A stretch of DNA of 64,000 nucleotides from Acidobacteriota bacterium (GTDB lineage Bacteria; Acidobacteriota; Terriglobia; Acidiferrales; UBA7541): the NCBI GenBank assembly GCA_003165465.1, contig PLUM01000113.1, positions 37,196-101,195 on the forward strand. The letters run 5' to 3'. Below the pieces are notes generated by a model. It saw nothing but the letters and a program-made list of their open reading frames with translations, made no database searches and was not told the DNA's origin. Of this stretch, positions 1 through 64,000 are shown in pieces. How positions within the stretch are numbered: position 1 is the first letter of the stretch; each line of letters starts with the position of its first letter. Made by a program: the position numbers and the translations under genes.

Positions 1-122
1 GGATTCGCCACAAACTTTGACAGCACGCGCTTGGCCTTGGGGAGTCCGACAAACTCAGACACCTTGCGCGGGCGATACTTCTCACTCAGGCGAACGGGAA
101 ATGTGAAAGTGGGGGCGCTCAT
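1..122 (-). CDS. Clamp-loader-like AAA+ ATPase, N-terminal fragment
   Basis: The reading frame starts at an ATG that overlaps the stop of the next gene's coding frame by four bases (ATGA) and runs off the left edge of the window; about 40 residues are visible. The segment LSEKYRPRKVSEFVGLPKAK resembles the N-terminal signature of replication factor C, DnaX and RuvB-type AAA+ proteins (E-K-Y-R-P followed by a hydrophobic F-V-G). The Walker motifs lie outside the window, so the function cannot be confirmed. The overlap with the ArdC gene suggests translational coupling. In the mobile-element context it may help replication or transfer; that is inference. Confidence 0.6.
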   Translation of the reverse strand, partial: MSAPTFTFPVRLSEKYRPRKVSEFVGLPKAKRVLSKFVAN

Positions 123-976
123 AGCGCACCCCCTTGGATATAGTCGGCGGCCTTTTGCGCTTGCGATGCGGCGGATACTACCATGCGCGCATCGCTCTTG
201 AGCACGTCAATCCACGACTTGAGATAAGCCGCAGAATTAGAGAGTGTCTTGCGCTCGATTCCAGCGACACCGCATAGCATGGCCGCACCCATTTCCGCGA
301 TTAACTCCTCTTTCGAGTAGGATTCAGAGCCGAACGTGTTCAGCTTCTCGATTCCATCACGTCCGACTCGCTTCGTGTGGCCCGTGCTATGCGTTAGCTC
401 GTGGAATAGCGTGGAGTAATACTCCTCGGCGGAATTGAACGCATTCCGCGAGGGCATCCCTACGGTGTCCGTGGAGGGCCTGTACCACGCGCTCCCGTCT
501 TGCTCGAACGCGGGAGGGTTCTTCATCTGGCGGACGATGCGTTCGCATTCCTCAATCGCGTTCACCGTCGGAGTAGCAGTCGGATATGGAACCCCCTCGC
601 ATTGCTCCACGTTGAACATGGTGTAATAGCGAAGCAGGATGGACCTTCGCTCGTCCGTCTCTCCGTCCGCGTTCTCGACTTCCCGCGTGCCGATCTTCCA
701 GAAGACAACCTTTGTACCGTGCTCGCCTTTGCGGACATGTCCACCGCGTTCGGTGGTCTGCTTATAAGTAAGCCAGTACGGCGAGCCGTACCCGTTGCTG
801 GCCAGTAGAAACACGTTGATTCCGCGATACCCGCGTCCGCTGACTAGATTCTTGGGTATCGCCGTGGTCCACGACCTGTGCCACGGCGCAACGCCAGATT
901 CGAGTTGCTTCAGAATTTGCTCTGTGACGATGGAATAGACTGACGAATGGTGCGATAGAATTGGTTCAGCTTGCAT
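119..976 (-). CDS. ardC: ArdC-like antirestriction protein (ssDNA-binding domain plus zincin metallopeptidase)
   Basis: Protein of 285 residues. The N-terminal half (about 10-125) matches the ArdC ssDNA-binding domain, including PWHRSW and the NVFLLA and YWLTYKQ segments. The C-terminal half carries a zincin signature FHELTHSTGH (H192, E193, H196) with a downstream EELIAEMGAA that probably supplies the third metal ligand. ArdC proteins are carried by conjugative plasmids and integrative elements and protect incoming single-stranded DNA from host restriction. This supports a transferable element. It is followed without a gap by the AAA+ gene. A AGGAG stretch lies about 11 bases upstream of the chosen start, rather far, so a slightly later start is possible. 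Confidence 0.88.
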   Translation of the reverse strand: MQAEPILSHHSSVYSIVTEQILKQLESGVAPWHRSWTTAIPKNLVSGRGYRGINVFLLASNGYGSPYWLTYKQTTERGGHVRKGEHGTKVVFWKIGTREVENADGETDERRSILLRYYTMFNVEQCEGVPYPTATPTVNAIEECERIVRQMKNPPAFEQDGSAWYRPSTDTVGMPSRNAFNSAEEYYSTLFHELTHSTGHTKRVGRDGIEKLNTFGSESYSKEELIAEMGAAMLCGVAGIERKTLSNSAAYLKSWIDVLKSDARMVVSAASQAQKAADYIQGGAL

Positions 977-1002
977 CGGAGTTCACGCTCCTATGTGAGT
1001 TA

Positions 1003-1036
1003 GGCTCTGTTAGTCGTTAGCGCGACTGGCAGAGCC
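1003..1036 (+). other. Strong hairpin in the ardC leader region
   Basis: The sequence folds into a 14-pair stem with a six-base loop (GGCTCTGTTAGTCG / CGACTGGCAGAGCC). Two of the pairs are G-T when read on the plus strand, so the stem is uninterrupted only in plus-strand RNA; on the minus strand these become A-C mismatches. It is followed on the plus strand by GTTTTAATT, a weak terminator-like tail. It may end an antisense or leader transcript ahead of ardC, or be a protein site. Confidence 0.5.
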
Positions 1037-1047
1037 GTTTTAATTAT

Positions 1048-1138
1048 GACACGACTTATGCCATAACTGGAAAACTCTGTCAAGTCGAAAACGCACGCGA
1101 ACCCAAAATAGTTTGTCGGAAGTGGCACGACAAATGCC
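1048..1138. repeat. Pair of 15-bp direct repeats plus overlapping inverted repeat
   Basis: GACACGACTTATGCC (1048-1062) and GGCACGACAAATGCC (1124-1138) match at 12 of 15 positions. The second copy also forms an inverted repeat, TTTGTCG (1112-1118) with CGACAAA (1128-1134). These look like regulator or replication-protein sites upstream of ardC. The rest of 977-1619 shows no convincing gene. Confidence 0.4.
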
Positions 1139-1542
1139 TATGCCGCGAATCTTCCGCAAACTTTCAGACGATCTTCACCGAATTTTACGGGCATTTTGCG
1201 GGCCCGGATTCATCGCGTAAATTCAGAAAATCATCGGGGACAATTGAGAATTGTAAGCAGTCGCTGAGTTGTCTGGCCCGGCGCCCAGGAGCGACGGGGA
1301 CATCTCGGAGGCCGCAGCGGTCCACTTTTAATTTTTTATTTCTCGCACCGTGTGGGGCGGCACGACGGCAACTCGCGGGCTTTTGTCGTCTGCGCAAGCT
1401 TGGGAACTCACAGAGCCAAGGAGCTAGGCAAACGTCTTCCATCAGGATCGCCGATCTTTCTCACCAAGATCGTTGAACATCTGAGTCCCCGGCGAACAGG
1501 GAGATTCGCCTCGCGTTTGCCTTGAATGGAGACTGATTCCCA

Positions 1543-1575
1543 CCTTCCGATAAGACGACTTCTCGGGACTTGGCC
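1543..1575 (+). repeat. Stem-loop repeat copy 1 of 3
   Basis: CTTCCGATAAGACGACTTCT followed by CGGGACTTGG. It folds as CCGATAAG-ACGA-CTTCTCGG with seven of eight pairs. It shares the core with copies at 3562-3592 and 3880-3910. Confidence 0.5.
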
Positions 1576-1619
1576 CCAGTCATAACACTAGAATGCGCTG
1601 AACGGAGAGGATCTCGCTG

Positions 1620-2663
1620 CTATGGCTTGATTCCGGCGACGTTTAATCGAATCCGGTATAGTCCGGTCCGGGCGGTCACATATAGCGTTTTGGCGTCAGC
1701 ATTGCCCCAAGCGCAGTTCGCCACGATCTCCGGAATTAGAATTGTCCCCAGATGCTTTCCCTCCGGCGAGATGACAAGAACGCCATCGGGGCCCGCTGCA
1801 TACACATTACCTAGCGTGTCCACCTTCATTCCGTCTGGAACTCTGTCCGTTGTATCGGCGGAGACATCCATGAACACCTTGCCCGCGCCGAGTGAGCCGT
1901 CGACCTTAACATCATAAACCATCCACTTTTTTGGTCGCGTGTTCGCAACATAAAGCTTCTTCTCATCGGGCGAGAAAGCCAGACCATTTGGATACTCCAA
2001 GTCGCTCACTAGCTATTGAACATTCCCTGTGGTCGTGACGCGATACACCCCAGTGACTTCTAGTTCTTGACGGAACTCTGGAACTGTCGGTGCCGATTGG
2101 GCCAAATAGGCAGGATCGGTAAAGTACACGTCTCCGTTTCGTTTGATGACAAGATCATTCGGGCTGTTGAAGCGTCGCCCCATGTATTGGTCGGCAAGCA
2201 CCGTGATTTTGCCGTTCTTCTCGAATCGTACGACTCGGCGATCACCGTGCTCGACAGCAACGACGCGACCTTGGCGGTCGAGAGTCAAACCATTTGTGCC
2301 AACGCGGATGCCCGCCGGAGCAGGGCCTTCGAACGTCCGATGCCGAAACTCCGAAAGACCGTCAGTTGGTGACCACTTCATAATCTCATTCAGGTCACTT
2401 AATAAGAGGTACCCGCCATTCCTGATCCAAAGGGGGCCCTCACCCCGCTGAAGATTTCCGGCCACTTTCTCGACCTTGGCTCCAGTCGGTACTAAACGGT
2501 CGAGGGCAGGATCAAGCCGCAAAACATCACTGTCTTCACTCCTTTGATCGGGTGGCTGGCCGGACGTGCTAATCGTAAACACCACGATAGTCGCCAATAC
2601 AGCCGTCCCTATGCCAACCATCCGCAGGGGGAGACGCGATAGAAAATTCATTGCTCTTCTCAT
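1620..2663 (-). pseudogene. SMP-30/gluconolactonase-like secreted protein interrupted by one in-frame TAG
   Basis: Two consecutive reading frames in the same phase encode one continuous SMP-30/LRE-type six-bladed beta-propeller. The N-terminal part (216 residues from the ATG at 2663, preceded by a GGAG box) has a signal-anchor-like hydrophobic stretch and the family motifs GEGPLW, SPNDLV and DVYFTDP. It stops at TAG 2013-2015, right before a DLEYPNGLAFS segment that normally continues the fold. The downstream part carries the fifth and sixth blades and a normal C-terminus. No frameshift separates them, so a single nonsense mutation explains the break. Expression of two complementing halves, the second from the GTG at 2009, or stop read-through cannot be excluded. 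Confidence 0.75.
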
Positions 2664-2901
2664 AAGAACTCCACGAAGGCGTGCTCCTGAATGCATCGTA
2701 TGCTTCCCTTGTTCTTGACACAACGAGTTGCGATGGCGGACAAGTCCAGGATTCTCGGTAAGTGGGTCATCGCCTATTCTCGGCCTTGCCCAGAGGTTTT
2801 GAAACGAAGTAGACACACAATCGGTCTACGAATCGAGAGAGCGTCAGCCGGGAGACAAACGCTCTCCCTAATACTCTTACGCCAGTGCATGAGACACAGA
2901 C

Positions 2902-3384
2902 TTATTGCTTGTCGTAGACCGCCGTGGAGCTTGTCGGCTGTCCTTGTGCGTCAGTACCTTTTGACGTGGTGGTCATGACTTTCCCGTCTTTTGACACGAC
3001 CTGTCTGCCCGTCTGAACCACTTTGCCTGCTTTCTTTTGTGTGTACGTGGTCGTGTTCGCGTCAATGCGCTTGACGGTCTCTGTGTCTGCCCCATTCGGC
3101 GCTCCCATCCCCGAAATCGGGGAATCCTTGCCGTCATACTTGATTGTGTTGGTATAACTAACTCGGCTACCGTCCGCGGCTATTCCATCTCTGCTAATCT
3201 TTATGGCATCGCCCTGCGCTTCATATGTCCGGGTTTGACTCTTTGGTGCTTGCACGCCAACGTACTTGGACTTCGCTACGTTAAGCTTCCACGTGCCAAT
3301 ATCGGAATCGCTTTGGGCCAGCAGCAGGCCCGAGGTGACAAGAGACAGAGCAACAACTGTCGCAAATACTAAAAGTCGTTTCAT
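2902..3384 (-). CDS. Small secreted lipocalin-like protein of unknown function
   Basis: Protein of 160 residues with an N-terminal signal peptide (MKRLLVFATVVALSLVTSG, cleavage near LLAQS). The mature part begins with GTWKLNVAKSKY, a motif I associate with small exported proteins common in Acidobacteriota, and is rich in Thr, Lys and short beta strands. The start is supported by an AAGGAG box six bases upstream. No catalytic residues are apparent. It lies upstream of, and on the same strand as, the broken lactonase gene, but 238 bases away. Confidence 0.7.
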   Translation of the reverse strand: MKRLLVFATVVALSLVTSGLLLAQSDSDIGTWKLNVAKSKYVGVQAPKSQTRTYEAQGDAIKISRDGIAADGSRVSYTNTIKYDGKDSPISGMGAPNGADTETVKRIDANTTTYTQKKAGKVVQTGRQVVSKDGKVMTTTSKGTDAQGQPTSSTAVYDKQ

Positions 3385-3561
3385 GGGAGTCTCCTTAACT
3401 TTCAGCTTAGATACTTTCTGGTGCCGTGCGATGGGGAGGGCTTAGGGCGACACAGTAGGTTGTCTAGGTGTGCATGTCAAACGAAATTTGGTTTCCTGCC
3501 AGTGAGCGGCCAAGTCCTGAGAAACGGTCTTATCGTCAACTGGGAATCAGCGCAAAAGCCA

Positions 3562-3592
3562 CATTCCGGTAAGGCGACTTATCAGGACTTGG
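3562..3592 (+). repeat. Stem-loop repeat copy 2 of 3
   Basis: CATTCCGGTAAGGCGACTTA followed by TCAGGACTTGG. The core can fold as CCGGTAAG with CTTATCAGG around a GCGA tetraloop of the GNRA type with one bulged base. It lies about 58 bases upstream of the small membrane-protein gene at 3650. Confidence 0.5.
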
Positions 3593-3649
3593 CGTTTGGC
3601 GGGGGCAGCCTGTTATAGAATCGTCGTGCGTTTCCTGTGGGGCATAACG

Positions 3650-3850
3650 ATGGCACAACACAGTTGGTTTGAGGGCAAAATCAGCAAGAAGCAATGGTTC
3701 TTCCTGTTCAACATAGTCACGGTTTTGTGTCTGGTTGCGAGCCGGAAACTGCAGTTCGACTGGGTTTCGATAGTAAGTTGCGCACTCGCGTTACTGCTCA
3801 TAAATGGACTGGCCTTAATATCAGCGAAACATTTTCCGGATTGGAAATAA
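3650..3850 (+). CDS. Small two-helix membrane protein
   Basis: The ATG at 3650 opens a 66-residue protein with a short polar N-terminus (WFEGKISKKQW) and two predicted hydrophobic helices (FFLFNIVTVLCLVA and VSIVSCALALLLINGLALI). A GGGG stretch lies upstream. No homologue comes to mind. Its interest is its position between two copies of the same stem-loop repeat (3562-3592 and 3880-3910), which gives it a cassette-like arrangement. Coding status is moderate: no frame conflict but no family match. Confidence 0.4.
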   Translation: MAQHSWFEGKISKKQWFFLFNIVTVLCLVASRKLQFDWVSIVSCALALLLINGLALISAKHFPDWK

Positions 3851-3879
3851 AAAGACTCCGAGTTCCCGACAAGGGTCCA

Positions 3880-3910
3880 GTTTCCGGTAAGGCGACTTCA
3901 CAGGCACTGG
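3880..3910 (+). repeat. Stem-loop repeat copy 3 of 3
   Basis: AGTTTCCGGTAAGGCGACTT followed by CACAGGCACTGG. The 17-base core TTCCGGTAAGGCGACTT is identical to copy 2; the 3' half is more diverged and pairs less well. The stretch from here to about 4200 holds no gene I can support. Confidence 0.5.
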
Positions 3911-4200
3911 AGTCAGTGTTTCCGAAGGTATCCCGACATCAACAGTTTAACGTGTTACTCATTTCGATTGGAAGACCTTGAAGAGGCGGACTCGACCGAC
4001 AAACCCAATTGACAAATTAAACTGGCTTTTGAATTGTCGAGTGGTCAACGCTTGATTTTCCAGGTGGTGGTCTTTAGTTTAGTTTTCCTATTGTACCAAC
4101 TTATCCATTTCGTACCGCAAGGCCGAAAGGAGCGCCGCCAATGGCCTTCTTCTACGAAATCCGCAGCGCCGATAACACCGTCCTCAAACGTGACGGCGGA

Positions 4201-4656
4201 TTTGCTACCCAAACGTCGCAGTCGTTGATAAGATAACTCTTCCCGACTCGTCAACCTATCAGTTCACTTATGACCAAGGATCTAGCGGCACCCATTATGG
4301 CGAAATAGAATCGATGACAATGCCCACGGGGGCTACCGTTTCCTATACGTTCTTAAATTTCGCGGACGCTTACGGCAGTGTGAGCCAGTGGATCTCCAGT
4401 CGATCGGTCAGCGGAACAGGAGTAACGAGCGGCACTTGGTACTATACTCCCCACGTAAATACGACGTGCAGTACGTCCACATCCGTAAATTGCGAACAGC
4501 AACTGACCGTCCAAAAGCCAAGCGGGGATGAGACTGTTTACATTTTCAACTTGAATGGCGGACCGTGGACATCGGAGATTCAATCGTACACAGGCTCCGC
4601 GTCGTCCGGCAGCCGAACGGCAACGGCCTCCAAGGCATCTACCTCACAGAGTTGCC
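4201..4656 (+). pseudogene. RHS/YD-repeat protein internal fragment
   Basis: One frame, open across this stretch and not starting at a proper start site, encodes VAVVDKITLPDSSTYQFTYD, then YGEIESMTMPTGATVSY, then further RHS-type text ending near QSYTGSASSGSR. These pieces match the internal repeat region of large acidobacterial RHS/YD-repeat proteins (LPDGSxYxFxYD; GxIxSMTMPTG). The rest of such a protein, thousands of residues, is missing on both sides. The fragment runs into the HNH nuclease gene in a different frame, so it is a degraded remnant. An RHS tip once linked to a nuclease toxin is possible but unproven. Confidence 0.7.
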
Positions 4657-5215
4657 CCCAACGCTTGCCGAAGTGCTCATGGGCCTAATCGGCCGGGAGG
4701 TTGCATCGATCGCACTAACTGCTCGCGACGTGGGGCCAGTTGCGGCAGATGATCTCGATTCATGGGAGCGTAAGCTAGAACAGGATCTGGTCAAGGACTC
4801 CACCATCCGGGAAACTGAACGCCTCGAGATTATCCGCGCTCGGAATGGCCAAGGCCTATTCAAAGACAGAGTAAGCAGGATCGAATCAAGATGCCGAATC
4901 ACGGGCGTCGAAAATCCTGTGCACCTGGTGGCGAGTCACTGTAAGCCGTGGCGGGACTCGACCAACGAGGAGCGGCTAAACGGCGAGAATGGACTGCTCT
5001 TAACGCCGAGCATCGATCATCTGTTCGATCGCGGGTTCATTGGTTTCGAGGATAGCGGGAAGCTCATAATCTCCCCTGTGGCTCATCATCCCTCTCTCCA
5101 ACGAATGGGCATCGACACGATGAAGGTTGTCAATGTGGGAGACTTCACAAACGGCCAAAAGCAGTTCCTGGAGTTTCACAGGAGCGCCGTACTGCTCCAG
5201 TCCGCCCGCGCTTAG
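4565..5215 (+). CDS. HNH endonuclease (HNH_2 / restriction-type)
   Basis: Frame of 216 residues from a GTG. The C-terminal part (about 95-180) matches the HNH_2 restriction-endonuclease family: GQGLFKDRV, CRITGV, a first histidine in HLVASHCKPWRDS, then NEERLNGENGLLLTPSIDHL followed by FDRGFIGF. Such proteins are usually stand-alone type II-like nucleases, often next to a methyltransferase. None is visible here. The upstream frame is open back to 4532 and overlaps the RHS remnant, so the true N-terminus may be lost or start later (for example ATG 4679). Its 3' end overlaps the convergent regulator gene by four bases. Confidence 0.78.
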   Translation: MDIGDSIVHRLRVVRQPNGNGLQGIYLTELPPTLAEVLMGLIGREVASIALTARDVGPVAADDLDSWERKLEQDLVKDSTIRETERLEIIRARNGQGLFKDRVSRIESRCRITGVENPVHLVASHCKPWRDSTNEERLNGENGLLLTPSIDHLFDRGFIGFEDSGKLIISPVAHHPSLQRMGIDTMKVVNVGDFTNGQKQFLEFHRSAVLLQSARA

Positions 5216-5427
5216 ATACGACCAAACAACTCAGGCAGACTCTTCCTCAGCCCCTTGGCGATCTTCTCGATATTCACCAGCGACACATTCCTGATCCCCC
5301 GCTCGACGCCGCTGTAATACGTTCGATGCAACCCGCACCTCTCCGCGGCCTCTTCCTGGTTAATTTTCTGCGCCTCGCGTACGCGGCGGATCGCGCGGCC
5401 GAACCGGATGCGGATATCGAGCGGCAT
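5212..5427 (-). CDS. XRE-family regulator, controller-protein-like
   Basis: A 71-residue protein made almost entirely of one HTH_3 domain: IRFGRAIRRVREAQKINQEE, then AAERCGLHRTYYSGVERG and NVSLVNIEKIAKGLRKSLPELF. Size and composition fit C (controller) proteins of type II restriction-modification systems, which time nuclease expression. Its gene converges on, and overlaps by four bases, the HNH nuclease gene. A controller role for that nuclease is inferred from the neighbourhood only. Confidence 0.8.
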   Translation of the reverse strand: MPLDIRIRFGRAIRRVREAQKINQEEAAERCGLHRTYYSGVERGIRNVSLVNIEKIAKGLRKSLPELFGRI

Positions 5428-5602
5428 TGCGCCCGATCTTGGCCGCAGACAGCCTATGCGTAAACATCCTATGAGTCACATTCTTGTTGACTCCTTAGGA
5501 GTCCCGGTTCACCATTTATCCCTGCCATAGGATCTTGAGGTGCCTCTGGAATTGTCCCCAATATTCGAGCTGACGGAAATTTGCAGAGGAGCCCGGAAGC
5601 CG

Positions 5603-6595
5603 ATGCGACGAAAATGGATTCTGACGAGCACCGGTCTGATGTGTATCGCCCTAGTTGCGGGGGCCGGCGCAGGGAAGTTGAGGGCTGCACCACAGGATCA
5701 ACAGCAGAAGCCGACGTACACGCTGGCCGAATACAATGCATATAAGGCCGCGGATGCCGAGCAGAATCCGCAACAAAAAATCAAACAACTCGACGATTTC
5801 GTCGCCCAGCACCCCAATTCCACTTTGATGCCCTATATATACAGTGACTACTTCCGGACCGACTACACTTTGAAGAATTTCGCAGGGACTATCGAGTACG
5901 CGGATCGCGTGCTCGCCTTCGGCGACAAGGTAGACACGCAGTTGCGTCTTGATGCTCTTGTAGCCCGCGCGCAGGCTTACGATGCAGGCTCGTTCGACAA
6001 AGAACTCTGGAGAGACGATGCATACGACGTGCAGACCAAGGCACGGGATGCGGCGACTCTGGGCTTGAAAATGCTCCACGATTGGAACAAGCCAGATGGA
6101 ATGGCTAAGGACCAATTCTCGCAGCAGGTGAAGAGTTTCAAAGTCCTGTTCAATTCGGTCGCTGCGGCTGCGTCCAGAGCGGCCGCAGAGATTCTTTGGA
6201 TAGGCGAGCTTCAGATGCCTCGAATGCGACAGCAGATGGAGGACAATCGCACGATCGACACCAAGTCGCGCGGCGAGCAGGCCGATTTCGAGCAGCGCAA
6301 GAGGCAGGCTGCGGATCTTGGCATGAAGCCGGGCACCCCTGAATATGTGGAATATGTTGCTACCGGGAAAGTAGCGAATGCCTCCGGGCAAGCAACAGTT
6401 CACCTCACATCATCACCAAGCGGCGGTGAAATCTACGTCGATGGGAAGTTCGTCGGGAACACGCCATCCGATATAACGCTGCCTACCGGGGAACACGTCG
6501 TGAAAGTCACCATTGGCGGAAAAGAGTGGTCACGGTCGATACAGATTACGAGCGGCGAAGTTAGCCTTCATGCTGAAATCCCTGCGGAAAAATGA
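5603..6595 (+). CDS. Exported TPR-like protein with C-terminal PEGA domain
   Basis: From the ATG at 5603 (AGGAG upstream) the protein has 330 residues. It starts with MRRKWILTSTGLMCIALVAG, a signal peptide with likely cleavage near LRAAPQ. Residues about 40-200 are helical with spacing like tetratricopeptide repeats (AEYNAYKAADAEQNPQQKI). Residues about 262-325 form a PEGA domain, with VHLTSSPSGGEIYVDGKFVG followed by NTPSDITLPTGEH. PEGA domains occur in surface-associated proteins. It probably acts in the periplasm or at the cell surface; the exact role is unknown. Confidence 0.75.
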   Translation: MRRKWILTSTGLMCIALVAGAGAGKLRAAPQDQQQKPTYTLAEYNAYKAADAEQNPQQKIKQLDDFVAQHPNSTLMPYIYSDYFRTDYTLKNFAGTIEYADRVLAFGDKVDTQLRLDALVARAQAYDAGSFDKELWRDDAYDVQTKARDAATLGLKMLHDWNKPDGMAKDQFSQQVKSFKVLFNSVAAAASRAAAEILWIGELQMPRMRQQMEDNRTIDTKSRGEQADFEQRKRQAADLGMKPGTPEYVEYVATGKVANASGQATVHLTSSPSGGEIYVDGKFVGNTPSDITLPTGEHVVKVTIGGKEWSRSIQITSGEVSLHAEIPAEK

Positions 6596-6836
6596 CCATG
6601 CGAATGCTTCGGGCTGTAGTGGTCCTGTGTTCCTCCAACTTGGTGATGTCCTGCCGGAAGACGCCATGACCAATCACGGAATGAGTCGACAGAATCAGAG
6701 TTGTTAGAAGCTTCTGACGCACCCTGAGAAGCAGTATTCTCGGAAAGTGGCCTACTATCGCGGTTTTGCTCAGATGGCGCCACGGTGCGAGTCCTTGGAA
6801 TCCGCGACTTGAACGGGGCCTTGCGCGCCAGAGGTG

Positions 6837-7379
6837 CTAGGTGCCCGAAAAATAAGCTTCTATCCAAAATTCAAGGGTAGCATCGTGCCGCTCAGGAGGC
6901 CCGATGAGGATTGACCGGAGTTCTTTCTCGTATCGCTCTCGCAAAATCTTTGTCTCAAGTTGTCCCGTCTTAGCCAGGTATTGAACATCCTCCCGGTCTC
7001 GATCCACGTTTCTGCTTAGTTTCGAGAGAACTAGGTCATACGGATCCGGAATCAGAAGACGAATGTTCTTGAAACGACCAGCGAACGGATCAGTCAACCG
7101 TTGTTCGTATTCCTCTGGTATCGAATCGACCGCTGTGTATTGCAAGTGAAGCTTGTATTTCTTGGCTAAGGCGGAACCCGGACCGGCCATCTGCTGCAGC
7201 TCGGGTATGCGGTTGTGTGGGAAGAGGGTACGATAGTCTAAATCGTTCGTGCTCCTCGGAAGACCGTAGGCGCTGACAACAGCAAAGCCACCGATGCAAT
7301 GCAGTTCGAAAGGTTCATCGAGAAGGGTGTCAAGGTCATCTAGGAATTTAGCCCACGGAGAAGGAAGATTAGGCGACAT
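6837..7379 (-). CDS. Nucleotidyltransferase-fold protein (DUF6036/AbiEii-like), putative toxin
   Basis: Protein of 180 residues. The stretch CIGGFAVVSAYGLPRSTNDL (residues 28-47) is the nucleotidyltransferase signature: a GG pair (30-31) followed by R-S-T-x-D-L-D with D46 and D48 as candidate metal ligands. The C-terminal half (DPYDLVLSKLSRNVDRDRED) is typical of the DUF6036 group. Related nucleotidyltransferases (AbiEii, MenA) act as toxins that modify tRNA. Its start overlaps the end of the upstream HTH gene by 11 bases, as expected for a coupled antitoxin-toxin pair. The toxin role is inferred from the arrangement. Confidence 0.75.
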   Translation of the reverse strand: MSPNLPSPWAKFLDDLDTLLDEPFELHCIGGFAVVSAYGLPRSTNDLDYRTLFPHNRIPELQQMAGPGSALAKKYKLHLQYTAVDSIPEEYEQRLTDPFAGRFKNIRLLIPDPYDLVLSKLSRNVDRDREDVQYLAKTGQLETKILRERYEKELRSILIGPPERHDATLEFWIEAYFSGT

Positions 7380-8028
7380 AGCGCAGCGTATCCGGCCGCA
7401 GATCGCTCAGGAGATTCCAGCGTCTTGCTTCGTCTGAGCTATGCTCTCGAAGCCAACGGCGCTCTGGATCGCTCAGGTCTTTGCAAAAAGAGTCCTCTTT
7501 CTCAAGTTTGCTGTCCGCCAGCATTTCCTCAGGTGCCTGAAGTGCATCGTTCCGACTTGCCAATCTTGCCAGAGTCACCGAGAAACCCACTCGGTTTTGA
7601 AGATTCCTCATTCGTGCTTGTGGAACGAGCCAGCCGAAGTCCATGTCTGAATACCGGAGAACGAGCCAAGGAAGTCCTTCGGCAACGCGGGCCTCAAGAT
7701 TGTGCTGGGCCAAAGCAGTGAGCAAGAACACGGCGGGGTTCGCCACCCTCGTGCCTGTCTGTAGATGGGAAAAGCCGGGGTATCCTAGGGAGGCAAGCCC
7801 CTGAGCCAACGAATCTGCGGTCACGCTCTTACGAACATCTGAAACAGGCAGCACAGTAGGCGGGAGGCCATATACACGCATCAGTCTACGGGCGAGATTA
7901 GATGATGGATCCCTCAGCCCTTCTTCCAGCATCGACAGATACGCCTGAGTCACACCTAGACGGGCGGCAGCCTCTTGCTGAGTCCACCTACGATTGAGCC
8001 TAGTCACTTTCAATTGATTATGATTCAT
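7369..8028 (-). CDS. XRE-family HTH regulator paired with the nucleotidyltransferase, putative antitoxin
   Basis: Protein of 219 residues from the ATG at 8028; a GTG two codons earlier is also possible. Residues 1-60 are an HTH_3 domain (RRWTQQEAAARLGVTQAYLS, then MLEEGLRDPSSNLARRLMRV). The rest is a longer helical region of unknown fold that could bind the partner protein. The gene is first in a two-gene unit. Immediately upstream lies a near-consensus promoter whose spacer contains an inverted repeat, a good candidate for autorepression. The predicted transcript start falls at or next to the start codon, so the mRNA may be leaderless. Confidence 0.78.
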   Translation of the reverse strand: MNHNQLKVTRLNRRWTQQEAAARLGVTQAYLSMLEEGLRDPSSNLARRLMRVYGLPPTVLPVSDVRKSVTADSLAQGLASLGYPGFSHLQTGTRVANPAVFLLTALAQHNLEARVAEGLPWLVLRYSDMDFGWLVPQARMRNLQNRVGFSVTLARLASRNDALQAPEEMLADSKLEKEDSFCKDLSDPERRWLREHSSDEARRWNLLSDLRPDTLRYVA

Positions 8029-8034
8029 GGTCAC

Positions 8035-8063
8035 TTTATAACATTATGTGTTATAATTGTCAA
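8035..8063 (-). promoter_or_regulatory. Near-consensus sigma-70 promoter with embedded operator for the XRE/nucleotidyltransferase pair
   Basis: On the minus strand, TTGACA (8063-8058) and TATAAA (8040-8035) are separated by exactly 17 bases. The perfect inverted repeat TTATAACA / TGTTATAA (8036-8056, five-base spacer) fills the spacer and overlaps the -10 box. The start codon begins seven bases after the -10 box, leaving no room for a ribosome-binding site. Confidence 0.8.
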
Positions 8064-8448
8064 CGGAAATCAAGCTTATGGCAGGCCACAAGCGAGCCGA
8101 GGCCGACGCGCGGTTTAGACGCGTGCCGACCTAACGTGTCTGGCAGAAACCGCGTCGCCCACGTATGGTGATTACGATATGCGGATCAACCATGTGGGAA
8201 GCACAATCTATCGCTTCGCAAGCATAATCCGCTCACGTGCCACGCGCATTATCGCAAGGCAGGGATGAAACGGGAGCCGAATGCCTGGCGACACTGTAAT
8301 TTTTTCACGGTATGAGACAGGAAATGAAGTGATCAGAGCCGTAAGAATAGTGACAAAATTGATGCATGCCAAAGTGACAAATTCGGGATGCCACTCCGAG
8401 CGGGCCAAGTCCAATCCACAGATTCAAGGGTCTTGCGCCTACCTCGGC
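8064..8448. other. Non-coding stretch inside the mobile element
   Basis: No frame here has a family match, a plausible ribosome-binding site and sensible composition together. The only visible feature is the promoter at its left edge. It separates the XRE/nucleotidyltransferase pair from the replication-like genes to the right. Confidence 0.4.
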
Positions 8449-8934
8449 CTACCTGCGTTCGACTCCAACCCGAGCGAGATAGGCGACAATTGGTTCTGCA
8501 TACTCTGACTCAAGCTCACACAGCCGCAAAAGCAGCTTGAGCCGCATCCACGGACGACGATGGCATCCCTGTTCGTGTCTTATCACTGTGCGAACACTAA
8601 TACCCAGCTGCGCCGCAGCCACCCACTGCGTCCAGCCTAGGGCAAGGCGCAGATTGCGGATACGCTGACCGGAAGGCATCAATTGCAATCGCCGCCGTAA
8701 TTCTGCTCCGCGCAATGCCGTCACGTCAGCATGTGAAACTTGGATGGAAGTGGGATCACCCTCTCGTATCATCGAAGCCGATTTCTCGCCAGTGGTCTGA
8801 GGGCGATTCCACGGGTAATCGCCCTTGTGTGTGCTGTAGTTGGGGTCCATGCCCCGCGGCAAATTGCTCCCCGAGTTGGCCGACTTTCCTTCAGGGTGCT
8901 TATCGCCCGTTATCCTGTCTTTTTCTTCGTCCAT
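8449..8934 (-). CDS. HTH DNA-binding protein, downstream of iteron-like repeats
   Basis: A 161-residue frame from the ATG at 8934; a longer frame to 9135 is open but would translate the repeat array and is less likely. The N-terminal half is polar and low in order. The C-terminal half has an XRE-type helix-turn-helix: RIRNLRLALGWTQWVAAAQL, then GISVRTVIRHEQG, followed by a helical tail. It lies downstream of the P-loop gene on the same strand, and may read the repeats at 8987-9030. Function beyond DNA binding is not evident. Confidence 0.6.
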   Translation of the reverse strand: MDEEKDRITGDKHPEGKSANSGSNLPRGMDPNYSTHKGDYPWNRPQTTGEKSASMIREGDPTSIQVSHADVTALRGAELRRRLQLMPSGQRIRNLRLALGWTQWVAAAQLGISVRTVIRHEQGCHRRPWMRLKLLLRLCELESEYAEPIVAYLARVGVERR

Positions 8935-8986
8935 AGCCTTACCTGGCGCCCCGGCTCGAAAGGGCGTAGGAGCTCTTCGGGGCCAA

Positions 8987-9030
8987 CGGTGTGAACGTTC
9001 GGTGTGAACGTTGTGAACATGTGAACATCG
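8987..9030. repeat. Iteron-like direct repeat array
   Basis: Two abutting identical 13-mers CGGTGTGAACGTT (8987-8999, 9000-9012) are followed by two abutting 8-mers GTGAACAT (9013-9020, 9021-9028). A related GCGAACGTTC follows at 9063-9072, and an inverted GTTCACACGT at about 9158. Direct repeats of this kind are typical of binding sites for replication initiators or for autoregulatory HTH proteins. Confidence 0.6.
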
Positions 9031-9091
9031 CTGAGACCGCGGCCTATAAGAGCGTGAAGATGCGAACGTTCCGGAGAGACTACGTGCTAAA

Positions 9092-9114
9092 TAGTTTGTA
9101 TATGTATATATAGC
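9092..9114. other. AT-rich segment beside the iteron-like repeats
   Basis: ATAGTTTGTATATGTATATATAG is almost entirely A and T in otherwise GC-rich DNA and lies about 60 bases from the repeat array. It could be a DNA-unwinding element of an origin or the promoter of the HTH gene (TATATA-type -10 boxes on the minus strand). Confidence 0.35.
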
Positions 9115-9177
9115 CGAATCGATTGTTCGCTCCATTTCTGCCTACCTCTCGGACGAAGTTCACACGTACACCAATGT

Positions 9178-10641
9178 TCACTCTTCGGGCTTGGGGACAT
9201 ATTTTCCTACCAACTCCTCGATTCGCTTGGGGTCTGGCGAGAACTTGTAGCCTTCCCGTGCCCTCTGAGGTTTGAATCCCATCGAGCGGAGGATCCCTCC
9301 GACGCGCTTCGGCCCTATAGGGTTGCCCCCTCGTTCTCCGATCAAAGCGCTTGCCCGGTCAGAGACTGCCTTTACTGTAAGATAGTTGGGCGGCTCAGTA
9401 TTCATCTGGGCGTACATGTCGCGGTTCCCCTCGATTTCCGCTGAAAGATCGCGGATGGCTTCCACAACGACAGATTGCGGGCGCTCGGCTCGGTCTTCCT
9501 GGCCGAAGTCTGAAAGGAATCGCAGAAACTCTTCGCGGAATACTTCATCCTTCGTGACACTGTAGATTGTCGTGCCAATCTGAGCCAGTCGCGGATCGAG
9601 GTGGAGCAGGGGAGACTCATCAACTCGAATGGTGTCGAAATTTTCGAACCGCCACCCGAGGAGTTGATTTCGTAAGGCGAGCGCTTCGTCCCAGAATCCC
9701 GCGGGTAGCTGTCTGGGGATGTCATCTCGCAACTTTCGTTCCTCGGGCGTGTATGTGAGGCAACGGCTTTCGAGCGCTGAATCCGTGAATCGATGACGAC
9801 CGGCGAGAATTTTCGGGCCGAAGACGTGGAATGCGCGTGGTGCGAACGATCTGCCGACGCTCTCGGCGCGGACCGCTGGCAGCCCCGCCATGTAGCCGCA
9901 GTTCAGCAATCGCACGATCTCCATCCATTCATTCGATTGGTTGAAGTCACATTCATCGAGCGCAAGGGTACCGTGCCACTGATCGGTCAGCCGAAAGATC
10001 GACGACACGCTAACAGATCCGCCACAGATGACGGACTTATAGCATAGCGCGCCCACGACCTGTAGGAAGCGACTCTTCCCGGTGCCATGCTCGGACACCA
10101 GACGAAGGTACGGAACAGCGGTGAATCGGTCATAGACCCAGGTCATGAGAACGTAATGCGCGACCATTTTTTCCCAGAACGGCGGGATATCCAGATAGCG
10201 ATGTACGAAGGGAATCAGCCTGTCCAATAGGGCTGCCTGATCTGCGGCCGGCACGGGAATGCCTTTAGACGGAAGAAGAACCACGCCGTGACGCACCATG
10301 TCGTCAAGAAGCGGTGGCTTGATTTTGTTGATGTCAAATGGAATAGAGGATCCAAACGCGCGACGCTTCCCCGGATGGTAGTAGTTGAAGCGCAGGGGCC
10401 ATTTCTCATCCTCGGGCTTGTAAACCGTTTCAACGAGCCAGCCGTTACGGTGGACCAGCGATGTTACGCGGAGGAGAGCTTCGCGCTCCGCTCCCTCTTT
10501 CTCATCCTCCGCTGAGACCGATTCCAACTGTTCGTCCGTTGATTCCTGAATGCCGCATGGTACTTCACCCACCAAAACCGTGTCTGATTGGCCTGACGGC
10601 TTGGCGTTCGAGCTGGCGGGATTAGCGCGGTCTTCCGTCAT
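9178..10641 (-). CDS. P-loop NTPase, plasmid/ICE replication or helicase-like protein
   Basis: From the second of two tandem ATGs (10641, GAGG box five bases upstream) the product has 487 residues. Walker A is SEHGTGKS (residues 183-190) and Walker B LALDE (226-230). The following text (FHVFGPKILAGRHRFTDSAL, then ESRCLTY) matches a family of ATPases I know from plasmids and integrative elements, related to D5/VapE-type primase-associated helicases. A winged-helix-like tail follows. It probably acts in replication of the excised element. Its start overlaps the preceding small gene by 20 bases, so both are likely co-translated. Confidence 0.65.
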   Translation of the reverse strand: MTEDRANPASSNAKPSGQSDTVLVGEVPCGIQESTDEQLESVSAEDEKEGAEREALLRVTSLVHRNGWLVETVYKPEDEKWPLRFNYYHPGKRRAFGSSIPFDINKIKPPLLDDMVRHGVVLLPSKGIPVPAADQAALLDRLIPFVHRYLDIPPFWEKMVAHYVLMTWVYDRFTAVPYLRLVSEHGTGKSRFLQVVGALCYKSVICGGSVSVSSIFRLTDQWHGTLALDECDFNQSNEWMEIVRLLNCGYMAGLPAVRAESVGRSFAPRAFHVFGPKILAGRHRFTDSALESRCLTYTPEERKLRDDIPRQLPAGFWDEALALRNQLLGWRFENFDTIRVDESPLLHLDPRLAQIGTTIYSVTKDEVFREEFLRFLSDFGQEDRAERPQSVVVEAIRDLSAEIEGNRDMYAQMNTEPPNYLTVKAVSDRASALIGERGGNPIGPKRVGGILRSMGFKPQRAREGYKFSPDPKRIEELVGKYVPKPEE

Positions 10642-10795
10642 CATCACCTCGGGTGTTCCGACAGTGTTCAACGGTGGGCTTGATTGTCTCGGTCTTTCGA
10701 AGCAGGACGACTCGGCCGGCCTCGAACTTGATTTCGAGCGTGCCGAAGAATCGCAGCCGTTCCAGTTCGCACAGAGTCTCAATAGTGCTCTGCAT
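10622..10795 (-). CDS. Small DUF2292-like protein
   Basis: From the ATG at 10795 (GGGAG upstream) 57 residues: an N-terminal helix (IETLCELERLRFFG) then TLEIKFEAGRVVLLRKTETIK, the beta-hairpin pattern of DUF2292/YezD-like proteins. An earlier ATG at 10864 would add 23 residues. The function of the family is unknown. It overlaps the start of the P-loop NTPase gene and may be part of its operon. Confidence 0.6.
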   Translation of the reverse strand: MQSTIETLCELERLRFFGTLEIKFEAGRVVLLRKTETIKPTVEHCRNTRGDDDGRPR

Positions 10796-10912
10796 CGGCT
10801 CACTCCCGTTCACGCAATCCGCTCCCGTTCTGCCATCTCCAAAATTCTTGTCTTGCTTGACCATTCCGACCCACGATGACTGGAGTCAGCGTGCTTGCAG
10901 ATTCAGGCAGTC

Positions 10913-11122
10913 TCAGGCCGTGCGCGACTCGCCGTCGTCTCGTAGGTAGCGATCCAAAGTCTCGGCACGGACGAGTACTCTGCGTCCGCGCTTGATCGCT
11001 CCGAGTTTCCCGCGACGAATTTCGTTCCGAAGGAATCTCTCAGAAACGCCGAGCGCCTCAGCGGCTTCCCGGAGGCTCCACGCCAACCGGGCATTTCCTG
11101 TAATACTTATTGATCTTGACAT
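10913..11122 (-). CDS. Excisionase-type helix-turn-helix protein
   Basis: A 69-residue protein from the ATG at 11122 with a MerR/HTH_17 DNA-binding domain: WSLREAAEALGVSERFLRNE, then IRRGKLGAIKRGRRVLVRAE. This is the usual form of excisionases and small element regulators. It is divergent from the zinc-finger/integrase operon, 52 bases away, and probably leads the leftward replication operon. A role in excision with the recombinase is inferred. Confidence 0.75.
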   Translation of the reverse strand: MSRSISITGNARLAWSLREAAEALGVSERFLRNEIRRGKLGAIKRGRRVLVRAETLDRYLRDDGESRTA

Positions 11123-11137
11123 CGGTTCCGTCCTCCT

Positions 11138-11148
11138 GCATACTATGC
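11138..11148. promoter_or_regulatory. Small palindrome in the excisionase/integrase divergent promoter
   Basis: GCATACTATGC is an 11-base perfect inverted repeat around one central base. It lies in the 52-base gap between divergent genes, where a shared operator would be expected. Confidence 0.4.
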
Positions 11149-11174
11149 GTGAATAGTCCCATCGAGTAGCATAA

Positions 11175-11924
11175 ATGTCAACGCATGGCATCCAGCAAGG
11201 TCGCCCGAATAAGGCTAGACAAGTATTACAACGTACGAAGCGCGCTCCAGACGAGCTGGTCAAACACATCGAGTTGGCAAATCTCATTCCGCCTGCGTCT
11301 GAATTGCCGGATTACAACAAACTGAACGAGGAAGTATTAGACACTCTGACTTCTCAAGGCACCCCGCTCGACGCTGATGCGTGGCACGCGCAGTCCCTGG
11401 GAGCCGAGATAAAATTTCTGCACCGGCACTTTCCGCCCGAGAAATTCCCGCAGTTCTACAAATACATCGGTCCGCTCCACTCAAGTCGTGAAAGAGAAAT
11501 CCACGACCGGGTTCGCAATCTGTTCGGGACGCGAGCCCTGCTTGATGCAATCGCTGGCGCGCAAACGAATAAAGGTGCCTCGCCGGGCAAGGAGATCGAA
11601 ATCCCCTACCAAGCGACACCCATGAGCGTCGCTCTGGCGCTCGATGGTGAGGGCAAACTTAAAGTGGAGCGATGGCCCTTACTCAATGCCTTGGTAGGAG
11701 TCGAGGCAAATCGCATCCGCCGGTGCTCGGAGTGCCCTCGCATCTTCTGGGCCGGTCGCATCGACAAGCACGCCTGTAACGACAAGTGCGTGAATCGCCG
11801 CAACGTCCGACTCTGGCGTGAACACTATGCTGAACGTTACAAACTCCAGCGCGTCAGGAAAGCTAACGCCGCTGAGTCCACAGGGATCAACTCGCGCAAC
11901 AAAACAAGGAGAAAATCGAAATGA
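11175..11924 (+). CDS. CGNR-like zinc-finger protein encoded upstream of the integrase
   Basis: Protein of 249 residues. The N-terminal two thirds are helical with no recognised motif. The C-terminus holds a Cys4 cluster (C184, C187, C201, C205) in RRCSECPRIFWAGRIDKHAC, followed by NDKCVNRRNVRLWRE, resembling the CGNR zinc finger seen in putative transcription regulators. The tail is strongly basic (NKTRRKSK). The stop overlaps the integrase start by four bases (ATGA), so the two are translationally coupled. It may regulate or assist the recombinase. Confidence 0.7.
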   Translation: MSTHGIQQGRPNKARQVLQRTKRAPDELVKHIELANLIPPASELPDYNKLNEEVLDTLTSQGTPLDADAWHAQSLGAEIKFLHRHFPPEKFPQFYKYIGPLHSSREREIHDRVRNLFGTRALLDAIAGAQTNKGASPGKEIEIPYQATPMSVALALDGEGKLKVERWPLLNALVGVEANRIRRCSECPRIFWAGRIDKHACNDKCVNRRNVRLWREHYAERYKLQRVRKANAAESTGINSRNKTRRKSK

Positions 11925-13066
11925 CAGTCTATCGTAGAGGTTCCACCTATTGGTTCGACTTCGTACACAAGGGCCAGCGCGTCCAGCGCTCGACCAGTCA
12001 GGGCAACCGACGCGTGGCCGAGCAAATCGAAGCGACCGAGCGCAGCCGTTTGGCCCTGGCCGATGTAGGGATCGTGGAGCGCGAGCCAGCGCCACTTCTT
12101 AGCAACTTCGCCAAGCACTTCTTGGTCGAAGTGGGCAAAGACCGCAATCCCCGCACGGTGCGGCGCTATCGTGTCTCCCTGGTCAGCTTGGAAAAGTGGT
12201 TCGGCTCAAAACGGCTGAGTGAACTTACCGCTGAGGCCATCAGCCAATATCAATCGAAGCGCCTCGAATTGGGCCGCGCTGCCGCTACAGTCAACCGGGA
12301 CCTGGCGTGCCTGCGTCGGATGCTCGGTATGGCTGTCAGATTGGACAAACTCTCTCGCAGCCCTTTCACCGACCACAGAGTGCAATTTCTGACCGAGCAT
12401 GGAAGCGAGCGCATTCTCACGTTTGACGAGGAGCGTCTCTATCTCGCCAAGACCGGACAGACGCTGCATGATGTCGCAGTGCTGATGCTAGAAACGGGGA
12501 TGCGCCCAGACGAAGTGTTCCGCACGACCGAGCGAGATGTGGAGTTTGAGAAGCGGTGCTTGCACGTCCGGTCGGGTAAGACCAGGAATGCACGGCGCGA
12601 TTTGTTCTTGACCGACGCAGCCCTTGAAGTCGTTAAACGTCGTATCGCAGCCATCCCGCCGGAAGCTCGCAACGGTGAGGCGTCCGGCCCTTACCTGTTC
12701 CCACGCTACAAGGGCTTTATTGGAGCCGGTACATGCATCGGTTATGATTGGAACCGTCCTATGTCTCAGCTATGGAATGCCCATCGGGAAGCGCTGGCCG
12801 CGAGCGGTATCAAGCCTCCTTTCCGTCTCTACGATCTGCGCCACACCTATGGAACTCGCGCAGTAGAGGCCGGAGTGGACGTGCTGACGCTGATGCGACT
12901 GATGGGCCATGCCAGCCTGCACACGACCAATCGCTACGTTCACCTCACGCAGGAGCACCTTGACCGCGCACAGAAACGGATGGAAGCATACAAAGTCGAA
13001 CACATCATGGAAGAGGCCGAGACAAGCGCTCGAAGTCGAGGCGTTATGTCTGCCCGGACCCAATAG
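11921..13066 (+). CDS. int: Tyrosine recombinase / integrase
   Basis: Protein of 381 residues with a core-binding domain (about 60-145) and a phage-integrase catalytic domain (about 165-345). Catalytic residues are visible: R195 in ETGMRPDEV, K220 in HVRSGKTRNA, R307 in YDLRHTYGTR, H330 in LMGHASLHTT and the nucleophile Y339 in NRYVHL. The first residue of the second-arginine box is Tyr rather than His, a common variant. It lies 131 bases from a 3' tRNA-Cys fragment that is its probable att site. It should integrate and excise the element at tRNA-Cys. Confidence 0.93.
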   Translation: MTVYRRGSTYWFDFVHKGQRVQRSTSQGNRRVAEQIEATERSRLALADVGIVEREPAPLLSNFAKHFLVEVGKDRNPRTVRRYRVSLVSLEKWFGSKRLSELTAEAISQYQSKRLELGRAAATVNRDLACLRRMLGMAVRLDKLSRSPFTDHRVQFLTEHGSERILTFDEERLYLAKTGQTLHDVAVLMLETGMRPDEVFRTTERDVEFEKRCLHVRSGKTRNARRDLFLTDAALEVVKRRIAAIPPEARNGEASGPYLFPRYKGFIGAGTCIGYDWNRPMSQLWNAHREALAASGIKPPFRLYDLRHTYGTRAVEAGVDVLTLMRLMGHASLHTTNRYVHLTQEHLDRAQKRMEAYKVEHIMEEAETSARSRGVMSARTQ

Positions 13067-13197
13067 ACAGTGTAGGGGAATTCGTCACATGCACCTGCCA
13101 GCACATCGCGGAACCGAGCGGAACGGCCCATTGCCAACTGCCGTGTTTTCCGCTTGGTTCGCAACCGTTCCCCTCAGCGCCGCATCGCTGGAACGAA

Positions 13198-13242
13198 CTG
13201 CAAAACCTCCATCCGTCGGTTCAAATCCGACCCGCGCCTCCA
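13198..13242 (+). other. 3' half of tRNA-Cys: probable att site and right boundary of the mobile element
   Basis: The sequence starts with CTGCAAA (a GCA anticodon loop), continues with the 3' anticodon strand ACCTC, a complete T-arm GTCGG-TTCAAAT-CCGAC, the 3' acceptor strand CCGCGCC, discriminator T and CCA. No D-arm, 5' acceptor strand (GGCGCGG) or 5' anticodon strand precedes it. This is what remains at the distal end when an element integrates into the 3' end of tRNA-Cys. The intact gene should lie beyond the left edge of the window. Confidence 0.85.
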
Positions 13243-13248
13243 ACCTTA

Positions 13249-13752
13249 TCACTTCCGAACCGCGCGATCCTGTGTGGGAGGAATGCCGCGTTTTGCCTCG
13301 AAGCGATTTTCACCGCGCAGCCATTCCGAAAGCGGCCGGCTGCCGATTCGTATTTGCGCGCGCCGGAGCATCGAACTGAGAAAGCGGACCTCGGCCACGA
13401 GGTTTCTCTCCGCGTGTCCACGCGCTTCGCGCTTTACGATCACCTGACCCTTGTCAGCCCAGAGCAATCCCCACTTCGGAGGAAGATCCTTCACCTGAAT
13501 CAACTCGGGGGTACAAAGGTAATAGCGGCGATGGCCCATTCCGGTGCGAGGATTCTTCCGCACAGGCTTCGCCGCATCCTTCAGGAAATCCGGCCGCGTC
13601 AGCTTGCACTCGATGAGGACGGAACCCGCTCCAGGAGCCCAGCCGATCACGTCGGGATTCTCGTCCGCGGGCGTGGCAAATTCGTACAGCACCACGGAGC
13701 ACTGCCTGCCAAGCCACCGGACACCCATTGCCACTAACGTCGAATGCTGCAT
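13249..13752 (-). CDS. MmcB-like PD-(D/E)XK nuclease-fold protein
   Basis: Protein of 167 residues. The core NPDVIGW...VLIECKLTRPDFLKD supplies a PD-(D/E)XK-type triad (D34, E48, K50). The following text, RRYYLCTPELI and WGLLWADKGQVIVKREA, matches the order of elements in MmcB/DUF1052 DNA-repair-associated proteins. It is the first chromosomal gene beyond the att site; its last codons lie seven bases from the tRNA fragment, so its 3' end may have been altered by integration. Family match is by motif only. Confidence 0.6.
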   Translation of the reverse strand: MQHSTLVAMGVRWLGRQCSVVLYEFATPADENPDVIGWAPGAGSVLIECKLTRPDFLKDAAKPVRKNPRTGMGHRRYYLCTPELIQVKDLPPKWGLLWADKGQVIVKREARGHAERNLVAEVRFLSSMLRRAQIRIGSRPLSEWLRGENRFEAKRGIPPTQDRAVRK

Positions 13753-13772
13753 ATTTACCCGGGTTTCTCAAA

Positions 13773-15281
13773 CTACGGGAGTTCGTAGATTGCGCCGTAC
13801 TTTTTGGAAATGTAATCGGCGTAGTGCCGGATATTTAGTTTTTCACCCGTGGCTCGCTGCACAAGTTCCTGCGCGGAATAAAATCTTCCGTGGACATGGA
13901 TCTTCTCGCGCAGCCATCCGAGCAGGCCGCCAAATTCGCCGCGCGCCATTTGCGCGTCCATGTCCGGCAAATCGCGCCGTGCGGCGGCAAAAAACTGCGC
14001 CGAGTATAGGTTGCCAAGCGAATACGTCGGGAAATAGCCGATCGCGCCGCCAGACCAGTGAACGTCCTGCAGGACGCCGACGCCGTCGTCGGGCACGTCC
14101 ACGCCGAGAAGCTCCTTCATTTTCGCGTTCCAGATGCGCGGCAGGTCGGCGACGCCAAGCGATCCCTCGATCAGCGCGCGCTCGATTTCAAACCGCAGAA
14201 TCACATGGAGATTGTAAGTGACTTCGTCGGCTTCCACGCGAATGAGCGAGGGCCGGACGACGTTCATGGCGCGGTAGAACACATCGAGCGACACGGCGAC
14301 GAGCGGCGCGGGAAATTCCTTTTGCAGGAGCGGATAGAAATACGTCCAGAACGGCAGGCTGCGCCCCACCATATTTTCCCACATACGCGACTGCGATTCG
14401 TGAATGCCAAGCGAAACCGCTTCGCCGAGCGGCGTACCGAATCGCTCGGCGGGCAAGCCCTGCTCGTACATCGCGTGCCCGGCCTCGTGAATCGCGCCGG
14501 AGATGGATTCGCCAACTTCCTTCGGATTGTAGCGCGTTGTGATCCGCACGTCCCGAGGATGAAAGCCGGTGCTGAACGGATGCGCGCTGACGTCCAGCCG
14601 CCCCGCTTCGAAATCGAAACCGATTTGCCGCACAATGAGCGCGCAAAACGCCTTCTGTTTTTCGACGTCGTAATTCCCCGCAATGGGCGCGGCGGAAACG
14701 CCGGCCCTGGACGCGCGAATTTTGGCGAGAAACGGCACCAGGAAATTCCTTAAGTCCGTCAGGACCGCATCGATTTCCCCGGTGGTGGCGTACGGCTCGT
14801 AGACATCGAGCAGCGCGTCATAGGGAGTTTTCTTGTAGCCGACAAGCTCAGCTTCGCGGCGCTTGAGCGCGACGATTCGCTCGAGCGTCGGCGCGTAGGC
14901 CGAGAAATCCTTTTTCTTTCGCGCGCCCATCCAGACGTGGTACGCCTCGGACGTGACGTGCGTGAGTTCCCTGACGAATTCGACGGGGAGTTTGCGTTCG
15001 CGGCTGACATCGCGAAACAACTCGCGCGCGATGGCGCTTTCGTCGGCCGGAAGCCGCTTGGCGTCCGCAGCGGCCTTCGCGTCGCCGACCAGCGCGATAA
15101 AATCCGGCGCCACCACACGCTCGTGCAGTTCCCCGGCGAGAAACGAAAGCATGTCCGCGCGCGGCGCGGAGCCCTTGGACGGCATGAAGACTTCCCTGTC
15201 ATACATCAGGACGGCCAGAGCGGATTTGAGCTGTGCGATGTCCGAAAGTTTCTGGTGAAGCGCGCTGTTGGAAGTCGCCAT
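13773..15281 (-). CDS. M32-family metallocarboxypeptidase (carboxypeptidase Taq)
   Basis: From the ATG at 15281 (GGGAG box) 502 residues, the usual M32 length. The zinc motif HEAGH (H265, E266, H269) is followed by MYEQGLPAERFGTPLGEAVS and LGIHESQSRMWEN, the family's second conserved block. HPFSTGFHPRDVRITTRY is also diagnostic. The enzyme removes C-terminal residues from peptides in the cytoplasm. No operon partner is visible. The longer upstream frame is not credible because it translates a tandem DNA repeat. Confidence 0.93.
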   Translation of the reverse strand: MATSNSALHQKLSDIAQLKSALAVLMYDREVFMPSKGSAPRADMLSFLAGELHERVVAPDFIALVGDAKAAADAKRLPADESAIARELFRDVSRERKLPVEFVRELTHVTSEAYHVWMGARKKKDFSAYAPTLERIVALKRREAELVGYKKTPYDALLDVYEPYATTGEIDAVLTDLRNFLVPFLAKIRASRAGVSAAPIAGNYDVEKQKAFCALIVRQIGFDFEAGRLDVSAHPFSTGFHPRDVRITTRYNPKEVGESISGAIHEAGHAMYEQGLPAERFGTPLGEAVSLGIHESQSRMWENMVGRSLPFWTYFYPLLQKEFPAPLVAVSLDVFYRAMNVVRPSLIRVEADEVTYNLHVILRFEIERALIEGSLGVADLPRIWNAKMKELLGVDVPDDGVGVLQDVHWSGGAIGYFPTYSLGNLYSAQFFAAARRDLPDMDAQMARGEFGGLLGWLREKIHVHGRFYSAQELVQRATGEKLNIRHYADYISKKYGAIYELP

Positions 15282-15342
15282 GTTTTTCTCCCGTGTCCGT
15301 ACGGAAAAATACGTTCTCACATCAAAGGTTGTCAGGGAAGAG

Positions 15343-15378
15343 GAATGTTGCGAATGTTGCGAATGTTGCGAATGTTCG
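15343..15378. repeat. Four-copy 9-bp tandem repeat
   Basis: GAATGTTGC occurs three times in perfect tandem (15343-15369), followed by a fourth unit GAATGTTCG. It lies about 60 bases upstream of the M32 peptidase start. It is short and phase-preserving, and is probably a slippage-prone microsatellite. Confidence 0.8.
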
Positions 15379-15429
15379 GCGGTGGGGAGGAACGCGCTCA
15401 CACAGCATGCGGAAAACGTAATTAATTTT

Positions 15430-15460
15430 GTCATTCCGAGCGAAGCGAGGAATCTCTCTT
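15430..15460 (+). repeat. Family A dispersed repeat, single half-element
   Basis: GTCATTCCGAGCGAAGCGAG followed by GAATCTCTCTT. The same sequence occurs as inverted pairs at 21042-21182 and 34620-34710 and degraded at 32168-32308. Here only one half is present. The remainder of the gap 15282-15685 shows no gene. Confidence 0.75.
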
Positions 15461-15685
15461 TGTAAACTCGGGCTTAACCCATCCAACTTGTTTCATTAGC
15501 TGCTTGGAAGACGACTTCTAACGGCGTCTTGCGCTGCCGGGAGGATAAGAAACGCTTCACATAGCCATTTCTCAATTCGCTCAGCATAATCTCATGGTCA
15601 AGGCTCGAAAATTAAGCGATTTACCTGTAACAAATCGCCCACTTTTGCATTTATTCAGTGGGATCCTAAAAACGGCGCCTCCGGG

Positions 15686-16555
15686 ATGGAACAAATGAAA
15701 ACGGATAGACAAATACATTTCGCACCAAAAGCGATCCTGTGTCCCCTGGACCTGAGCGCCGCCTCGCCGGCGGTATTGAGATGGGCTCGCCTGTTCGTGG
15801 AGATTTACTGGGCAAAATTGGAAGTTCTGTACGCGGAATGGCCGGAATACCCACCCTACTTCCTTTCATCCCAGCTAGACGAGTTGGAAGCGAAAGCCGA
15901 GCATCATCGCGCCGTGTTGGGTCAGGAACTTGCCGGGATCGCTCGTGAAACGCTCGGGCCGAATCTTTCCCCTGAGATTACCGTTCTGGAGGGCTATCCG
16001 GTGGAAACGATTCTCGCCCACGCCACATTCACGAAACCCGACCTGATTGTCATGGGGAGTCACGGGCGTAGCGGCATCAACCGGCTGCGGTTAGGCTCCG
16101 TTGCGGAGAATGTGGCCCGAACGGCTTTGACGCCTATCCTGATCGCCAAGGCTCGCGCGGACGGCGCACCCGCCAAAATTTCCCGAGTGCTTTGCCCGGT
16201 TAACCTTACCGATTCGGCGCACCCGGGCCTGGAGATAGCGGCGGAAATAGCGCGCGCTTTCCGGGCGCAACTCGTGGTCTTACATGCTGTCGAGGAGGGC
16301 ACTTTTGATTTAAGCTCAAAGCGCCAGGAACTCTGCCAGTGGGTTCCGGAGGACGTTCGAACCCGTTGCGATATGATCGAAATCGTCCGTCACGGGAATG
16401 CGGCGGAACAAATCCTGCTGGCGGCTCGGGACCAGGCGGCCGATTTGATCGTTCTGGAAGCCGGGCGCCGCCCATTCCTGGACTTTACGATTCCGGGCAC
16501 CACCGCGGAGCGAGTGATACGCCATGCGGACTCCGCAGTATTGGTAGTTCCCTGA
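15686..16555 (+). CDS. Tandem universal stress protein
   Basis: Protein of 289 residues with two UspA domains (about 13-153 and 163-289). The first has the ATP-binding signature GSHGRSGINRLRLGSVAENV. The second has a degenerate version (LEAGRRPFLDF...GTTAERVIRHADSAVLVVP). Such tandem proteins are cytoplasmic and respond to nutrient, redox or respiratory stress. It is followed closely by a small membrane protein and a DUF302 protein, apparently one transcription unit. Confidence 0.9.
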   Translation: MEQMKTDRQIHFAPKAILCPLDLSAASPAVLRWARLFVEIYWAKLEVLYAEWPEYPPYFLSSQLDELEAKAEHHRAVLGQELAGIARETLGPNLSPEITVLEGYPVETILAHATFTKPDLIVMGSHGRSGINRLRLGSVAENVARTALTPILIAKARADGAPAKISRVLCPVNLTDSAHPGLEIAAEIARAFRAQLVVLHAVEEGTFDLSSKRQELCQWVPEDVRTRCDMIEIVRHGNAAEQILLAARDQAADLIVLEAGRRPFLDFTIPGTTAERVIRHADSAVLVVP

Positions 16556-16572
16556 AGAAACGAGGCTGCAAT

Positions 16573-16764
16573 ATGCACGATGCGTTGAAGTTGCTTATTT
16601 TTATGCTTGGTTACGTGGTCCTGATGAAGTGGCTGTTGCCGTGGCTAGGCATTCCAACATGCATGTCGGGAGCGTGCAGCGTCCCGGCACGCCGAAAATC
16701 CGAAATAGAGCAAGAGTCTGAAGATTTAAGCAACGAGATCGGCAAACCGACTCCTGAAAGGTAA
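16573..16764 (+). CDS. Small membrane protein with a Cys-rich linker
   Basis: A 63-residue protein: one N-terminal hydrophobic helix (ALKLLIFMLGYVVLMKWLLP), a short segment TCMSGAC with two cysteines, and a charged tail. It begins 18 bases after the universal stress gene (a GAGG box lies between) and ends nine bases before the DUF302 gene, so it is almost certainly co-transcribed. The cysteine pair could be redox-active or bind metal; there is no direct evidence. Confidence 0.6.
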   Translation: MHDALKLLIFMLGYVVLMKWLLPWLGIPTCMSGACSVPARRKSEIEQESEDLSNEIGKPTPER

Positions 16765-16773
16765 AATAATTTT

Positions 16774-17190
16774 ATGCCATCCACCAAAACGACCGATTAT
16801 GGCGATGTTCGTCCAACGAAGTTGCCTTTCGACGAAGCCCTCGCTCAGATGGAAGCTGCGTTGAAGAAGGAGGGATTCGGCGTTCTCTGCCAAATCGACA
16901 TTCAGGCCAAACTGAAAGAAAAGCTGGGAGTTGAATTCCCGAGGTATGTCATCCTCGGTGCGTGCAACCCGACCCTCGCGCTGCAAGCTCTTCAAAAGGA
17001 CATGAATCTTGGCCTTTTGTTGCCTTGCAATGCCGTGGTGTATGAGGAGGGCGGCCAAGTACACGTCGGTGCTGTTGATGCCGTGAAAATGCTTTCCGTG
17101 ACCAATCACCCTGAAATGGAAGAATTGGCGCGGATGATCAATGAAAAACTCCGGCGCGTATTGGACACCGTTCAGCAGCCATCCAAATAG
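16774..17190 (+). CDS. DUF302 domain protein
   Basis: Protein of 138 residues spanning one DUF302 domain, with PFDEALAQMEAALKKEGFGV, LGACNPTLALQAL and LLPCNAVVYEEGGQVHVGAV. DUF302 proteins are small, cytoplasmic and often encoded near sulfur-metabolism, stress or metal-resistance genes; no activity is established. Neighbours (USP, Cys-containing membrane peptide) fit a stress-linked unit. Confidence 0.88.
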   Translation: MPSTKTTDYGDVRPTKLPFDEALAQMEAALKKEGFGVLCQIDIQAKLKEKLGVEFPRYVILGACNPTLALQALQKDMNLGLLLPCNAVVYEEGGQVHVGAVDAVKMLSVTNHPEMEELARMINEKLRRVLDTVQQPSK

Positions 17191-17263
17191 GAAGGTTTGC
17201 GATGCAGGTCTTGAATCATGCACTGGTGCGGGGCGTTCCCGAGCGCCTGTCTCAATTCCAGAT

Positions 17264-17998
17264 ATGGAGGCTGCCTTGAAATCGACGTTTGACGCAATCG
17301 CATTCGGCGCGCATCCCGACGACCTCGAGGCCGTCATGGGCGGCACAGCGGTCAAACTGGCGCGAAACGGTTTCTCCGTGCTCTTCGTAGACCTGTGCGA
17401 TGGCGAACCGGCCCGACATGCGGCGCGCGGAGAGCGCCAAAAGCAAGCGGTCAAGGCAGCCGAGATTCTGGGAGTCGAGCGCACAATACTGACGCTTCAG
17501 GATCGATTGATCGCCGACACCGTCGAAGCCAGATTGCAAGTTGCCCGGCTAATACGCGAGCATCGGCCGCGCATGGTGTTCACAACCGCCGGCGCGGGCG
17601 TTCACCCCGATCACAAGGCCGTGACGGACATCGTCACGAATGGCGTGTTCTACGCCCGGTTGCCAAAATGGCAGGAAATCCCCGGTGGAGAGTTCTTGAA
17701 GGACACCGAACCCCATGAGATTCAGCGCCTCTTTTTCGGACACTGCCGGATGGAGCCAGCCTGGGACCGGTTCGATTTTGCCGTCGATGTGAGCGATGTA
17801 TACGACCTGAAAGTCTCGGCCCTTCGTGCCTACGAGTCCGTATTCAGCGGCGACCAAGCGACGTTGCTCGACAAATACCATGCCGAGGATCGCTACGTGG
17901 GCAGCCTTGTCGGCGTGCAACATGCGGAGGCGTTTCGCTCGCGCAGCCCGCTGTCGGTGGCCGGTCCGGAAGTTTTCTTGAAGACACGGTTCGGATGA
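17264..17998 (+). CDS. PIG-L/LmbE-family deacetylase (BshB-like)
   Basis: From the ATG at 17264, 244 residues. The metal-binding motif AHPDDLEAVMGG near the N-terminus and GVHPDHKAV at about residue 110 are the two diagnostic blocks of zinc-dependent GlcNAc deacetylases of the PIG-L family. The text between them (VLFVDLCDGEPARHAARGER, AAEILGVER) most resembles BshB1-type enzymes of bacillithiol biosynthesis. No bshA or bshC is nearby, so the substrate is uncertain. An upstream in-frame start overlapping the DUF302 gene is less likely. Confidence 0.82.
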   Translation: MEAALKSTFDAIAFGAHPDDLEAVMGGTAVKLARNGFSVLFVDLCDGEPARHAARGERQKQAVKAAEILGVERTILTLQDRLIADTVEARLQVARLIREHRPRMVFTTAGAGVHPDHKAVTDIVTNGVFYARLPKWQEIPGGEFLKDTEPHEIQRLFFGHCRMEPAWDRFDFAVDVSDVYDLKVSALRAYESVFSGDQATLLDKYHAEDRYVGSLVGVQHAEAFRSRSPLSVAGPEVFLKTRFG

Positions 17999-18094
17999 TT
18001 CCTTTCGAAGACTCAACCTTCGCGTAATATATAGGAACATTGAGGCCAGATTTAATGTTTCGCTTTATGTTCGCCTTTGTGTATAATCCCGCCC

Positions 18095-18649
18095 ATGCGA
18101 ACTCACGCCCTCAAGAAGCTGCTTTCGTTGACGTTCTACTCGCTGCCTTTATTTGCGTTTGCCGCGAATTTTACAGAGCCGCGCGCGGCAGTTATGGCGC
18201 CTCAAAGAACGGCGAACGTCTCCCTCCCGGTCAATCCGCCGGTGAAGGTGATCATCTACAAGGGCCGCCGGGAAGAACTCGCGAGCCTGTCTCGCGTTCC
18301 GGCCATTCCCTCAAAGCCTCTCAAACTGCCGGGTGACAAACCGACCGCGCGGGAAGTGCAGGCATACGTCCAAAAACAGGCCCGGGAACACGGCGTCAAT
18401 CCAGCGCTCGCCCTGTGGATCGTCCAGCACGAATCGCAGTTCAATCCGCACGCCAAGGGCGATGGAGAAGCGAGCCGGGGACTCTGGCAAATTTCAAAAA
18501 TTTATCATCCCGAGGTATCGGACGCGGTGGCCTTCAATATCGCGTCCAGCACGGAGTGGAGCCTGGAGCGCATTCGATCGGGAAAGGTAAAGGAGTGGTC
18601 CACGTACCGGTTTTGCAGGACTTTGTACGAGGATTGCCCATTTAAGTAG
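18095..18649 (+). CDS. Exported lytic transglycosylase (SLT domain)
   Basis: From the ATG at 18095, 184 residues. An N-terminal signal peptide (LKKLLSLTFYSLPLFAFAA) is followed by a proline-rich linker. The SLT-type catalytic domain occupies about residues 85-184, with the catalytic glutamate in ALWIVQHESQFNPHAKGDGE and the downstream SRGLWQISKIYH block. It should cleave peptidoglycan in the periplasm. The domain is short at the C-terminus compared with most family members. Confidence 0.8.
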   Translation: MRTHALKKLLSLTFYSLPLFAFAANFTEPRAAVMAPQRTANVSLPVNPPVKVIIYKGRREELASLSRVPAIPSKPLKLPGDKPTAREVQAYVQKQAREHGVNPALALWIVQHESQFNPHAKGDGEASRGLWQISKIYHPEVSDAVAFNIASSTEWSLERIRSGKVKEWSTYRFCRTLYEDCPFK

Positions 18650-18674
18650 CGCAGGCTGTTCAGCCTGTGCTACT
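18645..18674. repeat. Family B extragenic palindrome
   Basis: AGTAGCGCAGGCTG-TT-CAGCCTGTGCTACT forms an almost perfect 14-pair hairpin starting at the stop codon of the transglycosylase gene. It may act as its terminator. It belongs to the same family as the elements at 30929, 45839 and 52691. Confidence 0.75.
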
Positions 18675-18780
18675 AAAATCAATTTCTAGGATGAAGCCGT
18701 GGTGGTCTGGACGGGCAACTTTGCGGTTTCCCATGCGGCAAATCCGCCGGCATTCGCGTTTGATCGGCCTACGGAGTGTG

Positions 18781-19437
18781 TTACTTCGGCTGCGGAACAA
18801 TCCGTAGATAAGGCCGGGGAGCCTTCCAGCCGCCGGGATACTGCTGCTTGGCTTCTTCCTCGGACACGGAAGGCAGAATGATCACGTCGTCGCCCTGCTT
18901 CCAGTTTACGGGCGTGGCCACCTTGTGCTTGGCCGTGAGCTGCATGGAATCGAGCACGCGCAGCACTTCGTCGAAGTTGCGGCCGGTGCTCATCGGGTAG
19001 ACGAGCATCAACTTGACCTTCTTGTCCGGACCGATCACAAACACTGTGCGAACGGTTGCGTTGGTGGCGGCGGTGCGGCCTTCGGACGTATCGCCGGCGC
19101 TGGCCGGCAGCATGTCATAGAGCTTGGCCACCTTGAGTTCCGGATCGCCGATCATCGGGTATTTCACTTTGGAGCCTTGCGTCTCTTCGATGTCGGAGGC
19201 CCACTTGGCGTGGCTGCTCACGGGGTCCACGCTCAGGCCAATGATCTTGCAATTACGCTTCTCGAATTCCGGCTGCAGCTTGGCCATGTAGCCCAGCTCC
19301 GTGGTGCACACCGGCGTAAAATCCTTGGGATGCGAAAACAGGATGGCCCAGCCATTGCCGATCCATTGGTGGAAATCAATCACTCCCTGCGAGGTTTCGG
19401 CGCTGAAATTGGGCGCTTCATCGTTAATACGCAACAT
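18781..19437 (-). CDS. 1-Cys peroxiredoxin (Prx6-type)
   Basis: From the ATG at 19437 (AGGAG box) 218 residues. The peroxidatic cysteine lies in FSHPKDFTPVCTTELGYMAK, the PxxxTxxC motif. The C-terminal extension (VATPVNWKQGDDVIILPSVS) and PRPYLRIVPQ are characteristic of Prx6/AhpC-TSA long forms, and no resolving cysteine is seen at the usual C-terminal position. It reduces peroxides in the cytoplasm. It is monocistronic. Confidence 0.93.
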   Translation of the reverse strand: MLRINDEAPNFSAETSQGVIDFHQWIGNGWAILFSHPKDFTPVCTTELGYMAKLQPEFEKRNCKIIGLSVDPVSSHAKWASDIEETQGSKVKYPMIGDPELKVAKLYDMLPASAGDTSEGRTAATNATVRTVFVIGPDKKVKLMLVYPMSTGRNFDEVLRVLDSMQLTAKHKVATPVNWKQGDDVIILPSVSEEEAKQQYPGGWKAPRPYLRIVPQPK

Positions 19438-20078
19438 TTTTTGGTCTCCTGGCCTGGCGTTCTTCGAGGCCGAGCGTTTTTGAACCTTCCTTCCAATCGA
19501 AACGTGCGAATGGCATATCGCTCGCCATCTAAAATTCTCGATTTGGAAATCCGGTTCGCGCATTTTACTCTTGTCCTGCCCTCGACACAACCCATATGCC
19601 AGCGCCTCCATCACCCCCCGGAGGGCGAGCCTTTGGAATCGCAAAAGCTTTGTAATCAAGAACCTAAGTACCATTGAACGCCAATGCGGGTGGGATATGC
19701 TACCGATGGGTTGGGAAATTAAAGAATATCCTCGTTCATCCGATATTCAGTATTGAGCGTCCGGGAAGTAGGGTGCCCGCTGGAAGAGATCCAGAAGCCA
19801 AATCACACGGAATCATGACTTTGCTTGCTCACAGGGATATCGAAGTCGCGGTTGAGTCGATTTTTGAGGCGCTACCTGATCCGGTGATATTGGCCGATTC
19901 GGAAGGGCGCAACGGAATCATTGTGCAATAGTCCGTTCATTTCTGACTCCATCTTCCCAACGATAATCCATTGAGCACACCAAACTACGGAACTACCAGT
20001 GCATAAGGCTATTTTGCTTATCATTGATAGACGGCAGCGTCACTTTGAAACAGGCTTCTCCGCCGCAGGAGTTTCACA
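19438..20078. other. Intergenic region with a possible PAS-domain fragment
   Basis: No complete gene is visible in these 641 bases. Between 19815 and 19931 a plus-strand frame reads AVESIFEALPDPVILADSEG before a stop eleven bases later, resembling the first strand-helix of a PAS sensor domain. It may be a remnant of a sensor kinase whose other parts have been deleted. The similarity is short and could be chance. Confidence 0.3.
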
Positions 20079-21041
20079 ATGAAACGTAACTGGATTTCGC
20101 GACTCGGCGACATCAACAAAGAGCTGCTCCTCATTCTCTCGATCATCGGAGCTGCGGGAATCGTCAACTTCTTTATTGCGGGGCAGCGTCTGGTTCTGAC
20201 GTTTTACAATTTGCCGACACTCATGGCCGCGTATTATTTTGGCCGGCGGCGCGCCGTGGAGGCGGCAGTGGCCTCCATCCTTTTTGTCGTCTGGCTGAAC
20301 CTGATGAACCCCATGGCCCTGGGTGGAGCGAATGAGTGGAGGACGCAAGGGCTTTTAGGCTGGTCCGACCTGACAGTCTGGGCGGGGTTCCTGCTGATTT
20401 CAGCCTATGCTACGGGGAGCCTCTACGAGATTGGCGAGCGAAGGCTGACGGAACTGCGGGAGACGTACTACGGCGTGCTGCAAATCCTGAATCAGTTCAT
20501 CGGCAATGACAAATTCACGCAGAACCATTCTTACCGGGTATCCGTCTATGCGACGGCCATTGCAGCCGAGATGCGCATGCCGGAACAGCAAATCGAGGAC
20601 GTGCGCGCGGCGGCCCTGCTGCACGATATCGGCAAACTCGAAGTCAGCCGCGACATCCTTTACAAAGCCGCGCGCCTCGACGACAGCGAGGTGCGGGAAA
20701 TGAACACGCACGTCGAAAAAGGCGTGAAGTTCCTCAGCCCGGTTGGCGGCTCGCTTCGCCGCGTTTTGCCCATCATTCTCGCGCACCATGACAAGTTTGA
20801 CGGCTCGGGCCATCATTCAGCAAAGGGCGCGGAAATTCCCATCGAGGCCCGTGTCATCGCCGTCGCCGATGCCTACGACGCAATGACCAGCGATCGCCCC
20901 TACCGCAAAGGAATGACACCGATCGAGGGACGCGACAACATCCTGAAAAGCGCGGGCACCGATTTCGATCCCACGATTGTCAAAGCGTTCGAGTCCGCCT
21001 TTCGCAAACAACGATTGGAAGTCCCCGAAGTCATGGTGTAA
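20079..21041 (+). CDS. Membrane-anchored HD-GYP-like phosphohydrolase
   Basis: Protein of 320 residues with AGGAG upstream. The N-terminus has three to four hydrophobic segments (LLLILSIIGAAGIVNFFIAG; AAVASILFVVWLNLM; WAGFLLISAYATG). Residues about 145-310 form an HD domain: NHSYRVSVYATAIA, LLHDIGKLEV, an HH pair in ILAHHDKFDGSGHH, and VIAVADAYDAMTSDRPYRKG. The usual G-Y-P of cyclic-di-GMP phosphodiesterases is replaced by G-H-H, so c-di-GMP activity is uncertain. It most likely signals through a cyclic dinucleotide at the membrane. Confidence 0.85.
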   Translation: MKRNWISRLGDINKELLLILSIIGAAGIVNFFIAGQRLVLTFYNLPTLMAAYYFGRRRAVEAAVASILFVVWLNLMNPMALGGANEWRTQGLLGWSDLTVWAGFLLISAYATGSLYEIGERRLTELRETYYGVLQILNQFIGNDKFTQNHSYRVSVYATAIAAEMRMPEQQIEDVRAAALLHDIGKLEVSRDILYKAARLDDSEVREMNTHVEKGVKFLSPVGGSLRRVLPIILAHHDKFDGSGHHSAKGAEIPIEARVIAVADAYDAMTSDRPYRKGMTPIEGRDNILKSAGTDFDPTIVKAFESAFRKQRLEVPEVMV

Positions 21042-21182
21042 CAGGTTGCGGAAAAAGTCCCTAATTCCGTCAATCCTAGCGAAACGAGGAATCTCTCTTC
21101 GTTCCACGCCCAAGAAAAGAAAGAGGGATTCCTCGCTTCGCTCGGAATGACAAAAGGCCTGGGAGACTTTTTCCGCAACCTG
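21042..21182. repeat. Family A dispersed inverted repeat, complete element
   Basis: Outer arms CAGGTTGCGGAAAAAGTC (21042-21059) and its exact complement at 21165-21182 enclose an inner inverted pair of the GCGAAACGAGGAATCTCTCT type. The 141-base element could fold into one long cruciform. It begins directly after the stop of the HD-domain gene. Confidence 0.85.
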
Positions 21183-21260
21183 CTAAGTCCCCGGGAAGTT
21201 TCCATGGCCATTCTCCGCCACGCTCACCGGCCGCAATCGTCTGACATGGACCAGAAATGA

Positions 21261-21312
21261 AAATGCTCGACACGGCTGGCTGTTTTTTGCCAACCGTGTC
21301 GAGCATTTTTCT
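21261..21312. terminator. Bidirectional intrinsic terminator
   Basis: AAATGCTCGACACGG pairs with CCGTGTCGAGCATTT, extended by TGGC/GCCA around a T-rich loop; a run of T follows on both strands. It sits between the HD-domain gene (plus) and the TonB receptor gene (minus), so it can stop both convergent transcripts. Confidence 0.85.
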
Positions 21313-21377
21313 TTCCGTCAATCGTTAAGCGAACACTTCCCCGTTACTTAAAAGACGTTTGCAACGGGCAAAACAGC

Positions 21378-24300
21378 TTACCAAGTGAACTTTAACGCGA
21401 ACTGAATCTGCCGCGAAGGCGTATCCATCAACGTAATCGCGCCGGGTGAGGAACCATTCGGTTGTCCGTTAGACTGGAGAATCGCGCGATTGTCGTTCGG
21501 CGAATTGAAATTCGGCCGATTCGCGATATTGAAGACTTCCGCCCGGAATTGCGCCTTCAGTGCCTCGTGGATGGGGATGTTCTTAAAGAGTGAAAAATCC
21601 AAATTCAAGAGTCCCGGCCCGATCGCATTATTGCGCCCCGAATTCCCCAGCACGGTGCTGGTCGCTGGCGCTGTGAAACACTGTAGCTTGATATATTGGC
21701 TGGCATTCTGAGGATTGACGGGATTGGCGCAGGCAGCTCCTGGTACCTTGTCCGGGAACTGGTACGGGTCCGTCGTACCCATTCCCAGCGGGTCGCCTGC
21801 CACCAGCACCGTAAACGGAGTGCCGGAAGCGATTGTCAAAACGCCCCCGGTTTCCCAATTGCCGAGGATCGCCTTCAAAGGTGTCGCGAAAGAAGACGGC
21901 GTGGGAATGTCCCACTGATAATGCACCGTCAAGTTGTGGCGCTGGTCCTGGTCGGAGAGGCCGCGCCTGCACGCTTTGCAAAACCAGAGCAGTGTGGACA
22001 CGGAGTTCCGGAACGGATCCGAGGCGACGGAACCGCCGCCGGTGTCCATGTTCTTGGAATACGTATAGGCTCCGCCAACCTCGAAAGAGCGACTCATGGC
22101 CTTGTTGAGTTGGACCTGGAGGCCGTTATACCAGTATTGCCCGTCCCACAAAGCCATCTGGGTGCGGCCCATGTACTGATTGAAGACTGCCGGGGCAAGG
22201 CCTGCAGCAGCATTGTAGAAGGCAGGCAGTGCGGGAACGGAGGTCCCATTTACCGTTTCATTCGGGCAGGATTGGATCGTATAAGGCGCTCCGGTGACAG
22301 CCACGGTGGCGGCGACGGGCACGAGCGGTAGAAGACACGGCCACTGGAGCGGGTAAGTGAATGGGCCTTGGGGATTGTTGGCGGCGTTGGGAAAAACAGG
22401 GTTGCTGCCGTACGCGTTCGGGTAAACCATGTTGTTATCGTCCGCCTGGAATCGCATGTGGATGCCGCGGGCACCCACGTAACCAACCATGAAAGTGGTG
22501 TTCGGCGTAAGCTGGCGTTGAATGTTGAAGTTCCACTGCATGACGTAGTTGCGCTTGGGATTGGATTGCATGACGTAGTAGCTGTTGCTGTTGGCGCCCA
22601 GAGCCGCGCCGTAACCGCCGCATGCACTCGCGCAGCCAAGTTGCATCATTCCGCCGGCAGGAGATAGGCTGCCCGCACTGACGGCAATGTTGAACGGCGC
22701 GGTACTATCCACGCCGCTCCCCATTTCCACCGGAAAGGGCAGCACGTCGAACATTCCGAAGCCGCCTGCGACCGAAGTCTTGCCGTTGCTGAATGGATCC
22801 CACGCAAAGCCAACGCGCGGCTCAAAATTCTTTTTGGTTGGATTCATAATATAGGGGCTGCCCGTATAGTTCGGATAAGCCGGTGTGCCGGGCGGATCGC
22901 TCTGCAATACACGAAGGTTCGCAAGTTTTCCGGCCTGTTCGGTGATGATGCTGGCCATTTCGTAACGCAGGCCCACGTTTATGCTGAGATTCGGACGGAG
23001 ATGGATGTCGTCCTGGACATACGCGCCCACAATCCACTGGCGGGTCCCGCGTCCCGTTACCCCACCTGGCACATCCGCATTGATAGCGCCGGTATTATTG
23101 GTAAGGAAATTGTATAGGTTGTTGAATATGATTTGGCCACCCGGGTAGTCCTGACCCAAGCTGTTGCCTTGAAGCCGCTCGAGGTTGCCGCCGAATTTTA
23201 TGGAGTGAATCCCCTTGGTATAAAACAAGTTGTCGTACTCCTGGAAGGAGTTCCAGTGGAACTTAAAAGGGGCATAGGCAGAGAGCCCCCCTACGTAGCC
23301 TGCCAGGCCATCCGAGTTAATGTTGATTCCGCCCAACGTGGATCCGGGGACGAAGCCTAATGAAGTATCGCCAGCCGCGGGATTGATGGCCGTCGCTCCC
23401 GAAGGGGATTCCACGTTGTCACGATTGAAACCGAAGCGGAAAGAATTCAGCAAGGAAGGCGTGAAGACGTGGTTTTCCTCGATCGCCACCATTTCGCGAA
23501 ACATCGGGTTGTGAATCTGCACGGTTTGATACTGATCGGGCTCGCTCTGGGACGCCTTGTCGAACAGGTATGTGCTGAATATCCGGTCCTTTGCGGAAAA
23601 CGTATGGTCCGCCCGGATGATGAAAAAATTCTCCTGAGTATTCTGCATCGACGTAAATACGTATTGCGCTGAGTTAACACCTCGAATATCACCCCGGGTC
23701 GCCAACGGAATAAGCCCGTTGTTGAAAACCTTAAGGGTATTCGGGTCCACTCCGTTCACCGCCCCTACCGCCCCTCCCGTCAGCTGGCACTGAGTTGGTG
23801 TTCCAGTGAAGATACAATTCACGGGGAACGGGTCAGCTACAGTACCTTGGTAGCTGCCGGTAAGGATCCCATTCCGCGCGTCGGTCGAAGGCACGTTGGC
23901 AATGGTCGTGGTCCCGAGCGCCTGAGTCACTCCCTCATAATCGCCAAAGATAAACGTTTTATCCTTTTGAATTGGCCCGCCCGCCGATCCCCCATATTGA
24001 TTCCTGCGAAACGGTGGCTTCGGATTGCCATTCGCGTTATCGATGAAACTTGCCGCGTCCAGCGCGTTGTTGCGGAGAAATTCGTACGCGCTTCCGTGGA
24101 ACTGGTTGGTTCCCGACTTGGTGGTCGCGGTGACGATGCCGCCGGAAGTGCGTCCGTATTCGGTGGAATAGTTGGTGGTCAGGACCGAAAACTCGGCCAC
24201 TGCGTCCGTGCCCAGGTTGCCTCCGAGCACGCTGCCCGGCCCCGCGTTCGCGTAATCGTTGATATTGACGCCATCCAAAAGATAATTGTTTTGCTGCGGG

Positions 24301-24899
24301 CGAGCGCCGGAAATCGTCAGCTCGAGTCCCAGGCCGCGCTTCACTCTGTCACCCGCGTTGATCGGGGGCTGGTTCTGGGAAGCATGTACGCCGGGCTGCA
24401 GAATCGCCAGATCGGTCCACGAACGGCCGTTCAGCGGAAGTTCCGCGACCGTTTTCTGCTCGATGACTCCGCTGATGGTTGCGTTGGCGAGGTTGACCGT
24501 CGGAACCTCGGCCGTCACGACCACCTGCTCATTTAAGCCCCCGACTTGAAGGGAAAGATTCAGAATCAGTTCCTGGCCGACAGTTAATATAATCCCTTTG
24601 CGCACCAGCGTTGAGAAACCCTTCGAGGAGGCCGTAATTTCGTAGCTTCCCGGCTGAAGGTTCGGCACACCGAAGATGCCCTCGGCCCCGGTGACGGCAT
24701 TGGTGGTAATTCCCGTTCCCACGTTGGTGATCGCCAGATCGACGCCAGCCATCTTGGAGCCGGAAGCGTCAGACACCGTGCCCGAGATCGTCGCTCCAAC
24801 CACCTGCGCGGAAACCCGCGCCGGCAGCGCGAAACCGATTAGCACTGCAAGACTCACCGCAATGCACACACACACACGCTTAAACTCTGATCGAATCAT
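21378..24899 (-). CDS. Oar-like TonB-dependent receptor
   Basis: Protein of 1173 residues. A signal peptide (VSLAVLIGFALPARVSAQ) is followed by a carboxypeptidase-regulatory-like Ig domain (about 35-115: ATISGTVSDASGSKMAGVDL), a plug domain (about 130-260: ISGARPQQNNYLLDGVNIND) and a large beta-barrel ending in a final aromatic strand (QIQFALKFTW) for BAM recognition. This architecture is expanded in Acidobacteriota and is used for uptake of large substrates across the outer membrane. It shares strand with the cytochrome gene upstream, 373 bases away. The ligand is unknown. Confidence 0.93.
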   Translation of the reverse strand: MIRSEFKRVCVCIAVSLAVLIGFALPARVSAQVVGATISGTVSDASGSKMAGVDLAITNVGTGITTNAVTGAEGIFGVPNLQPGSYEITASSKGFSTLVRKGIILTVGQELILNLSLQVGGLNEQVVVTAEVPTVNLANATISGVIEQKTVAELPLNGRSWTDLAILQPGVHASQNQPPINAGDRVKRGLGLELTISGARPQQNNYLLDGVNINDYANAGPGSVLGGNLGTDAVAEFSVLTTNYSTEYGRTSGGIVTATTKSGTNQFHGSAYEFLRNNALDAASFIDNANGNPKPPFRRNQYGGSAGGPIQKDKTFIFGDYEGVTQALGTTTIANVPSTDARNGILTGSYQGTVADPFPVNCIFTGTPTQCQLTGGAVGAVNGVDPNTLKVFNNGLIPLATRGDIRGVNSAQYVFTSMQNTQENFFIIRADHTFSAKDRIFSTYLFDKASQSEPDQYQTVQIHNPMFREMVAIEENHVFTPSLLNSFRFGFNRDNVESPSGATAINPAAGDTSLGFVPGSTLGGININSDGLAGYVGGLSAYAPFKFHWNSFQEYDNLFYTKGIHSIKFGGNLERLQGNSLGQDYPGGQIIFNNLYNFLTNNTGAINADVPGGVTGRGTRQWIVGAYVQDDIHLRPNLSINVGLRYEMASIITEQAGKLANLRVLQSDPPGTPAYPNYTGSPYIMNPTKKNFEPRVGFAWDPFSNGKTSVAGGFGMFDVLPFPVEMGSGVDSTAPFNIAVSAGSLSPAGGMMQLGCASACGGYGAALGANSNSYYVMQSNPKRNYVMQWNFNIQRQLTPNTTFMVGYVGARGIHMRFQADDNNMVYPNAYGSNPVFPNAANNPQGPFTYPLQWPCLLPLVPVAATVAVTGAPYTIQSCPNETVNGTSVPALPAFYNAAAGLAPAVFNQYMGRTQMALWDGQYWYNGLQVQLNKAMSRSFEVGGAYTYSKNMDTGGGSVASDPFRNSVSTLLWFCKACRRGLSDQDQRHNLTVHYQWDIPTPSSFATPLKAILGNWETGGVLTIASGTPFTVLVAGDPLGMGTTDPYQFPDKVPGAACANPVNPQNASQYIKLQCFTAPATSTVLGNSGRNNAIGPGLLNLDFSLFKNIPIHEALKAQFRAEVFNIANRPNFNSPNDNRAILQSNGQPNGSSPGAITLMDTPSRQIQFALKFTW

Positions 24900-24992
24900 G
24901 ATTTCCCCACCCCCCTTGAATTTTCAAACCCGCTCCGATGCGGGCCACTTCAAAAACTCGTCCAACTTGCGAAATATTTGCGTGGAACACTG

Positions 24993-25019
24993 ATACTAAA
25001 GCTCTTACTATCCTGTCAA
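24993..25019 (-). promoter_or_regulatory. Possible promoter of the TonB receptor gene
   Basis: On the minus strand TTGACA (25019-25014) is followed after 15 bases by TAGTAT (24998-24993), about 95 bases before the start codon. The spacer is two bases shorter than ideal. Nothing else is recognisable in 24900-25272. Confidence 0.4.
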
Positions 25020-25272
25020 GCTAAATCCACGAGGAAATAATATTTGCAGGCCACGCCATGGTCGCGGAACGCAAACACAAATCCGCGAAATCCATTGTTT
25101 TTCTTGTTTTTTTGACTCAATCACGGAGATAAACAGCGGGAGGAAAGCGGAACAAAATCCATTGGCTATTTGGAAACGGCGCGAAGAGTCGCAGTGACAT
25201 CAAGTGCGGAATGAGCGATCACAGAATCTTGCGGGGGAGAAGCTTTCCGGAGCATCTCCCCCACCACCGCTC

Positions 25273-27390
25273 TTATTCCCGAGGCTGTACGCGGACCAGA
25301 TAGCCGTTGTAATCGACATACCACACGGTCACGGGATGCGTGGAGCTGTCGATGTAGGTTCTGCGATCGTACGTGAACGGCTCGGGCATCTGGTAGACCG
25401 TCCAGGATTCCGACTTCGGATTCAGGCGGACCATTTGACGGCCGTGCAGCACGCCGGCCCAGACTTCGCCGTTCTTGTCCGGCTGCGCTTCGTAGAAATC
25501 CGTAAGCGGGCTGGGGGCCGTCGGAGGCACATGCAATTCGATGAGGCCCGTCTTGGCATTCAACTCGACCAAGGAGCCATCGCCTCCGCCGAACCACGGA
25601 TTTCCGTATGGATCGAATCCGCCGCGCTTGGGCGTGGCCATGTGTTGCCCGGTGTTCTGCTCGATCCATTTTCCCGTGCGGAGATCCATGCGCTCCATGG
25701 TATTTCCCCATGCGGGCAGCCCGCCGCCGCCCCAGTAGTTGCCATCGGCGGAGATCAGGCTGTCATAGCTGAAGCCCACTTGCAGCGGATATCGCTGCAC
25801 GGTCTTGCCGGTTTCCGGATCGATTTTTCGCACGTGATCGTCGCGGCTATCCCACACAAAACCGTCGCGCGTCATCGCGAAATTGCCGAAGCCGGGCGCG
25901 TTGACGGGAACGGCGTCCTCGATGTGCACCTGCGTAACCTTTCCGGTTTGCGGATCGAGACGGTTCAGGTTGTGTCCCCAGTTTTCCGAAAACCAGGGTA
26001 CGTCGTTCTTGTCGATGACCACCGCGTGCGTGCCGGGCATCGCTTTCGGAGTGAGTGGAATGGTGTACTCGGTCACGATGCCGGTCTTGGGATCCAATTT
26101 GCCGACAACATCGGTCTTGTGGCTACTGAACCACATTATGCCTTTCGAATCGCCCTGCACGTCATGCAGCGCGAGCAGCGCTTGAGGCAGTTCGTATTCC
26201 GTCACAATCACGTTTGTGGCCGCGCCGCGCGGGCGCGGGAACACGCGCAACGGGGCGTCCTGCGCATCCGGACCGCGAACGCGCGTCAAAAACTTCACGA
26301 GCGTGTTGACTTCCTCGGGCGAAGTTCCATCGCGGCGCGTAACCGAATTATTTCCTCCGCCGGTGGACGAAATCCCCTTGATGCGAATCACAAGAGACGT
26401 GCCGGAATATTGCGTCATCCGGTCCACGATCAGCGCCCAACTGCGCTCGTCATACCGGTTGCGGAAAATTTGCTGCCAGGAATGGCACGCCGAGCAATTC
26501 TTCTGCAGCACGGCTTTCTCCTGCGCGGTGCCCGGCATATTCCACAGCAATTCCGCCGAGCTGAGCTGGCGTTCAATTTCGGGCGTGGCCGGCAGGGCGT
26601 CCGAGTCGGCAACCCGCTCCAGAACGATGTCGTCCAGCTTCGACGCTCCATCGATATGGACGGGGTCAATCACGTAGGGCTTGAAGAGCAGCGGCGTTGG
26701 AATCCGCAAGGTGTAATTCCCGGCCTGCATCTTGGGGAATTCGAAGTGTCCCTGCGCATCGGTGTAGACCGTCGTGCGAACGCCATTCGGCGCGATGAGC
26801 TGCACGCCAACGCCTTCCGGCGAATCGCCGCTCGTGATCTTCACCGTGCCCGTCGCGCCGCCCGACAGGCCGTTCTGCACCGGCCACTTTTGCGTCGCGG
26901 CGCGGTACCACGGATTCGGTCCCGGATTTTCGCCTTCGACGCAGCACTTCCCTTCCTTGAAATACGTGATGAGGTCGGCAATGTCGGCGTCCTTCAACGT
27001 GGTGCCGAACGACGGCATCCCCGGCCCGCCCTCCTTGATTTTTGCCGCGACGTTGGCGTCGGTCACGGGATCGCCCGACATCAATTCGGTATGCTTGAAA
27101 AGCTCCTTCAGATAAGGGCCGGTCTTCGCGTATTGGTTGTGGCACATCCAGCACTTAAAGAAATAAATGTTTTCGCCGCGGCCCGCGCCGCTGTCCGCGA
27201 TCACACGGTAGGTATCCAGCCGCGCCGAGCGCTGGAAATCGTCCGTGTGCATCACGTGGCCAGAGGCCGCCTGCGACTGCGGAGGCGCGGCCTGGGACCG
27301 GCTCGCATTTCCCGCCACGAACAACGCGATCGCGATCGTGACAACTGCCAGAATGGTGACGCGCGTGCACATGCGGCTTCGATTTTTCAT
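25273..27390 (-). CDS. Exported di-haem cytochrome c fused to a carboxypeptidase-regulatory domain and a Vgb-like beta-propeller
   Basis: From the ATG at 27390 (GAGGAAA box) 705 residues. After a signal peptide (RVTILAVVTIAIALFVAG) come a class I cytochrome c domain (haem site CWMCH, distal Met region GGPGMPSFG), a carboxypeptidase-regulatory Ig-like domain (about 175-255), a second haem site CSACH, then a long beta-propeller (about 400-700) with repeats such as DVPWFSENWGHNLNRLDPQT and GNPWFGGGDGSLVELNAKTG. The propeller resembles virginiamycin B lyase/SMP-30-like proteins. It probably works as a periplasmic electron-transfer dehydrogenase or lyase; the substrate is unknown. Its nearness to the TonB receptor suggests a shared substrate. 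Confidence 0.85.
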   Translation of the reverse strand: MKNRSRMCTRVTILAVVTIAIALFVAGNASRSQAAPPQSQAASGHVMHTDDFQRSARLDTYRVIADSGAGRGENIYFFKCWMCHNQYAKTGPYLKELFKHTELMSGDPVTDANVAAKIKEGGPGMPSFGTTLKDADIADLITYFKEGKCCVEGENPGPNPWYRAATQKWPVQNGLSGGATGTVKITSGDSPEGVGVQLIAPNGVRTTVYTDAQGHFEFPKMQAGNYTLRIPTPLLFKPYVIDPVHIDGASKLDDIVLERVADSDALPATPEIERQLSSAELLWNMPGTAQEKAVLQKNCSACHSWQQIFRNRYDERSWALIVDRMTQYSGTSLVIRIKGISSTGGGNNSVTRRDGTSPEEVNTLVKFLTRVRGPDAQDAPLRVFPRPRGAATNVIVTEYELPQALLALHDVQGDSKGIMWFSSHKTDVVGKLDPKTGIVTEYTIPLTPKAMPGTHAVVIDKNDVPWFSENWGHNLNRLDPQTGKVTQVHIEDAVPVNAPGFGNFAMTRDGFVWDSRDDHVRKIDPETGKTVQRYPLQVGFSYDSLISADGNYWGGGGLPAWGNTMERMDLRTGKWIEQNTGQHMATPKRGGFDPYGNPWFGGGDGSLVELNAKTGLIELHVPPTAPSPLTDFYEAQPDKNGEVWAGVLHGRQMVRLNPKSESWTVYQMPEPFTYDRRTYIDSSTHPVTVWYVDYNGYLVRVQPRE

Positions 27391-27589
27391 GGTTTCCTCG
27401 GTTGTAGGCAATCGCTTATCAATACCGTCTTTCTGGTCGTTCTTCCGGCGCATACCTGGGCGGACACCCCCGCCTTCAATGAAAAACGATACGATTAGCT
27501 ATAGTTCATAAATCACAAACTGTCAAAATGTTTTCGCCGCCGCGTTGATCTTGTGAACGCCTCAATCCGGTCATAACGAAACGCGCCGA

Positions 27590-27605
27590 AGTCCCGTCAG
27601 GGACT
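27590..27605. repeat. Family D palindrome
   Basis: AGTCCCGTCAGGGACT is a perfect 16-base palindrome with a GTCA centre, within the divergent promoter region of the cytochrome and ABC ATPase genes. A related AGTCCCGTAAGGGAC lies at about 48525. The rest of 27391-27727 has no recognisable gene. Confidence 0.55.
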
Positions 27606-27727
27606 TAACAATGGGACTGAAGAGCGGGACTGAAAAAAAGCGATTCATCATTGCGAGCAAACGCGCCGCTGAATTTTGTGGGAGAGTGAGCGGCATTTTA
27701 GTTATGATGGATAACTTTGGAGAGTAC

Positions 27728-28507
27728 ATGGAACCCGCTCTGGTGGATTTGCAAAATGTGCGCGTCATTCGAGGCGACAACGTCGCGCTCGACAACTTCA
27801 GCCTGAGGATCAATGCGGGGGAACACGTCGCGATTCTGGGGCCAAACGGCTGCGGAAAGTCGACGCTGATCAAGACCATCACGCGCGAATGCTATCCGGT
27901 GGTCCGCGATGGCTCCTCGATGACCATTCTGGGCCAGTCGCGCTGGAATATCTTCGAGCTGCGCACGGTCCTCGGCATCGTCTCGAACGACCTGATGGTG
28001 GAGGTTACGGGCGAAACCAGCGGCCGCGAAGTGGTCCTCTCGGGCTTCTTCAGCAGCACGCGCATTTTCGACCATCAAACCGTCGAGTCCTGGCAGCGGG
28101 AACGCGCCGACGCCGCGCTGGAGCGCGTGGGAGCGCCGCATCTGGCCGATCGCGCCGTGGAGGAGATGTCCTCGGGCGAAGCCAAACGCATCCTGATCGC
28201 GCGGGCGCTCGTCCACGATCCACAAACGCTCTTGTTTGACGAGCCGAGCAACAGCCTGGACATTTTCGCGCAGCGCGGCTTGCGGGAGACGATGAGCGCG
28301 CTCGCACAATCCGGCATCGGGATCGTTCTCGTGACGCACCATCTCTCCGACGTCATTCCGGAAATCGATCGCGCGGTTTTAATCAGGAATGGAAAGATTC
28401 AGGCGGATGGCCCGAAAAAGGATCTTCTGAATCCGGTGGACATTTCGCGACTCTTCGGCATTCCGGTGGATATCACGCAGCGGGACGGCTACTACCATCT
28501 CTGGTAA
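27728..28507 (+). CDS. ABC transporter-type ATP-binding protein
   Basis: From the ATG at 27728 (GGAG five bases upstream) 259 residues. Walker A is GPNGCGKST (residues 38-46), the signature is SSGEAKR in place of LSGGQ, Walker B is TLLFDEPSNSLD, and the switch His lies in LVTHHLSD. No permease gene adjoins it. The closest look is to the ModF/YlmA-type soluble ATPases, which lack a dedicated membrane partner. Whether it transports anything is open. Confidence 0.88.
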   Translation: MEPALVDLQNVRVIRGDNVALDNFSLRINAGEHVAILGPNGCGKSTLIKTITRECYPVVRDGSSMTILGQSRWNIFELRTVLGIVSNDLMVEVTGETSGREVVLSGFFSSTRIFDHQTVESWQRERADAALERVGAPHLADRAVEEMSSGEAKRILIARALVHDPQTLLFDEPSNSLDIFAQRGLRETMSALAQSGIGIVLVTHHLSDVIPEIDRAVLIRNGKIQADGPKKDLLNPVDISRLFGIPVDITQRDGYYHLW

Positions 28508-28535
28508 TCATCGCTAGCAATCATCCCCGGCATCA

Positions 28536-29099
28536 TCAGACCGAATAGGAAACGCTGTCGTCGGCAGCAACGGTGGCCGCACCGTTGCCGGTCGCGGCGG
28601 CCTCGGCTGCCGTTTCCTCCGCTTTTGCCCCGCGGCGCATCGCCACGATTCCGGTTCGCACCATTTCCAGAATGCCGTAGGGGCGCAGCACTTCGAGCAG
28701 CCGGTCGACTTTTTCCTCGCCGCCGGTGATCTCGATCGTCAGCGAATCCATGGCGAAATCGACGACGCGCGCGCGAAACACGCTGATGATCTCGAGGATC
28801 GGGGAACGTTCGTTATGCTTCGCGGAAACCTTGATGATCGCCAGGTCGCGGCAAATCGCGGGCTTTCCCGTGATGTTCTCCACCAGCAGCACGTTGACGA
28901 GCTTGTAGAGGTTGGCTTCGACGCGCAGCGCCTGGTCGCGATCCGCATCGACCACAATCGTCATGCGGGAAACTTCCGGCTTTTCCGTGCGGCCGACAGT
29001 GAGCGAATCGATATTGAACGCGCGGCGGCGGAACAGCGAGGCCACGCGCGTCAGCACGCCCGGCTTATTTTCAACATGCACCACAAATGTGTTTAGCAT
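28536..29099 (-). CDS. ilvN: Acetolactate synthase regulatory (small) subunit
   Basis: From the ATG at 29099, 187 residues. Residues 1-75 are an ACT domain (MLNTFVVHVENKPGVLTRVA, FNIDSLTVGRTEK) that binds valine for feedback inhibition; the C-terminal domain (FRARVVDFAMDSLTIEITGG) contacts the catalytic subunit. It starts seven bases after the ilvB stop, so the two are co-translated. The C-terminal tail, rich in Ala after MRRGAKAEE, is longer than in the E. coli proteins. Confidence 0.93.
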   Translation of the reverse strand: MLNTFVVHVENKPGVLTRVASLFRRRAFNIDSLTVGRTEKPEVSRMTIVVDADRDQALRVEANLYKLVNVLLVENITGKPAICRDLAIIKVSAKHNERSPILEIISVFRARVVDFAMDSLTIEITGGEEKVDRLLEVLRPYGILEMVRTGIVAMRRGAKAEETAAEAAATGNGAATVAADDSVSYSV

Positions 29100-29106
29100 T
29101 GTTTTC

Positions 29107-30819
29107 TCACGCGTCCGTCGCCGTCTCGACAATCGGATTCGGACGGCGAATCATTTCGTGCAGCCCGGCTCCCGCCGCAACCATCGGGTACACCGAATCT
29201 TCCTGCTCCACATGGAAATCGACCAGTACCGGCCCGTTGTGCTTGCGCGCCATATCGACCGTGGGCACGACCTGGGAGCGCTGCGTGACGGATATCGCCC
29301 GGATTCCATAAGCGTCCGCGAGCTTCACAAAGTCGGGGCTGAGGATCGGAGACGCTTCGTAGTTGCGTTCGTAGAAAAACTCCTGCCACTGGCGAATCAT
29401 TCCCAGGTAGCCGTTGTTGATGATGGCGATGTTGATCTTCAAGTTTTCCTGCACGATGGTCGCCAGCTCGCACAACGTCATTTGGAATCCGCCGTCGCCC
29501 ACCACAACCCAGACATCGGCTTCGGGGCGCGCGGCCTTCACGCCAATCGCCGCGGGCAGCGCAAATCCCATGGTCCCGAGTCCGCCGGAGGTGATTAACG
29601 TGCGCGGCTTCTCGTGCTTGTAATATTGCGCTTCCCACATTTGATGCTGGCCCACGTCCGTGACGATGACCGTGTCGCTCCCGCGCGTTTCGCGCCACAA
29701 ATCGTTGATCACGTGCGCGGCATACAGGTGGCCGTTATCGGGCAGATTCTGAATGTCGCGAACGGCGGAGTCGCCCTTGAGCCGGTCGATGTAGGCAATC
29801 CACTCGTGGCGGTCTTGCGCCTTCACGCTCGGAAGCATATCGCGGAGGACGGCCTTCAAATCTCCAACCAGCGCAACATCCACCTTCACGTTTTTGTTGA
29901 TCTCGGCGCGGTCGATTTCGATGTGAATCTTCTTCGCATTCGGCGCGTAGGTCTTCAGGTTGCCGGTCACGCGATCGTCAAAACGCATGCCGAGAGCGAT
30001 GAGCAGATCGGCTTCCTGGATCGTCGTGTTCAGCCACGCTTCGCCGTGCATGCCCATCATTCCCAGGCACAGCGGATGCGATGCCGGGAAGCCGCCGAGA
30101 CCGAGCAGGGTAAGTCCCACCGGAATGTTGGCTTTCTCGGCGAACGTCCGCACTTCGTCCATCGCGCCGGACAAAATGATGCCGTGCCCCGCCAGAATCA
30201 CCGGCCGCTTGGCATTCTGGATCAGCTCCAGCGCCTGCTTGTATTCGTCTTGAGTCGGCGACAAATCGGGACGGTACCCAGGGAGCTGCGGCGCAACCGG
30301 CTTGCCGTCGAATTCGCATGTGGATTGCTGCGCGTCCTTGGTAATGTCCACGAGCACGGGGCCGGGCCGGCCGGAACTCGCGACATAGAACGCTTCGCTG
30401 ATCGTCCGCGCGATCTCGCTCGCGTGCGTGACCAGATAGTTGTGCTTGGTGACAGGCAGCGTGACGCCCGTGATGTCGGTCTCCTGAAACGCGTCCGAGC
30501 CGATCAGCTTGCTTCCCACTTGCCCCGTAATGCACACAATGGGCGAGGAATCGAGCATCGCCGTGGCCATGCCCGTGACCATATTCGTCGCGCCCGGGCC
30601 GGACGTGGCAATCGCCACTCCCACGCGCCCGGAGGCTCGCGCGTAGCCATCCGCCATGTGCGTCGCGCCCTGTTCGTGGCGGACCAGCACGTGATGAATG
30701 TTGCTGTGCTTCAGCGCGTCATAAACAGGCAGAATCGCGCCGCCCGGATAGCCGAATACGGTCGTAACACCCTGCTGTTCCAGACATTCCCACAGAATTT
30801 GCGCGCCGGTTTTCTTCAT
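29107..30819 (-). CDS. ilvB: Acetolactate synthase catalytic (large) subunit
   Basis: Protein of 570 residues, full length. The N-terminal thiamine-diphosphate domain has the catalytic glutamate in LVRHEQGATHMADGYARASG; a central domain binds FAD; the C-terminal domain carries the thiamine-diphosphate/magnesium motif VVGDGGFQM with the downstream INIAIINNGYLGMIRQWQ. It condenses pyruvate to 2-acetolactate, or with 2-ketobutyrate, in valine, leucine and isoleucine synthesis. It is first in the ilvB-ilvN operon. No attenuator or T-box is visible upstream, and no ilvC follows. Confidence 0.96.
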   Translation of the reverse strand: MKKTGAQILWECLEQQGVTTVFGYPGGAILPVYDALKHSNIHHVLVRHEQGATHMADGYARASGRVGVAIATSGPGATNMVTGMATAMLDSSPIVCITGQVGSKLIGSDAFQETDITGVTLPVTKHNYLVTHASEIARTISEAFYVASSGRPGPVLVDITKDAQQSTCEFDGKPVAPQLPGYRPDLSPTQDEYKQALELIQNAKRPVILAGHGIILSGAMDEVRTFAEKANIPVGLTLLGLGGFPASHPLCLGMMGMHGEAWLNTTIQEADLLIALGMRFDDRVTGNLKTYAPNAKKIHIEIDRAEINKNVKVDVALVGDLKAVLRDMLPSVKAQDRHEWIAYIDRLKGDSAVRDIQNLPDNGHLYAAHVINDLWRETRGSDTVIVTDVGQHQMWEAQYYKHEKPRTLITSGGLGTMGFALPAAIGVKAARPEADVWVVVGDGGFQMTLCELATIVQENLKINIAIINNGYLGMIRQWQEFFYERNYEASPILSPDFVKLADAYGIRAISVTQRSQVVPTVDMARKHNGPVLVDFHVEQEDSVYPMVAAGAGLHEMIRRPNPIVETATDA

Positions 30820-30928
30820 AAAATTATCCGCCCAGATTCAGAAATGCTCAGGCAGGCCCATCCCTTGGCCGTGCCCACCATAATATAGCCAGTCATTATA
30901 CAGGAGAAATAAAATAACGGGAGATTTG

Positions 30929-31028
30929 AGTAGCACAGGCACTCTGCCTGTGCGGTTTTTCCAATCCATGGCGTTATGGGTGCGCGAAGGCTTTAGAAAC
31001 CCGCACCGGCAGAGTGCCTGTGCTACTG
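30929..31028. repeat. Family B composite inverted repeat
   Basis: AGTAGCACAGGCACTCTGCC followed by TGTGCGGTTTTT opens the element; GCACCGGCAGAGTGCCTGTG followed by CTACT closes it. The inner 45 bases (ATGGCGTTATGGGTGCGCGA) match those of the element at 52691-52788, so the two are copies of one unit. Confidence 0.85.
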
Positions 31029-31071
31029 GAAAAACAAATACATCCGAACCTGGATGAAAACAAAAGGTTTT

Positions 31072-32103
31072 TTACACATCCGTCCAGTCCAGGATCACCT
31101 TTCCGGCTTCGCCCGAGCGCATGGCCTGGAACCCTTTTTCGTAATCGCGCCAGGAAAAACGGTGCGTGATGACCGGTGAAATATCGAGGCCGGATTCGAT
31201 CATGACGGTCATCTTGTACCAGGTTTCGAACATTTCGCGCCCGTAGATGCCCTTGATTGTCAGCATGTTGAAGATGACGTGGCTCCAGTCGATGGCGATT
31301 TCCGTGGCCGGGATTCCCAGCATGGCGATTTTTCCGCCATGGCACATGTTGCCGAGCATTTCGCGGAACGCCTCGGGTGAGCCCGACATTTCCAGGCCCA
31401 CGTCAAAACCTTCCCGCATACCAAGGCGCTTCTGCACGTCTTGCAGGCGCTCCGTTCGCGAATCAACCGCGATCTGTATTCCGGCCTTTTCCGCAAGCTT
31501 CAGGCGGTACGGATTCACGTCGGTGATGACCACATGGCGCGCGCCGGCAAATCGCGCGACCACCGCGGCCATGATGCCGATCGGCCCCGCGCCCGTGACG
31601 AGCACATCCTCGCCCAGCACGGGAAACGAAAGCGCCGTATGCACGGCGTTTCCAAACGGATCGAAGATCGCGGCGATCTCGTGAGCCACGGGGCGCGTGT
31701 GCTTCCAGACGTTCATCATCGGCAGGACAACGTACTCGGCGAAGGCGCCCGCGCGGTTCACCCCCACGCCCTGCGTGTGCGCGCACAGGTGACGCCGCCC
31801 AGCGAGACAATTGCGGCAGCGCCCGCACACCACGTGCCCTTCCCCGCTGACGAGATCGCCGGGGTGAAGATCCGCCACGTTCGAGCCGACTTCGACAACT
31901 TCTCCGCAGAATTCGTGCCCGATGACCAGCGGCACGGGAATAGTGGACCGCGCCCAATCGTCCCAGTCGTAAATGTGCAGGTCGGTGCCGCAAATTCCCG
32001 TGCACAGCACGCGAATCTTTACATCGTTGATGCCGGGTTCGGGCTCGGGAACATTTTCGAGCCAGAGACCTCGCTCGGCGCGGCTTTTGACGAGGGCTTT
32101 CAT
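31072..32103 (-). CDS. tdh: L-threonine 3-dehydrogenase
   Basis: From the ATG at 32103, 343 residues. The sequence follows E. coli Tdh along its whole length: [20 protein letters not shown] for the catalytic zinc region, [12 protein letters not shown], the four-cysteine structural zinc site ([15 protein letters not shown]), [15 protein letters not shown], the NAD-binding [12 protein letters not shown] and [16 protein letters not shown]. It oxidises threonine to 2-amino-3-ketobutyrate. The usual partner kbl is not adjacent. Confidence 0.95.
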
Positions 32104-32167
32104 TCCGCACATCCTACAGCACAATCGGGCAATTCGGCGAAATAGGCCGCAAAAAAAGTTGAACGGT

Positions 32168-32308
32168 TGTCATTCCGTTCACGGAGAACGTTCTCGGTGA
32201 ACCGAGGTGCGGCGCGCGCCGAGAAATCTCTCTCTTCCTGGATTAAAATCAAAGAGAGGTTCCTCATTTCGTTCGGAACGACAGCTAAGAGACTTTTTCC
32301 GCAGCCTG
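32168..32308. repeat. Family A dispersed inverted repeat, degraded copy
   Basis: GTCATTCCGTTC at the left and TTCGTTCGGAACGAC with GAGACTTTTTCCGCAGCCTG at the right preserve both arms of the family, but the centre contains unrelated sequence. It fills the gap between tdh and the accDA gene. Confidence 0.6.
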
Positions 32309-32333
32309 AAAACCGCGCATTCCCGAAAACCGC

Positions 32334-34145
32334 CTATTCGCGCTCCGCGCGTTTCGGGCTCGCGGCAACTGGAGCCTTGGCTTTTTCCGGCCTGCGCCGC
32401 GGCAAATCTTCGGTGGACTTTGGTTTCCGGTTGGATTTATCCATTTTGGATACGGCGTAGGCCAGCAGACCGAACATATCGCTGATGCCGCTCCGAACGC
32501 GCTCGCTCCAGTATTTGCCTTCCTGGCCGATGTGGCGATATTTCTTGTAGCGACTATCCAGAAGCTGGCTGATGGAAAGTTCGGTGAGCGGGCGAAGGGC
32601 GGCGAGCAAATGTTTCTTGAGCGTTTCGGCCGCCGCTGCCGGGTCGAGATGCGCCCCGCCCTCGGACTCCGGCACCACGGTATCGATAATTTCCAGGCCA
32701 AGGAGATCCTGCGCGGTAAGTTTCAGAACGTCCGAAACCTGCTCGGCCTTGCCGGCATCCCGATACAGAATCGCGGCGGCCCCTTCCGGGGAAATTACGG
32801 AATAAATCGCGTTCTCCAGCATCAGAACGCGGTCCGCCACGCCCATGGCCAGCGCTCCGCCGCTGCCGCCTTCGCCGATGATCGCGGAAACAATCGGCGT
32901 GGGCAGGTTGGCCATGGTCGAGAGATTATTCGCAAGCGCGTAGGCGATGCCACGTTGCTCGGATTCGTAGCTCGCTTGCGCGTTCGGGCAATCGACCAGC
33001 GTAATTACTGGAATCTTGAATTTGGCGGCAATCCGCATCAGACGCAACGATTTGCGGTAGCCCTCCGAGTACGCCATGCCGTCGTGCGATGCAACTTTTT
33101 CCTCGGGAGTGGCCCCGCGTTCCTGGCCAATCATGATGACCGTGTCGCCATTCAATTCGGCGATGCCTCCAACGACGGCGGGATCGTCGCCGCTCCAGCG
33201 GTCCCCGTGGAGTTCCAGAAAGCGCGTCGTCATGTGCGCAATGTAATATTTTGATGTGGGACGGCCCGCGTGCCTCGCCAGGCTGACCTTTTGCCAGGCG
33301 GACATGTGTTTGGATTTTACGGCTGGCGTCAAATCCTTCTCTTGCTCTTCCATTACCTTATTCCGCTTCAGATGGGCGATGAGATAGGCGGCAATCGCCT
33401 TCAAATCCCGGCGCGCGATCACCAGATCGATCAGCCCGGCCTTGAACAAGGTGTCGGCGCGATGCGAATCCTTTGGCGGCGCAATGCCCGTCGTCTGCTC
33501 GATCACTCGAGGTCCCACAAATCCAATTTGCGCGTCCGGCTCGGCAATCAGGATATCGCCGAGCGACGCGAAGCTGGCCATAACGCCGCCAAATGTCGGG
33601 TCCGTCAAAATGGATATGAACGCAAGGCCCTGACGGTTATGCAGAGATGCGGCGGCCGCGACCTTGGCCATTTGCATCAGCGAGAACATGCCTTCCTGCA
33701 CGCGAGCGCCGCCGCTGGCCGCCACGCTTACCACCGAAATGCGAAGCCGCGCGGCTTCCTCAAAGGCATGAGCGATTTTTTCTCCCACGACCGAGCCCAT
33801 CGTGCCGCCCAAAAACGCGAAATCGAAAACAATCAAAACCGCCTGCTGGCCTCCGATTTTGCAGAACCCAGTGGTCACGGCTTCCCGGACTCCCGTCTCC
33901 CGCCGCGCCTCCTGCAAACGAACGCGATAGGATTTGTGGTCGGCAAAGCCGAGCGGATCGACCGACACCAGCGCGTGATCCAATTCCCGGAATGTCCCTT
34001 TATCGGCGAGCAGCGCGATTCGCGCGCTCGAAGGCATCGACAAATAATGATTGCACCCAGGGCAGATGTAGAGGTTCGCCTCCAATGCGGCCCTTGCATG
34101 AACCGTACTGCAGCCGGAGCACTTCAATGTGGCAGGGATGGACAT
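32334..34145 (-). CDS. accDA: Acetyl-CoA carboxylase carboxyltransferase, fused beta and alpha subunits
   Basis: From the ATG at 34145, 603 residues. Residues 1-275 are AccD-like with the zinc ribbon C9, C12, C28, C31 and the block VVSVAASGGARVQEGMFSLM. Residues about 300-560 are AccA-like, with RFLELHGDRWSGDDPAVVGG, DCPNAQASYESEQRG and IGEGGSGGALAMGVADRVLM. One continuous frame therefore encodes both halves normally made as separate proteins. The enzyme transfers carboxyl from biotin to acetyl-CoA, giving malonyl-CoA for fatty acid synthesis. The C-terminal tail is highly basic and low-complexity. Confidence 0.95.
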   Translation of the reverse strand: MSIPATLKCSGCSTVHARAALEANLYICPGCNHYLSMPSSARIALLADKGTFRELDHALVSVDPLGFADHKSYRVRLQEARRETGVREAVTTGFCKIGGQQAVLIVFDFAFLGGTMGSVVGEKIAHAFEEAARLRISVVSVAASGGARVQEGMFSLMQMAKVAAAASLHNRQGLAFISILTDPTFGGVMASFASLGDILIAEPDAQIGFVGPRVIEQTTGIAPPKDSHRADTLFKAGLIDLVIARRDLKAIAAYLIAHLKRNKVMEEQEKDLTPAVKSKHMSAWQKVSLARHAGRPTSKYYIAHMTTRFLELHGDRWSGDDPAVVGGIAELNGDTVIMIGQERGATPEEKVASHDGMAYSEGYRKSLRLMRIAAKFKIPVITLVDCPNAQASYESEQRGIAYALANNLSTMANLPTPIVSAIIGEGGSGGALAMGVADRVLMLENAIYSVISPEGAAAILYRDAGKAEQVSDVLKLTAQDLLGLEIIDTVVPESEGGAHLDPAAAAETLKKHLLAALRPLTELSISQLLDSRYKKYRHIGQEGKYWSERVRSGISDMFGLLAYAVSKMDKSNRKPKSTEDLPRRRPEKAKAPVAASPKRAERE

Positions 34146-34261
34146 ATTACTTCTCAGCACGATTCCCTCTTCCTGGTAACCAGCGCAGCCCGAAAACCCA
34201 CGAACGGAATACAACCATCCAATTATCGCAGGTTCAACACCCGCCTTTGGATGAAAATTTG

Positions 34262-34441
34262 GTGACCGTGACGATTGAATTAGCGGGGCGGCAGGCAAAG
34301 CGATGGTCGATAGCTGCTAGCCCAAGCCAAGGAAATAACTTGGCGGTACATGAGGAATTGAAACGTTTGAGGGAGGAGGGCCGAATGTGGGTGTGCATTC
34401 GGCCCCAAGGTGGTCAGGAAGTGCTATCTGCTCATGGGTGA
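34262..34441 (+). CDS. Possible small hypothetical protein
   Basis: A GTG at 34262 opens a 59-residue frame (IELAGRQAKRWSIAASPSQG, HEELKRLREEGRMWVCIRP) that is free of overlapping genes. It looks protein-like in composition, with a helix and a short strand, but no family is recognised and the start lacks a clear ribosome-binding site. Confidence 0.3.
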   Translation: MTVTIELAGRQAKRWSIAASPSQGNNLAVHEELKRLREEGRMWVCIRPQGGQEVLSAHG

Positions 34442-34619
34442 GATTAGGTGCGGGGAGGAATTTTGTCCAATTCATCGTTTCGATGGAATGAATCGGATTT
34501 CATGCATTCATAAGGAAACGGAAACACTGGGAAGAAGCGAAAAACACGCAACAAATGGCGACCATACTGCTCGCGCTGAAACTTTCTTGCGTGGACTCGT
34601 GGAAAAAGTCCACCAGATC

Positions 34620-34710
34620 TTTTGTCATTCCGAGCGAAGCGAGGAATCTCTCTTCGATTGAAGCCGAAGAAAAGAAAGAGAGATTCCTCGCTTCGCTCGG
34701 AATGACAAAA
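34620..34710. repeat. Family A dispersed inverted repeat, best-conserved copy
   Basis: TTTTGTCATTCCGAGCGAAG followed by CGAGGAATCTCTCTT (34620-34654) is matched by its complement at 34676-34710: 35-base arms identical throughout, with a 21-base centre. Such a hairpin can terminate transcription from either side, here between accDA and the polysaccharide locus. Confidence 0.88.
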
Positions 34711-34725
34711 GGATGGGTGGAAATC

Positions 34726-35589
34726 TTATGCGGACTTTCTGGGAGCGAACCTGACCGGCGATTGCACGTGCAGGCCGGGCATTGCGTCCCTCCATCCGGC
34801 GGAGGGAGCCTGTAAACCAAGAACGGTTCGCGCGAGAATTTCAATGTCCGAGATAAATGTACGGGACCTCGCATACTGCAGCGACATTTGCAGTTTGACG
34901 GGCAGGATTTCTTCGATGTACCGCTCCTCGATCGAATTTCCGTGAAACAACCGCTCTTCATTCCGGAAGCTCAGCGACGCCAGATCCGTAATTCCCGGCG
35001 GCGTTTTTAAAAGCTCTCCATATTCAACGGCATATATTTCAGCATATTTCTCAACCTGGGGCCGCACACCCACCAATTGCATCTCGCCCTTCAACACATT
35101 CACGAGTTGCGGCAGCTCATCCAGCTTGTATCCGCGCAGAAAGCGGCCAACGCGCGTGACTCTCGCATCCCCGGGCAATGTCAGCAGGCCGCCGCAGGCG
35201 GAACTGCAAAACATGCTTCTGAATTTGAGGAGTCGAAACTTCCGAAAGCCCTTGCCGACGCGCGACTGTGAATAAAAAACCGGGCCGCCGTCGTTGAGCT
35301 TGATCGCCACGGCAATCATCGCAAATACGGGCCCCAAAACGACAAGCCCCGTCGCGGCACATGCGATGTCAAACGCGCGGCGCGCAAGAGGCTCGTGAAC
35401 CGGCGCCGTTTGCGAAAACGCCAAACGCGCGTCCACGGTTCTCGCGGCTCGCCGGGATTGCTTCCGGCCACGAGCCGGCTCGCAATCAATCTCAGCAGCC
35501 GTCCGTATGACGCCGCCCGCATCGCAATCCAAAATATTTGGACGCGGCGGCGGGGGGAAAACCCTTCGCCGAGATTCGCAATTCGCCAT
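34726..35589 (-). CDS. Polyprenyl-phosphate sugar-1-phosphate transferase (bacterial sugar transferase)
   Basis: About 287 residues if the ATG at 35589 is used. Residues about 85-260 form the bacterial sugar transferase domain: a membrane re-entrant helix ([20 protein letters not shown]), then [47 protein letters not shown] and [12 protein letters not shown]. It starts repeat-unit assembly by loading a sugar phosphate onto undecaprenyl phosphate. The initial N-terminal membrane bundle of WbaP-type proteins is absent, so it is a short form. It is the last gene of the polysaccharide operon. Confidence 0.9.
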
Positions 35590-35661
35590 GGGGGATCCTC
35601 CGGCCGGCAACCGCTTTCTTCGCGGCCATGCCGGCGCAAATGGATTAGGGATGGGTCAGGC

Positions 35662-36729
35662 TTATCTTGTAATGGCCGAAAGAATTTTCCGCGCCCGATT
35701 GGGACGGTCCCAAGCCGCGGGCCGATACAAGAACGCCAAAAGAGAACCAAACGCGTAAGACAAATGATAGACAGCGAAAACCACAGGCATGAACGGAAGG
35801 AACTTCCATCCCTTCCGCATGGCAACCGAAAAGGCCGACGGCAACGACGCGATGAAATACACGCCCACTAACGCAAGCCACTCATCGAGAAATATTTTTC
35901 GCCACCAGGCCGATCCGCCAAGACTCGCTCCCACCGCGAACATCGGCAAAATGGCTCCGGCGAGCACGGACGAACCAGGTACAAGATTCCCCCAGGAGGT
36001 GATCCGACGATGCTTCCGAATGATGGCAACTTTCCAGAAACCGTACTGAAAGTTCTGCCCAAATAGCCCTGAAAGGCTGGATCTGGGCCAATACCAGGAA
36101 GTGATTTTAGGCGACTGCCACACGGTTCCCCCGCAGGAAACAATCCGCAAATTCAATTCAAAGTCCTCGCTTCGGACTAGTCTTTCATCAAACTCGCCGA
36201 TGCGCTCCAGAGTGGACTTGCGCCAGCAGCCGTATGGCACGGTGGCCACCGAGCCTTCGTATCGCGAATCGTGAAACTTAGCACCGCCTCTGGCAAATGA
36301 CGTGTGATAGGCGTGCGCGATAGTCTGCGCAATATAGCCGTTTGCTCGAGTCAATGCCGGGCCACCCACATTGTCGGCTTTGGTTTCATGGAGCACTTCA
36401 ACACAGGAGCGCACATAGTCCGGGGCATAAAGAGTGTGAGCGTCCATGCGAATGATGATTTCTCCCTGGGCTTCGCGGATCGCCCGATTCAGAGCCGTCG
36501 AAACGATTTGTTCGGGATTGTCGATAACACGAAGCGTTGCAAATCGTTTCTCATATTCGCCGAGGACCGGCCGCGTCCCATCGTCGCTCATGCCATCCGC
36601 GATCAGAACTTCCATATCGATCCCTCCAAGCTCCTGGCTAAAAACAGAATCGAGAAACGCGCGGATGTGCCGGATTTCATTCCGGCACGGGACAACCACT
36701 GAAACATGGACGGCTTGGCTTTGCGGCAT
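35662..36729 (-). CDS. Family 2 glycosyltransferase
   Basis: From the ATG at 36729 (AAGGAA box) 355 residues. The GT-A catalytic domain starts with VSVVVPCRNEIRHIRAFLDS, has the metal-binding region IIIRMDAHTLYAPDY and an acceptor region YGCWRKSTLERIGEFDERLV. Two to three C-terminal hydrophobic stretches suggest membrane attachment. This resembles succinoglycan ExoA-like transferases. It extends the polyprenyl-linked repeat unit in the cytoplasm. Confidence 0.9.
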   Translation of the reverse strand: MPQSQAVHVSVVVPCRNEIRHIRAFLDSVFSQELGGIDMEVLIADGMSDDGTRPVLGEYEKRFATLRVIDNPEQIVSTALNRAIREAQGEIIIRMDAHTLYAPDYVRSCVEVLHETKADNVGGPALTRANGYIAQTIAHAYHTSFARGGAKFHDSRYEGSVATVPYGCWRKSTLERIGEFDERLVRSEDFELNLRIVSCGGTVWQSPKITSWYWPRSSLSGLFGQNFQYGFWKVAIIRKHRRITSWGNLVPGSSVLAGAILPMFAVGASLGGSAWWRKIFLDEWLALVGVYFIASLPSAFSVAMRKGWKFLPFMPVVFAVYHLSYAFGSLLAFLYRPAAWDRPNRARKILSAITR

Positions 36730-36798
36730 GGGCTTTTCCTTTCCATCAGGCGAACGTGAGATCACAAAATGAAATTTTTACGGGGACGAAAGATGAGA

Positions 36799-38106
36799 TT
36801 ACGAATGTTGCGCGAACGGCTCGCATGCCAGCGAGTGATCTTCTCCTGCGGCGATTTCCACATCATCTCTTTCGCGCATACCGACGACCGCCACGGCGAG
36901 AGACACCGCAATGGTCGGCAGCTTTTCCCAATAGAGAGTGGACAATCCGAAACTATCGAGGGCGAGAGCGAAAGTCAGCGCCAGGATCAAAGCTCCCTGC
37001 GCCTGAAATGGCGGTTTCCCATAGAGATCCCATCCGGCGCGGACGAATTGAAACATGGCAGCCAGGAACAGGAGCAAACCGCCCAAGCCCAGTTCGAGCC
37101 AGATCGTGAGGTAGGCATTGTGCGAGCGGCCCTCACTCCCGATCAGAGTCAAATAGGTTAATTCCTGCCCAAAACCCTGGCCGATGAAAGGTTGCGTTTC
37201 AATGGCGCGAAATGCCATGTGCCAGCGTTCGAACCGGTCACTGAAACCTTCTCCGGTGGTTACGTTTACGGTCGTGGCGCCTTCCATCAGTTGAGGATCC
37301 CGCGAATGCAGATACAGCATGGCGCAGAGACACGCCACGGCGAACACCATGATCCACTTCCAGCGGCGCTCCATGCAAAGAAACAGGACGAACCCTGCCG
37401 CAATGCTCAGGCTCGTCCCGCGTACAAACACGAGCGCGGGCACCAGCGCGAATCCCATGGCGAGACATGGCCAGAGAATTCCGTTTACCAATGTTTTTGG
37501 AAAAATAATCACACCCAAGCCAGCGCCGAAGACAAGCAATACGGCGGCCTGACCGATCGTATTGGGATTCCATGTGTCGAATGTGGCGGCGCTCTTCCAT
37601 TGCTGAAAATTCGCGAAATTATTCGACGAACTTGTACCCAGATGCAGAAATACCTGGATCGCGAGGGCAACACCGGCGCACATCAATCCGGCAACGAAGA
37701 ATCGGAGCCTTCTCTCCGATTGCACAAGTCGAGGGAGAACAAAAACAATAACGGCGCATCCAGCCATTTTCGCCGATTCATAACCACCGGGTGGCGTTCC
37801 CTGCGCCATCTCCACAATGATCGACAAAAGGCAAGCCGCAAGGAATAGCGCTTGCCACGCGAATATCTTTTTCTGGCTTCGGGAAGCCGGAACCGGCGAC
37901 CACAGAATGGTGCGCGCAAAAAAGAGCAGGATCAGTATGTCATCCGGACGAATATTGATTGTGGACCCGAGGGGAACGGCAAGGTCGGGAAACCCAAGCG
38001 TGAACGCATAAAGAAACAGGCCATACTCGGCCTTCGTCCAAAGAATCCCCAGTATGATCGGAATTCCTATGCCGATTTCAAACCAAAGTATGGGTGTCGG
38101 AACCAT
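36799..38106 (-). CDS. O-antigen polymerase/ligase family membrane protein (Wzy-like)
   Basis: Protein of 435 residues with about ten predicted membrane helices, e.g. FEIGIGIPIILGILW, VIFVLPRLVQ and LLLFLAAMFQFVRAGW. A large periplasmic loop near residues 285-350 ends in the family motif VTTGEGFSDRFERWHMAF, then IGQGFGQELT and GRSHNAYLTIWLELGLGGLL (the Wzy_C/O-antigen ligase consensus). In this cluster it most likely polymerises repeat units, since a flippase and a chain-length regulator accompany it. Confidence 0.85.
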   Translation of the reverse strand: MVPTPILWFEIGIGIPIILGILWTKAEYGLFLYAFTLGFPDLAVPLGSTINIRPDDILILLFFARTILWSPVPASRSQKKIFAWQALFLAACLLSIIVEMAQGTPPGGYESAKMAGCAVIVFVLPRLVQSERRLRFFVAGLMCAGVALAIQVFLHLGTSSSNNFANFQQWKSAATFDTWNPNTIGQAAVLLVFGAGLGVIIFPKTLVNGILWPCLAMGFALVPALVFVRGTSLSIAAGFVLFLCMERRWKWIMVFAVACLCAMLYLHSRDPQLMEGATTVNVTTGEGFSDRFERWHMAFRAIETQPFIGQGFGQELTYLTLIGSEGRSHNAYLTIWLELGLGGLLLFLAAMFQFVRAGWDLYGKPPFQAQGALILALTFALALDSFGLSTLYWEKLPTIAVSLAVAVVGMRERDDVEIAAGEDHSLACEPFAQHS

Positions 38107-38145
38107 GGCGATTGCCTATAACCCCGCAGCTTGAAGTGCAGGCCT

Positions 38146-38670
38146 TCACTTGACAAGTTCGATGCGCGACTTTTTCTGAATGACGCGTGCGGGGACGCCG
38201 CCCGCCATCGTAAACGGAGGAATATCATGGGTGGCCACGGAATTGGCCGCGAGGAGAGCGCCGCGTCCGATGACGATGCCCTTCGTGACCGTCGCGTGGG
38301 CCGCGATCCAAGCCCCCTGGCAAATGCGAATCGGCGCGAGATTGCTCAGACCAAACCGGTACGATCCGTCGATTTCCGTATGATCCCCCGCGGCCAGCAC
38401 GGCGTATGGCCCGAGTTGCACCTCGTCCTCCAGGACTATTCCACCCGCGGCATTCAGCCAGCAGCCCATTGCGAGAAAAACATCGCTGCCGATTTCCAGG
38501 CGATTCGTAAAGTTGACGGTCACGCGCCGAGCGACCTGAAGATTTCGTCCGCAACTCTTGAAGGCGGGCCGCAATAAAAATCCGCGCAACCGCAGGACAG
38601 GGCTCAGGTCGGGCAACCAGCCTATCGCGAGGGTGATGAAATGGAACCAGAGATATTGGAGCATTCGCAT
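38146..38670 (-). CDS. Left-handed beta-helix acetyltransferase (WcaF-like)
   Basis: From the ATG at 38670, 174 residues. Hexapeptide repeats occur in the C-terminal half, e.g. GSDVFLAMGCWLNAAGGIVL, EDEVQLGPYAVLAAGDH and GAWIAAHATVTKGIVIGRGA, ending with AGVPARVI. It should add an acetyl group to the polysaccharide. The gene starts 11 bases after the GT4 stop. Confidence 0.9.
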   Translation of the reverse strand: MRMLQYLWFHFITLAIGWLPDLSPVLRLRGFLLRPAFKSCGRNLQVARRVTVNFTNRLEIGSDVFLAMGCWLNAAGGIVLEDEVQLGPYAVLAAGDHTEIDGSYRFGLSNLAPIRICQGAWIAAHATVTKGIVIGRGALLAANSVATHDIPPFTMAGGVPARVIQKKSRIELVK

Positions 38671-38680
38671 GGTTTCACTC

Positions 38681-39883
38681 CTATTCCTGCGGGATCGCCG
38701 CTCTCTCGGCGCGCGCATTCGCATTCAGTTCTCTAAGCACAGCAGAAATGAATCGATCGAGTGTTTGCTTGCGGGCCGCCGCGTAGCCGTTGCGAATCAG
38801 CGAACGGCGCAGGCCGCCGTCACCGATCACGCGTTCGATGGCACGGGCCAAAGCCCGCGCATCTTTGGGAGGGACGAGCAACGCGTCGTATCCATCCGTG
38901 ACGGCTGTCGGAACGCCTCCGACCGTGGTGGAAATACACGGCAAACAGTTGGCTCGAGCCTCAACTAAAACATGTGGCGTACCCTCGGAAAGCGTTGGGA
39001 GAACCAATAGATCAGCGGCACGCATGCGGTCGAATAAGGGTTTGCCGTACGGCACGTAGCCATTCCAGTGGATGCGCTCGCGAATGCCTCGCGTGGCGGC
39101 GAGGCCGTCCAGTTTCTCGGCGTAGCCCGGAAATTCACGCGGTCCCGCGATTTCCAGCTCCCACGGCACATCCGTGCTGAGATGAGAGACAGCGTCCAGC
39201 AGATATTCAATTCCCTTCTCGGGACGGACGAAACCAACAAAAAGAATTCGCACGATTGGGCCCTGGCACGTATCGGTGCGCGGGAAAAACTCGCTCTCCT
39301 GGACCGTGCTCGACACGATCTCGGTTGTTCTGGGAGATGCGTGGGCGCGCGCCAGTTCCCGGCCGTTACAAATCAACGACCCGTTCGTGAGCCATCGCCC
39401 AAGGCGCGTGAAGAACCGATCCTGCAGCGCATACAAAAGGGCGAAGGTATCGAGCACACGTCCTTTCCTCCCGCTGGTTCGCAATAAGGTGACAGGATCG
39501 CCGACAATCCAATGGCAAATTGGTTTGTGAAAAATCATGGCGCAAAGGTACAGCATCGCCGTGTAAGGGCACATTCCCCGAACAAATAGAACGTCGGCCC
39601 GCCGGCAGGTTCGAATGTAGGCGCGCGCGATTCCCAAAAAATGGGGTAACGATCCGGCGGTTGTGCTCCAGGGAGGTTGCTCGACGAATTCCAGGTTCGG
39701 CGCATTCAGCGGAATATCGAACGGCGCGGGAGGGGCTTCATGCACGACCCTGCTGCAAACGCAGACCTTGTCATAATGCCCGGCAAGCGCTTCGGCGACC
39801 CGCCCGGAGGCCGACTGCATATAGATTTCCCCCGCGCTGGAATAGGCGCGAACGGGCGTAACGTATCCGAGGATTCGGCTCAT
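38681..39883 (-). CDS. GT-B glycosyltransferase (family 4)
   Basis: Protein of 400 residues. The N-terminal domain has SSAGEIYMQSASGRVAEALA; the C-terminal nucleotide-sugar domain shows VRILFVGFVRPEKGIEYLLD, the GxxP-like NGYVPYGKP and the E-x7-E-type motif VLPTLSEGTPHVLVEARANC, then GGVPTAV. It transfers a sugar from a nucleotide donor to the growing lipid-linked unit. Confidence 0.9.
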   Translation of the reverse strand: MSRILGYVTPVRAYSSAGEIYMQSASGRVAEALAGHYDKVCVCSRVVHEAPPAPFDIPLNAPNLEFVEQPPWSTTAGSLPHFLGIARAYIRTCRRADVLFVRGMCPYTAMLYLCAMIFHKPICHWIVGDPVTLLRTSGRKGRVLDTFALLYALQDRFFTRLGRWLTNGSLICNGRELARAHASPRTTEIVSSTVQESEFFPRTDTCQGPIVRILFVGFVRPEKGIEYLLDAVSHLSTDVPWELEIAGPREFPGYAEKLDGLAATRGIRERIHWNGYVPYGKPLFDRMRAADLLVLPTLSEGTPHVLVEARANCLPCISTTVGGVPTAVTDGYDALLVPPKDARALARAIERVIGDGGLRRSLIRNGYAAARKQTLDRFISAVLRELNANARAERAAIPQE

Positions 39884-39920
39884 TATGAATTACAGATCAT
39901 TGTGAATTACAGAAACAGTC

Positions 39921-41240
39921 TCACGCGGGAGTCCGCGAATATCGCAACCGCAATGCGGCCACCTGCTGAACAAACCGCCGGACATTCCCCGCTCCAAACG
40001 GCCAAAATTGGAGCGGCGAGACCCTCAACCATTTTGCGGCGGCCACAATCAGCGCGAGCAACTGCACGCAGGCGCTGATCCAAACCGCGAAGGCAATTCC
40101 CACAAGCCCGAATCGCCGCAGGAAAAACAGCGCCGTGAGCGCCATGGCTCCGGTTCCGAGCAACTGGCTCACGAGCCCCGCATGAGGACGCCCCGCGCCC
40201 CGCAATCCTTGATTCAGGATGTTCGCCAGGGCCGTCAAGGACGCGGCCAGAGCCAACACTACGGCCGGCCAAACGGCGCGCGCGAATCCGAATCCAAACA
40301 GAGGAGTGACGAGGAACGGGATCGCGCTAGACAGCGCCAGCCCCGCGCCGCAGGAAACCAGCGCGGATTGGCGAAAGGTTTCGGTGATGATCCTTGCCCG
40401 GCTCCCTGCATTTGTTTCATTCGAAAGAACGGCAAACGATGTGATTCCCAAAGCTTCGCCCAGGGAAGACTGTCCGCTGGCAAAGGCCCCGGCGACGGCG
40501 TAAATTCCGGCGGCTTCCGCATGGAACAGGCTTACAACCAGAATCGTATCGAGTTGAAGCGAGATGAGATTGCCGATGGTCGCTCCAAAAAAGGGCACGC
40601 CCGCGCGCAATAAATGTTGGCAGCCGTCCAGCCTCACTTTTCCGCCGGCGAGCGATCTCCGGTGAATCCAAACACGCAGGATGACAGCCAGCAGTTGGGC
40701 GACGAGAAACGCCGCAACGAACCACCGCACCTGGACCCTCCGAGTGACGCCAATACAACCGATGAGGATGAGGTAAAAGAGGGAGAACGAGAGCCGCAAA
40801 ACATTGTAGCGGCGCCAGCGCATGCGCCCGTGCTCAACGGCCAGAAGGATTTGATTGAACATGTCGAGCGGAATGAGCAGCAGACATAGTCGCGTGACCG
40901 GAATCAAGTAAATCCTGTCCGACGGCAACAGCACTGGCACCAGGAAATAGCCAATCAAGAGATACAGCAAGGCCGTTGCCAGCCCGACCGCGACGCCACA
41001 CGAAACCCAATCGCCTTCCCTTTCGGGGTCCTTGGCGACTTCCCGCGCGAGAACCCAGTTGCAGCCCATCAATCCCACGTTGCTCAAAATCGTGGGCCAG
41101 AGGATGACCGTGGCGAGTTCGCCTCTGGCCATTGGCCCCAGCAGGCGCGCGCTCGCAATGCCGGTAAAAACTCCGCAAGCCTGGATCGTCAGGCTCGTTG
41201 AAAGCGTTCCGAAATTGGCTTTGGAAAAAATCACGCGCAC
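39921..41240 (-). CDS. Oligosaccharide flippase (Wzx-like, MATE/MVF fold)
   Basis: Protein of 439 residues with about twelve to fourteen hydrophobic segments. The N-terminal pattern SLTIQACGVFTGIASARLLG followed by PMARGELA is typical of polysaccharide flippases, as is LTALANILNQGLRGAGRPHA in the second half. It moves lipid-linked repeat units across the inner membrane. It starts ten bases from the end of the BY-kinase gene. Confidence 0.88.
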   Translation of the reverse strand: MRVIFSKANFGTLSTSLTIQACGVFTGIASARLLGPMARGELATVILWPTILSNVGLMGCNWVLAREVAKDPEREGDWVSCGVAVGLATALLYLLIGYFLVPVLLPSDRIYLIPVTRLCLLLIPLDMFNQILLAVEHGRMRWRRYNVLRLSFSLFYLILIGCIGVTRRVQVRWFVAAFLVAQLLAVILRVWIHRRSLAGGKVRLDGCQHLLRAGVPFFGATIGNLISLQLDTILVVSLFHAEAAGIYAVAGAFASGQSSLGEALGITSFAVLSNETNAGSRARIITETFRQSALVSCGAGLALSSAIPFLVTPLFGFGFARAVWPAVVLALAASLTALANILNQGLRGAGRPHAGLVSQLLGTGAMALTALFFLRRFGLVGIAFAVWISACVQLLALIVAAAKWLRVSPLQFWPFGAGNVRRFVQQVAALRLRYSRTPA

Positions 41241-41249
41241 TTCTACGGA

Positions 41250-43565
41250 CTATGCCGGGCCGATTGAACCATTGGTGGACGGCCAAACGTAATAAGACCG
41301 GTCGTTCAACGAGGAGTCGAGATTATTTAGAACGACCCCAATCAGATTTGCTCCCACCAAACGCACTTGCGATTCCGCGTACTGAACAACCTGGCGGGGC
41401 GTCTCTCCCGCTTTTACGACGAGGATCGTTCCGCCGACCATGCTTCCCAAGATCCGGCTGTCCGCGCGGCTAAGAAGCGGCGGCGAATCCAGAATCACGA
41501 AGCGATAGGTCTCCATCGACTCTCGAATCAGAGCCCGCATTCGGTCCGAGGAGAGAAGTTCGGAGGGATTCTCCGGGACCGGGCCGCAATGCAGAACGTG
41601 GAGGCGACTGACCGGAGTCGGGTAAACCATTTCCTGCCACGTGCCCTGGCCCGCGAGATAGCCGCTCAACCTGGACTCTTCCTGGGGAAAATATTTCTGA
41701 ATGCCTGGACGGCGCATATCCGCATCGATCAGGAGGACACGATGATCGAGTTGCGCCAGCGAAAATGCCAGATTCACGGCCACCGTCGTTTTTCCTTCGC
41801 CGGGCTGCGCGCTGGTCACCAAAATGGAATTCGCGGAACGTCCGGAAGCGGAAAGAATCACCGATGTTCGAAGTTCCCGAAAAGCCTCCGAAAAAGGCGA
41901 CCCGTTGTAAATTGCCAGATCGTTCCGGGAAGAACCTTTGACCGGCGCGACGCCCGCCGCACCGCCTATCGCCATGCGCGAATCGGCCAAGCCGAACATT
42001 GGCGCCCGATCCATGCGACCGATGTTTTTCGGTTTCTTTCCATTCAGCGCGGCCATTGTGGGGATATAGCCCAGTGCCGGAACTCCCAAAAAGTGAAACA
42101 CATCTTCGCCATGCCGAATCGTCTGATCCAAATGTTCCTTCAGAAACGCCATGCACACGCCCAGCCCCAAGCCGAGAAACGTCGCCAGCCCTAAATTGAG
42201 AGGATAATTTGGCGCAATCGGCTTGTACGGCACGGTTCCCGGGTCCACGATCCGTATGTTGCTGGCCTTCAGGCCGGCCGAGACGCCCGCTTCCTTGAGC
42301 CGTTGCAGCAATCCCTCGTACAGCCCTTTATTGGTGTCCACCTCACGACTCAGGATTCCGTACTGCACGGACTTTTCGGCCATGCGGTTGGCCTCCGCCT
42401 CATTTTCCGCGAACGCCTGCCGCACTAATTTTTCGCGCTGTACCGCGACGGTGTAATCGTTCGTGATTTTCCGCGCCGCGCGTCGGCGTTCCCGGTCGAG
42501 CGACGATTGAATTTCCGCGATCTGGCTCTGAATTTCCCTGACTTTCGGGTAGTCTTCCGTGAACGTGGCGGCGAGTTGCGCGTGCTCCCGCTGAAGGTCC
42601 GCGAGCCGGACGGTGAGGTCCTGCAACAATTTATTTTCAAATACGCCCGGCAGCGATCCGTAATCCCCCGCTTGGACGAGCCGATAGACGGACTCCTTCT
42701 CAAAGCGGTCGGCCTCGGCCCTGGTCAGCTCTTCCTGTATCTCGCGAACGCTCTGGTTGACGATGCTTTCCGCGTCTCCCTTGCCCGTTTCGAGATAGAG
42801 GATGCCGTTATCCGCCGCATATTTCTGCAAATCGTCTTCCGATTTTTCGAGCTTGGCTTTCAAGTCCTGCAACTGCTGTGATAGCCAGACGGAAGCTTTT
42901 TGCGCGGCGTCCCAGCGCGCTTCGAAGTTTTTCTGGATGTAGTTTTCGACAACCGCATTCACCGTCCGCGCCGACAATTCCGGGTCCTGCGAATCAAAGC
43001 GCAGCTCGACAGCGCGGCTGCGCCGGACCGGACGGACATCCAACCGGTCCTGAAAACGCGTGAGAACGACTTCCCGAACCGACCGGTCGGGAAACGATGA
43101 AGACACCGGAGCCGCACTCACACTCCACGGCCAGACATAGGTGGAAGGCAGGAATTCGGCCTGCCGGTCCAGGCCAAATTGATGAATGACGCGTTCCGCC
43201 AGATCGTCGCTGGCGAGAACCTTGTACTGCGTTTCCAGGTAGGCGTCGGAAACTTCATCCAGTTGAAACAGCTCTTGCGGGTTGGCGACGCTGGGATCTT
43301 CCTTGTCGATCTCGATCAGCGCTTTGGCCCGGTACACGGGCTTCTCTTTCATGCTTCCGATCAGGACGACTCCAAATAGCACCAAAAATGCCGTCAGAAC
43401 CGTCCAGCGGCGCTTTCGAATCACTCTCCACCACGCCACCATGTCGGGTGGCTTTTCCATCGTTGCCGGGCGGATTGGCCCCTGCGGCGAGCGGCGGCGT
43501 TCCACGCGAACCTCGCGTGGCGTGAACACTTCCATTTTGTTTTGGTCGTTCCCGTCTGGAGTCAT
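41250..43565 (-). CDS. Polysaccharide chain-length regulator fused to a BY-type tyrosine kinase (Wzc-like)
   Basis: Protein of 771 residues. A Wzz domain has a first membrane helix near residue 55 (WTVLTAFLVLFGVVLIGSMK), a long periplasmic coiled-coil region and a second helix near residue 470 after the proline-rich PGTVPYKPIAPNYPLNLGLA. The cytoplasmic kinase domain carries Walker A (SAQPGEGKTTVAVN), Walker A' (VLLIDADMRRP) and Walker B (FVILDSPPLL). The C-terminus has only a YY pair rather than a tyrosine cluster, so autophosphorylation may be reduced. It sets chain length and couples to the Wza-like protein. Confidence 0.93.
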   Translation of the reverse strand: MTPDGNDQNKMEVFTPREVRVERRRSPQGPIRPATMEKPPDMVAWWRVIRKRRWTVLTAFLVLFGVVLIGSMKEKPVYRAKALIEIDKEDPSVANPQELFQLDEVSDAYLETQYKVLASDDLAERVIHQFGLDRQAEFLPSTYVWPWSVSAAPVSSSFPDRSVREVVLTRFQDRLDVRPVRRSRAVELRFDSQDPELSARTVNAVVENYIQKNFEARWDAAQKASVWLSQQLQDLKAKLEKSEDDLQKYAADNGILYLETGKGDAESIVNQSVREIQEELTRAEADRFEKESVYRLVQAGDYGSLPGVFENKLLQDLTVRLADLQREHAQLAATFTEDYPKVREIQSQIAEIQSSLDRERRRAARKITNDYTVAVQREKLVRQAFAENEAEANRMAEKSVQYGILSREVDTNKGLYEGLLQRLKEAGVSAGLKASNIRIVDPGTVPYKPIAPNYPLNLGLATFLGLGLGVCMAFLKEHLDQTIRHGEDVFHFLGVPALGYIPTMAALNGKKPKNIGRMDRAPMFGLADSRMAIGGAAGVAPVKGSSRNDLAIYNGSPFSEAFRELRTSVILSASGRSANSILVTSAQPGEGKTTVAVNLAFSLAQLDHRVLLIDADMRRPGIQKYFPQEESRLSGYLAGQGTWQEMVYPTPVSRLHVLHCGPVPENPSELLSSDRMRALIRESMETYRFVILDSPPLLSRADSRILGSMVGGTILVVKAGETPRQVVQYAESQVRLVGANLIGVVLNNLDSSLNDRSYYVWPSTNGSIGPA

Positions 43566-43569
43566 TTAT

Positions 43570-44688
43570 TCACCACTTGTAGATAGCGACGCCCGCGGCC
43601 GTCTGCAGTGCGGCTTCCGTGCCCCTGTAGAAAACAGTCTTGGCCGCGCTGTTGGGGACAAACACGATGTCTTTTGGCTGCAGGTAGATGTCAGCCGTTT
43701 TACCGGAAAGAATTCTGCCGAGGTTCATTGCAATTTCGATGCGCTTTCCGGTGGCCGGATCGGTGCGCACAATGCGAGCATGGTTTATTGCCGAAGTGTG
43801 CGTCGTGCCCTCGGCCAGGGCGAGCGCCTGCAGCACGGAAATATTTTCATTATTCTGCAACACAAATCCGCCCGGCTTCCGGACCTCTCCCACGACGTAT
43901 ACGATTCCGGCGCGGGGCACTTTCACGATGTCTCCGGGACGGACTGGCACATTCAAGGCGGAGTCGGCCGACTCCAGCAATTGCTTGAGGTTAATCTCCT
44001 CGATGGCGCTGTGATTTTCCCGCGCCGCCGATTGCTCGTCCGAAGGTTGCCCGCCCGAGGGTTTGACGCCATCGTCAACGAAACGGTCCGATTCGGAAAA
44101 CCCGGCGCCGCGCATGATGAGTACTGTTTCGCCCGCGTCATCCGCGAGACCTTCCGCCATCGAAAGCACCTCGATCACCGTCTTCGTTCCTCGAATCTGA
44201 AAAACTCCCGGCATTTTCACTGCGCCCACCACCGACACCGGATGGCTTTGCAGCTCCCGGACGAAAACGCCGGCGTGCGGATCCTTCATGTACGTCCGGC
44301 GCAACAGTTCCTGCAGAACCGTTTCGAGTTCCCGGGGCGTCAGTCCGCCGGCATGTACAGCACCCAGCAATTGAAGGGAAATATCGCCGCTGGCCGAGAC
44401 ACGCACAGTGCGGTTCATGTCCGGCGCTTCGAAGATGGTGATGTCCAGCAAATCGTCCGGGCCGATACGGGATTCACGGGCCTGAATCGCCGATGTGGCC
44501 GCGGCCAGTTTTTCGCGCTCCCGTTGCAGGCGCTCGTTGACTTCGGCCGTGGTTTGCGTCCGGGGCGGAGGCTGAGCGATTCCGCTTGCCAGGTTTTGTG
44601 CGCGCACGGGAATCGCAATCGGAAATAATGCGACCGTAAGAATTGCCCGCGCCACACCAGCCAGTGGATGAAAACGATTCAAGCTCAC
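43570..44688 (-). CDS. Polysaccharide export protein (Wza-like, SLBB domains)
   Basis: Protein of 372 residues with a signal peptide (ILTVALFPIAIPVRAQ). The Poly_export domain follows (IGPDDLLDITIFEAPDMNRT, then VRVSASGDISLQLLGAVHAG) and two SLBB-type domains, one with HPVSVVGAVKMPGVFQIRGT and one with GIVYVVGEVRKPGGFVLQNN. No lipobox cysteine is present, so it may not be acylated like E. coli Wza. It forms the outer-membrane export channel together with the neighbouring co-polymerase. Confidence 0.92.
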   Translation of the reverse strand: MSLNRFHPLAGVARAILTVALFPIAIPVRAQNLASGIAQPPPRTQTTAEVNERLQREREKLAAATSAIQARESRIGPDDLLDITIFEAPDMNRTVRVSASGDISLQLLGAVHAGGLTPRELETVLQELLRRTYMKDPHAGVFVRELQSHPVSVVGAVKMPGVFQIRGTKTVIEVLSMAEGLADDAGETVLIMRGAGFSESDRFVDDGVKPSGGQPSDEQSAARENHSAIEEINLKQLLESADSALNVPVRPGDIVKVPRAGIVYVVGEVRKPGGFVLQNNENISVLQALALAEGTTHTSAINHARIVRTDPATGKRIEIAMNLGRILSGKTADIYLQPKDIVFVPNSAAKTVFYRGTEAALQTAAGVAIYKW

Positions 44689-45824
44689 GACGACCCAACC
44701 TGTTCCGAACGGATTTGCGCCGTGCGCCCGGTCGAATGGAGTTCGCCGGCAATCGCGTGGGAACGGTGCCTGAATTTTTCAGACATTTTGATGCCTGCCG
44801 CGATCAGTGGTGCTTCCACCATGTGATAGAGCGCGACGGAAAGAGACACGAGCGTCGCGGCGAATATCGCGATTTGCAGCCCGACATGCAAGCTCCGGCA
44901 AACCGCAAACGCGATCCAGATCGCGAAGTAGTGGAGCAAATAGATTCCGTAGGAATATCGCGCGATTTCCCCGGTCAGGCGCGTGAGCGCATTTTCCCGC
45001 ATCTCACGAAAGAAACACACTCCCACACCGATCGTGAAGCATACGAACCACCCGGTCTCGATCGGCTGGTTGCCGGAGAGCCGCATGAATGCGGCGCAAC
45101 ACAGCGCCAGGAAAACAGGCCAGCACGCCGCCGGAAACAACCGGGGCTGGCGCCACAGTTTGTAGGCCACAATCCCCGGCAGAAAACACGGCGCGAATCG
45201 CGTGAATTTCAGGAGCGCTTCCGCCGGGGACCGGATGCCTCCTTCGCTCAGCGGCAGCATGCCCGTGGAAAATCCCACGGCAAACCAAAGCGCGACGGCC
45301 GACCACCAGAACGCAATCGTTCCCCATGCCGATTTCACACGCGACGCGAAAAGAAATAGCGCGGGCAACGCGACGTACATCTGAAGCTCGAGCGGCAAAC
45401 TCCACAAAATTCCGGGATTCGCTTTCTGGCGGGTCACATTCTGAACGAGCAAAAAGTTTGCAAGGAAGTTTCCCGCGGACTGGCGCATCAAATGGAATCC
45501 GCCAAATTGCAAGTCCGACGGAATCCGGAACAAAAAAACAAATGTGACGACCACGATGGCCAGCGGATAGATGCGAAAACACCGTCGGATCATAAAGGGA
45601 ACAAACAGCGAAGCGCCCGCCGCGCTCTGCCGCTCCAGCGAAAACATGAGCACGAGCGTCGTGTGCACAAAAAAGAGCATCACCCCGAGCAGCCCAAAAT
45701 CCGTGACCCGCACGTCCGCAGACCTCCAGTTAAAGAATTTCGCCAAGTGGAAGCCCACGACGAGCGTCACGGCAAACGACCGAAGCAGATCGAGGTTGCG
45801 GGAGTTTGTGGTTACTCTTTTCAT
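44685..45824 (-). CDS. Acyltransferase 3 family membrane protein
   Basis: Protein of 379 residues with about ten hydrophobic helices. The N-terminal RNLDLLRSFAVTLVVGFHLA and later ILWSLPLELQMYVALPALFL match the acyltransferase 3 (OafA/NodX) signature; the conserved histidine lies in the first helix and the arginine/glutamate pair in the second block. It O-acetylates or succinylates the polymer. Its stop overlaps the next start by four bases (ATGA). The position as first biosynthetic gene after the antiterminator gene is notable. Confidence 0.9.
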   Translation of the reverse strand: MKRVTTNSRNLDLLRSFAVTLVVGFHLAKFFNWRSADVRVTDFGLLGVMLFFVHTTLVLMFSLERQSAAGASLFVPFMIRRCFRIYPLAIVVVTFVFLFRIPSDLQFGGFHLMRQSAGNFLANFLLVQNVTRQKANPGILWSLPLELQMYVALPALFLFASRVKSAWGTIAFWWSAVALWFAVGFSTGMLPLSEGGIRSPAEALLKFTRFAPCFLPGIVAYKLWRQPRLFPAACWPVFLALCCAAFMRLSGNQPIETGWFVCFTIGVGVCFFREMRENALTRLTGEIARYSYGIYLLHYFAIWIAFAVCRSLHVGLQIAIFAATLVSLSVALYHMVEAPLIAAGIKMSEKFRHRSHAIAGELHSTGRTAQIRSEQVGSS

Positions 45825-45838
45825 GTAGCACGAGTCTT

Positions 45839-45915
45839 TAGTAGCGCGGGCTTCAGCCTGCGGGGTTTCGTCCTTGCAAAGATTAACCCCCGCAGGCTGA
45901 AGCCCGCGCTACTTA
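45839..45915. repeat. Family B-like inverted repeat inside the polysaccharide operon
   Basis: TAGTAGCGCGGGCTTCAGCC followed by TGCGGGGTTT pairs with AACCCCCGCAGGCTGAAGCC followed by CGCGCTACTTA. The arms are about 30 bases with a 16-base centre. It lies between the antiterminator gene and the first biosynthetic gene, so it could be a regulated terminator. Confidence 0.8.
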
Positions 45916-45918
45916 CCC

Positions 45919-46500
45919 CTAGGCGGAGGCGGAAATTGGCAGCGGCAATCCTGGCGCCAGAAAGGGCCCGATTCTCTCCACATTCGAAACATCGATCTCG
46001 ACTGCGGCGGACCGGCCGAGCATCTCCATGGAAACGACCAGCCGGGCCACACCCTTCTGACGAATGAGCATTCCTTCCAGTCCCATCAAAGGGCCCGTTT
46101 TGACCCTCACACGATCTCCACGTTGCAAAAACGGATGCGTTTCAACGGCAAGGCGGCTTTCGACCATCTGCCGGACGGCATTGAGTTGCGACTGCAGAAC
46201 AATTTCCGGATGTCCGCCCCATCCCACGATACGAACGATTCCGGGCGTGGTGAGTATGGGAAGCTGGCGATCCATCCCCTCGCAGATAAACACGTAACCG
46301 GGAAACAACGGAAGCCATAAAACCTTCGCGCGATCCCGCCATCGGCGCAGAGAACGATAAAGGGGAAGGTAGATTTCGTAGCCCTTATTCGACAGCGCCA
46401 GTGCGACGGATTTCTCATGCTGGTGGTGCGTAAAAAGTGAGTACCAGTTGGAGGCAAGGTTCGCGCGCTGAATTCCGATTTTCGTATCCGCCAAGTGCAC
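45919..46500 (-). CDS. NusG/RfaH-family transcription antiterminator (UpxY-like)
   Basis: Protein of 193 residues. The N-terminal NGN domain has NWYSLFTHHQHEKSVALALS, NKGYEIYLPLYRSLRRW and LPLFPGYVFI; the C-terminal KOW domain has FLQRGDRVRVKTGPLMGLEG. UpxY-type specialised NusG proteins are usually the first gene of a capsule or exopolysaccharide operon and let RNA polymerase read through long, Rho-sensitive units. That is exactly its position here. It is likely to act on its own downstream operon. Confidence 0.93.
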   Translation of the reverse strand: MHLADTKIGIQRANLASNWYSLFTHHQHEKSVALALSNKGYEIYLPLYRSLRRWRDRAKVLWLPLFPGYVFICEGMDRQLPILTTPGIVRIVGWGGHPEIVLQSQLNAVRQMVESRLAVETHPFLQRGDRVRVKTGPLMGLEGMLIRQKGVARLVVSMEMLGRSAAVEIDVSNVERIGPFLAPGLPLPISASA

Positions 46501-46867
46501 GTAGCTCCGCCGTTTGACTTACGGGAAGGTCCGTCCCAAAACGCCGGAACTTCTATATTAGAGGACCGTCCCAATTCGCGCTCGATATCCGCGCCACGCC
46601 AACCGATCCAGCGCGGTCCGTTGCAAATTAGTTGCAACTTTCCATAAAATCCGAGGAGCACAGTAGACATTCCCCCGCGACCAAACAATAGGCAAGACGC
46701 CCATTCAGCCCCCAATGACAATTCGCCGGACGCACTCATGACAGACATACTTTCCCGCACGGGCGATTGTGCCCCGTCAATAGTCACGTTTAGTGACAGA
46801 TAACCACGAATATCCTTGCCTCATAAAGCAGTTTCGTGTAGGCTCTTTAACAAATGTGGGGTTATCC
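46501..46867. promoter_or_regulatory. Divergent control region of the polysaccharide locus
   Basis: No gene lies in these 367 bases between the antiterminator and the LuxR-type regulator. Three candidate sites are visible: a 19-base inverted repeat GTTGCAA-ATTAG-TTGCAAC (46620-46638), a direct repeat CCGTCCCAA (46531-46539 and 46565-46573, 34 bases apart), and a TCAC-GTTTA-GTGA inverted repeat near 46782-46794, next to the LuxR gene. These may bind the LuxR-type protein encoded to the right. Confidence 0.45.
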
Positions 46868-47575
46868 ATGAGTCAGTTACCTCAACCGCGGAGAGGAAGC
46901 AGCATCAGCGTCCTGATCGCGGACGCGGATCGCATGAGCGCGCACCTGATTGCGGACGGCCTTACCCGCAGCCGCCATGACATCAGCGTGGTCGGCGTTT
47001 CCAACAGTTCCGACGAAACCATCCGGGAACTGGAAAGGATCCGGCCCGACGTCGCTCTGATTAACGCGCACCTTGAAGACGGCCAGCTGAAGGGTTACCA
47101 CGTCCTGCAATACCTGCAACTGCTGCCTCGCAAGACCGTTGCCGTGATGTTGATTCCCATCTCCGAGCGAGAACTGGTGGTCGATGCATTTCGGGGCGGC
47201 GCCAGGGGAGTTTTCTGCCGCCTCCAGTCCATCAAATTGCTGCCAAAATGCATTCGAACTGTGCACGAAGGACAGATCTGGGCGGACGCACGGAATTTGG
47301 CCTTCATCCTTGATTTCATCACTACGCTCAAACCCTTGCGGCTCATCAAATCAGGCGGCGGAATGGCGCGGCTGACGCCCCGGGAAGTGGAAGTCGTCCA
47401 TCTGCTGGCCGAAGGATTGAGCACGCGCGAGATCAGCCAGAAACTAGCCGTTACCGCGCATACAATTCGAAATTATCTGAGCGCGATCTACGAAAAACTT
47501 GGCGTCTCCAGCCGGGTCGAACTGGTTCTCTATGCCGTGGCCCGCGAAAACCTCGATAGCCCATTGGCGGATTAA
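46868..47575 (+). CDS. LuxR/NarL-type regulator with degenerate receiver domain
   Basis: From the ATG at 46868, 235 residues. Residues 13-130 have the receiver fold (SVLIADADRMSAHLIADGL, VVGVSNSSDETIRELERIRP), but the phospho-acceptor aspartate is Asn66 (DVALINAHLED), and the conserved Thr/Ser and Lys positions are replaced by Leu-Ile and Arg. Residues about 170-228 are a canonical LuxR HTH (LTPREVEVVHLLAEGLSTRE, then VTAHTIRNYLSAIYEKLGVS). It therefore probably responds without phosphorylation. It is divergent from the polysaccharide operon and is its likely regulator. No kinase gene adjoins it. Confidence 0.9.
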   Translation: MSQLPQPRRGSSISVLIADADRMSAHLIADGLTRSRHDISVVGVSNSSDETIRELERIRPDVALINAHLEDGQLKGYHVLQYLQLLPRKTVAVMLIPISERELVVDAFRGGARGVFCRLQSIKLLPKCIRTVHEGQIWADARNLAFILDFITTLKPLRLIKSGGGMARLTPREVEVVHLLAEGLSTREISQKLAVTAHTIRNYLSAIYEKLGVSSRVELVLYAVARENLDSPLAD

Positions 47576-47750
47576 GCAGGCGACGCCCGAGGTTCTTCCC
47601 TTTCCATGCACCAGGATTAACCCCGTGTACTTTGTTCCCTGAATTCCCCCGGCAATCGATACAATCATGACAATCATGCGGAGGCGCGATGGATGCGCTA
47701 CCGCGCGGAGCGCAAGCGATGGCCGGAAACGGCCGGGGAGAAAGCCAAAG

Positions 47751-48140
47751 ATGAGCCATTCGGACCGGTACGAACGCGGACTGGCGAAATTCGTGGAAAT
47801 GTACGGAGAACGGGCCACTGCATTTCTCCGATCATTCGAAGGGATTGCTCCCGATCTGGGAACATACGTCGTGGAATTTGGCTTCGGAGACATTCACTGC
47901 CGTCCCGGGCTTAGTCTGCAATCCCGCGAAATCGCGACAGTCGCCGCGCTCACTGCGCTGGGCACCGCGGGGCCGCAACTTCGCGCGCACATTCACGGCG
48001 CGCTGAACGTGGGCTGCTCGGAACAGGAAGTGGTCGAGGTCATCATGCAGATGGCCTTGTACGCGGGATTTCCGGCGGCCATCAACGGCATTCAGGCCGC
48101 GCGCGAAGTTTTCCTGGAGCGCGGTCATCGTGCAGGATGA
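47751..48140 (+). CDS. Carboxymuconolactone decarboxylase-family protein
   Basis: From the ATG at 47751, 129 residues, one CMD domain: [20 protein letters not shown], the acidic-helix region [20 protein letters not shown] and [20 protein letters not shown]. Only one cysteine is present, so it resembles 4-carboxymuconolactone decarboxylase (PcaC) more than the CxxC-containing AhpD peroxidases. The role in metabolism is not clear from context. Confidence 0.85.
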
Positions 48141-48307
48141 GGCCAGGAGCGTCGTCTGGGGCATGCCCGGCTTTGTCGCGCGCGCCGGCCTGGCAGAAAA
48201 AATCCTGCACCTCGATCAGATCGCCGGCGAAATCATTCACCGCGTCGCCGCCAAACCTTCGCTTCAGCTCAGCCGCCAAGGCTAGAAGGTATTGCATAAC
48301 CTGACGG

Positions 48308-48381
48308 AAGGCCCCGCCTCTGAAGAGGCGAGCTACAACAATCCGCAAATGTTGTAGCCCGGGTCTTCAGACCCGGGGTCT
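48308..48381. repeat. Extragenic inverted repeat related to family B
   Basis: GCCTCTGAAGAGGCGAGCTA is followed by CAACA-ATCCGCAAA-TGTTG and TAGCCCGGGTCTTCAGACCC. Two nested hairpins (GCCTC/GAGGC-type and CCGGGTCT/AGACCCGG) surround CTACAACA/TGTTGTAG. It follows the CMD gene. Confidence 0.65.
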
Positions 48382-48963
48382 TTCTTGCACCGATCGAACA
48401 TCTCTTCCCTGGCTTCCCTGAAAAGACTCCCGCACGAAATCTTTCGACGGATTCCAAATTGGGCTGTGCAACAGCTTCCAGGAATCCGTCCCACGGAACT
48501 AAGAATCGCTCATATCCTCTTGACCAGTCCCGTAAGGGACGAAAGAACGTAGCCCACCGCGTGAGCGGGGGCTTTCCTCATCCTTCTTTATTCCATCTTT
48601 CACGATCACGCGATTGTGTGACGCAGGACACAGCAATTCAATTTGAGCAATACAATAATCCGCCGCAATGACTGGCTGCTCGCATTCACGACAACTTTTG
48701 TCGAGAAATGTGTCGTGCAAATACGATTGCAATGACCACGATGAACTCTTCGTGGAACGGCGGGAGTGTGGTGTAGATAGATTAGTGTTCATTAAAATAG
48801 GGATTGACGTCACATCAGCATTTGGCGTATTGTGCCGACAAATCGAAGTCGCCAATTCCTGCCAGGGATGGGGCGATTTCGGGTGGATTTCAAAGTTTTC
48901 GTAATCGTAATGGGGCGTGTCAGGGGAGCTACATCGGCTCAAATCTCACTTGAGGGGTGGTGT
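48382..48963. other. Intergenic region upstream of the second TonB receptor
   Basis: A family D element (CCAGTCCCGTAAGGGACGAA, then GTAGCCCACCGCGTGAGCGG) lies at about 48520-48585. The remainder is comparatively AT-rich and contains no frame I can defend as a gene; a minus-strand frame of 147 residues runs into the repeat and has no family match. The region probably contains the receptor's promoter. Confidence 0.4.
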
Positions 48964-51900
48964 ATGAATCGAATTCGCTTAATCTTCTTTTTCACCATGG
49001 CTTTGCTGCTCTGCGTGGGAAGCGCCTTCGCCCAGGAAACCACGGGCGGCCTGCAGGGAACGATCAAGGACCCCACAGGAGCGGTGGTGCCACACGCGAA
49101 AGTATCGGTAACCGGCAGCTCCATGGTCGGCAGCAAGGAAGCCGAAACGGACGATGTCGGCTACTATCGGTTCGCCAACCTCCCTCCCGGCAACTATACG
49201 ATCACGGTCACGGCAACGGGCTTCTCGACCGAAAAACACCAATTGGTCCTGGAAGTAGGTCACCTGCCCAGCATTGATTTTTCGCTCAAAGTGGGAAAGA
49301 CCGAAGAGCTGATTGAGGTAACCGCCGCGATTCCGCAAATTGATTTGACTACAAATACTTCGACTCAGAACATAACGGAAGACGTGATCGCGCAGGTTCC
49401 GCACGGACGGTCCTTCCAATCGGTCATCCAGTTCGCCCCCTCGGCGCGCAATGAACCTTTGATGGGGAATTCCTCTATGAGCAACGGAACCGGCGGCGGT
49501 GTTCCAGGCAGCACATCCAATGGAGGCGACCACGGCTTCTCGGTAGCCGGCGGGGCCGACTCCGAGAACTCCTACCTTGTGGAAGGCCAGGAAACGGCCA
49601 ACCTGATTGGCGGCTACTCGCACACCAATGTTCCCTTTGACTTCGTCCAGGAAATGGAGATCAAGAACTCGGGGATTCAAGCCGAGTACGGGGGTGCGCT
49701 AGGTGGGGTGGTCAATGTGATTATGAAGAAGGGGAAGTCGGCCGGGAACGAGTACCACGGTTCGGTCTTCGCTCAGTTTGAAAACCAGGCAATGGATGCC
49801 AGGGGATCCACGTTCGTACAGTACGACCCCAACGCCACTCAAACAACCACGAGTTGGGGTGCGATCGATCCCACTTTCCAGGAATATGTGCCCAAGAAAG
49901 ACAAGACCAGCGATGTCATGCCCGGGTTTACGTTCGGCGGACCGATCTGGAAGGATCGCATCTATGGAATCGTGGGGTTCAATCCGGAATTCAATGACCA
50001 AGAGCGCACTGTGGACTACACATCCCTGAATAACGGGGTAGGGTTAGTGGCTTTCAGCCGGAATACGCAGACCTATTACACCTATGGGCGTATTGATGCA
50101 GAGGTAACCAAGAAAATTCGCGTGTATGGTTCCTGGCTGTATCAGCTTCAGAAACAGTACGGCACGAATCTGCCGTTTCCAGACTCGACGAACGGCCCTA
50201 TAAACACCAGCCTGACAACTCCAACGTCCGCTTACCCGCACGGCGTGGGCTATACGGCTCCGAACTCCACGACCAACGTGGGCGCGGATTTCACGATTAC
50301 ACCGCAGCTGATTGCCACCGCGCGGTTCGGGTATTACTTTGAAAACTACCACGACTTTGGCCTACCCACTTCCGGCACCCTCACAATATGGAACACCGAT
50401 GGTGTGGGCGCCACTGACGCTCTGGGGAATCCGCTGCCGCCTTCCTTGCAGCAAACAGGTGGCTACTCGAACATTGCCTATAGCCCGAGCTTCACCAAGC
50501 GCGATGCGAGCAAAGGCATTCAAGTTGACGGGGACCTAGCCTGGTTCAAGAGCGGATGGGCGGGAACGCACAATTTCAAGTTCGGCTATCAGCTGAGCCG
50601 TCTCAGCAATTACATTGTGCAGAACTACAGCGTGCCGGACGTCAATTACAATGTCGGTTTCGGATCTGCCGCCAGCTATAATTCCGTTGGACCCACGGGT
50701 GCGGCCAATTGCGCGCCGTTCATCGCACTCTACGGCTATTGCCAAGGGCAGTATGGTTACATCACCATCACGGACGCAGGGACCGTTGGAGCAGCCACCA
50801 GCTACAATCACTCCTTATTCGCGCAGGATGCCTGGACTGTCGGAAGGGGCATCACGATCAATGTCGGTCTCCGCGTCGAGAAGGAATGGCTGCCGGCCGA
50901 GAACCAGCCCAGCGGCGGGATCAGCCATCCCATCAACTTCGGATGGGGCGACAAAATTGCTCCCCGCCTCGGAATGACCTGGGATCCCTTCCGGAACGGA
51001 AAGATGAAGGTGTTCGGCGGCTATGGGCAGTTCTACGACGAGATGAAGCTGAACCTGGCGATCAGTTCATTTGGCGGGGCCTATTGGAACAACTGCTATT
51101 ATGCCCTGAGTACTTCGAACGTGGCTTCCATCGCGCCAGTATTCGATAGCACTGGGAGGTACTGCCCCGGCGTCGGCAACGATCCGACGGCCCAGGCTAA
51201 TTTCGGAGGCGCTACTCCTAGCGGCATCACTTTCCTGGAGAACCAAAACTACCGTACCAACCCTACAACCTGTTCGACCTGCACGCTCACCGAAGAGGGT
51301 GTGGCTCCGGGCCTCAAGCCATATAAGCAGCATGAATATACCCTGGGCGTAGACTATCAAGTGACCCCAACGCTGGCCTTTGAGGCCCGCTATGATCGCC
51401 GGCGCCTCGACCACGTGATCGAAGACTCAGCATTGTACAACGCGAGCGCCTCCAGCGAGACTTTCGTCATCGTCAACCCAGGCCAAGGTGTCAACGCCAC
51501 GTACAACAGTTTCTACAATTTCCTGTACGGGCTCACTGGATCAAACCAAATAAATTGTTCCCCAACCACAACCCCGGCCTGCCCGAACATAATTCCAGCG
51601 CAGCGGGATTATGACGGCCTCGAGTTCCGCCTGACCAAGGCTCCCACAAAACATTGGTCGGGAATGGTCTCCTATACCTACAGCAGGTTGTGGGGCAATT
51701 ACTCGGGCTTAACCAGTTCGGACCAATCCGACGGCGGCGGTGGCCGCAACTCGCCCAACAACAGCCGCTCGTTCGACGAACCGTACTTCTCGTGGAGCGC
51801 CAACGGCACGTCTTCCAGTGGACTGCTGCCCACCGATCGCCCGCATACGTTTAAGGGCTATGCTTATTATGAGTTAGGTTGGCTGAAGAGCCTGACGACT

Positions 51901-52455
51901 GACTTCGGAATCTTTCAGATAGCCTACAGCGGCTCGCCGGAGACCAGTTACATGGATGTGGGCCAATCCGCTGGGGGATATGTCCCCATTACATACGGAG
52001 GCGGCGCGTACCCGGTTGACGTTGTCGGCCGCGGCCAGTGGGTGGATGTCACACAGAATCCCGCTACCGGCTTGATCACGGCCAGCAGCCCGTACACCAA
52101 GCGAACCCCGTGGTACGTCCAGACGGATTTCGACATCACGCAGAACTACAAGATAAGCGAGGGGAAAACCCTGAGCTTCACAGCCACGGTTACTAACGTG
52201 CTGAACCAGCGTTCGGTAACTTCCGTGGGAGAGAATATCGACAGCTACTATGCCAATTACTACATCACGCCAGGCGGATATACACTTGCGGCGGGCACAC
52301 CCTTCTACGCTGCCGCCATGGCGCCATATAACTATGTGGCGCTAATGAACGCGAGCTCAAGCGGTGGTCCGCTCACGGTTTCCAGTGCCTACGGCCAGCC
52401 AAATCGGTTTCAGGCTGGCCGGACCATCCGCTTGGGACTGCGGTTCCAATTCTAA
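48964..52455 (+). CDS. Oar-like TonB-dependent receptor, second copy
   Basis: From the ATG at 48964 (GAGGGG box) 1163 residues. A signal peptide (LIFFFTMALLLCVGSAFAQ) precedes a carboxypeptidase-regulatory Ig-like domain (GGLQGTIKDPTGAVVPHAKV), a plug domain with AQVPHGRSFQSVIQFAPSAR and VEGQETANLIGGYSHTNVPF, and a beta-barrel that ends in IRLGLRFQF. The architecture equals that of the receptor at 21.4-24.9 kb but the plug sequences differ strongly, so the ligands probably differ. It appears monocistronic; two terminators follow. Confidence 0.93.
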   Translation: MNRIRLIFFFTMALLLCVGSAFAQETTGGLQGTIKDPTGAVVPHAKVSVTGSSMVGSKEAETDDVGYYRFANLPPGNYTITVTATGFSTEKHQLVLEVGHLPSIDFSLKVGKTEELIEVTAAIPQIDLTTNTSTQNITEDVIAQVPHGRSFQSVIQFAPSARNEPLMGNSSMSNGTGGGVPGSTSNGGDHGFSVAGGADSENSYLVEGQETANLIGGYSHTNVPFDFVQEMEIKNSGIQAEYGGALGGVVNVIMKKGKSAGNEYHGSVFAQFENQAMDARGSTFVQYDPNATQTTTSWGAIDPTFQEYVPKKDKTSDVMPGFTFGGPIWKDRIYGIVGFNPEFNDQERTVDYTSLNNGVGLVAFSRNTQTYYTYGRIDAEVTKKIRVYGSWLYQLQKQYGTNLPFPDSTNGPINTSLTTPTSAYPHGVGYTAPNSTTNVGADFTITPQLIATARFGYYFENYHDFGLPTSGTLTIWNTDGVGATDALGNPLPPSLQQTGGYSNIAYSPSFTKRDASKGIQVDGDLAWFKSGWAGTHNFKFGYQLSRLSNYIVQNYSVPDVNYNVGFGSAASYNSVGPTGAANCAPFIALYGYCQGQYGYITITDAGTVGAATSYNHSLFAQDAWTVGRGITINVGLRVEKEWLPAENQPSGGISHPINFGWGDKIAPRLGMTWDPFRNGKMKVFGGYGQFYDEMKLNLAISSFGGAYWNNCYYALSTSNVASIAPVFDSTGRYCPGVGNDPTAQANFGGATPSGITFLENQNYRTNPTTCSTCTLTEEGVAPGLKPYKQHEYTLGVDYQVTPTLAFEARYDRRRLDHVIEDSALYNASASSETFVIVNPGQGVNATYNSFYNFLYGLTGSNQINCSPTTTPACPNIIPAQRDYDGLEFRLTKAPTKHWSGMVSYTYSRLWGNYSGLTSSDQSDGGGGRNSPNNSRSFDEPYFSWSANGTSSSGLLPTDRPHTFKGYAYYELGWLKSLTTDFGIFQIAYSGSPETSYMDVGQSAGGYVPITYGGGAYPVDVVGRGQWVDVTQNPATGLITASSPYTKRTPWYVQTDFDITQNYKISEGKTLSFTATVTNVLNQRSVTSVGENIDSYYANYYITPGGYTLAAGTPFYAAAMAPYNYVALMNASSSGGPLTVSSAYGQPNRFQAGRTIRLGLRFQF

Positions 52456-52473
52456 CCGTACGCAAAAAATGAG

Positions 52474-52507
52474 AAAGGGGCCGGTCTTAGGATCGGCCCC
52501 TTTTTTC
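52474..52507 (+). terminator. Intrinsic terminator after the TonB receptor gene
   Basis: AAAGGGGCCG with CGGCCCCTTT, extended by a GTC/GAT inner pairing around TTAG, followed by a run of T (TTTTTTC). It lies 18 bases after the stop codon. Confidence 0.88.
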
Positions 52508-52522
52508 TTGAGTTCGCATGGG

Positions 52523-52564
52523 AAAGAGCGGCCCGGCATTGAGCCGGGCCGCTCTTTCTTTTTT
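52523..52564 (+). terminator. Second intrinsic terminator in tandem
   Basis: AAAGAGCGGCCCGGC with GCCGGGCCGCTCTTT around ATTGA, then CTTTTTTATT. A perfect 15-pair stem. Two strong terminators in a row point to a highly expressed receptor gene. Confidence 0.88.
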
Positions 52565-52690
52565 ATTGCGCGGTTACGGGGCGTTGTTGCGATGAAGCGG
52601 ATTGATTGGCCGGCAATGGTTTCGCCGTCGGGCGGGACACGTAGCGCGGGCTTCACAGGTTGCGGAAAAAGTCGGTTCGGGGCGGGTTTT

Positions 52691-52788
52691 AGTAGCACAG
52701 GCACTTTGCCTGTGCGGTTTTTCCGATCGATGGCGTGATGGATGCGCGAAGGTCCAGAAAACCGCACAGGCAAATTGCCTGTGCTACT
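52691..52788. repeat. Family B composite inverted repeat, second full copy
   Basis: AGTAGCACAGGCACTTTGCC then TGTGCGGTTTTTCC at the left; ACCGCACAGGCAAATTGCCT then GTGCTACT at the right. The stem-loop centre GATGGCGTGATGGATGCGCG corresponds base for base, with few changes, to that at 30929-31028. A TTTTTCCGCAGGCTG tail links it with family A's outer arm. Confidence 0.85.
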
Positions 52789-52835
52789 TTTTCCGCAGGC
52801 TGCCCTTCACGCGTGCTCAGGGTAAAAAGCCCGCG

Positions 52836-53783
52836 CTATTCCAGGCCCAGCAATTTCTGGCTGTTCGCGCCCAAGATGCGTTCCGCTTCGCCTGCGGGAA
52901 GGCTGGATTCACCTATGTAATCGACGCACCGCTTGAAGGCGTCGTCGCGCCAGAAGGGGTAGTCCGTGCCCATCAGGAGATGGTCGGTGCCGACCAGTTC
53001 CTGCGTGCAGCGCAGCGCGGACGGGCTGGCGTTCACCGTGTCATACCAGAAATATTGTGCCTGTTGGCTGGGCGGCAGGGCCGAGGGCGAAAGGAAATGG
53101 TCCTGCAAATGGTCGAGCCGTGCGGCGAGAAACGGGGCGAATCCACCGAGATGCGGCAGAATGATCTTGATGTCCGGAAAGCGGCTGGGGAAATTCGCCT
53201 GCATGAATTGCAACATGCAGACCGTGTCTTCGAGCGGCGCGCCGACCGGCCATGCAAGATGCGTGGACTCGAGAAGTTGCGATCCGAGGCTGCCTCCGGT
53301 GGGGTGAATGAAGAGGACGGCTTTGCGGCGATTCAGCTCGGCGAAAAATTCGTCGAAGGCCGGGTCGGCGATGCTCCGTCCGAGGACAAACGTGCCGGCC
53401 GTCACGCCCACCATGCCGAGGTCGTCGAGGGCGCGGCGCGTTTCGTCGATCGACGCGCGGACGTGCGGCAGCGGCGTGCAGGCAAAGGCCGCGAAGCGCT
53501 TCGGATATTCGCGGACGATGTGCGCGTACATATCGTTGGCGAGCCGAGCGGCATCCACCGCGTCGTTTTCCTTCTCGAAATAGGGGAGCTGGCCGGAGAT
53601 GGAAAGAATCTGCATGTCCACCTGCGAACGGTCCATGTGGCGGAAATGCGCTTCCAGGCCGCTGAAGCCCGTGGCCTCCAGCTTCATCTTCCGGATCAGG
53701 CCGGTGACGTGGCTTGCGCCATACAGGTCCAGACGGTCGAGATATTCCAAAGGAAAATAATGCGCATGAATGTCGATCCTCAA
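52836..53783 (-). CDS. Amidohydrolase-2 family enzyme (ACMSD-like)
   Basis: 315 residues from a TTG at 53783, chosen because GGAAGG lies seven bases upstream and the fold starts at once with the metal motif DIHAHYFP. Later blocks include FIHPTGGSLGS, IILPHLGGFAPFLAARLDHL and the acidic metal ligand in LLMGTDYPFWRDD. The family includes 2-amino-3-carboxymuconate 6-semialdehyde decarboxylase and gamma-resorcylate decarboxylase, metal-dependent and cytoplasmic. The substrate is unknown. It is divergent from the FAD oxidoreductase gene. Confidence 0.87.
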   Translation of the reverse strand: MRIDIHAHYFPLEYLDRLDLYGASHVTGLIRKMKLEATGFSGLEAHFRHMDRSQVDMQILSISGQLPYFEKENDAVDAARLANDMYAHIVREYPKRFAAFACTPLPHVRASIDETRRALDDLGMVGVTAGTFVLGRSIADPAFDEFFAELNRRKAVLFIHPTGGSLGSQLLESTHLAWPVGAPLEDTVCMLQFMQANFPSRFPDIKIILPHLGGFAPFLAARLDHLQDHFLSPSALPPSQQAQYFWYDTVNASPSALRCTQELVGTDHLLMGTDYPFWRDDAFKRCVDYIGESSLPAGEAERILGANSQKLLGLE

Positions 53784-53981
53784 GGAAATCCTTCCAGGTC
53801 GGAATTTTTCGGGTTTCAAATACTCAAGCCAGCGGCTCCGCAATGCGCGCAAGTATACAATGCGCAGTTTGCAAGTCCATCGCGATTCCTCCATTAAGCA
53901 ACAGGCGGTTGACACTGCGCCATGCACGGCATATGTTCTTGCGCACGGTCGAAATCAAAATCGCACATTCGGGTGAATCGC

Positions 53982-55772
53982 ATGAAACGTGATAAACGGG
54001 ATCAGGCCAATGTTTCGCGCCGGAATTTCATCAAGACGACGGCCACGGGAGTCGGCGCCGCCGCGCTCGCCGGTCTGGGCGTGGAAGCGGCGCAGGCCGA
54101 AGCGCGTCCCGCGCGCTGGGACAAGGAAGCGGACGTCATCATCATCGGAGCGGGAGCCACGGGGCTGCCCGCGGCGATTCAAGCGGCCGAAGGCGGTGCG
54201 TCCGTGATCCTGATCGAAGCGAATACGGACGTTGGCGGACATGCGATTTTAAGCGGCGGAAACATCGCCCTGGGCGGCGGCACGAGCCGGCAGAAAAAAT
54301 ACGGCGTCGTCGACTCGCCGGACCTTCTGTTCTCGGACCTGACGGATTGGTCCGTCATCGAGCCCAACGGTTTTCCCGATTACCGGTACAACGACAAGGA
54401 AGTGATTCGTGCGTTTGCCGACGAAAGCGCCAAGACCTACGAGTGGCTGGTCGAACACGGCGTCACGTTCGTGGAAAAAGCTCCGGACACGCTGGGCGGG
54501 CACGCCTGCGGGAACTCCGCCCCACGCGAAAGCCATTCCGCGCCGCTGGCGTTTCCACTCGTGCAGAATGGCGGCCCGGTGCCCGCCGATAAGGCGGCTA
54601 CCACGTCGTCCGGCGTCGGCCTGATCCGTCCGCTGGAAGCCGCGGCGCGGAAGCTGGGCGTGCAGATTCTCTTGCGGCATAAGATGACGGGCATCGTTCG
54701 CGAGAATCCGAATTCAGGAAGAGTGCTGGGAATATCCGCCTCCAGCCAGGGCAAAACGCTGAACATTCGCGCGCGCAAAGGCGTGATCATCGGCACGGGC
54801 GGACACAGCAGCAACGTGAATTTCCGCCGCATCTTCGATCCGCGCCTCACCGAGGAGTACCAGGTGGCCGGCGAACCGTACTCCTTCCAGGATGGCAGCG
54901 GAGAAATCGCGGCCATGTCGATTGGCGCATCGCTCTGGGGCGCGTTCAATCAGACCGGAGAATTTGGCCAGAACGTGACCAAGGCGGGATGGATCGGATG
55001 CCAGTACGGCTACGTGAACCTGAGCTGGCAGCCGGATAGCCCTATTTTTGCGCAGGCGCGCGCCACCGGCCTTTCGGTGAAGGATTACCAGGACGCGATC
55101 CTCGTCAACATTGCGGGGCAGCGATTTTACGACGAGACGGCGAGCCAATTTCCGGCGAACAACTACAATTCCATCAAGTCCTACGTCCCGCGCAGCTACC
55201 TCAACGCCGCGAATATCAAGTACGACCCTTCCAATTTCATCAACGCCGCGCTGGCTGGAACCGGCGACACGACTCCGGGAGGCGGGCCGATCTGGGCCAT
55301 CTTCGACGCGGACGCCGTGAAGCGCGAAGGCTGGAAAGTTACGGCGCCGTACGTCGATTACGCACAAGGATATTTTTTCTCCGCGGACTCGATCGCGGAA
55401 CTCGCCGCGAAAATCGCGAACAAATTCCAGAAAAAACCGATGCCGCCCACCGCGCTCGAGGACACCGTGACGCGCTACAACTCGTTCGTGGACGCGGGCA
55501 AGGACGCAGACTTCGGCAAGTCCGCGCCGAAATATAAAATTCAAACCGCTCCGTTTTACGCGGCCTGGGCTACGCCCGTCATTCACGACACGCGCTCCGG
55601 CCTGCGCATCAACGCCAAATGCCAGGTGGTGGACATGAACGGCGAAATCATTCCGGGCCTGTACTGCGGCGGCGAATCCGCAGGAGGTTTCAGCCTGCAC
55701 GGCCTGGCGAGATGCGCCGTGCAAGGCCGCATCGCGGGAAGAGCCGCAGCCGCGGAGACAGTCAAGGGATAG
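53982..55772 (+). CDS. Tat-exported FAD-dependent oxidoreductase (FAD_binding_2 family)
   Basis: From the ATG at 53982, 596 residues. A Tat signal VSRRNFIKTTATGVGAAALA precedes the dinucleotide-binding DVIIIGAGATGLPAAIQAAE and LIEANTDVGGHAILSGGNIA. The C-terminal FAD motif YCGGESAGGFSLHGLARCAV is typical of flavocytochrome c/fumarate reductase and 3-ketosteroid dehydrogenase-like proteins. No haem-binding motif is present, so an external electron partner is needed. It works in the periplasm; the substrate is unknown. Confidence 0.9.
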   Translation: MKRDKRDQANVSRRNFIKTTATGVGAAALAGLGVEAAQAEARPARWDKEADVIIIGAGATGLPAAIQAAEGGASVILIEANTDVGGHAILSGGNIALGGGTSRQKKYGVVDSPDLLFSDLTDWSVIEPNGFPDYRYNDKEVIRAFADESAKTYEWLVEHGVTFVEKAPDTLGGHACGNSAPRESHSAPLAFPLVQNGGPVPADKAATTSSGVGLIRPLEAAARKLGVQILLRHKMTGIVRENPNSGRVLGISASSQGKTLNIRARKGVIIGTGGHSSNVNFRRIFDPRLTEEYQVAGEPYSFQDGSGEIAAMSIGASLWGAFNQTGEFGQNVTKAGWIGCQYGYVNLSWQPDSPIFAQARATGLSVKDYQDAILVNIAGQRFYDETASQFPANNYNSIKSYVPRSYLNAANIKYDPSNFINAALAGTGDTTPGGGPIWAIFDADAVKREGWKVTAPYVDYAQGYFFSADSIAELAAKIANKFQKKPMPPTALEDTVTRYNSFVDAGKDADFGKSAPKYKIQTAPFYAAWATPVIHDTRSGLRINAKCQVVDMNGEIIPGLYCGGESAGGFSLHGLARCAVQGRIAGRAAAAETVKG

Positions 55773-55785
55773 CGCGGAAAAACCC

Positions 55786-55814
55786 GCACCCTTCACAAAG
55801 AACGTGAAGGGTGC
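55786..55814. repeat. Small extragenic inverted repeat after the FAD oxidoreductase gene
   Basis: GCACCCTTCAC (55786-55796) pairs with GTGAAGGGTGC (55804-55814) around a seven-base loop. It may be a terminator without a T-tract. A further pair CCACCCG/CGGGTGG flanks it on the right. Confidence 0.6.
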
Positions 55815-56080
55815 GCCACCCGAAAATGCAAACACACGTCAACGGGTGGCCCACCCGCGACTAACGTCAAATGAAATGGGCCTTGTGGCGTTGTGGCGTT
55901 TTCAGAGTCGGCGGTCACTTCCGCTGTGTGCTCAATACCCTCGAATCTCGCATGCTGACGCGACAGGATCGGGCGGACATTACGGAAGGATGGCACACAG
56001 TCTTCGCTATGTCTTCGCCCGCTGCTAATTTGTGTCGGAAGGCTGCACCCATCGGCACAACATGAAATTGCCTAATACAG

Positions 56081-56099
56081 TGTTAGAATGTGCGCACAT
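56081..56099 (+). promoter_or_regulatory. Extended -10 promoter with overlapping palindrome, upstream of the three-gene cassette
   Basis: TGTTAGAAT (56081-56089) is an extended -10 element (TG-N-TAGAAT). The perfect 12-base palindrome ATGTGCGCACAT (56088-56099) begins inside it and covers the expected transcript start, a typical repressor arrangement. No good -35 box is seen at the expected distance. Confidence 0.5.
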
Positions 56100-56153
56100 C
56101 GGCTGACTGGACTTCCTTGACGCGGCGGTCCAAAGGCCGCTAGGATTCTATTG

Positions 56154-56849
56154 ATGGCTTTCAAGGTCCCACGATTACACGCCGAGTACATCCAGAAGTT
56201 CTTGGAACTGTCAGACGATCAATTTGTGGCGTTCCTTGGTGTACTTGCAAAAGCTGGGCCTCAGTTCAATACTGATGATCTAGCCCGCGAGGTATCTGGC
56301 CGCTCCGACCTGCCGAAAGAACTGACTACGGGGATTATTGAGGTCTTGACCAGCCTTTACCGCACGAAAGACGCGGACGGAACGACAGCACTGGAAACGT
56401 TTATAGACCGAGGAGTGGCTCGTGCGTTGAGAAAGGCGGCCATTTTTCCAGGAGAAGATGCCGCTGTTCAATGGGCTCGTCTGCGGAAGTTTTTTATTGC
56501 TGCCCTGTCACTTGAGAATGTGGTTGGAACGGCTGCTAAGGCAGGTTATGTTCTGACGCAACATGAACGCATTTTTGTAAAGGCGCGAATCTTGACGGAT
56601 GTTCGACCGATTTTCCATTCGAACGTTTCCGAGAAGCCAGGGTCGGCGTTGATTATTCACATGTTGCAAATGACCCAGCGCGACAATCAGGACCCTCACA
56701 AGGTTGAGGATTTATACTTCGCGCTCGACAGCAATGACATTAGCTCTTTAAAAGCACTCCTTGATCGCGCATTACAAAAGGAAGAGACATTGAGGGCCCT
56801 TATGACCGAGTCCGGCGTCGCTGTTTTGTATCCGAAAGCTACGTTTTAA
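56154..56849 (+). CDS. Three-gene cassette, protein 1: unknown, with conserved-looking TDVRPIF motif
   Basis: Protein of 231 residues from the ATG at 56154 (AGGA upstream). It is mostly helical. The segment ILTDVRPIFHSNVSEKPGSA followed by LIIHMLQMTQRD and YFALDSNDISSLKALLDRAL reads like a conserved domain I have seen in uncharacterised bacterial proteins, but I cannot name it. No catalytic motif, signal peptide or membrane helix is evident. It lies 12 bases before protein 2, on the same strand, so they form an operon. Confidence 0.75.
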   Translation: MAFKVPRLHAEYIQKFLELSDDQFVAFLGVLAKAGPQFNTDDLAREVSGRSDLPKELTTGIIEVLTSLYRTKDADGTTALETFIDRGVARALRKAAIFPGEDAAVQWARLRKFFIAALSLENVVGTAAKAGYVLTQHERIFVKARILTDVRPIFHSNVSEKPGSALIIHMLQMTQRDNQDPHKVEDLYFALDSNDISSLKALLDRALQKEETLRALMTESGVAVLYPKATF

Positions 56850-56861
56850 GGAGTAACGATT

Positions 56862-57326
56862 ATGCCGACAAGCGAGATGGTGGAGTGGGCGACAGAGCCC
56901 GTTGAGTCCACAGACTGGACTACAGAAGAGGATCGCCCGGCTACCGAATTTCCAGGCGCGGACCTAGATGCCGAAATTAGGCAGGCGAAGAAGATTCTTC
57001 AGTTGCCAGATGATTGGGATGGTCAGGGCAGCCCGCGCTATTCGGCAGTTGTGCTTGACCGGGCTACTGCATTTCTTGCAACTCATCTGAGAGAAGTTTG
57101 GGAAAGGTTCGGTGTTTCGTGTTCGATTCCGAAAATCGGACCCGGGCCCGATGGAAGCATCGATCTCCACTGGAAAAGGCCATCTTGGGAATTGCTTGTG
57201 AACATTCCGGCAGATGGCGATGCAATGGCAGCGTTCTATGGAGACAACTATGGGACGCAGAAAATTAAGGGAAGTTTAGACCCGAGAAAATTCAACTTGG
57301 GAATCGCAACGTGGCTGATGAACTAG
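56862..57326 (+). CDS. Three-gene cassette, protein 2: unknown, WDG-motif protein
   Basis: Protein of 154 residues preceded by a strong AAGGAG box. After an acidic N-terminal tail the recognisable part starts at LQLPDDWDGQGSPRYSAVVL, followed by a helix (DRATAFLATHL) and the strand-rich IPKIGPGPDGSIDLHWKRPS, ELLVNIPAD. This pattern (LP-x-W-D-G, then P-x-I-x-P-x-x-D-G-x-I-x-L-x-W) recurs in small proteins of unknown function that precede proteins like the next one. No enzymatic motif is apparent. Confidence 0.75.
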   Translation: MPTSEMVEWATEPVESTDWTTEEDRPATEFPGADLDAEIRQAKKILQLPDDWDGQGSPRYSAVVLDRATAFLATHLREVWERFGVSCSIPKIGPGPDGSIDLHWKRPSWELLVNIPADGDAMAAFYGDNYGTQKIKGSLDPRKFNLGIATWLMN

Positions 57327-57703
57327 CATGGCCGATAGAGATTATACCGGACGGCAATTCTGTCTTCATGCGTGCACACAAGGCGCATTTTCGTGACGGC
57401 GTATTGCAACCCGGTGTATTCAGAGAACAAGATGGCGGCATGTCAGTGGACTGGGATAAGTACGGATCAGCTGAAACAACGAGGCAGCAAGCCCCGAAAC
57501 CGGCTGACAACGGCGTCATAAGTATGCCCGTGGCTGGGATTAGGCATATCGAAGGCCTGAAGGTTGAACACACGCCGGAACCGTTAAACCGAGCCCATGC
57601 CGAAGTTTTCGGCCTGGGCCTGACCGACCGCGAACGACAGACTGAAATGAGGCTGTTGCTTCTAGGAATCAGTCAGATTCTCATACCTCTATCGGACCTC
57701 TGA
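57311..57703 (+). CDS. Three-gene cassette, protein 3: unknown, partner of protein 2
   Basis: Protein of 130 residues starting at a GTG inside the end of the preceding gene (16-base overlap), a sign of translational coupling. It opens with SVFMRAHKAHFRDGVLQPGV, then FREQDGGMSVDWDKYGSAET, then VEHTPEPLNRAHAEVFG. It shows mixed alpha/beta composition with conserved-looking His, Asp, Trp and Tyr residues, but no known catalytic motif. Coupling to protein 2 implies a 1:1 complex or a regulator-effector pair. Confidence 0.75.
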   Translation: MADELAWPIEIIPDGNSVFMRAHKAHFRDGVLQPGVFREQDGGMSVDWDKYGSAETTRQQAPKPADNGVISMPVAGIRHIEGLKVEHTPEPLNRAHAEVFGLGLTDRERQTEMRLLLLGISQILIPLSDL

Positions 57704-58442
57704 CCTAGCCGGGATTTGAGGATGCTACCCGAACGTCAGCGCTGCTCGTGCAATGGTAGATATGATTCCCGTTCGGCGACACGATTTTCTTGATTTCCTC
57801 GCTCAAATGGGTTTGCCTGATCGCCCTTTTCGCTAACTCCTTTAATTTCACAATTTTCATCGAGTAGGCTTGCTAGAGAATTTACGTCGTTTTTGGGATG
57901 AAAAGAGCGGAGTTTGGACGGATTATCTGGACCGCTGCCGAATGCTCTACCGCGCGGCTTGTTTCGACTCATGGGCATCATTTGGCTGGCGGACCATTCC
58001 GTTCCATCTCTTTTTTCGTCGGATACATTTCCTTGAGCCGCTTATTGATGGATGAGATCTCTACAGAGATCATAAGAACCATGACCGCTATAAATCCAAG
58101 TGCCAATTCGGTAAAGCTCATAGGCGCACTCTAGCACGTTTTGCTTGGCAACGAGGCTCCGCGCCGAGTTGGGGGCATGGGGGCTCCGCACCTCGGCCTT
58201 GCCATCGCGCCAGAAAGGTACCGGGATCGCCTCGCGTTTCGGCCCGGCGAAGCCACGCTCCGGGGGTGTTTTGGATACTCCGAAAACTGTGCCCCATTTT
58301 GTGTCCCAACTCAATCAAGAACCAGCGCAAAGCGTAATTGACAGTGAATGAGAGGCACGGAAAAAGACGGTCACCCGCTACAGTTCCCGCTACAGAGGGA
58401 GAGTACACACTTTTGAGATTGTTTGTAACTGATTGAAAGTAG
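57704..58442. other. Gene-poor stretch between the cassette and tRNA-Lys
   Basis: About 740 bases with no frame that has a family match. The last 60 bases before the tRNA (CCCGCTACAGTTCCCGCTAC; GATTGTTTGTAACTGATTGA) contain a direct repeat of CCCGCTACAG and a T-rich segment next to the tRNA 3' end, where integration sites usually lie. This may be a decayed island boundary. No integrase remnant was found. Confidence 0.4.
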
Positions 58443-58517
<75 letters not shown>

Positions 58518-58583
58518 ACGAACTTTTTATATTACCACGAGTCAGGAATTTTTCAGATGGTCCGCGACCCTCGCGCTTCAGAT

Positions 58584-59570
58584 TTAATCGCGCAATTTCG
58601 CGGCAATTTCCTTGGCGATCTGTTTGGCTCGCTCGATGTCGTTCGGTTCCAGTGAAATCGCGGCGACGCGCGGGTGGCCGCCTCCGCCGTATTGTTCCGC
58701 CAGGGTAGCCAGATTGTCTTCCGCGGCATCGGGATGCCAGGGATTTGAGCCGATGGAAATTTTCGCGCGCACGGGCGAAGCGAGCACGCTCACCGTGTAA
58801 CGCGCCTCGGGATGCAGCATGTAGGGAATAAATTTATTGTAGCCGTCGATGCCCAGGTCGGTGATATCGAAATAGATTACGCCGCCGCTCACTTCCATGC
58901 GCTTGCCCAGCACATCGATCGAGCGGCGGTGTTTTTCGAGCAGCGGCCCGAGGTGCTTCGCGACGATCGGCAGCTGGATGATTTCCGCGAGCGGGCGTTC
59001 GGACATTTCCGGAATGATTTTGGCGGGCAGGCCTTCCTCGGGCGCGGATTCGATCACCAGGGCGAGTTGCGTTGCGGGCTCGGCCATCGCGACGGCGGAT
59101 TCGGGCGTCGCGTACTGCGCGCCGTCGATAATATCGCCCCAGTGAATCAGCTCGGCTAAGGGCTTCACGTCAAAGCCGAATTGCGCGCTGGTCACATCGG
59201 CCAGCAGCTTGGTGCAGGATTTGTAATCGGGGCGATAGAACTTGTGGCCGCCGCGATCCTGACGAAAGTGCTCGGCGTCGGCGGGACTGAGAAACGCGCT
59301 CTGGTGATGGTCGAACCACCAAGTCACGCGCGGCGAGTTCGAGTATTTGAAATCGACAATGGCGTTCTCATCGCCGTCAAACAGCTCTTCCGGGAAAGGA
59401 TAGCGGGCCTGATGCGTCATCCCCGTGAAATGGAACTCCGCGCGCGGCTGGATACGCTCTCGAAAAAAGCGATAGAAGACCGCCGCCGACGCCGCGCCGT
59501 CAAAACATCGGTCGTGAAAGCACAATCGAACTTTGACCGGGTCCGCCACTCTTTGCCCTCGCCCCATCAC
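58584..59570 (-). CDS. DHH/DHHA1-family phosphoesterase
   Basis: Protein of 328 residues. The metal-site motifs are LCFHDRCFDGAAS near the start and WWFDHHQSAF at about residue 85 (the DHH triad); the C-terminal DHHA1 domain ends with YGGGGHPRVAAISLEP. Family members degrade nano-RNA, pAp or cyclic dinucleotides in the cytoplasm; which applies is not evident. The start may be the second Met, one codon later. Two copies of other processing genes are absent nearby; it is monocistronic. Confidence 0.85.
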   Translation of the reverse strand: MMGRGQRVADPVKVRLCFHDRCFDGAASAAVFYRFFRERIQPRAEFHFTGMTHQARYPFPEELFDGDENAIVDFKYSNSPRVTWWFDHHQSAFLSPADAEHFRQDRGGHKFYRPDYKSCTKLLADVTSAQFGFDVKPLAELIHWGDIIDGAQYATPESAVAMAEPATQLALVIESAPEEGLPAKIIPEMSERPLAEIIQLPIVAKHLGPLLEKHRRSIDVLGKRMEVSGGVIYFDITDLGIDGYNKFIPYMLHPEARYTVSVLASPVRAKISIGSNPWHPDAAEDNLATLAEQYGGGGHPRVAAISLEPNDIERAKQIAKEIAAKLRD

Positions 59571-59697
59571 TCCGCAGAATGTAAAAGCAAATGGAAAGCC
59601 CTAAAGGATTGACGCTACCGGGAAGAAAGTCAAGACGAAAAGGGGGCCGGAGAAATGGGGCAAATTCGGAGCTCGTGGCAAGCGGTGAGGCCAAACC

Positions 59698-59829
59698 TTT
59701 TAACACAGAGAACACAGAGAAAAACTGGAGATACCGAATCCCTTGTCAAAATGCGAGAAATGCTATTCTTGGTCAATCTCCGTCGTTCTCTGTGGCTCTC
59801 TGTGATCCTCCGTGTTCTCTGTGTTAAAG
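59698..59829. repeat. Family C dispersed inverted repeat
   Basis: TTTAACACAGAGAACACAGA then GAAAAAC at the left, CTCTCTGTGATCCTCCGTGT then TCTCTGTGTTAAAG at the right. Arms of about 30 bases enclose about 75 bases of unrelated DNA. This CACAGAGA family is widespread in bacterial intergenic DNA. It accounts for most of 59571-59895. Confidence 0.75.
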
Positions 59830-59895
59830 TTTTTTCGCCGCACAAATCAACCAGGCCGCGGGGATAAGCGGCAACCGCACGACGGGAAATTGCCG

Positions 59896-60357
59896 CTACT
59901 TACCAGAAAAGCTTTTCGCGATATCCGCCGCGATCGGCACCTCGAACTTCTCGTGCTGGTACGCCTTCACCATGAGCAGTATCCAGAGAATGAACGAAAT
60001 CAGGCTAATGAGGCCGTACAGCCCCGCACCCATCCCGAATGCGTGGAACCCACCCATCATCATCCCTGCACCGAAGAAAATCCCAATAATGATGTTAATG
60101 ACATGAAGCCCGCCGAACACCACAATCGATTGCGCGGCGTGAAACCGCACAAACGGGCGCTTGTCGATCAGGAAGAAAATAATTCCCGTGATCCAGCCCA
60201 GCAGATAGCACAAGAATGCGGCAACGTTTTCGGACATTCCGGACTGCGCACTTTGCGCCGCCGGGGCCGCTGCTACCCCTGACTGCGCCTCGCCGCATCG
60301 AGGGCAGAATCCCGTGCCCGCCGGCACTTCAACGCCACACTTGCTGCAAAAGGCCAT
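59896..60357 (-). CDS. Zinc-ribbon DUF4870 membrane protein
   Basis: Protein of 153 residues. The first 25 contain a zinc ribbon with two CxxC knuckles (FCSKCGVEVPAGTGFCPRCG). After an Ala-rich linker come three hydrophobic segments of the DUF4870 type (AFLCYLLGWITGIIFFLIDK, then RFHAAQSIVVFGGLHVIN, then LISLISFILWILLMVKAYQH). The RFHA-x-Q motif is characteristic. The family is of unknown function; it is located in the inner membrane with the ribbon probably cytoplasmic. Confidence 0.88.
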   Translation of the reverse strand: MAFCSKCGVEVPAGTGFCPRCGEAQSGVAAAPAAQSAQSGMSENVAAFLCYLLGWITGIIFFLIDKRPFVRFHAAQSIVVFGGLHVINIIIGIFFGAGMMMGGFHAFGMGAGLYGLISLISFILWILLMVKAYQHEKFEVPIAADIAKSFSGK

Positions 60358-60731
60358 TGTGTTTCTCCCCTCTGGAAGTCGTTACAGAAAGATCCCAGCA
60401 TCCCTGCGCGAAGACTATCACCGCCGCCTTCGTCACACAATAATTTCCTCGTGCAAATTCCCGCGGGGTGCACGACAAGAAAGTGAGGAATCTTGCTTGC
60501 GCCACGCCAGCGGCAAAAGCCGTACTGATTTTGCGGCCTTTACGGCACGGCTGAAGCCGTGCCCTACAAAGATCACGGCGCTTCTCACTTTTATGTCGCG
60601 CCCCCATCCCCGCGGTATAGTTTGCCGGAAGATTGCCAACCGTTGTAAACTATGCTGGACGTTGAAGGATTTCCCTCGCGGAATGCGGCCGAGAGCGCTG
60701 GACTCCGCGCGAATTTCGTTGGCACAAATCG
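60358..60731. other. Non-coding region with a short palindrome
   Basis: No supported gene. At about 60541-60573 GGCACGGCTGAAGCCGTGCC forms a perfect short hairpin related to the other extragenic palindromes in the window. Confidence 0.45.
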
Positions 60732-61154
60732 ATGGAGACGACCCTCAATCTTATCTGGCTGGCAATCACCGTGGCCGCGGTTTGGCTGTGGCGATTCCGC
60801 TGGACCGTGTCACGCCGAAATCCCAGGCACAGCATGCGGATGGAAGCGGTCGCGATGGTCTGCCTGCTGGCCCTTTTATTTCCGGTCATCTCGCTGACCG
60901 ACGATTTGCATCCGGAAATCATGCTTATGGACGCGGCATCGGGAAAACGAAATGCTTGCCTGATCGCGGCCAGCTCTTCCCACGTGCGAGCCTCAACCGC
61001 AAGCTCGGGAACACGCCTGGCAGTTGGGATGATTTCGAGGCCCTTCGTTGCACCCAATTTAGTCATTACAGAATTTATTCTCCGCGCTAAGTTTCACGCT
61101 CCAGGCTCGTTAACCGGCAGTTCTCCTGGCCGTTCTCCTCCGTCTCTCCAGTAA
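60732..61154 (+). CDS. Small inner-membrane protein of unknown function upstream of the efflux operon
   Basis: Protein of 140 residues. Two N-terminal hydrophobic helices (LNLIWLAITVAAVWLWRFRW and MVCLLALLFPVISLTDDLHP) are followed by a polar, low-complexity tail. I recall METTLNL-type proteins with FPVISLTDDLH in Acidobacteriota, typically near RND efflux genes. It lies 177 bases before the adaptor gene on the same strand and may be co-transcribed. No function is known. Confidence 0.65.
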   Translation: METTLNLIWLAITVAAVWLWRFRWTVSRRNPRHSMRMEAVAMVCLLALLFPVISLTDDLHPEIMLMDAASGKRNACLIAASSSHVRASTASSGTRLAVGMISRPFVAPNLVITEFILRAKFHAPGSLTGSSPGRSPPSLQ

Positions 61155-61331
61155 TCACATTCGCCACTTTCATTGCCCGATTGCCCGAAATGTGACCGGG
61201 CAAGAAGTCGCTTTCTATTTCCTATTACAAATGCGTTCCGTTGTCGCGCATTCGGAAATGCGGCTTTGGACCTTTCGGATACGCCGAGTTCGAAAAACTT
61301 GGCGTGCACCCTCCTGAATGGAGAGACGGAA

Positions 61332-62453
61332 ATGAACAAGATCTTAATTTGTGCCATGCTGGCAGCTTCTCTGTCCGCGACAGGCTGTGGCCAGGAAAAT
61401 ACCAATCCGAAAGCGGAGGCGCCCCCTCTTGCGCAAGTGGAACATGAACAGGATGGGGGTGTAGTCCAAGAAGACCATCCGGAACGGATCGCGCTGTTCA
61501 CGGCAGTTGCGCGTAATTCCTGGCCGGAACTGGTTGTGACGGGAGTTGTTACACCAGACATTTCGCGGAACGTGCCAGTCGTCTCGCTGGCTGCGGGCCG
61601 TGTCGTCGAGATTCGTGCGCGCCTCGGCGATACGGTGCAAAAGGGCGACGTGCTATTGAAAGTTCGAAGCAATGACATTTCCGCGGGCTATTCGGATTAC
61701 CGCAAAGCCGTTGCCGACGAAAAACTCACGGGTACGCAATTCGACCGCGCAAAGGATCTGTATTCCCATAGCGCAATCTCCCTGAACGACCTTCAGGTAG
61801 CCCAAGATGCCGAAGAAAAAGTCAAAGTGGATGTGGAAACCGCGGCAGAACATCTCCGCCTGCTTGGCAGCGATCCGGACAAGCCGAACAGCATCGTGGA
61901 AATTCACGCCCCGGTTTCCGGCGTAATCACCGACCAACAAGTCACGGACGCCGCGTCGGTGCAGGCCTTTGGCACTAATCCGTTCACGATCTCCGATCTG
62001 TCCAGTGTCTGGGTGGTCTGCGACGTTTACGAAAACCATCTGGCCGACGTGCACATCGGCGACAGCGCCCAAATCAAGCTGAACGCCTATCCCGGCAGGC
62101 TGATTCCCGGAAGGATCAGCAACATCGGCGCGATTATGGATCCGAATCTTCACACGGCCAAGGTTCGCATCGAGGTGGCCAATCCGGGAATCATGCGCGT
62201 GGGCATGTTTGCGACGGCGACGTTCCGCAGCCAGAAGCAAGAAACGCATACGGAAGTTCCGTCCACCACGATCCTGCATCTGCATGACGTGGATTGGGTG
62301 TTCGCGATCACACCGGACGAGAAGTTCCAGCGCGTGGGAATCGTGACCGGCGCCAATCTGTCCGGAGACATGCAGGAAATCGTCTCCGGCATCATGCCCG
62401 GAGCGCAAGTTGTCCGGAACGCACTCACGTTCCAGAACACGGCGGAGCAGTAA
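61332..62453 (+). CDS. RND efflux periplasmic adaptor lipoprotein (CusB/CzcB-like)
   Basis: From the ATG at 61332 (GGAGAGACGG upstream) 373 residues. The signal peptide ends in a lipobox (LSATGC), so the protein is anchored to the inner membrane outer leaflet. Membrane-fusion-protein domains follow: barrel-sandwich hybrid (VVEIRARLGDTVQKGDVLLK), a helical hairpin (LTGTQFDRAKDLYSHSAISL), then VSGVITDQQVTDAASVQAFG and a beta-barrel with VADIHIGD-like ADVHIGDSAQIKLNAYPGRL. It links the inner-membrane pump to an outer-membrane channel. It ends one base before the pump gene. Confidence 0.9.
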   Translation: MNKILICAMLAASLSATGCGQENTNPKAEAPPLAQVEHEQDGGVVQEDHPERIALFTAVARNSWPELVVTGVVTPDISRNVPVVSLAAGRVVEIRARLGDTVQKGDVLLKVRSNDISAGYSDYRKAVADEKLTGTQFDRAKDLYSHSAISLNDLQVAQDAEEKVKVDVETAAEHLRLLGSDPDKPNSIVEIHAPVSGVITDQQVTDAASVQAFGTNPFTISDLSSVWVVCDVYENHLADVHIGDSAQIKLNAYPGRLIPGRISNIGAIMDPNLHTAKVRIEVANPGIMRVGMFATATFRSQKQETHTEVPSTTILHLHDVDWVFAITPDEKFQRVGIVTGANLSGDMQEIVSGIMPGAQVVRNALTFQNTAEQ

Positions 62454-62454
62454 G

Positions 62455-64000
62455 ATGATTCGCAGACTCGTGGATTTCGCCCTCGAGAATCGCTTCATGG
62501 TCCTTGCGGCTGCGCTCCTGCTTTTTGGATGGGGGGCGATTTCGTTCCATCAGCTGCCGATCGAAGCGTATCCCGATGTGGCGGACAATTATGTGGAAAT
62601 CATCACGCAGTGGCCGGGCATCTCCGCGGAACAAATCGAGCAGCAGGTCACCATTCCCCTCGAAATCGCAATGAACGGCGTCCCTCACGTGGTTCATTTG
62701 CGGTCGTTCTCCCTGTTCGGCCTCTCCGACCTGAAGTTGATTTTCGACGATGATGAGGAAAACGCCTGGAACCGTGAGCGAGTTCTCGAACGGCTATCGC
62801 AAGTCACCCTGCCGCCTGGGGTAATTCCGCAGATGGGAACGGATTGGAGTCCGGTTGGCCAGATCTACTTCTTCACCCTGAAAAGCACCAATCCCCAGTA
62901 TGACGCGATGGATTTGAAATCGATCGAGGATTGGATTGTCGAGAAAAACTTAAAATCAGTTCCCGACATTGTCGATGTTGCAAGTTTCGGCGGGCCCACG
63001 CGCGAGTATCAGGTTCGCCTCGATCCCACGAAACTGATCTCCTACGGTCTCAGCATCGCCCAGGTGGAGCAACAGCTCACCAACAACAATACAAATGCGG
63101 GCGGAAGTTTCATCGAAGCCGGCCAACAGCAAATTAATATCCGGGAAGTTGGACTGATCCGAAATGTTCGCGATATTGAAAACACAGTCCTCACGGCCAA
63201 GAATGGCACTGCGCTCCAAGTCAAGGATATTGCCGTGGTAGCCCAGGGCCCGAAAATCAGGCTCGGCCAATTCGCTCGCGCAATCCATCGCGAAGACGGC
63301 AAGATCGTCGACAATGACGATGTCATTTCAGGGATCGTGCTCTTGCGCAAGGGCGCGAATGCGGATGACGCACTCGCGGGAATCCATGCCAAGGTAAAGG
63401 AGCTGAACGATCGCATTTTGCCCCCTGGCGTGAAAATCGTTCCATTCATCGACCGCAGCGATTTGGTGCGCTTCACGACGCACACCGTTCTCCGCAACCT
63501 CACGGAAGGCATCCTTCTGGTAGTGATCGTCCTCTTTCTGTTTGTCGGGAATGTCCGCGCGGCCATCATTGTCGCTCTTACAATTCCATTTGCATTATTG
63601 TTCGCCGCAACGTGCCTCAACCTGAAGGGCATTCCCGCAAACCTGCTCTCTCTGGGCGCGCTGGATTTTGGAATGGTCGTGGATGGCGCGGTAGTGATGA
63701 TTGAGAACATCGTTCGGCACCTGACGCATCCGAACAATGTTTCAAGAAAACCAATGGAAATCATTCGGGAAGCCGCGCATGAGGTGCAGAGGCCGGTCTT
63801 TTACGCCATCGCCATCATCATCACCGCTTATCTGCCCATCTTCACGTTGCAGCGAGTCGAGGGGAGGCTGTTCAGGCCCATGGCCTGGACGGTGGCGTTT
63901 GCCCTCCTCGGGGCGCTGATTTTTTCGATGCTCATCGCCCCGGTTCTTACCACCCTGTTTTTTCGTGAAGGGGTTAGGGAGTGGCGCAACCCGGCGATGG
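62455..64000 (+). CDS. RND efflux pump, CusA/CzcA heavy-metal type (N-terminal part)
   Basis: Starts at the ATG one base after the adaptor stop and runs off the right edge, about 515 residues. The first membrane helix (FMVLAAALLLFGWGAISFHQ) and the porter-domain text QWPGISAEQIEQQVTIPLEI are followed by the region LGALDFGMVVDGAVVMIENI in the fourth helix, where CzcA/CusA-type pumps carry the D-F-G-x-x-V-D-G proton-relay motif. It exports metal ions, probably Co/Zn/Cd or Cu/Ag; the specificity determinants are mostly outside the window. An outer-membrane factor should follow. Confidence 0.93.
   Translation, partial: MIRRLVDFALENRFMVLAAALLLFGWGAISFHQLPIEAYPDVADNYVEIITQWPGISAEQIEQQVTIPLEIAMNGVPHVVHLRSFSLFGLSDLKLIFDDDEENAWNRERVLERLSQVTLPPGVIPQMGTDWSPVGQIYFFTLKSTNPQYDAMDLKSIEDWIVEKNLKSVPDIVDVASFGGPTREYQVRLDPTKLISYGLSIAQVEQQLTNNNTNAGGSFIEAGQQQINIREVGLIRNVRDIENTVLTAKNGTALQVKDIAVVAQGPKIRLGQFARAIHREDGKIVDNDDVISGIVLLRKGANADDALAGIHAKVKELNDRILPPGVKIVPFIDRSDLVRFTTHTVLRNLTEGILLVVIVLFLFVGNVRAAIIVALTIPFALLFAATCLNLKGIPANLLSLGALDFGMVVDGAVVMIENIVRHLTHPNNVSRKPMEIIREAAHEVQRPVFYAIAIIITAYLPIFTLQRVEGRLFRPMAWTVAFALLGALIFSMLIAPVLTTLFFREGVREWRNPAM

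Follow-up and report, generated by a model that had tools for sequence, protein, structure and literature searches.

The locus analysed here raises the question of how a LuxR-type regulator can be controlled when its receiver domain lacks the phospho-acceptor residue, and which genes such a regulator controls. It lies in a stretch of 64,000 nucleotides (hereafter the window) of an Acidobacteriota bacterium, whose source assembly comprises 4,617,235 bases in 121 contigs and is 89% complete. An earlier note, made from the DNA alone, had described a LuxR protein with a degenerate receiver facing a polysaccharide operon, and had read the pair as a two-tier switch with initiation by the LuxR protein and elongation by UpxY. 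The regulator gene and its parts were located as follows.

46868–47575, + strand: LuxR/NarL-type regulator gene, intact open reading frame from ATG 46868 to stop 47575, 235 aa
46904–47272, + strand: N-terminal pseudo-receiver domain, residues 13–135, by alignment
47063–47065, + strand: AAC codon, Asn66 at the phospho-acceptor position, by sequence and alignment
47363–47542, + strand: C-terminal GerE/LuxR helix-turn-helix (HTH) domain, PF00196

The HTH is canonical, as the earlier note had stated: PF00196 (GerE) scored 62.3 bits against a Pfam cut-off of 23.5. The Pfam Response_reg model scored 26.5 bits, under its cut-off of 30.2. Alignment to a canonical paralogue of the same genome gave D19, A20, N66, I96 and R118 as the receiver quintet of the window protein. 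Only one of the five catalytic residues (D19) is retained, and the protein does not have the phosphorylatable quintet of a NarL/FixJ (LuxR) response regulator. The replacement of the acceptor aspartate by Asn66 was confirmed by this alignment. The two further losses counted in the earlier note are real, but their number was too low, since three residues are changed (A20, I96 and R118). The model for EpsA, the XrtB-associated LuxR regulator (TIGR03020), matched the window protein over the HTH only, with 31.6 bits against a cut-off of 170. An AlphaFold model of the protein was poor (mean pLDDT 55, from a 4-row alignment) and was left out of the fold searches. The closest named record carrying the gene is an Acidobacteria MAG with 77% identity; a record labelled Terriglobales is more distant.

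The polysaccharide operon was found as the earlier note had described it, divergent from the LuxR gene and led by an UpxY gene. It consists of nine genes on the − strand (34726–46500, 11.8 kb), given here in the order of transcription.

45919–46500, − strand: UpxY-family NusG paralogue, first operon gene in the window, NF033644 at 113.3 bits (NCBIfam cut-off 100), PF02357
44685–45824, − strand: acyltransferase, PF01757
43570–44688, − strand: Wza-type polysaccharide export protein, Pfam scan
41250–43565, − strand: Wzc-type chain-length/tyrosine kinase, Pfam and NCBIfam scans
39921–41240, − strand: Wzx-type flippase, Pfam scan
38681–39883, − strand: glycosyltransferase, group 1, Pfam scan
36799–38106, − strand: Wzy/O-antigen ligase-like protein, Pfam scan
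35662–36765, − strand: glycosyltransferase, family 2, Pfam scan
34726–35610, − strand: phosphoglycosyltransferase (Bac_transf), Pfam scan

The XrtA/PEP-CTERM exopolysaccharide (EPS) models for export, chain length and kinase remained below their NCBIfam cut-offs (105.2/180, 146.2/278.85 and 149.7/230.65 bits). No family match to an UpxZ-like partner was found among the nine operon products scanned with Pfam, the neighbours of UpxY being the LuxR and acyltransferase genes. An overlapping reading frame (46107–46787, − strand) had no Pfam match and was taken as spurious.

A further element, missed by the earlier note, separates upxY from the acyltransferase gene and was identified by repeat count and RNA folding.

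45840–45913, no strand assigned: REP-like inverted repeat

As RNA, this element folds with −68 kcal/mol, against a shuffle mean of −35.8. Its core, GCGGGCTTCAGCCTGCGGGG, occurs in 135 half-sites of its own genome (70 forward and 65 reverse, one mismatch allowed) and in none when read backwards as a control; many of the copies are paired inverted arms. Since the arm core is so frequent, the element is REP-like and not a purpose-built attenuator. The hairpin might be a barrier which the UpxY-modified polymerase has to pass. A second long inverted repeat was seen just 3′ of the operon (34609–34721), with 46-nt arms that are 91% complementary and carry TCATTCCGAGCGAAGCGAGGAATCT.

To place the LuxR protein among its relatives, homologues were collected at three levels. 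The family search gave matches in 40 of 89 genomes (E ≤ 1e-30), the order search in 28 of 95 (E ≤ 1e-36), and the phylum-wide search in at least 5 of 396, with the first 7 candidates per genome scored. We took 40 places besides the window (E ≤ 7.3e-39), and as controls 16 weaker matches and 4 further places in the window's own genome; a further 9 loci came from outside the family, within the same order and class. Among the 16 weaker matches, L089 had degenerate catalytic residues and was reassigned to the clade set. The final sets were 50 clade loci besides the window (n = 51 members with it) and 19 canonical controls.

The acceptor aspartate is lost in all 51 clade members (Ser in 32, Gly in 8, Asn in 7, Ala in 2, Thr in 1 and Cys in 1). 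The receiver Thr/Ser is lost in 50 of them, and the receiver lysine is replaced by arginine (R118) in 45, whereas the aspartate and the lysine are both kept in 19/19 canonical relatives. Two positions, D71 and G72, are shared specifically within the clade, each in 40/51. Response_reg was detected in all 14 members scanned, as expected of a receiver fold without the aspartate, and the GerE HTH was found in the window protein and in the same number (14/14). The 51 degenerate proteins form one group with a support of 100/100 and require one change on the tree; the pseudo-receiver clade has a single origin. When the window protein was compared with its closest relative, the receiver gave a dN of 0.107 and a dS of 1.1 (dN/dS about 0.1), and the receiver dN was lower than that of the HTH (0.146). 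The pseudo-receiver is under purifying selection and is conserved rather than decaying. Selection on the whole receiver, together with the conservation of D71, G72 and R118, suggests that a surface or pocket of the domain is in use. That the LuxR protein would act independently of phosphorylation, as the earlier note had supposed, is well supported by the loss of the aspartate throughout a clade in which the domain is maintained. Clade members were seen in three families, all of a single class of acidobacteria. Paralogues within one genome occupy separate EPS loci, and the members would seem to be assigned largely one per EPS cluster.

The genes beside the regulators were then compared in fetched flanks of up to about 8 kb, which often end at contig edges. 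Among the 50 clade loci besides the window, a PilZ gene was found in 31, UpxY in 29, Wza/Wzc in 27 and any of these in 38; among the canonical controls, PilZ of the same kind, UpxY and Wza/Wzc were each found in 0/19. The Fisher value for any marker gene, clade against controls, is 3.1e-9 and serves as a guide only, because the loci are related and such values overstate their independence. Eleven of the clade loci supplied the seeds of the PilZ profile, so that 20 of the 31 PilZ matches fall outside its seed set. The PilZ gene is divergent from the LuxR gene in 26/31 loci, and in all 24 loci with both PilZ and UpxY it lies between LuxR and UpxY, nearer LuxR; UpxY is therefore not the usual first gene. 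Of the 31 neighbouring PilZ proteins, 28 carry the motifs RxxxR and D/NxSxxG, and Pfam PilZ was detected in the four neighbour proteins scanned, in two of them above the cut-off. By profile and motifs, the neighbour gene of the relatives has the features of a PilZ c-di-GMP receptor, a gene which is absent at the window locus.

The association has exceptions. No marker gene was seen at 12 of the 50 clade loci. Seven of these 12 (L063, L070, L082, L119, L120, L122 and L123) have none despite at least 4.8 kb on the PilZ/UpxY side, and four of the seven belong to another family of the class. Of the nine loci from other families, which were outside the set from which the idea was formed, four have at least one marker gene; one (L118) is a short contig, and the remaining four (L119, L120, L122 and L123) are without markers. 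PilZ is not obligatory, since UpxY occurs without it in the window and at five other clade loci. The distance matrices of LuxR and PilZ (Spearman 0.34, 0/2000 permutations) and of LuxR and UpxY (0.25, 7/2000) are correlated, but this correlation is weak evidence because species kinship was left in. Taken together, gene order across many loci supports a functional tie of the LuxR protein to UpxY/EPS clusters.

Two other neighbours were seen in the flanks. Near the canonical LuxR gene of 15/19 controls (L085–L101), a different, weaker-scoring PilZ gene lies 0.7–4.5 kb downstream on the same strand, which weighs against a simple reading of the association. At two loci of one subgroup (L050 and L057), a long protein is encoded downstream of LuxR, its start 782 and 755 bases, respectively, from that of LuxR; by eye it has an AAA ATPase-like part and a C-terminal amidase-like part.

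The comparison was also made in reverse, from UpxY. Across six genomes, 23 UpxY-type genes (E ≤ 1e-12) were counted in the genus, and 8 of these stand beside a pseudo-receiver LuxR gene. None of the other 15 same-genus UpxY loci has a pseudo-receiver LuxR gene in place or a PilZ gene of the clade-neighbour kind; one of them (L152) has a weak fragment, and a canonical LuxR gene at a distance of about 9 kb. UpxY thus has other settings as well. Within the genus, PilZ of the clade-neighbour kind goes with the LuxR protein, and the window locus is the exception. No PilZ gene was found in the window spacer, and the only PilZ gene of this kind in the window's own genome, in an assembly that is 89% complete, is at the other LuxR locus. 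To judge from these comparisons, the window locus probably belongs to a clade member that has lost its PilZ gene.

If the LuxR protein acts on the facing operon, its binding site might be sought in the spacer, where we listed the following features.

46501–46867, no strand assigned: spacer of the divergent genes, which holds a PilZ gene in relatives and none here
46527–46579, no strand assigned: pair of 18-nt direct repeats (starting at 46527 and 46562, 83% identical), not seen in relatives
46783–46797, no strand assigned: candidate operator GTCACGTTTAGTGAC, a palindrome that fits GNCACGWWTNRTGAC and was recognised post hoc; the form lies upstream of the LuxR gene at 5/5 same-genus loci
46816–46842, + strand: possible LuxR promoter element TTGCCT ... 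TGTAGG, by eye against three loci (L045–L047)

The earlier note had reported several inverted and direct repeats here and had offered them as binding sites. One direct pair does stand out, being matched in only 2 of 300 dinucleotide shuffles. The inverted repeats do not: the one perfect repeat, with 7-nt arms (46620–46638), was equalled or exceeded in 74/300 shuffles. As binding sites the repeats found no backing, since they are not conserved; by eye, the spacer aligns with that of same-genus relatives at its two ends only. The gap is longer in these relatives because the PilZ-domain gene sits there. A search of the spacer DNA against its own genome returned nothing besides itself, and the possible promoter element at 46816–46842 was not detected by a consensus scan.

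The palindrome GNCACGWWTNRTGAC occurs at 40 places in six genomes and its reversed control at 2, in a count whose pattern was derived from the same LuxR loci. It is often inside open reading frames and is also present in a genome (G085) in which no relative was found at E 1e-30. When the pattern was rebuilt from the other four loci, the window site had 2 mismatches, which is the chance level. The palindrome at 46783–46797 may serve as a lead to a candidate LuxR-binding site, and a weak one. One operator common to 41 upstream regions was sought and rejected; the best exact spaced dyad was present in 3 of them, and shuffles reached 1 to 3. At six loci (L059, L062, L064, L066, L072 and L079), the region from a possible −10 element to the start of LuxR contains, by eye, a CACCCTTCCAGA-like stretch, perhaps a conserved leader. 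Two inverted copies of GTCACGTATGGTGAC, 23 bases apart, were found in each of two genomes (G084:C4:283169-283206 and G083:C110:24549-24586), the pair in the former 117 bases upstream of a reading frame for a PEGA-like protein.

We consider it fairly probable that the LuxR protein serves the facing EPS operon as its dedicated transcription factor, works independently of phosphorylation and comes from a clade ancestrally paired with PilZ. The dimeric HTH would bind the divergent spacer and set initiation of the EPS operon, and perhaps also that of its own gene. UpxY would then load on RNA polymerase and allow read-through of the 11.8-kb operon, including the hairpin after upxY. The input would be other than aspartate phosphorylation. 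For most relatives, c-di-GMP would be the most likely input, sensed by the PilZ protein encoded nearby, which could touch the pseudo-receiver or act in parallel. With the local PilZ gene gone, the LuxR protein of the window genome may be constitutive, its amount being the control, or may respond to a different ligand or to the single further PilZ protein of this kind found in the genome. The two-tier switch of the earlier note would be compatible with the data and is incomplete, since a PilZ gene intervenes in the relatives and only 8 of the 23 UpxY genes of the genus stand beside such a LuxR gene. A bolder version would be a three-part switch, in which PilZ would sense c-di-GMP and control initiation by docking on the pseudo-receiver of the divergently encoded LuxR protein, UpxY would control elongation of the same operon, and some loci, including that of the window, would later have become blind to c-di-GMP. 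We regard this version as speculative and rather doubtful. If it were true, the pseudo-receivers of the clade would have lost phosphorylation because the PilZ partner took over the input, and loci such as that of the window would have become c-di-GMP-blind by a later loss of PilZ.

It is worth noting that there are other possible interpretations. The signal could enter only through the promoter of the LuxR gene, the protein being a ligand-free activator or repressor that is constitutive or controlled by expression. The PilZ gene is absent in the window and at five other clade loci that keep UpxY, the candidate palindrome lies just upstream of the protein's own promoter at the five same-genus loci, and such regulation is described for other pseudo-receivers (PMC12632262). 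The purifying selection on the whole receiver and its conserved D71, G72 and R118, however, suggest that a surface or pocket is in use, and we hold this interpretation to be unlikely, though not implausible. It is much less likely that the LuxR protein itself binds c-di-GMP and activates the EPS operon directly, in the manner of VpsT. The domain plan, the degenerate receiver and the EPS setting are the same, and the family profile matches, among other solved structures, that of VpsT (3kln, E 3.3e-15). DevR, DesR and NarL, however, match more closely. The c-di-GMP motif of VpsT is W[FLM][TS]R, and it was found in 0/51 clade members, in which the site reads WANS, WASN, WADA and similar; from these residues, direct binding as in VpsT appears unlikely.

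The target could also be another gene, with the adjacency to the EPS operon incidental. A carboxymuconolactone decarboxylase-like gene (47667–48140) lies downstream of LuxR, and it follows LuxR in the window and at three of four same-genus loci, the fourth (L048) having 8 bases past LuxR. No match to this gene was found beyond the genus, against 38 of 50 clade loci with PilZ, UpxY, Wza or Wzc, and it is very improbable that it is the true target. We prefer the reading in which the EPS operon is the target of a phosphorylation-independent regulator.

Literature searches of the open-licence part of PubMed Central listed no description of the LuxR-PilZ-UpxY arrangement. The clade resembles the biofilm regulators VpsT and CsgD (FixJ/LuxR/CsgD family) in combining a degenerate receiver with a LuxR HTH over matrix genes; it differs from VpsT in that all 51 members are without the c-di-GMP motif and in that its neighbour is a PilZ protein. 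A close parallel is the type 3 fimbria locus of Klebsiella pneumoniae, where, according to PMC3161979, a PilZ protein (MrkH) and a LuxR-superfamily HTH regulator (MrkI), which is without the VpsT motif, are encoded together beside a surface-structure locus. There, however, the structure is a fimbria and not EPS, mrkHI are co-transcribed and not divergent, no UpxY is involved and MrkH itself is the main activator; the two systems are likened here without sequence comparison.

A precedent for a PilZ protein that alters the DNA binding of a transcription factor is TssZ of Pseudomonas aeruginosa, whose binding to the regulator HinK prevents the latter from binding DNA (PMC10912698). HinK, unlike the LuxR protein, is of the LysR type (LTTR boxes), and the contact is on its DNA-binding part.

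In a 2025 review (PMC12632262), bacterial pseudo-receivers are likewise receiver folds without phosphotransfer residues that are controlled by level, partner or ligand. Known inputs are covalent modification, change of multimer, ligands and partners, and the on/off switching is still called a mystery. Acidobacteria, LuxR, PilZ and UpxY are not mentioned in its text. Unlike the pseudo-receivers reviewed there, the acidobacterial clade has a consistent genomic partner. Its loci can be compared as replicates provided by nature, in which a candidate partner (PilZ) and a target (the adjacent EPS operon) recur and from some of which, as in the window, the partner has been lost; this makes the input question directly testable.

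The UpxY proteins of Bacteroides capsule loci are also NusG paralogues in polysaccharide operons, several per genome (PMC7593976, in which no mention of Acidobacteria was found), and the UpxY model was passed by the NusG paralogue of the window. Unlike those loci, the window operon has no UpxZ-like partner among its scanned products, and instead a divergent LuxR gene, usually with a PilZ gene, is found. These comparisons suggest that acidobacterial polysaccharide loci may be equipped with control genes specific to the locus, in the way that Bacteroides capsule loci have UpxY and UpxZ.
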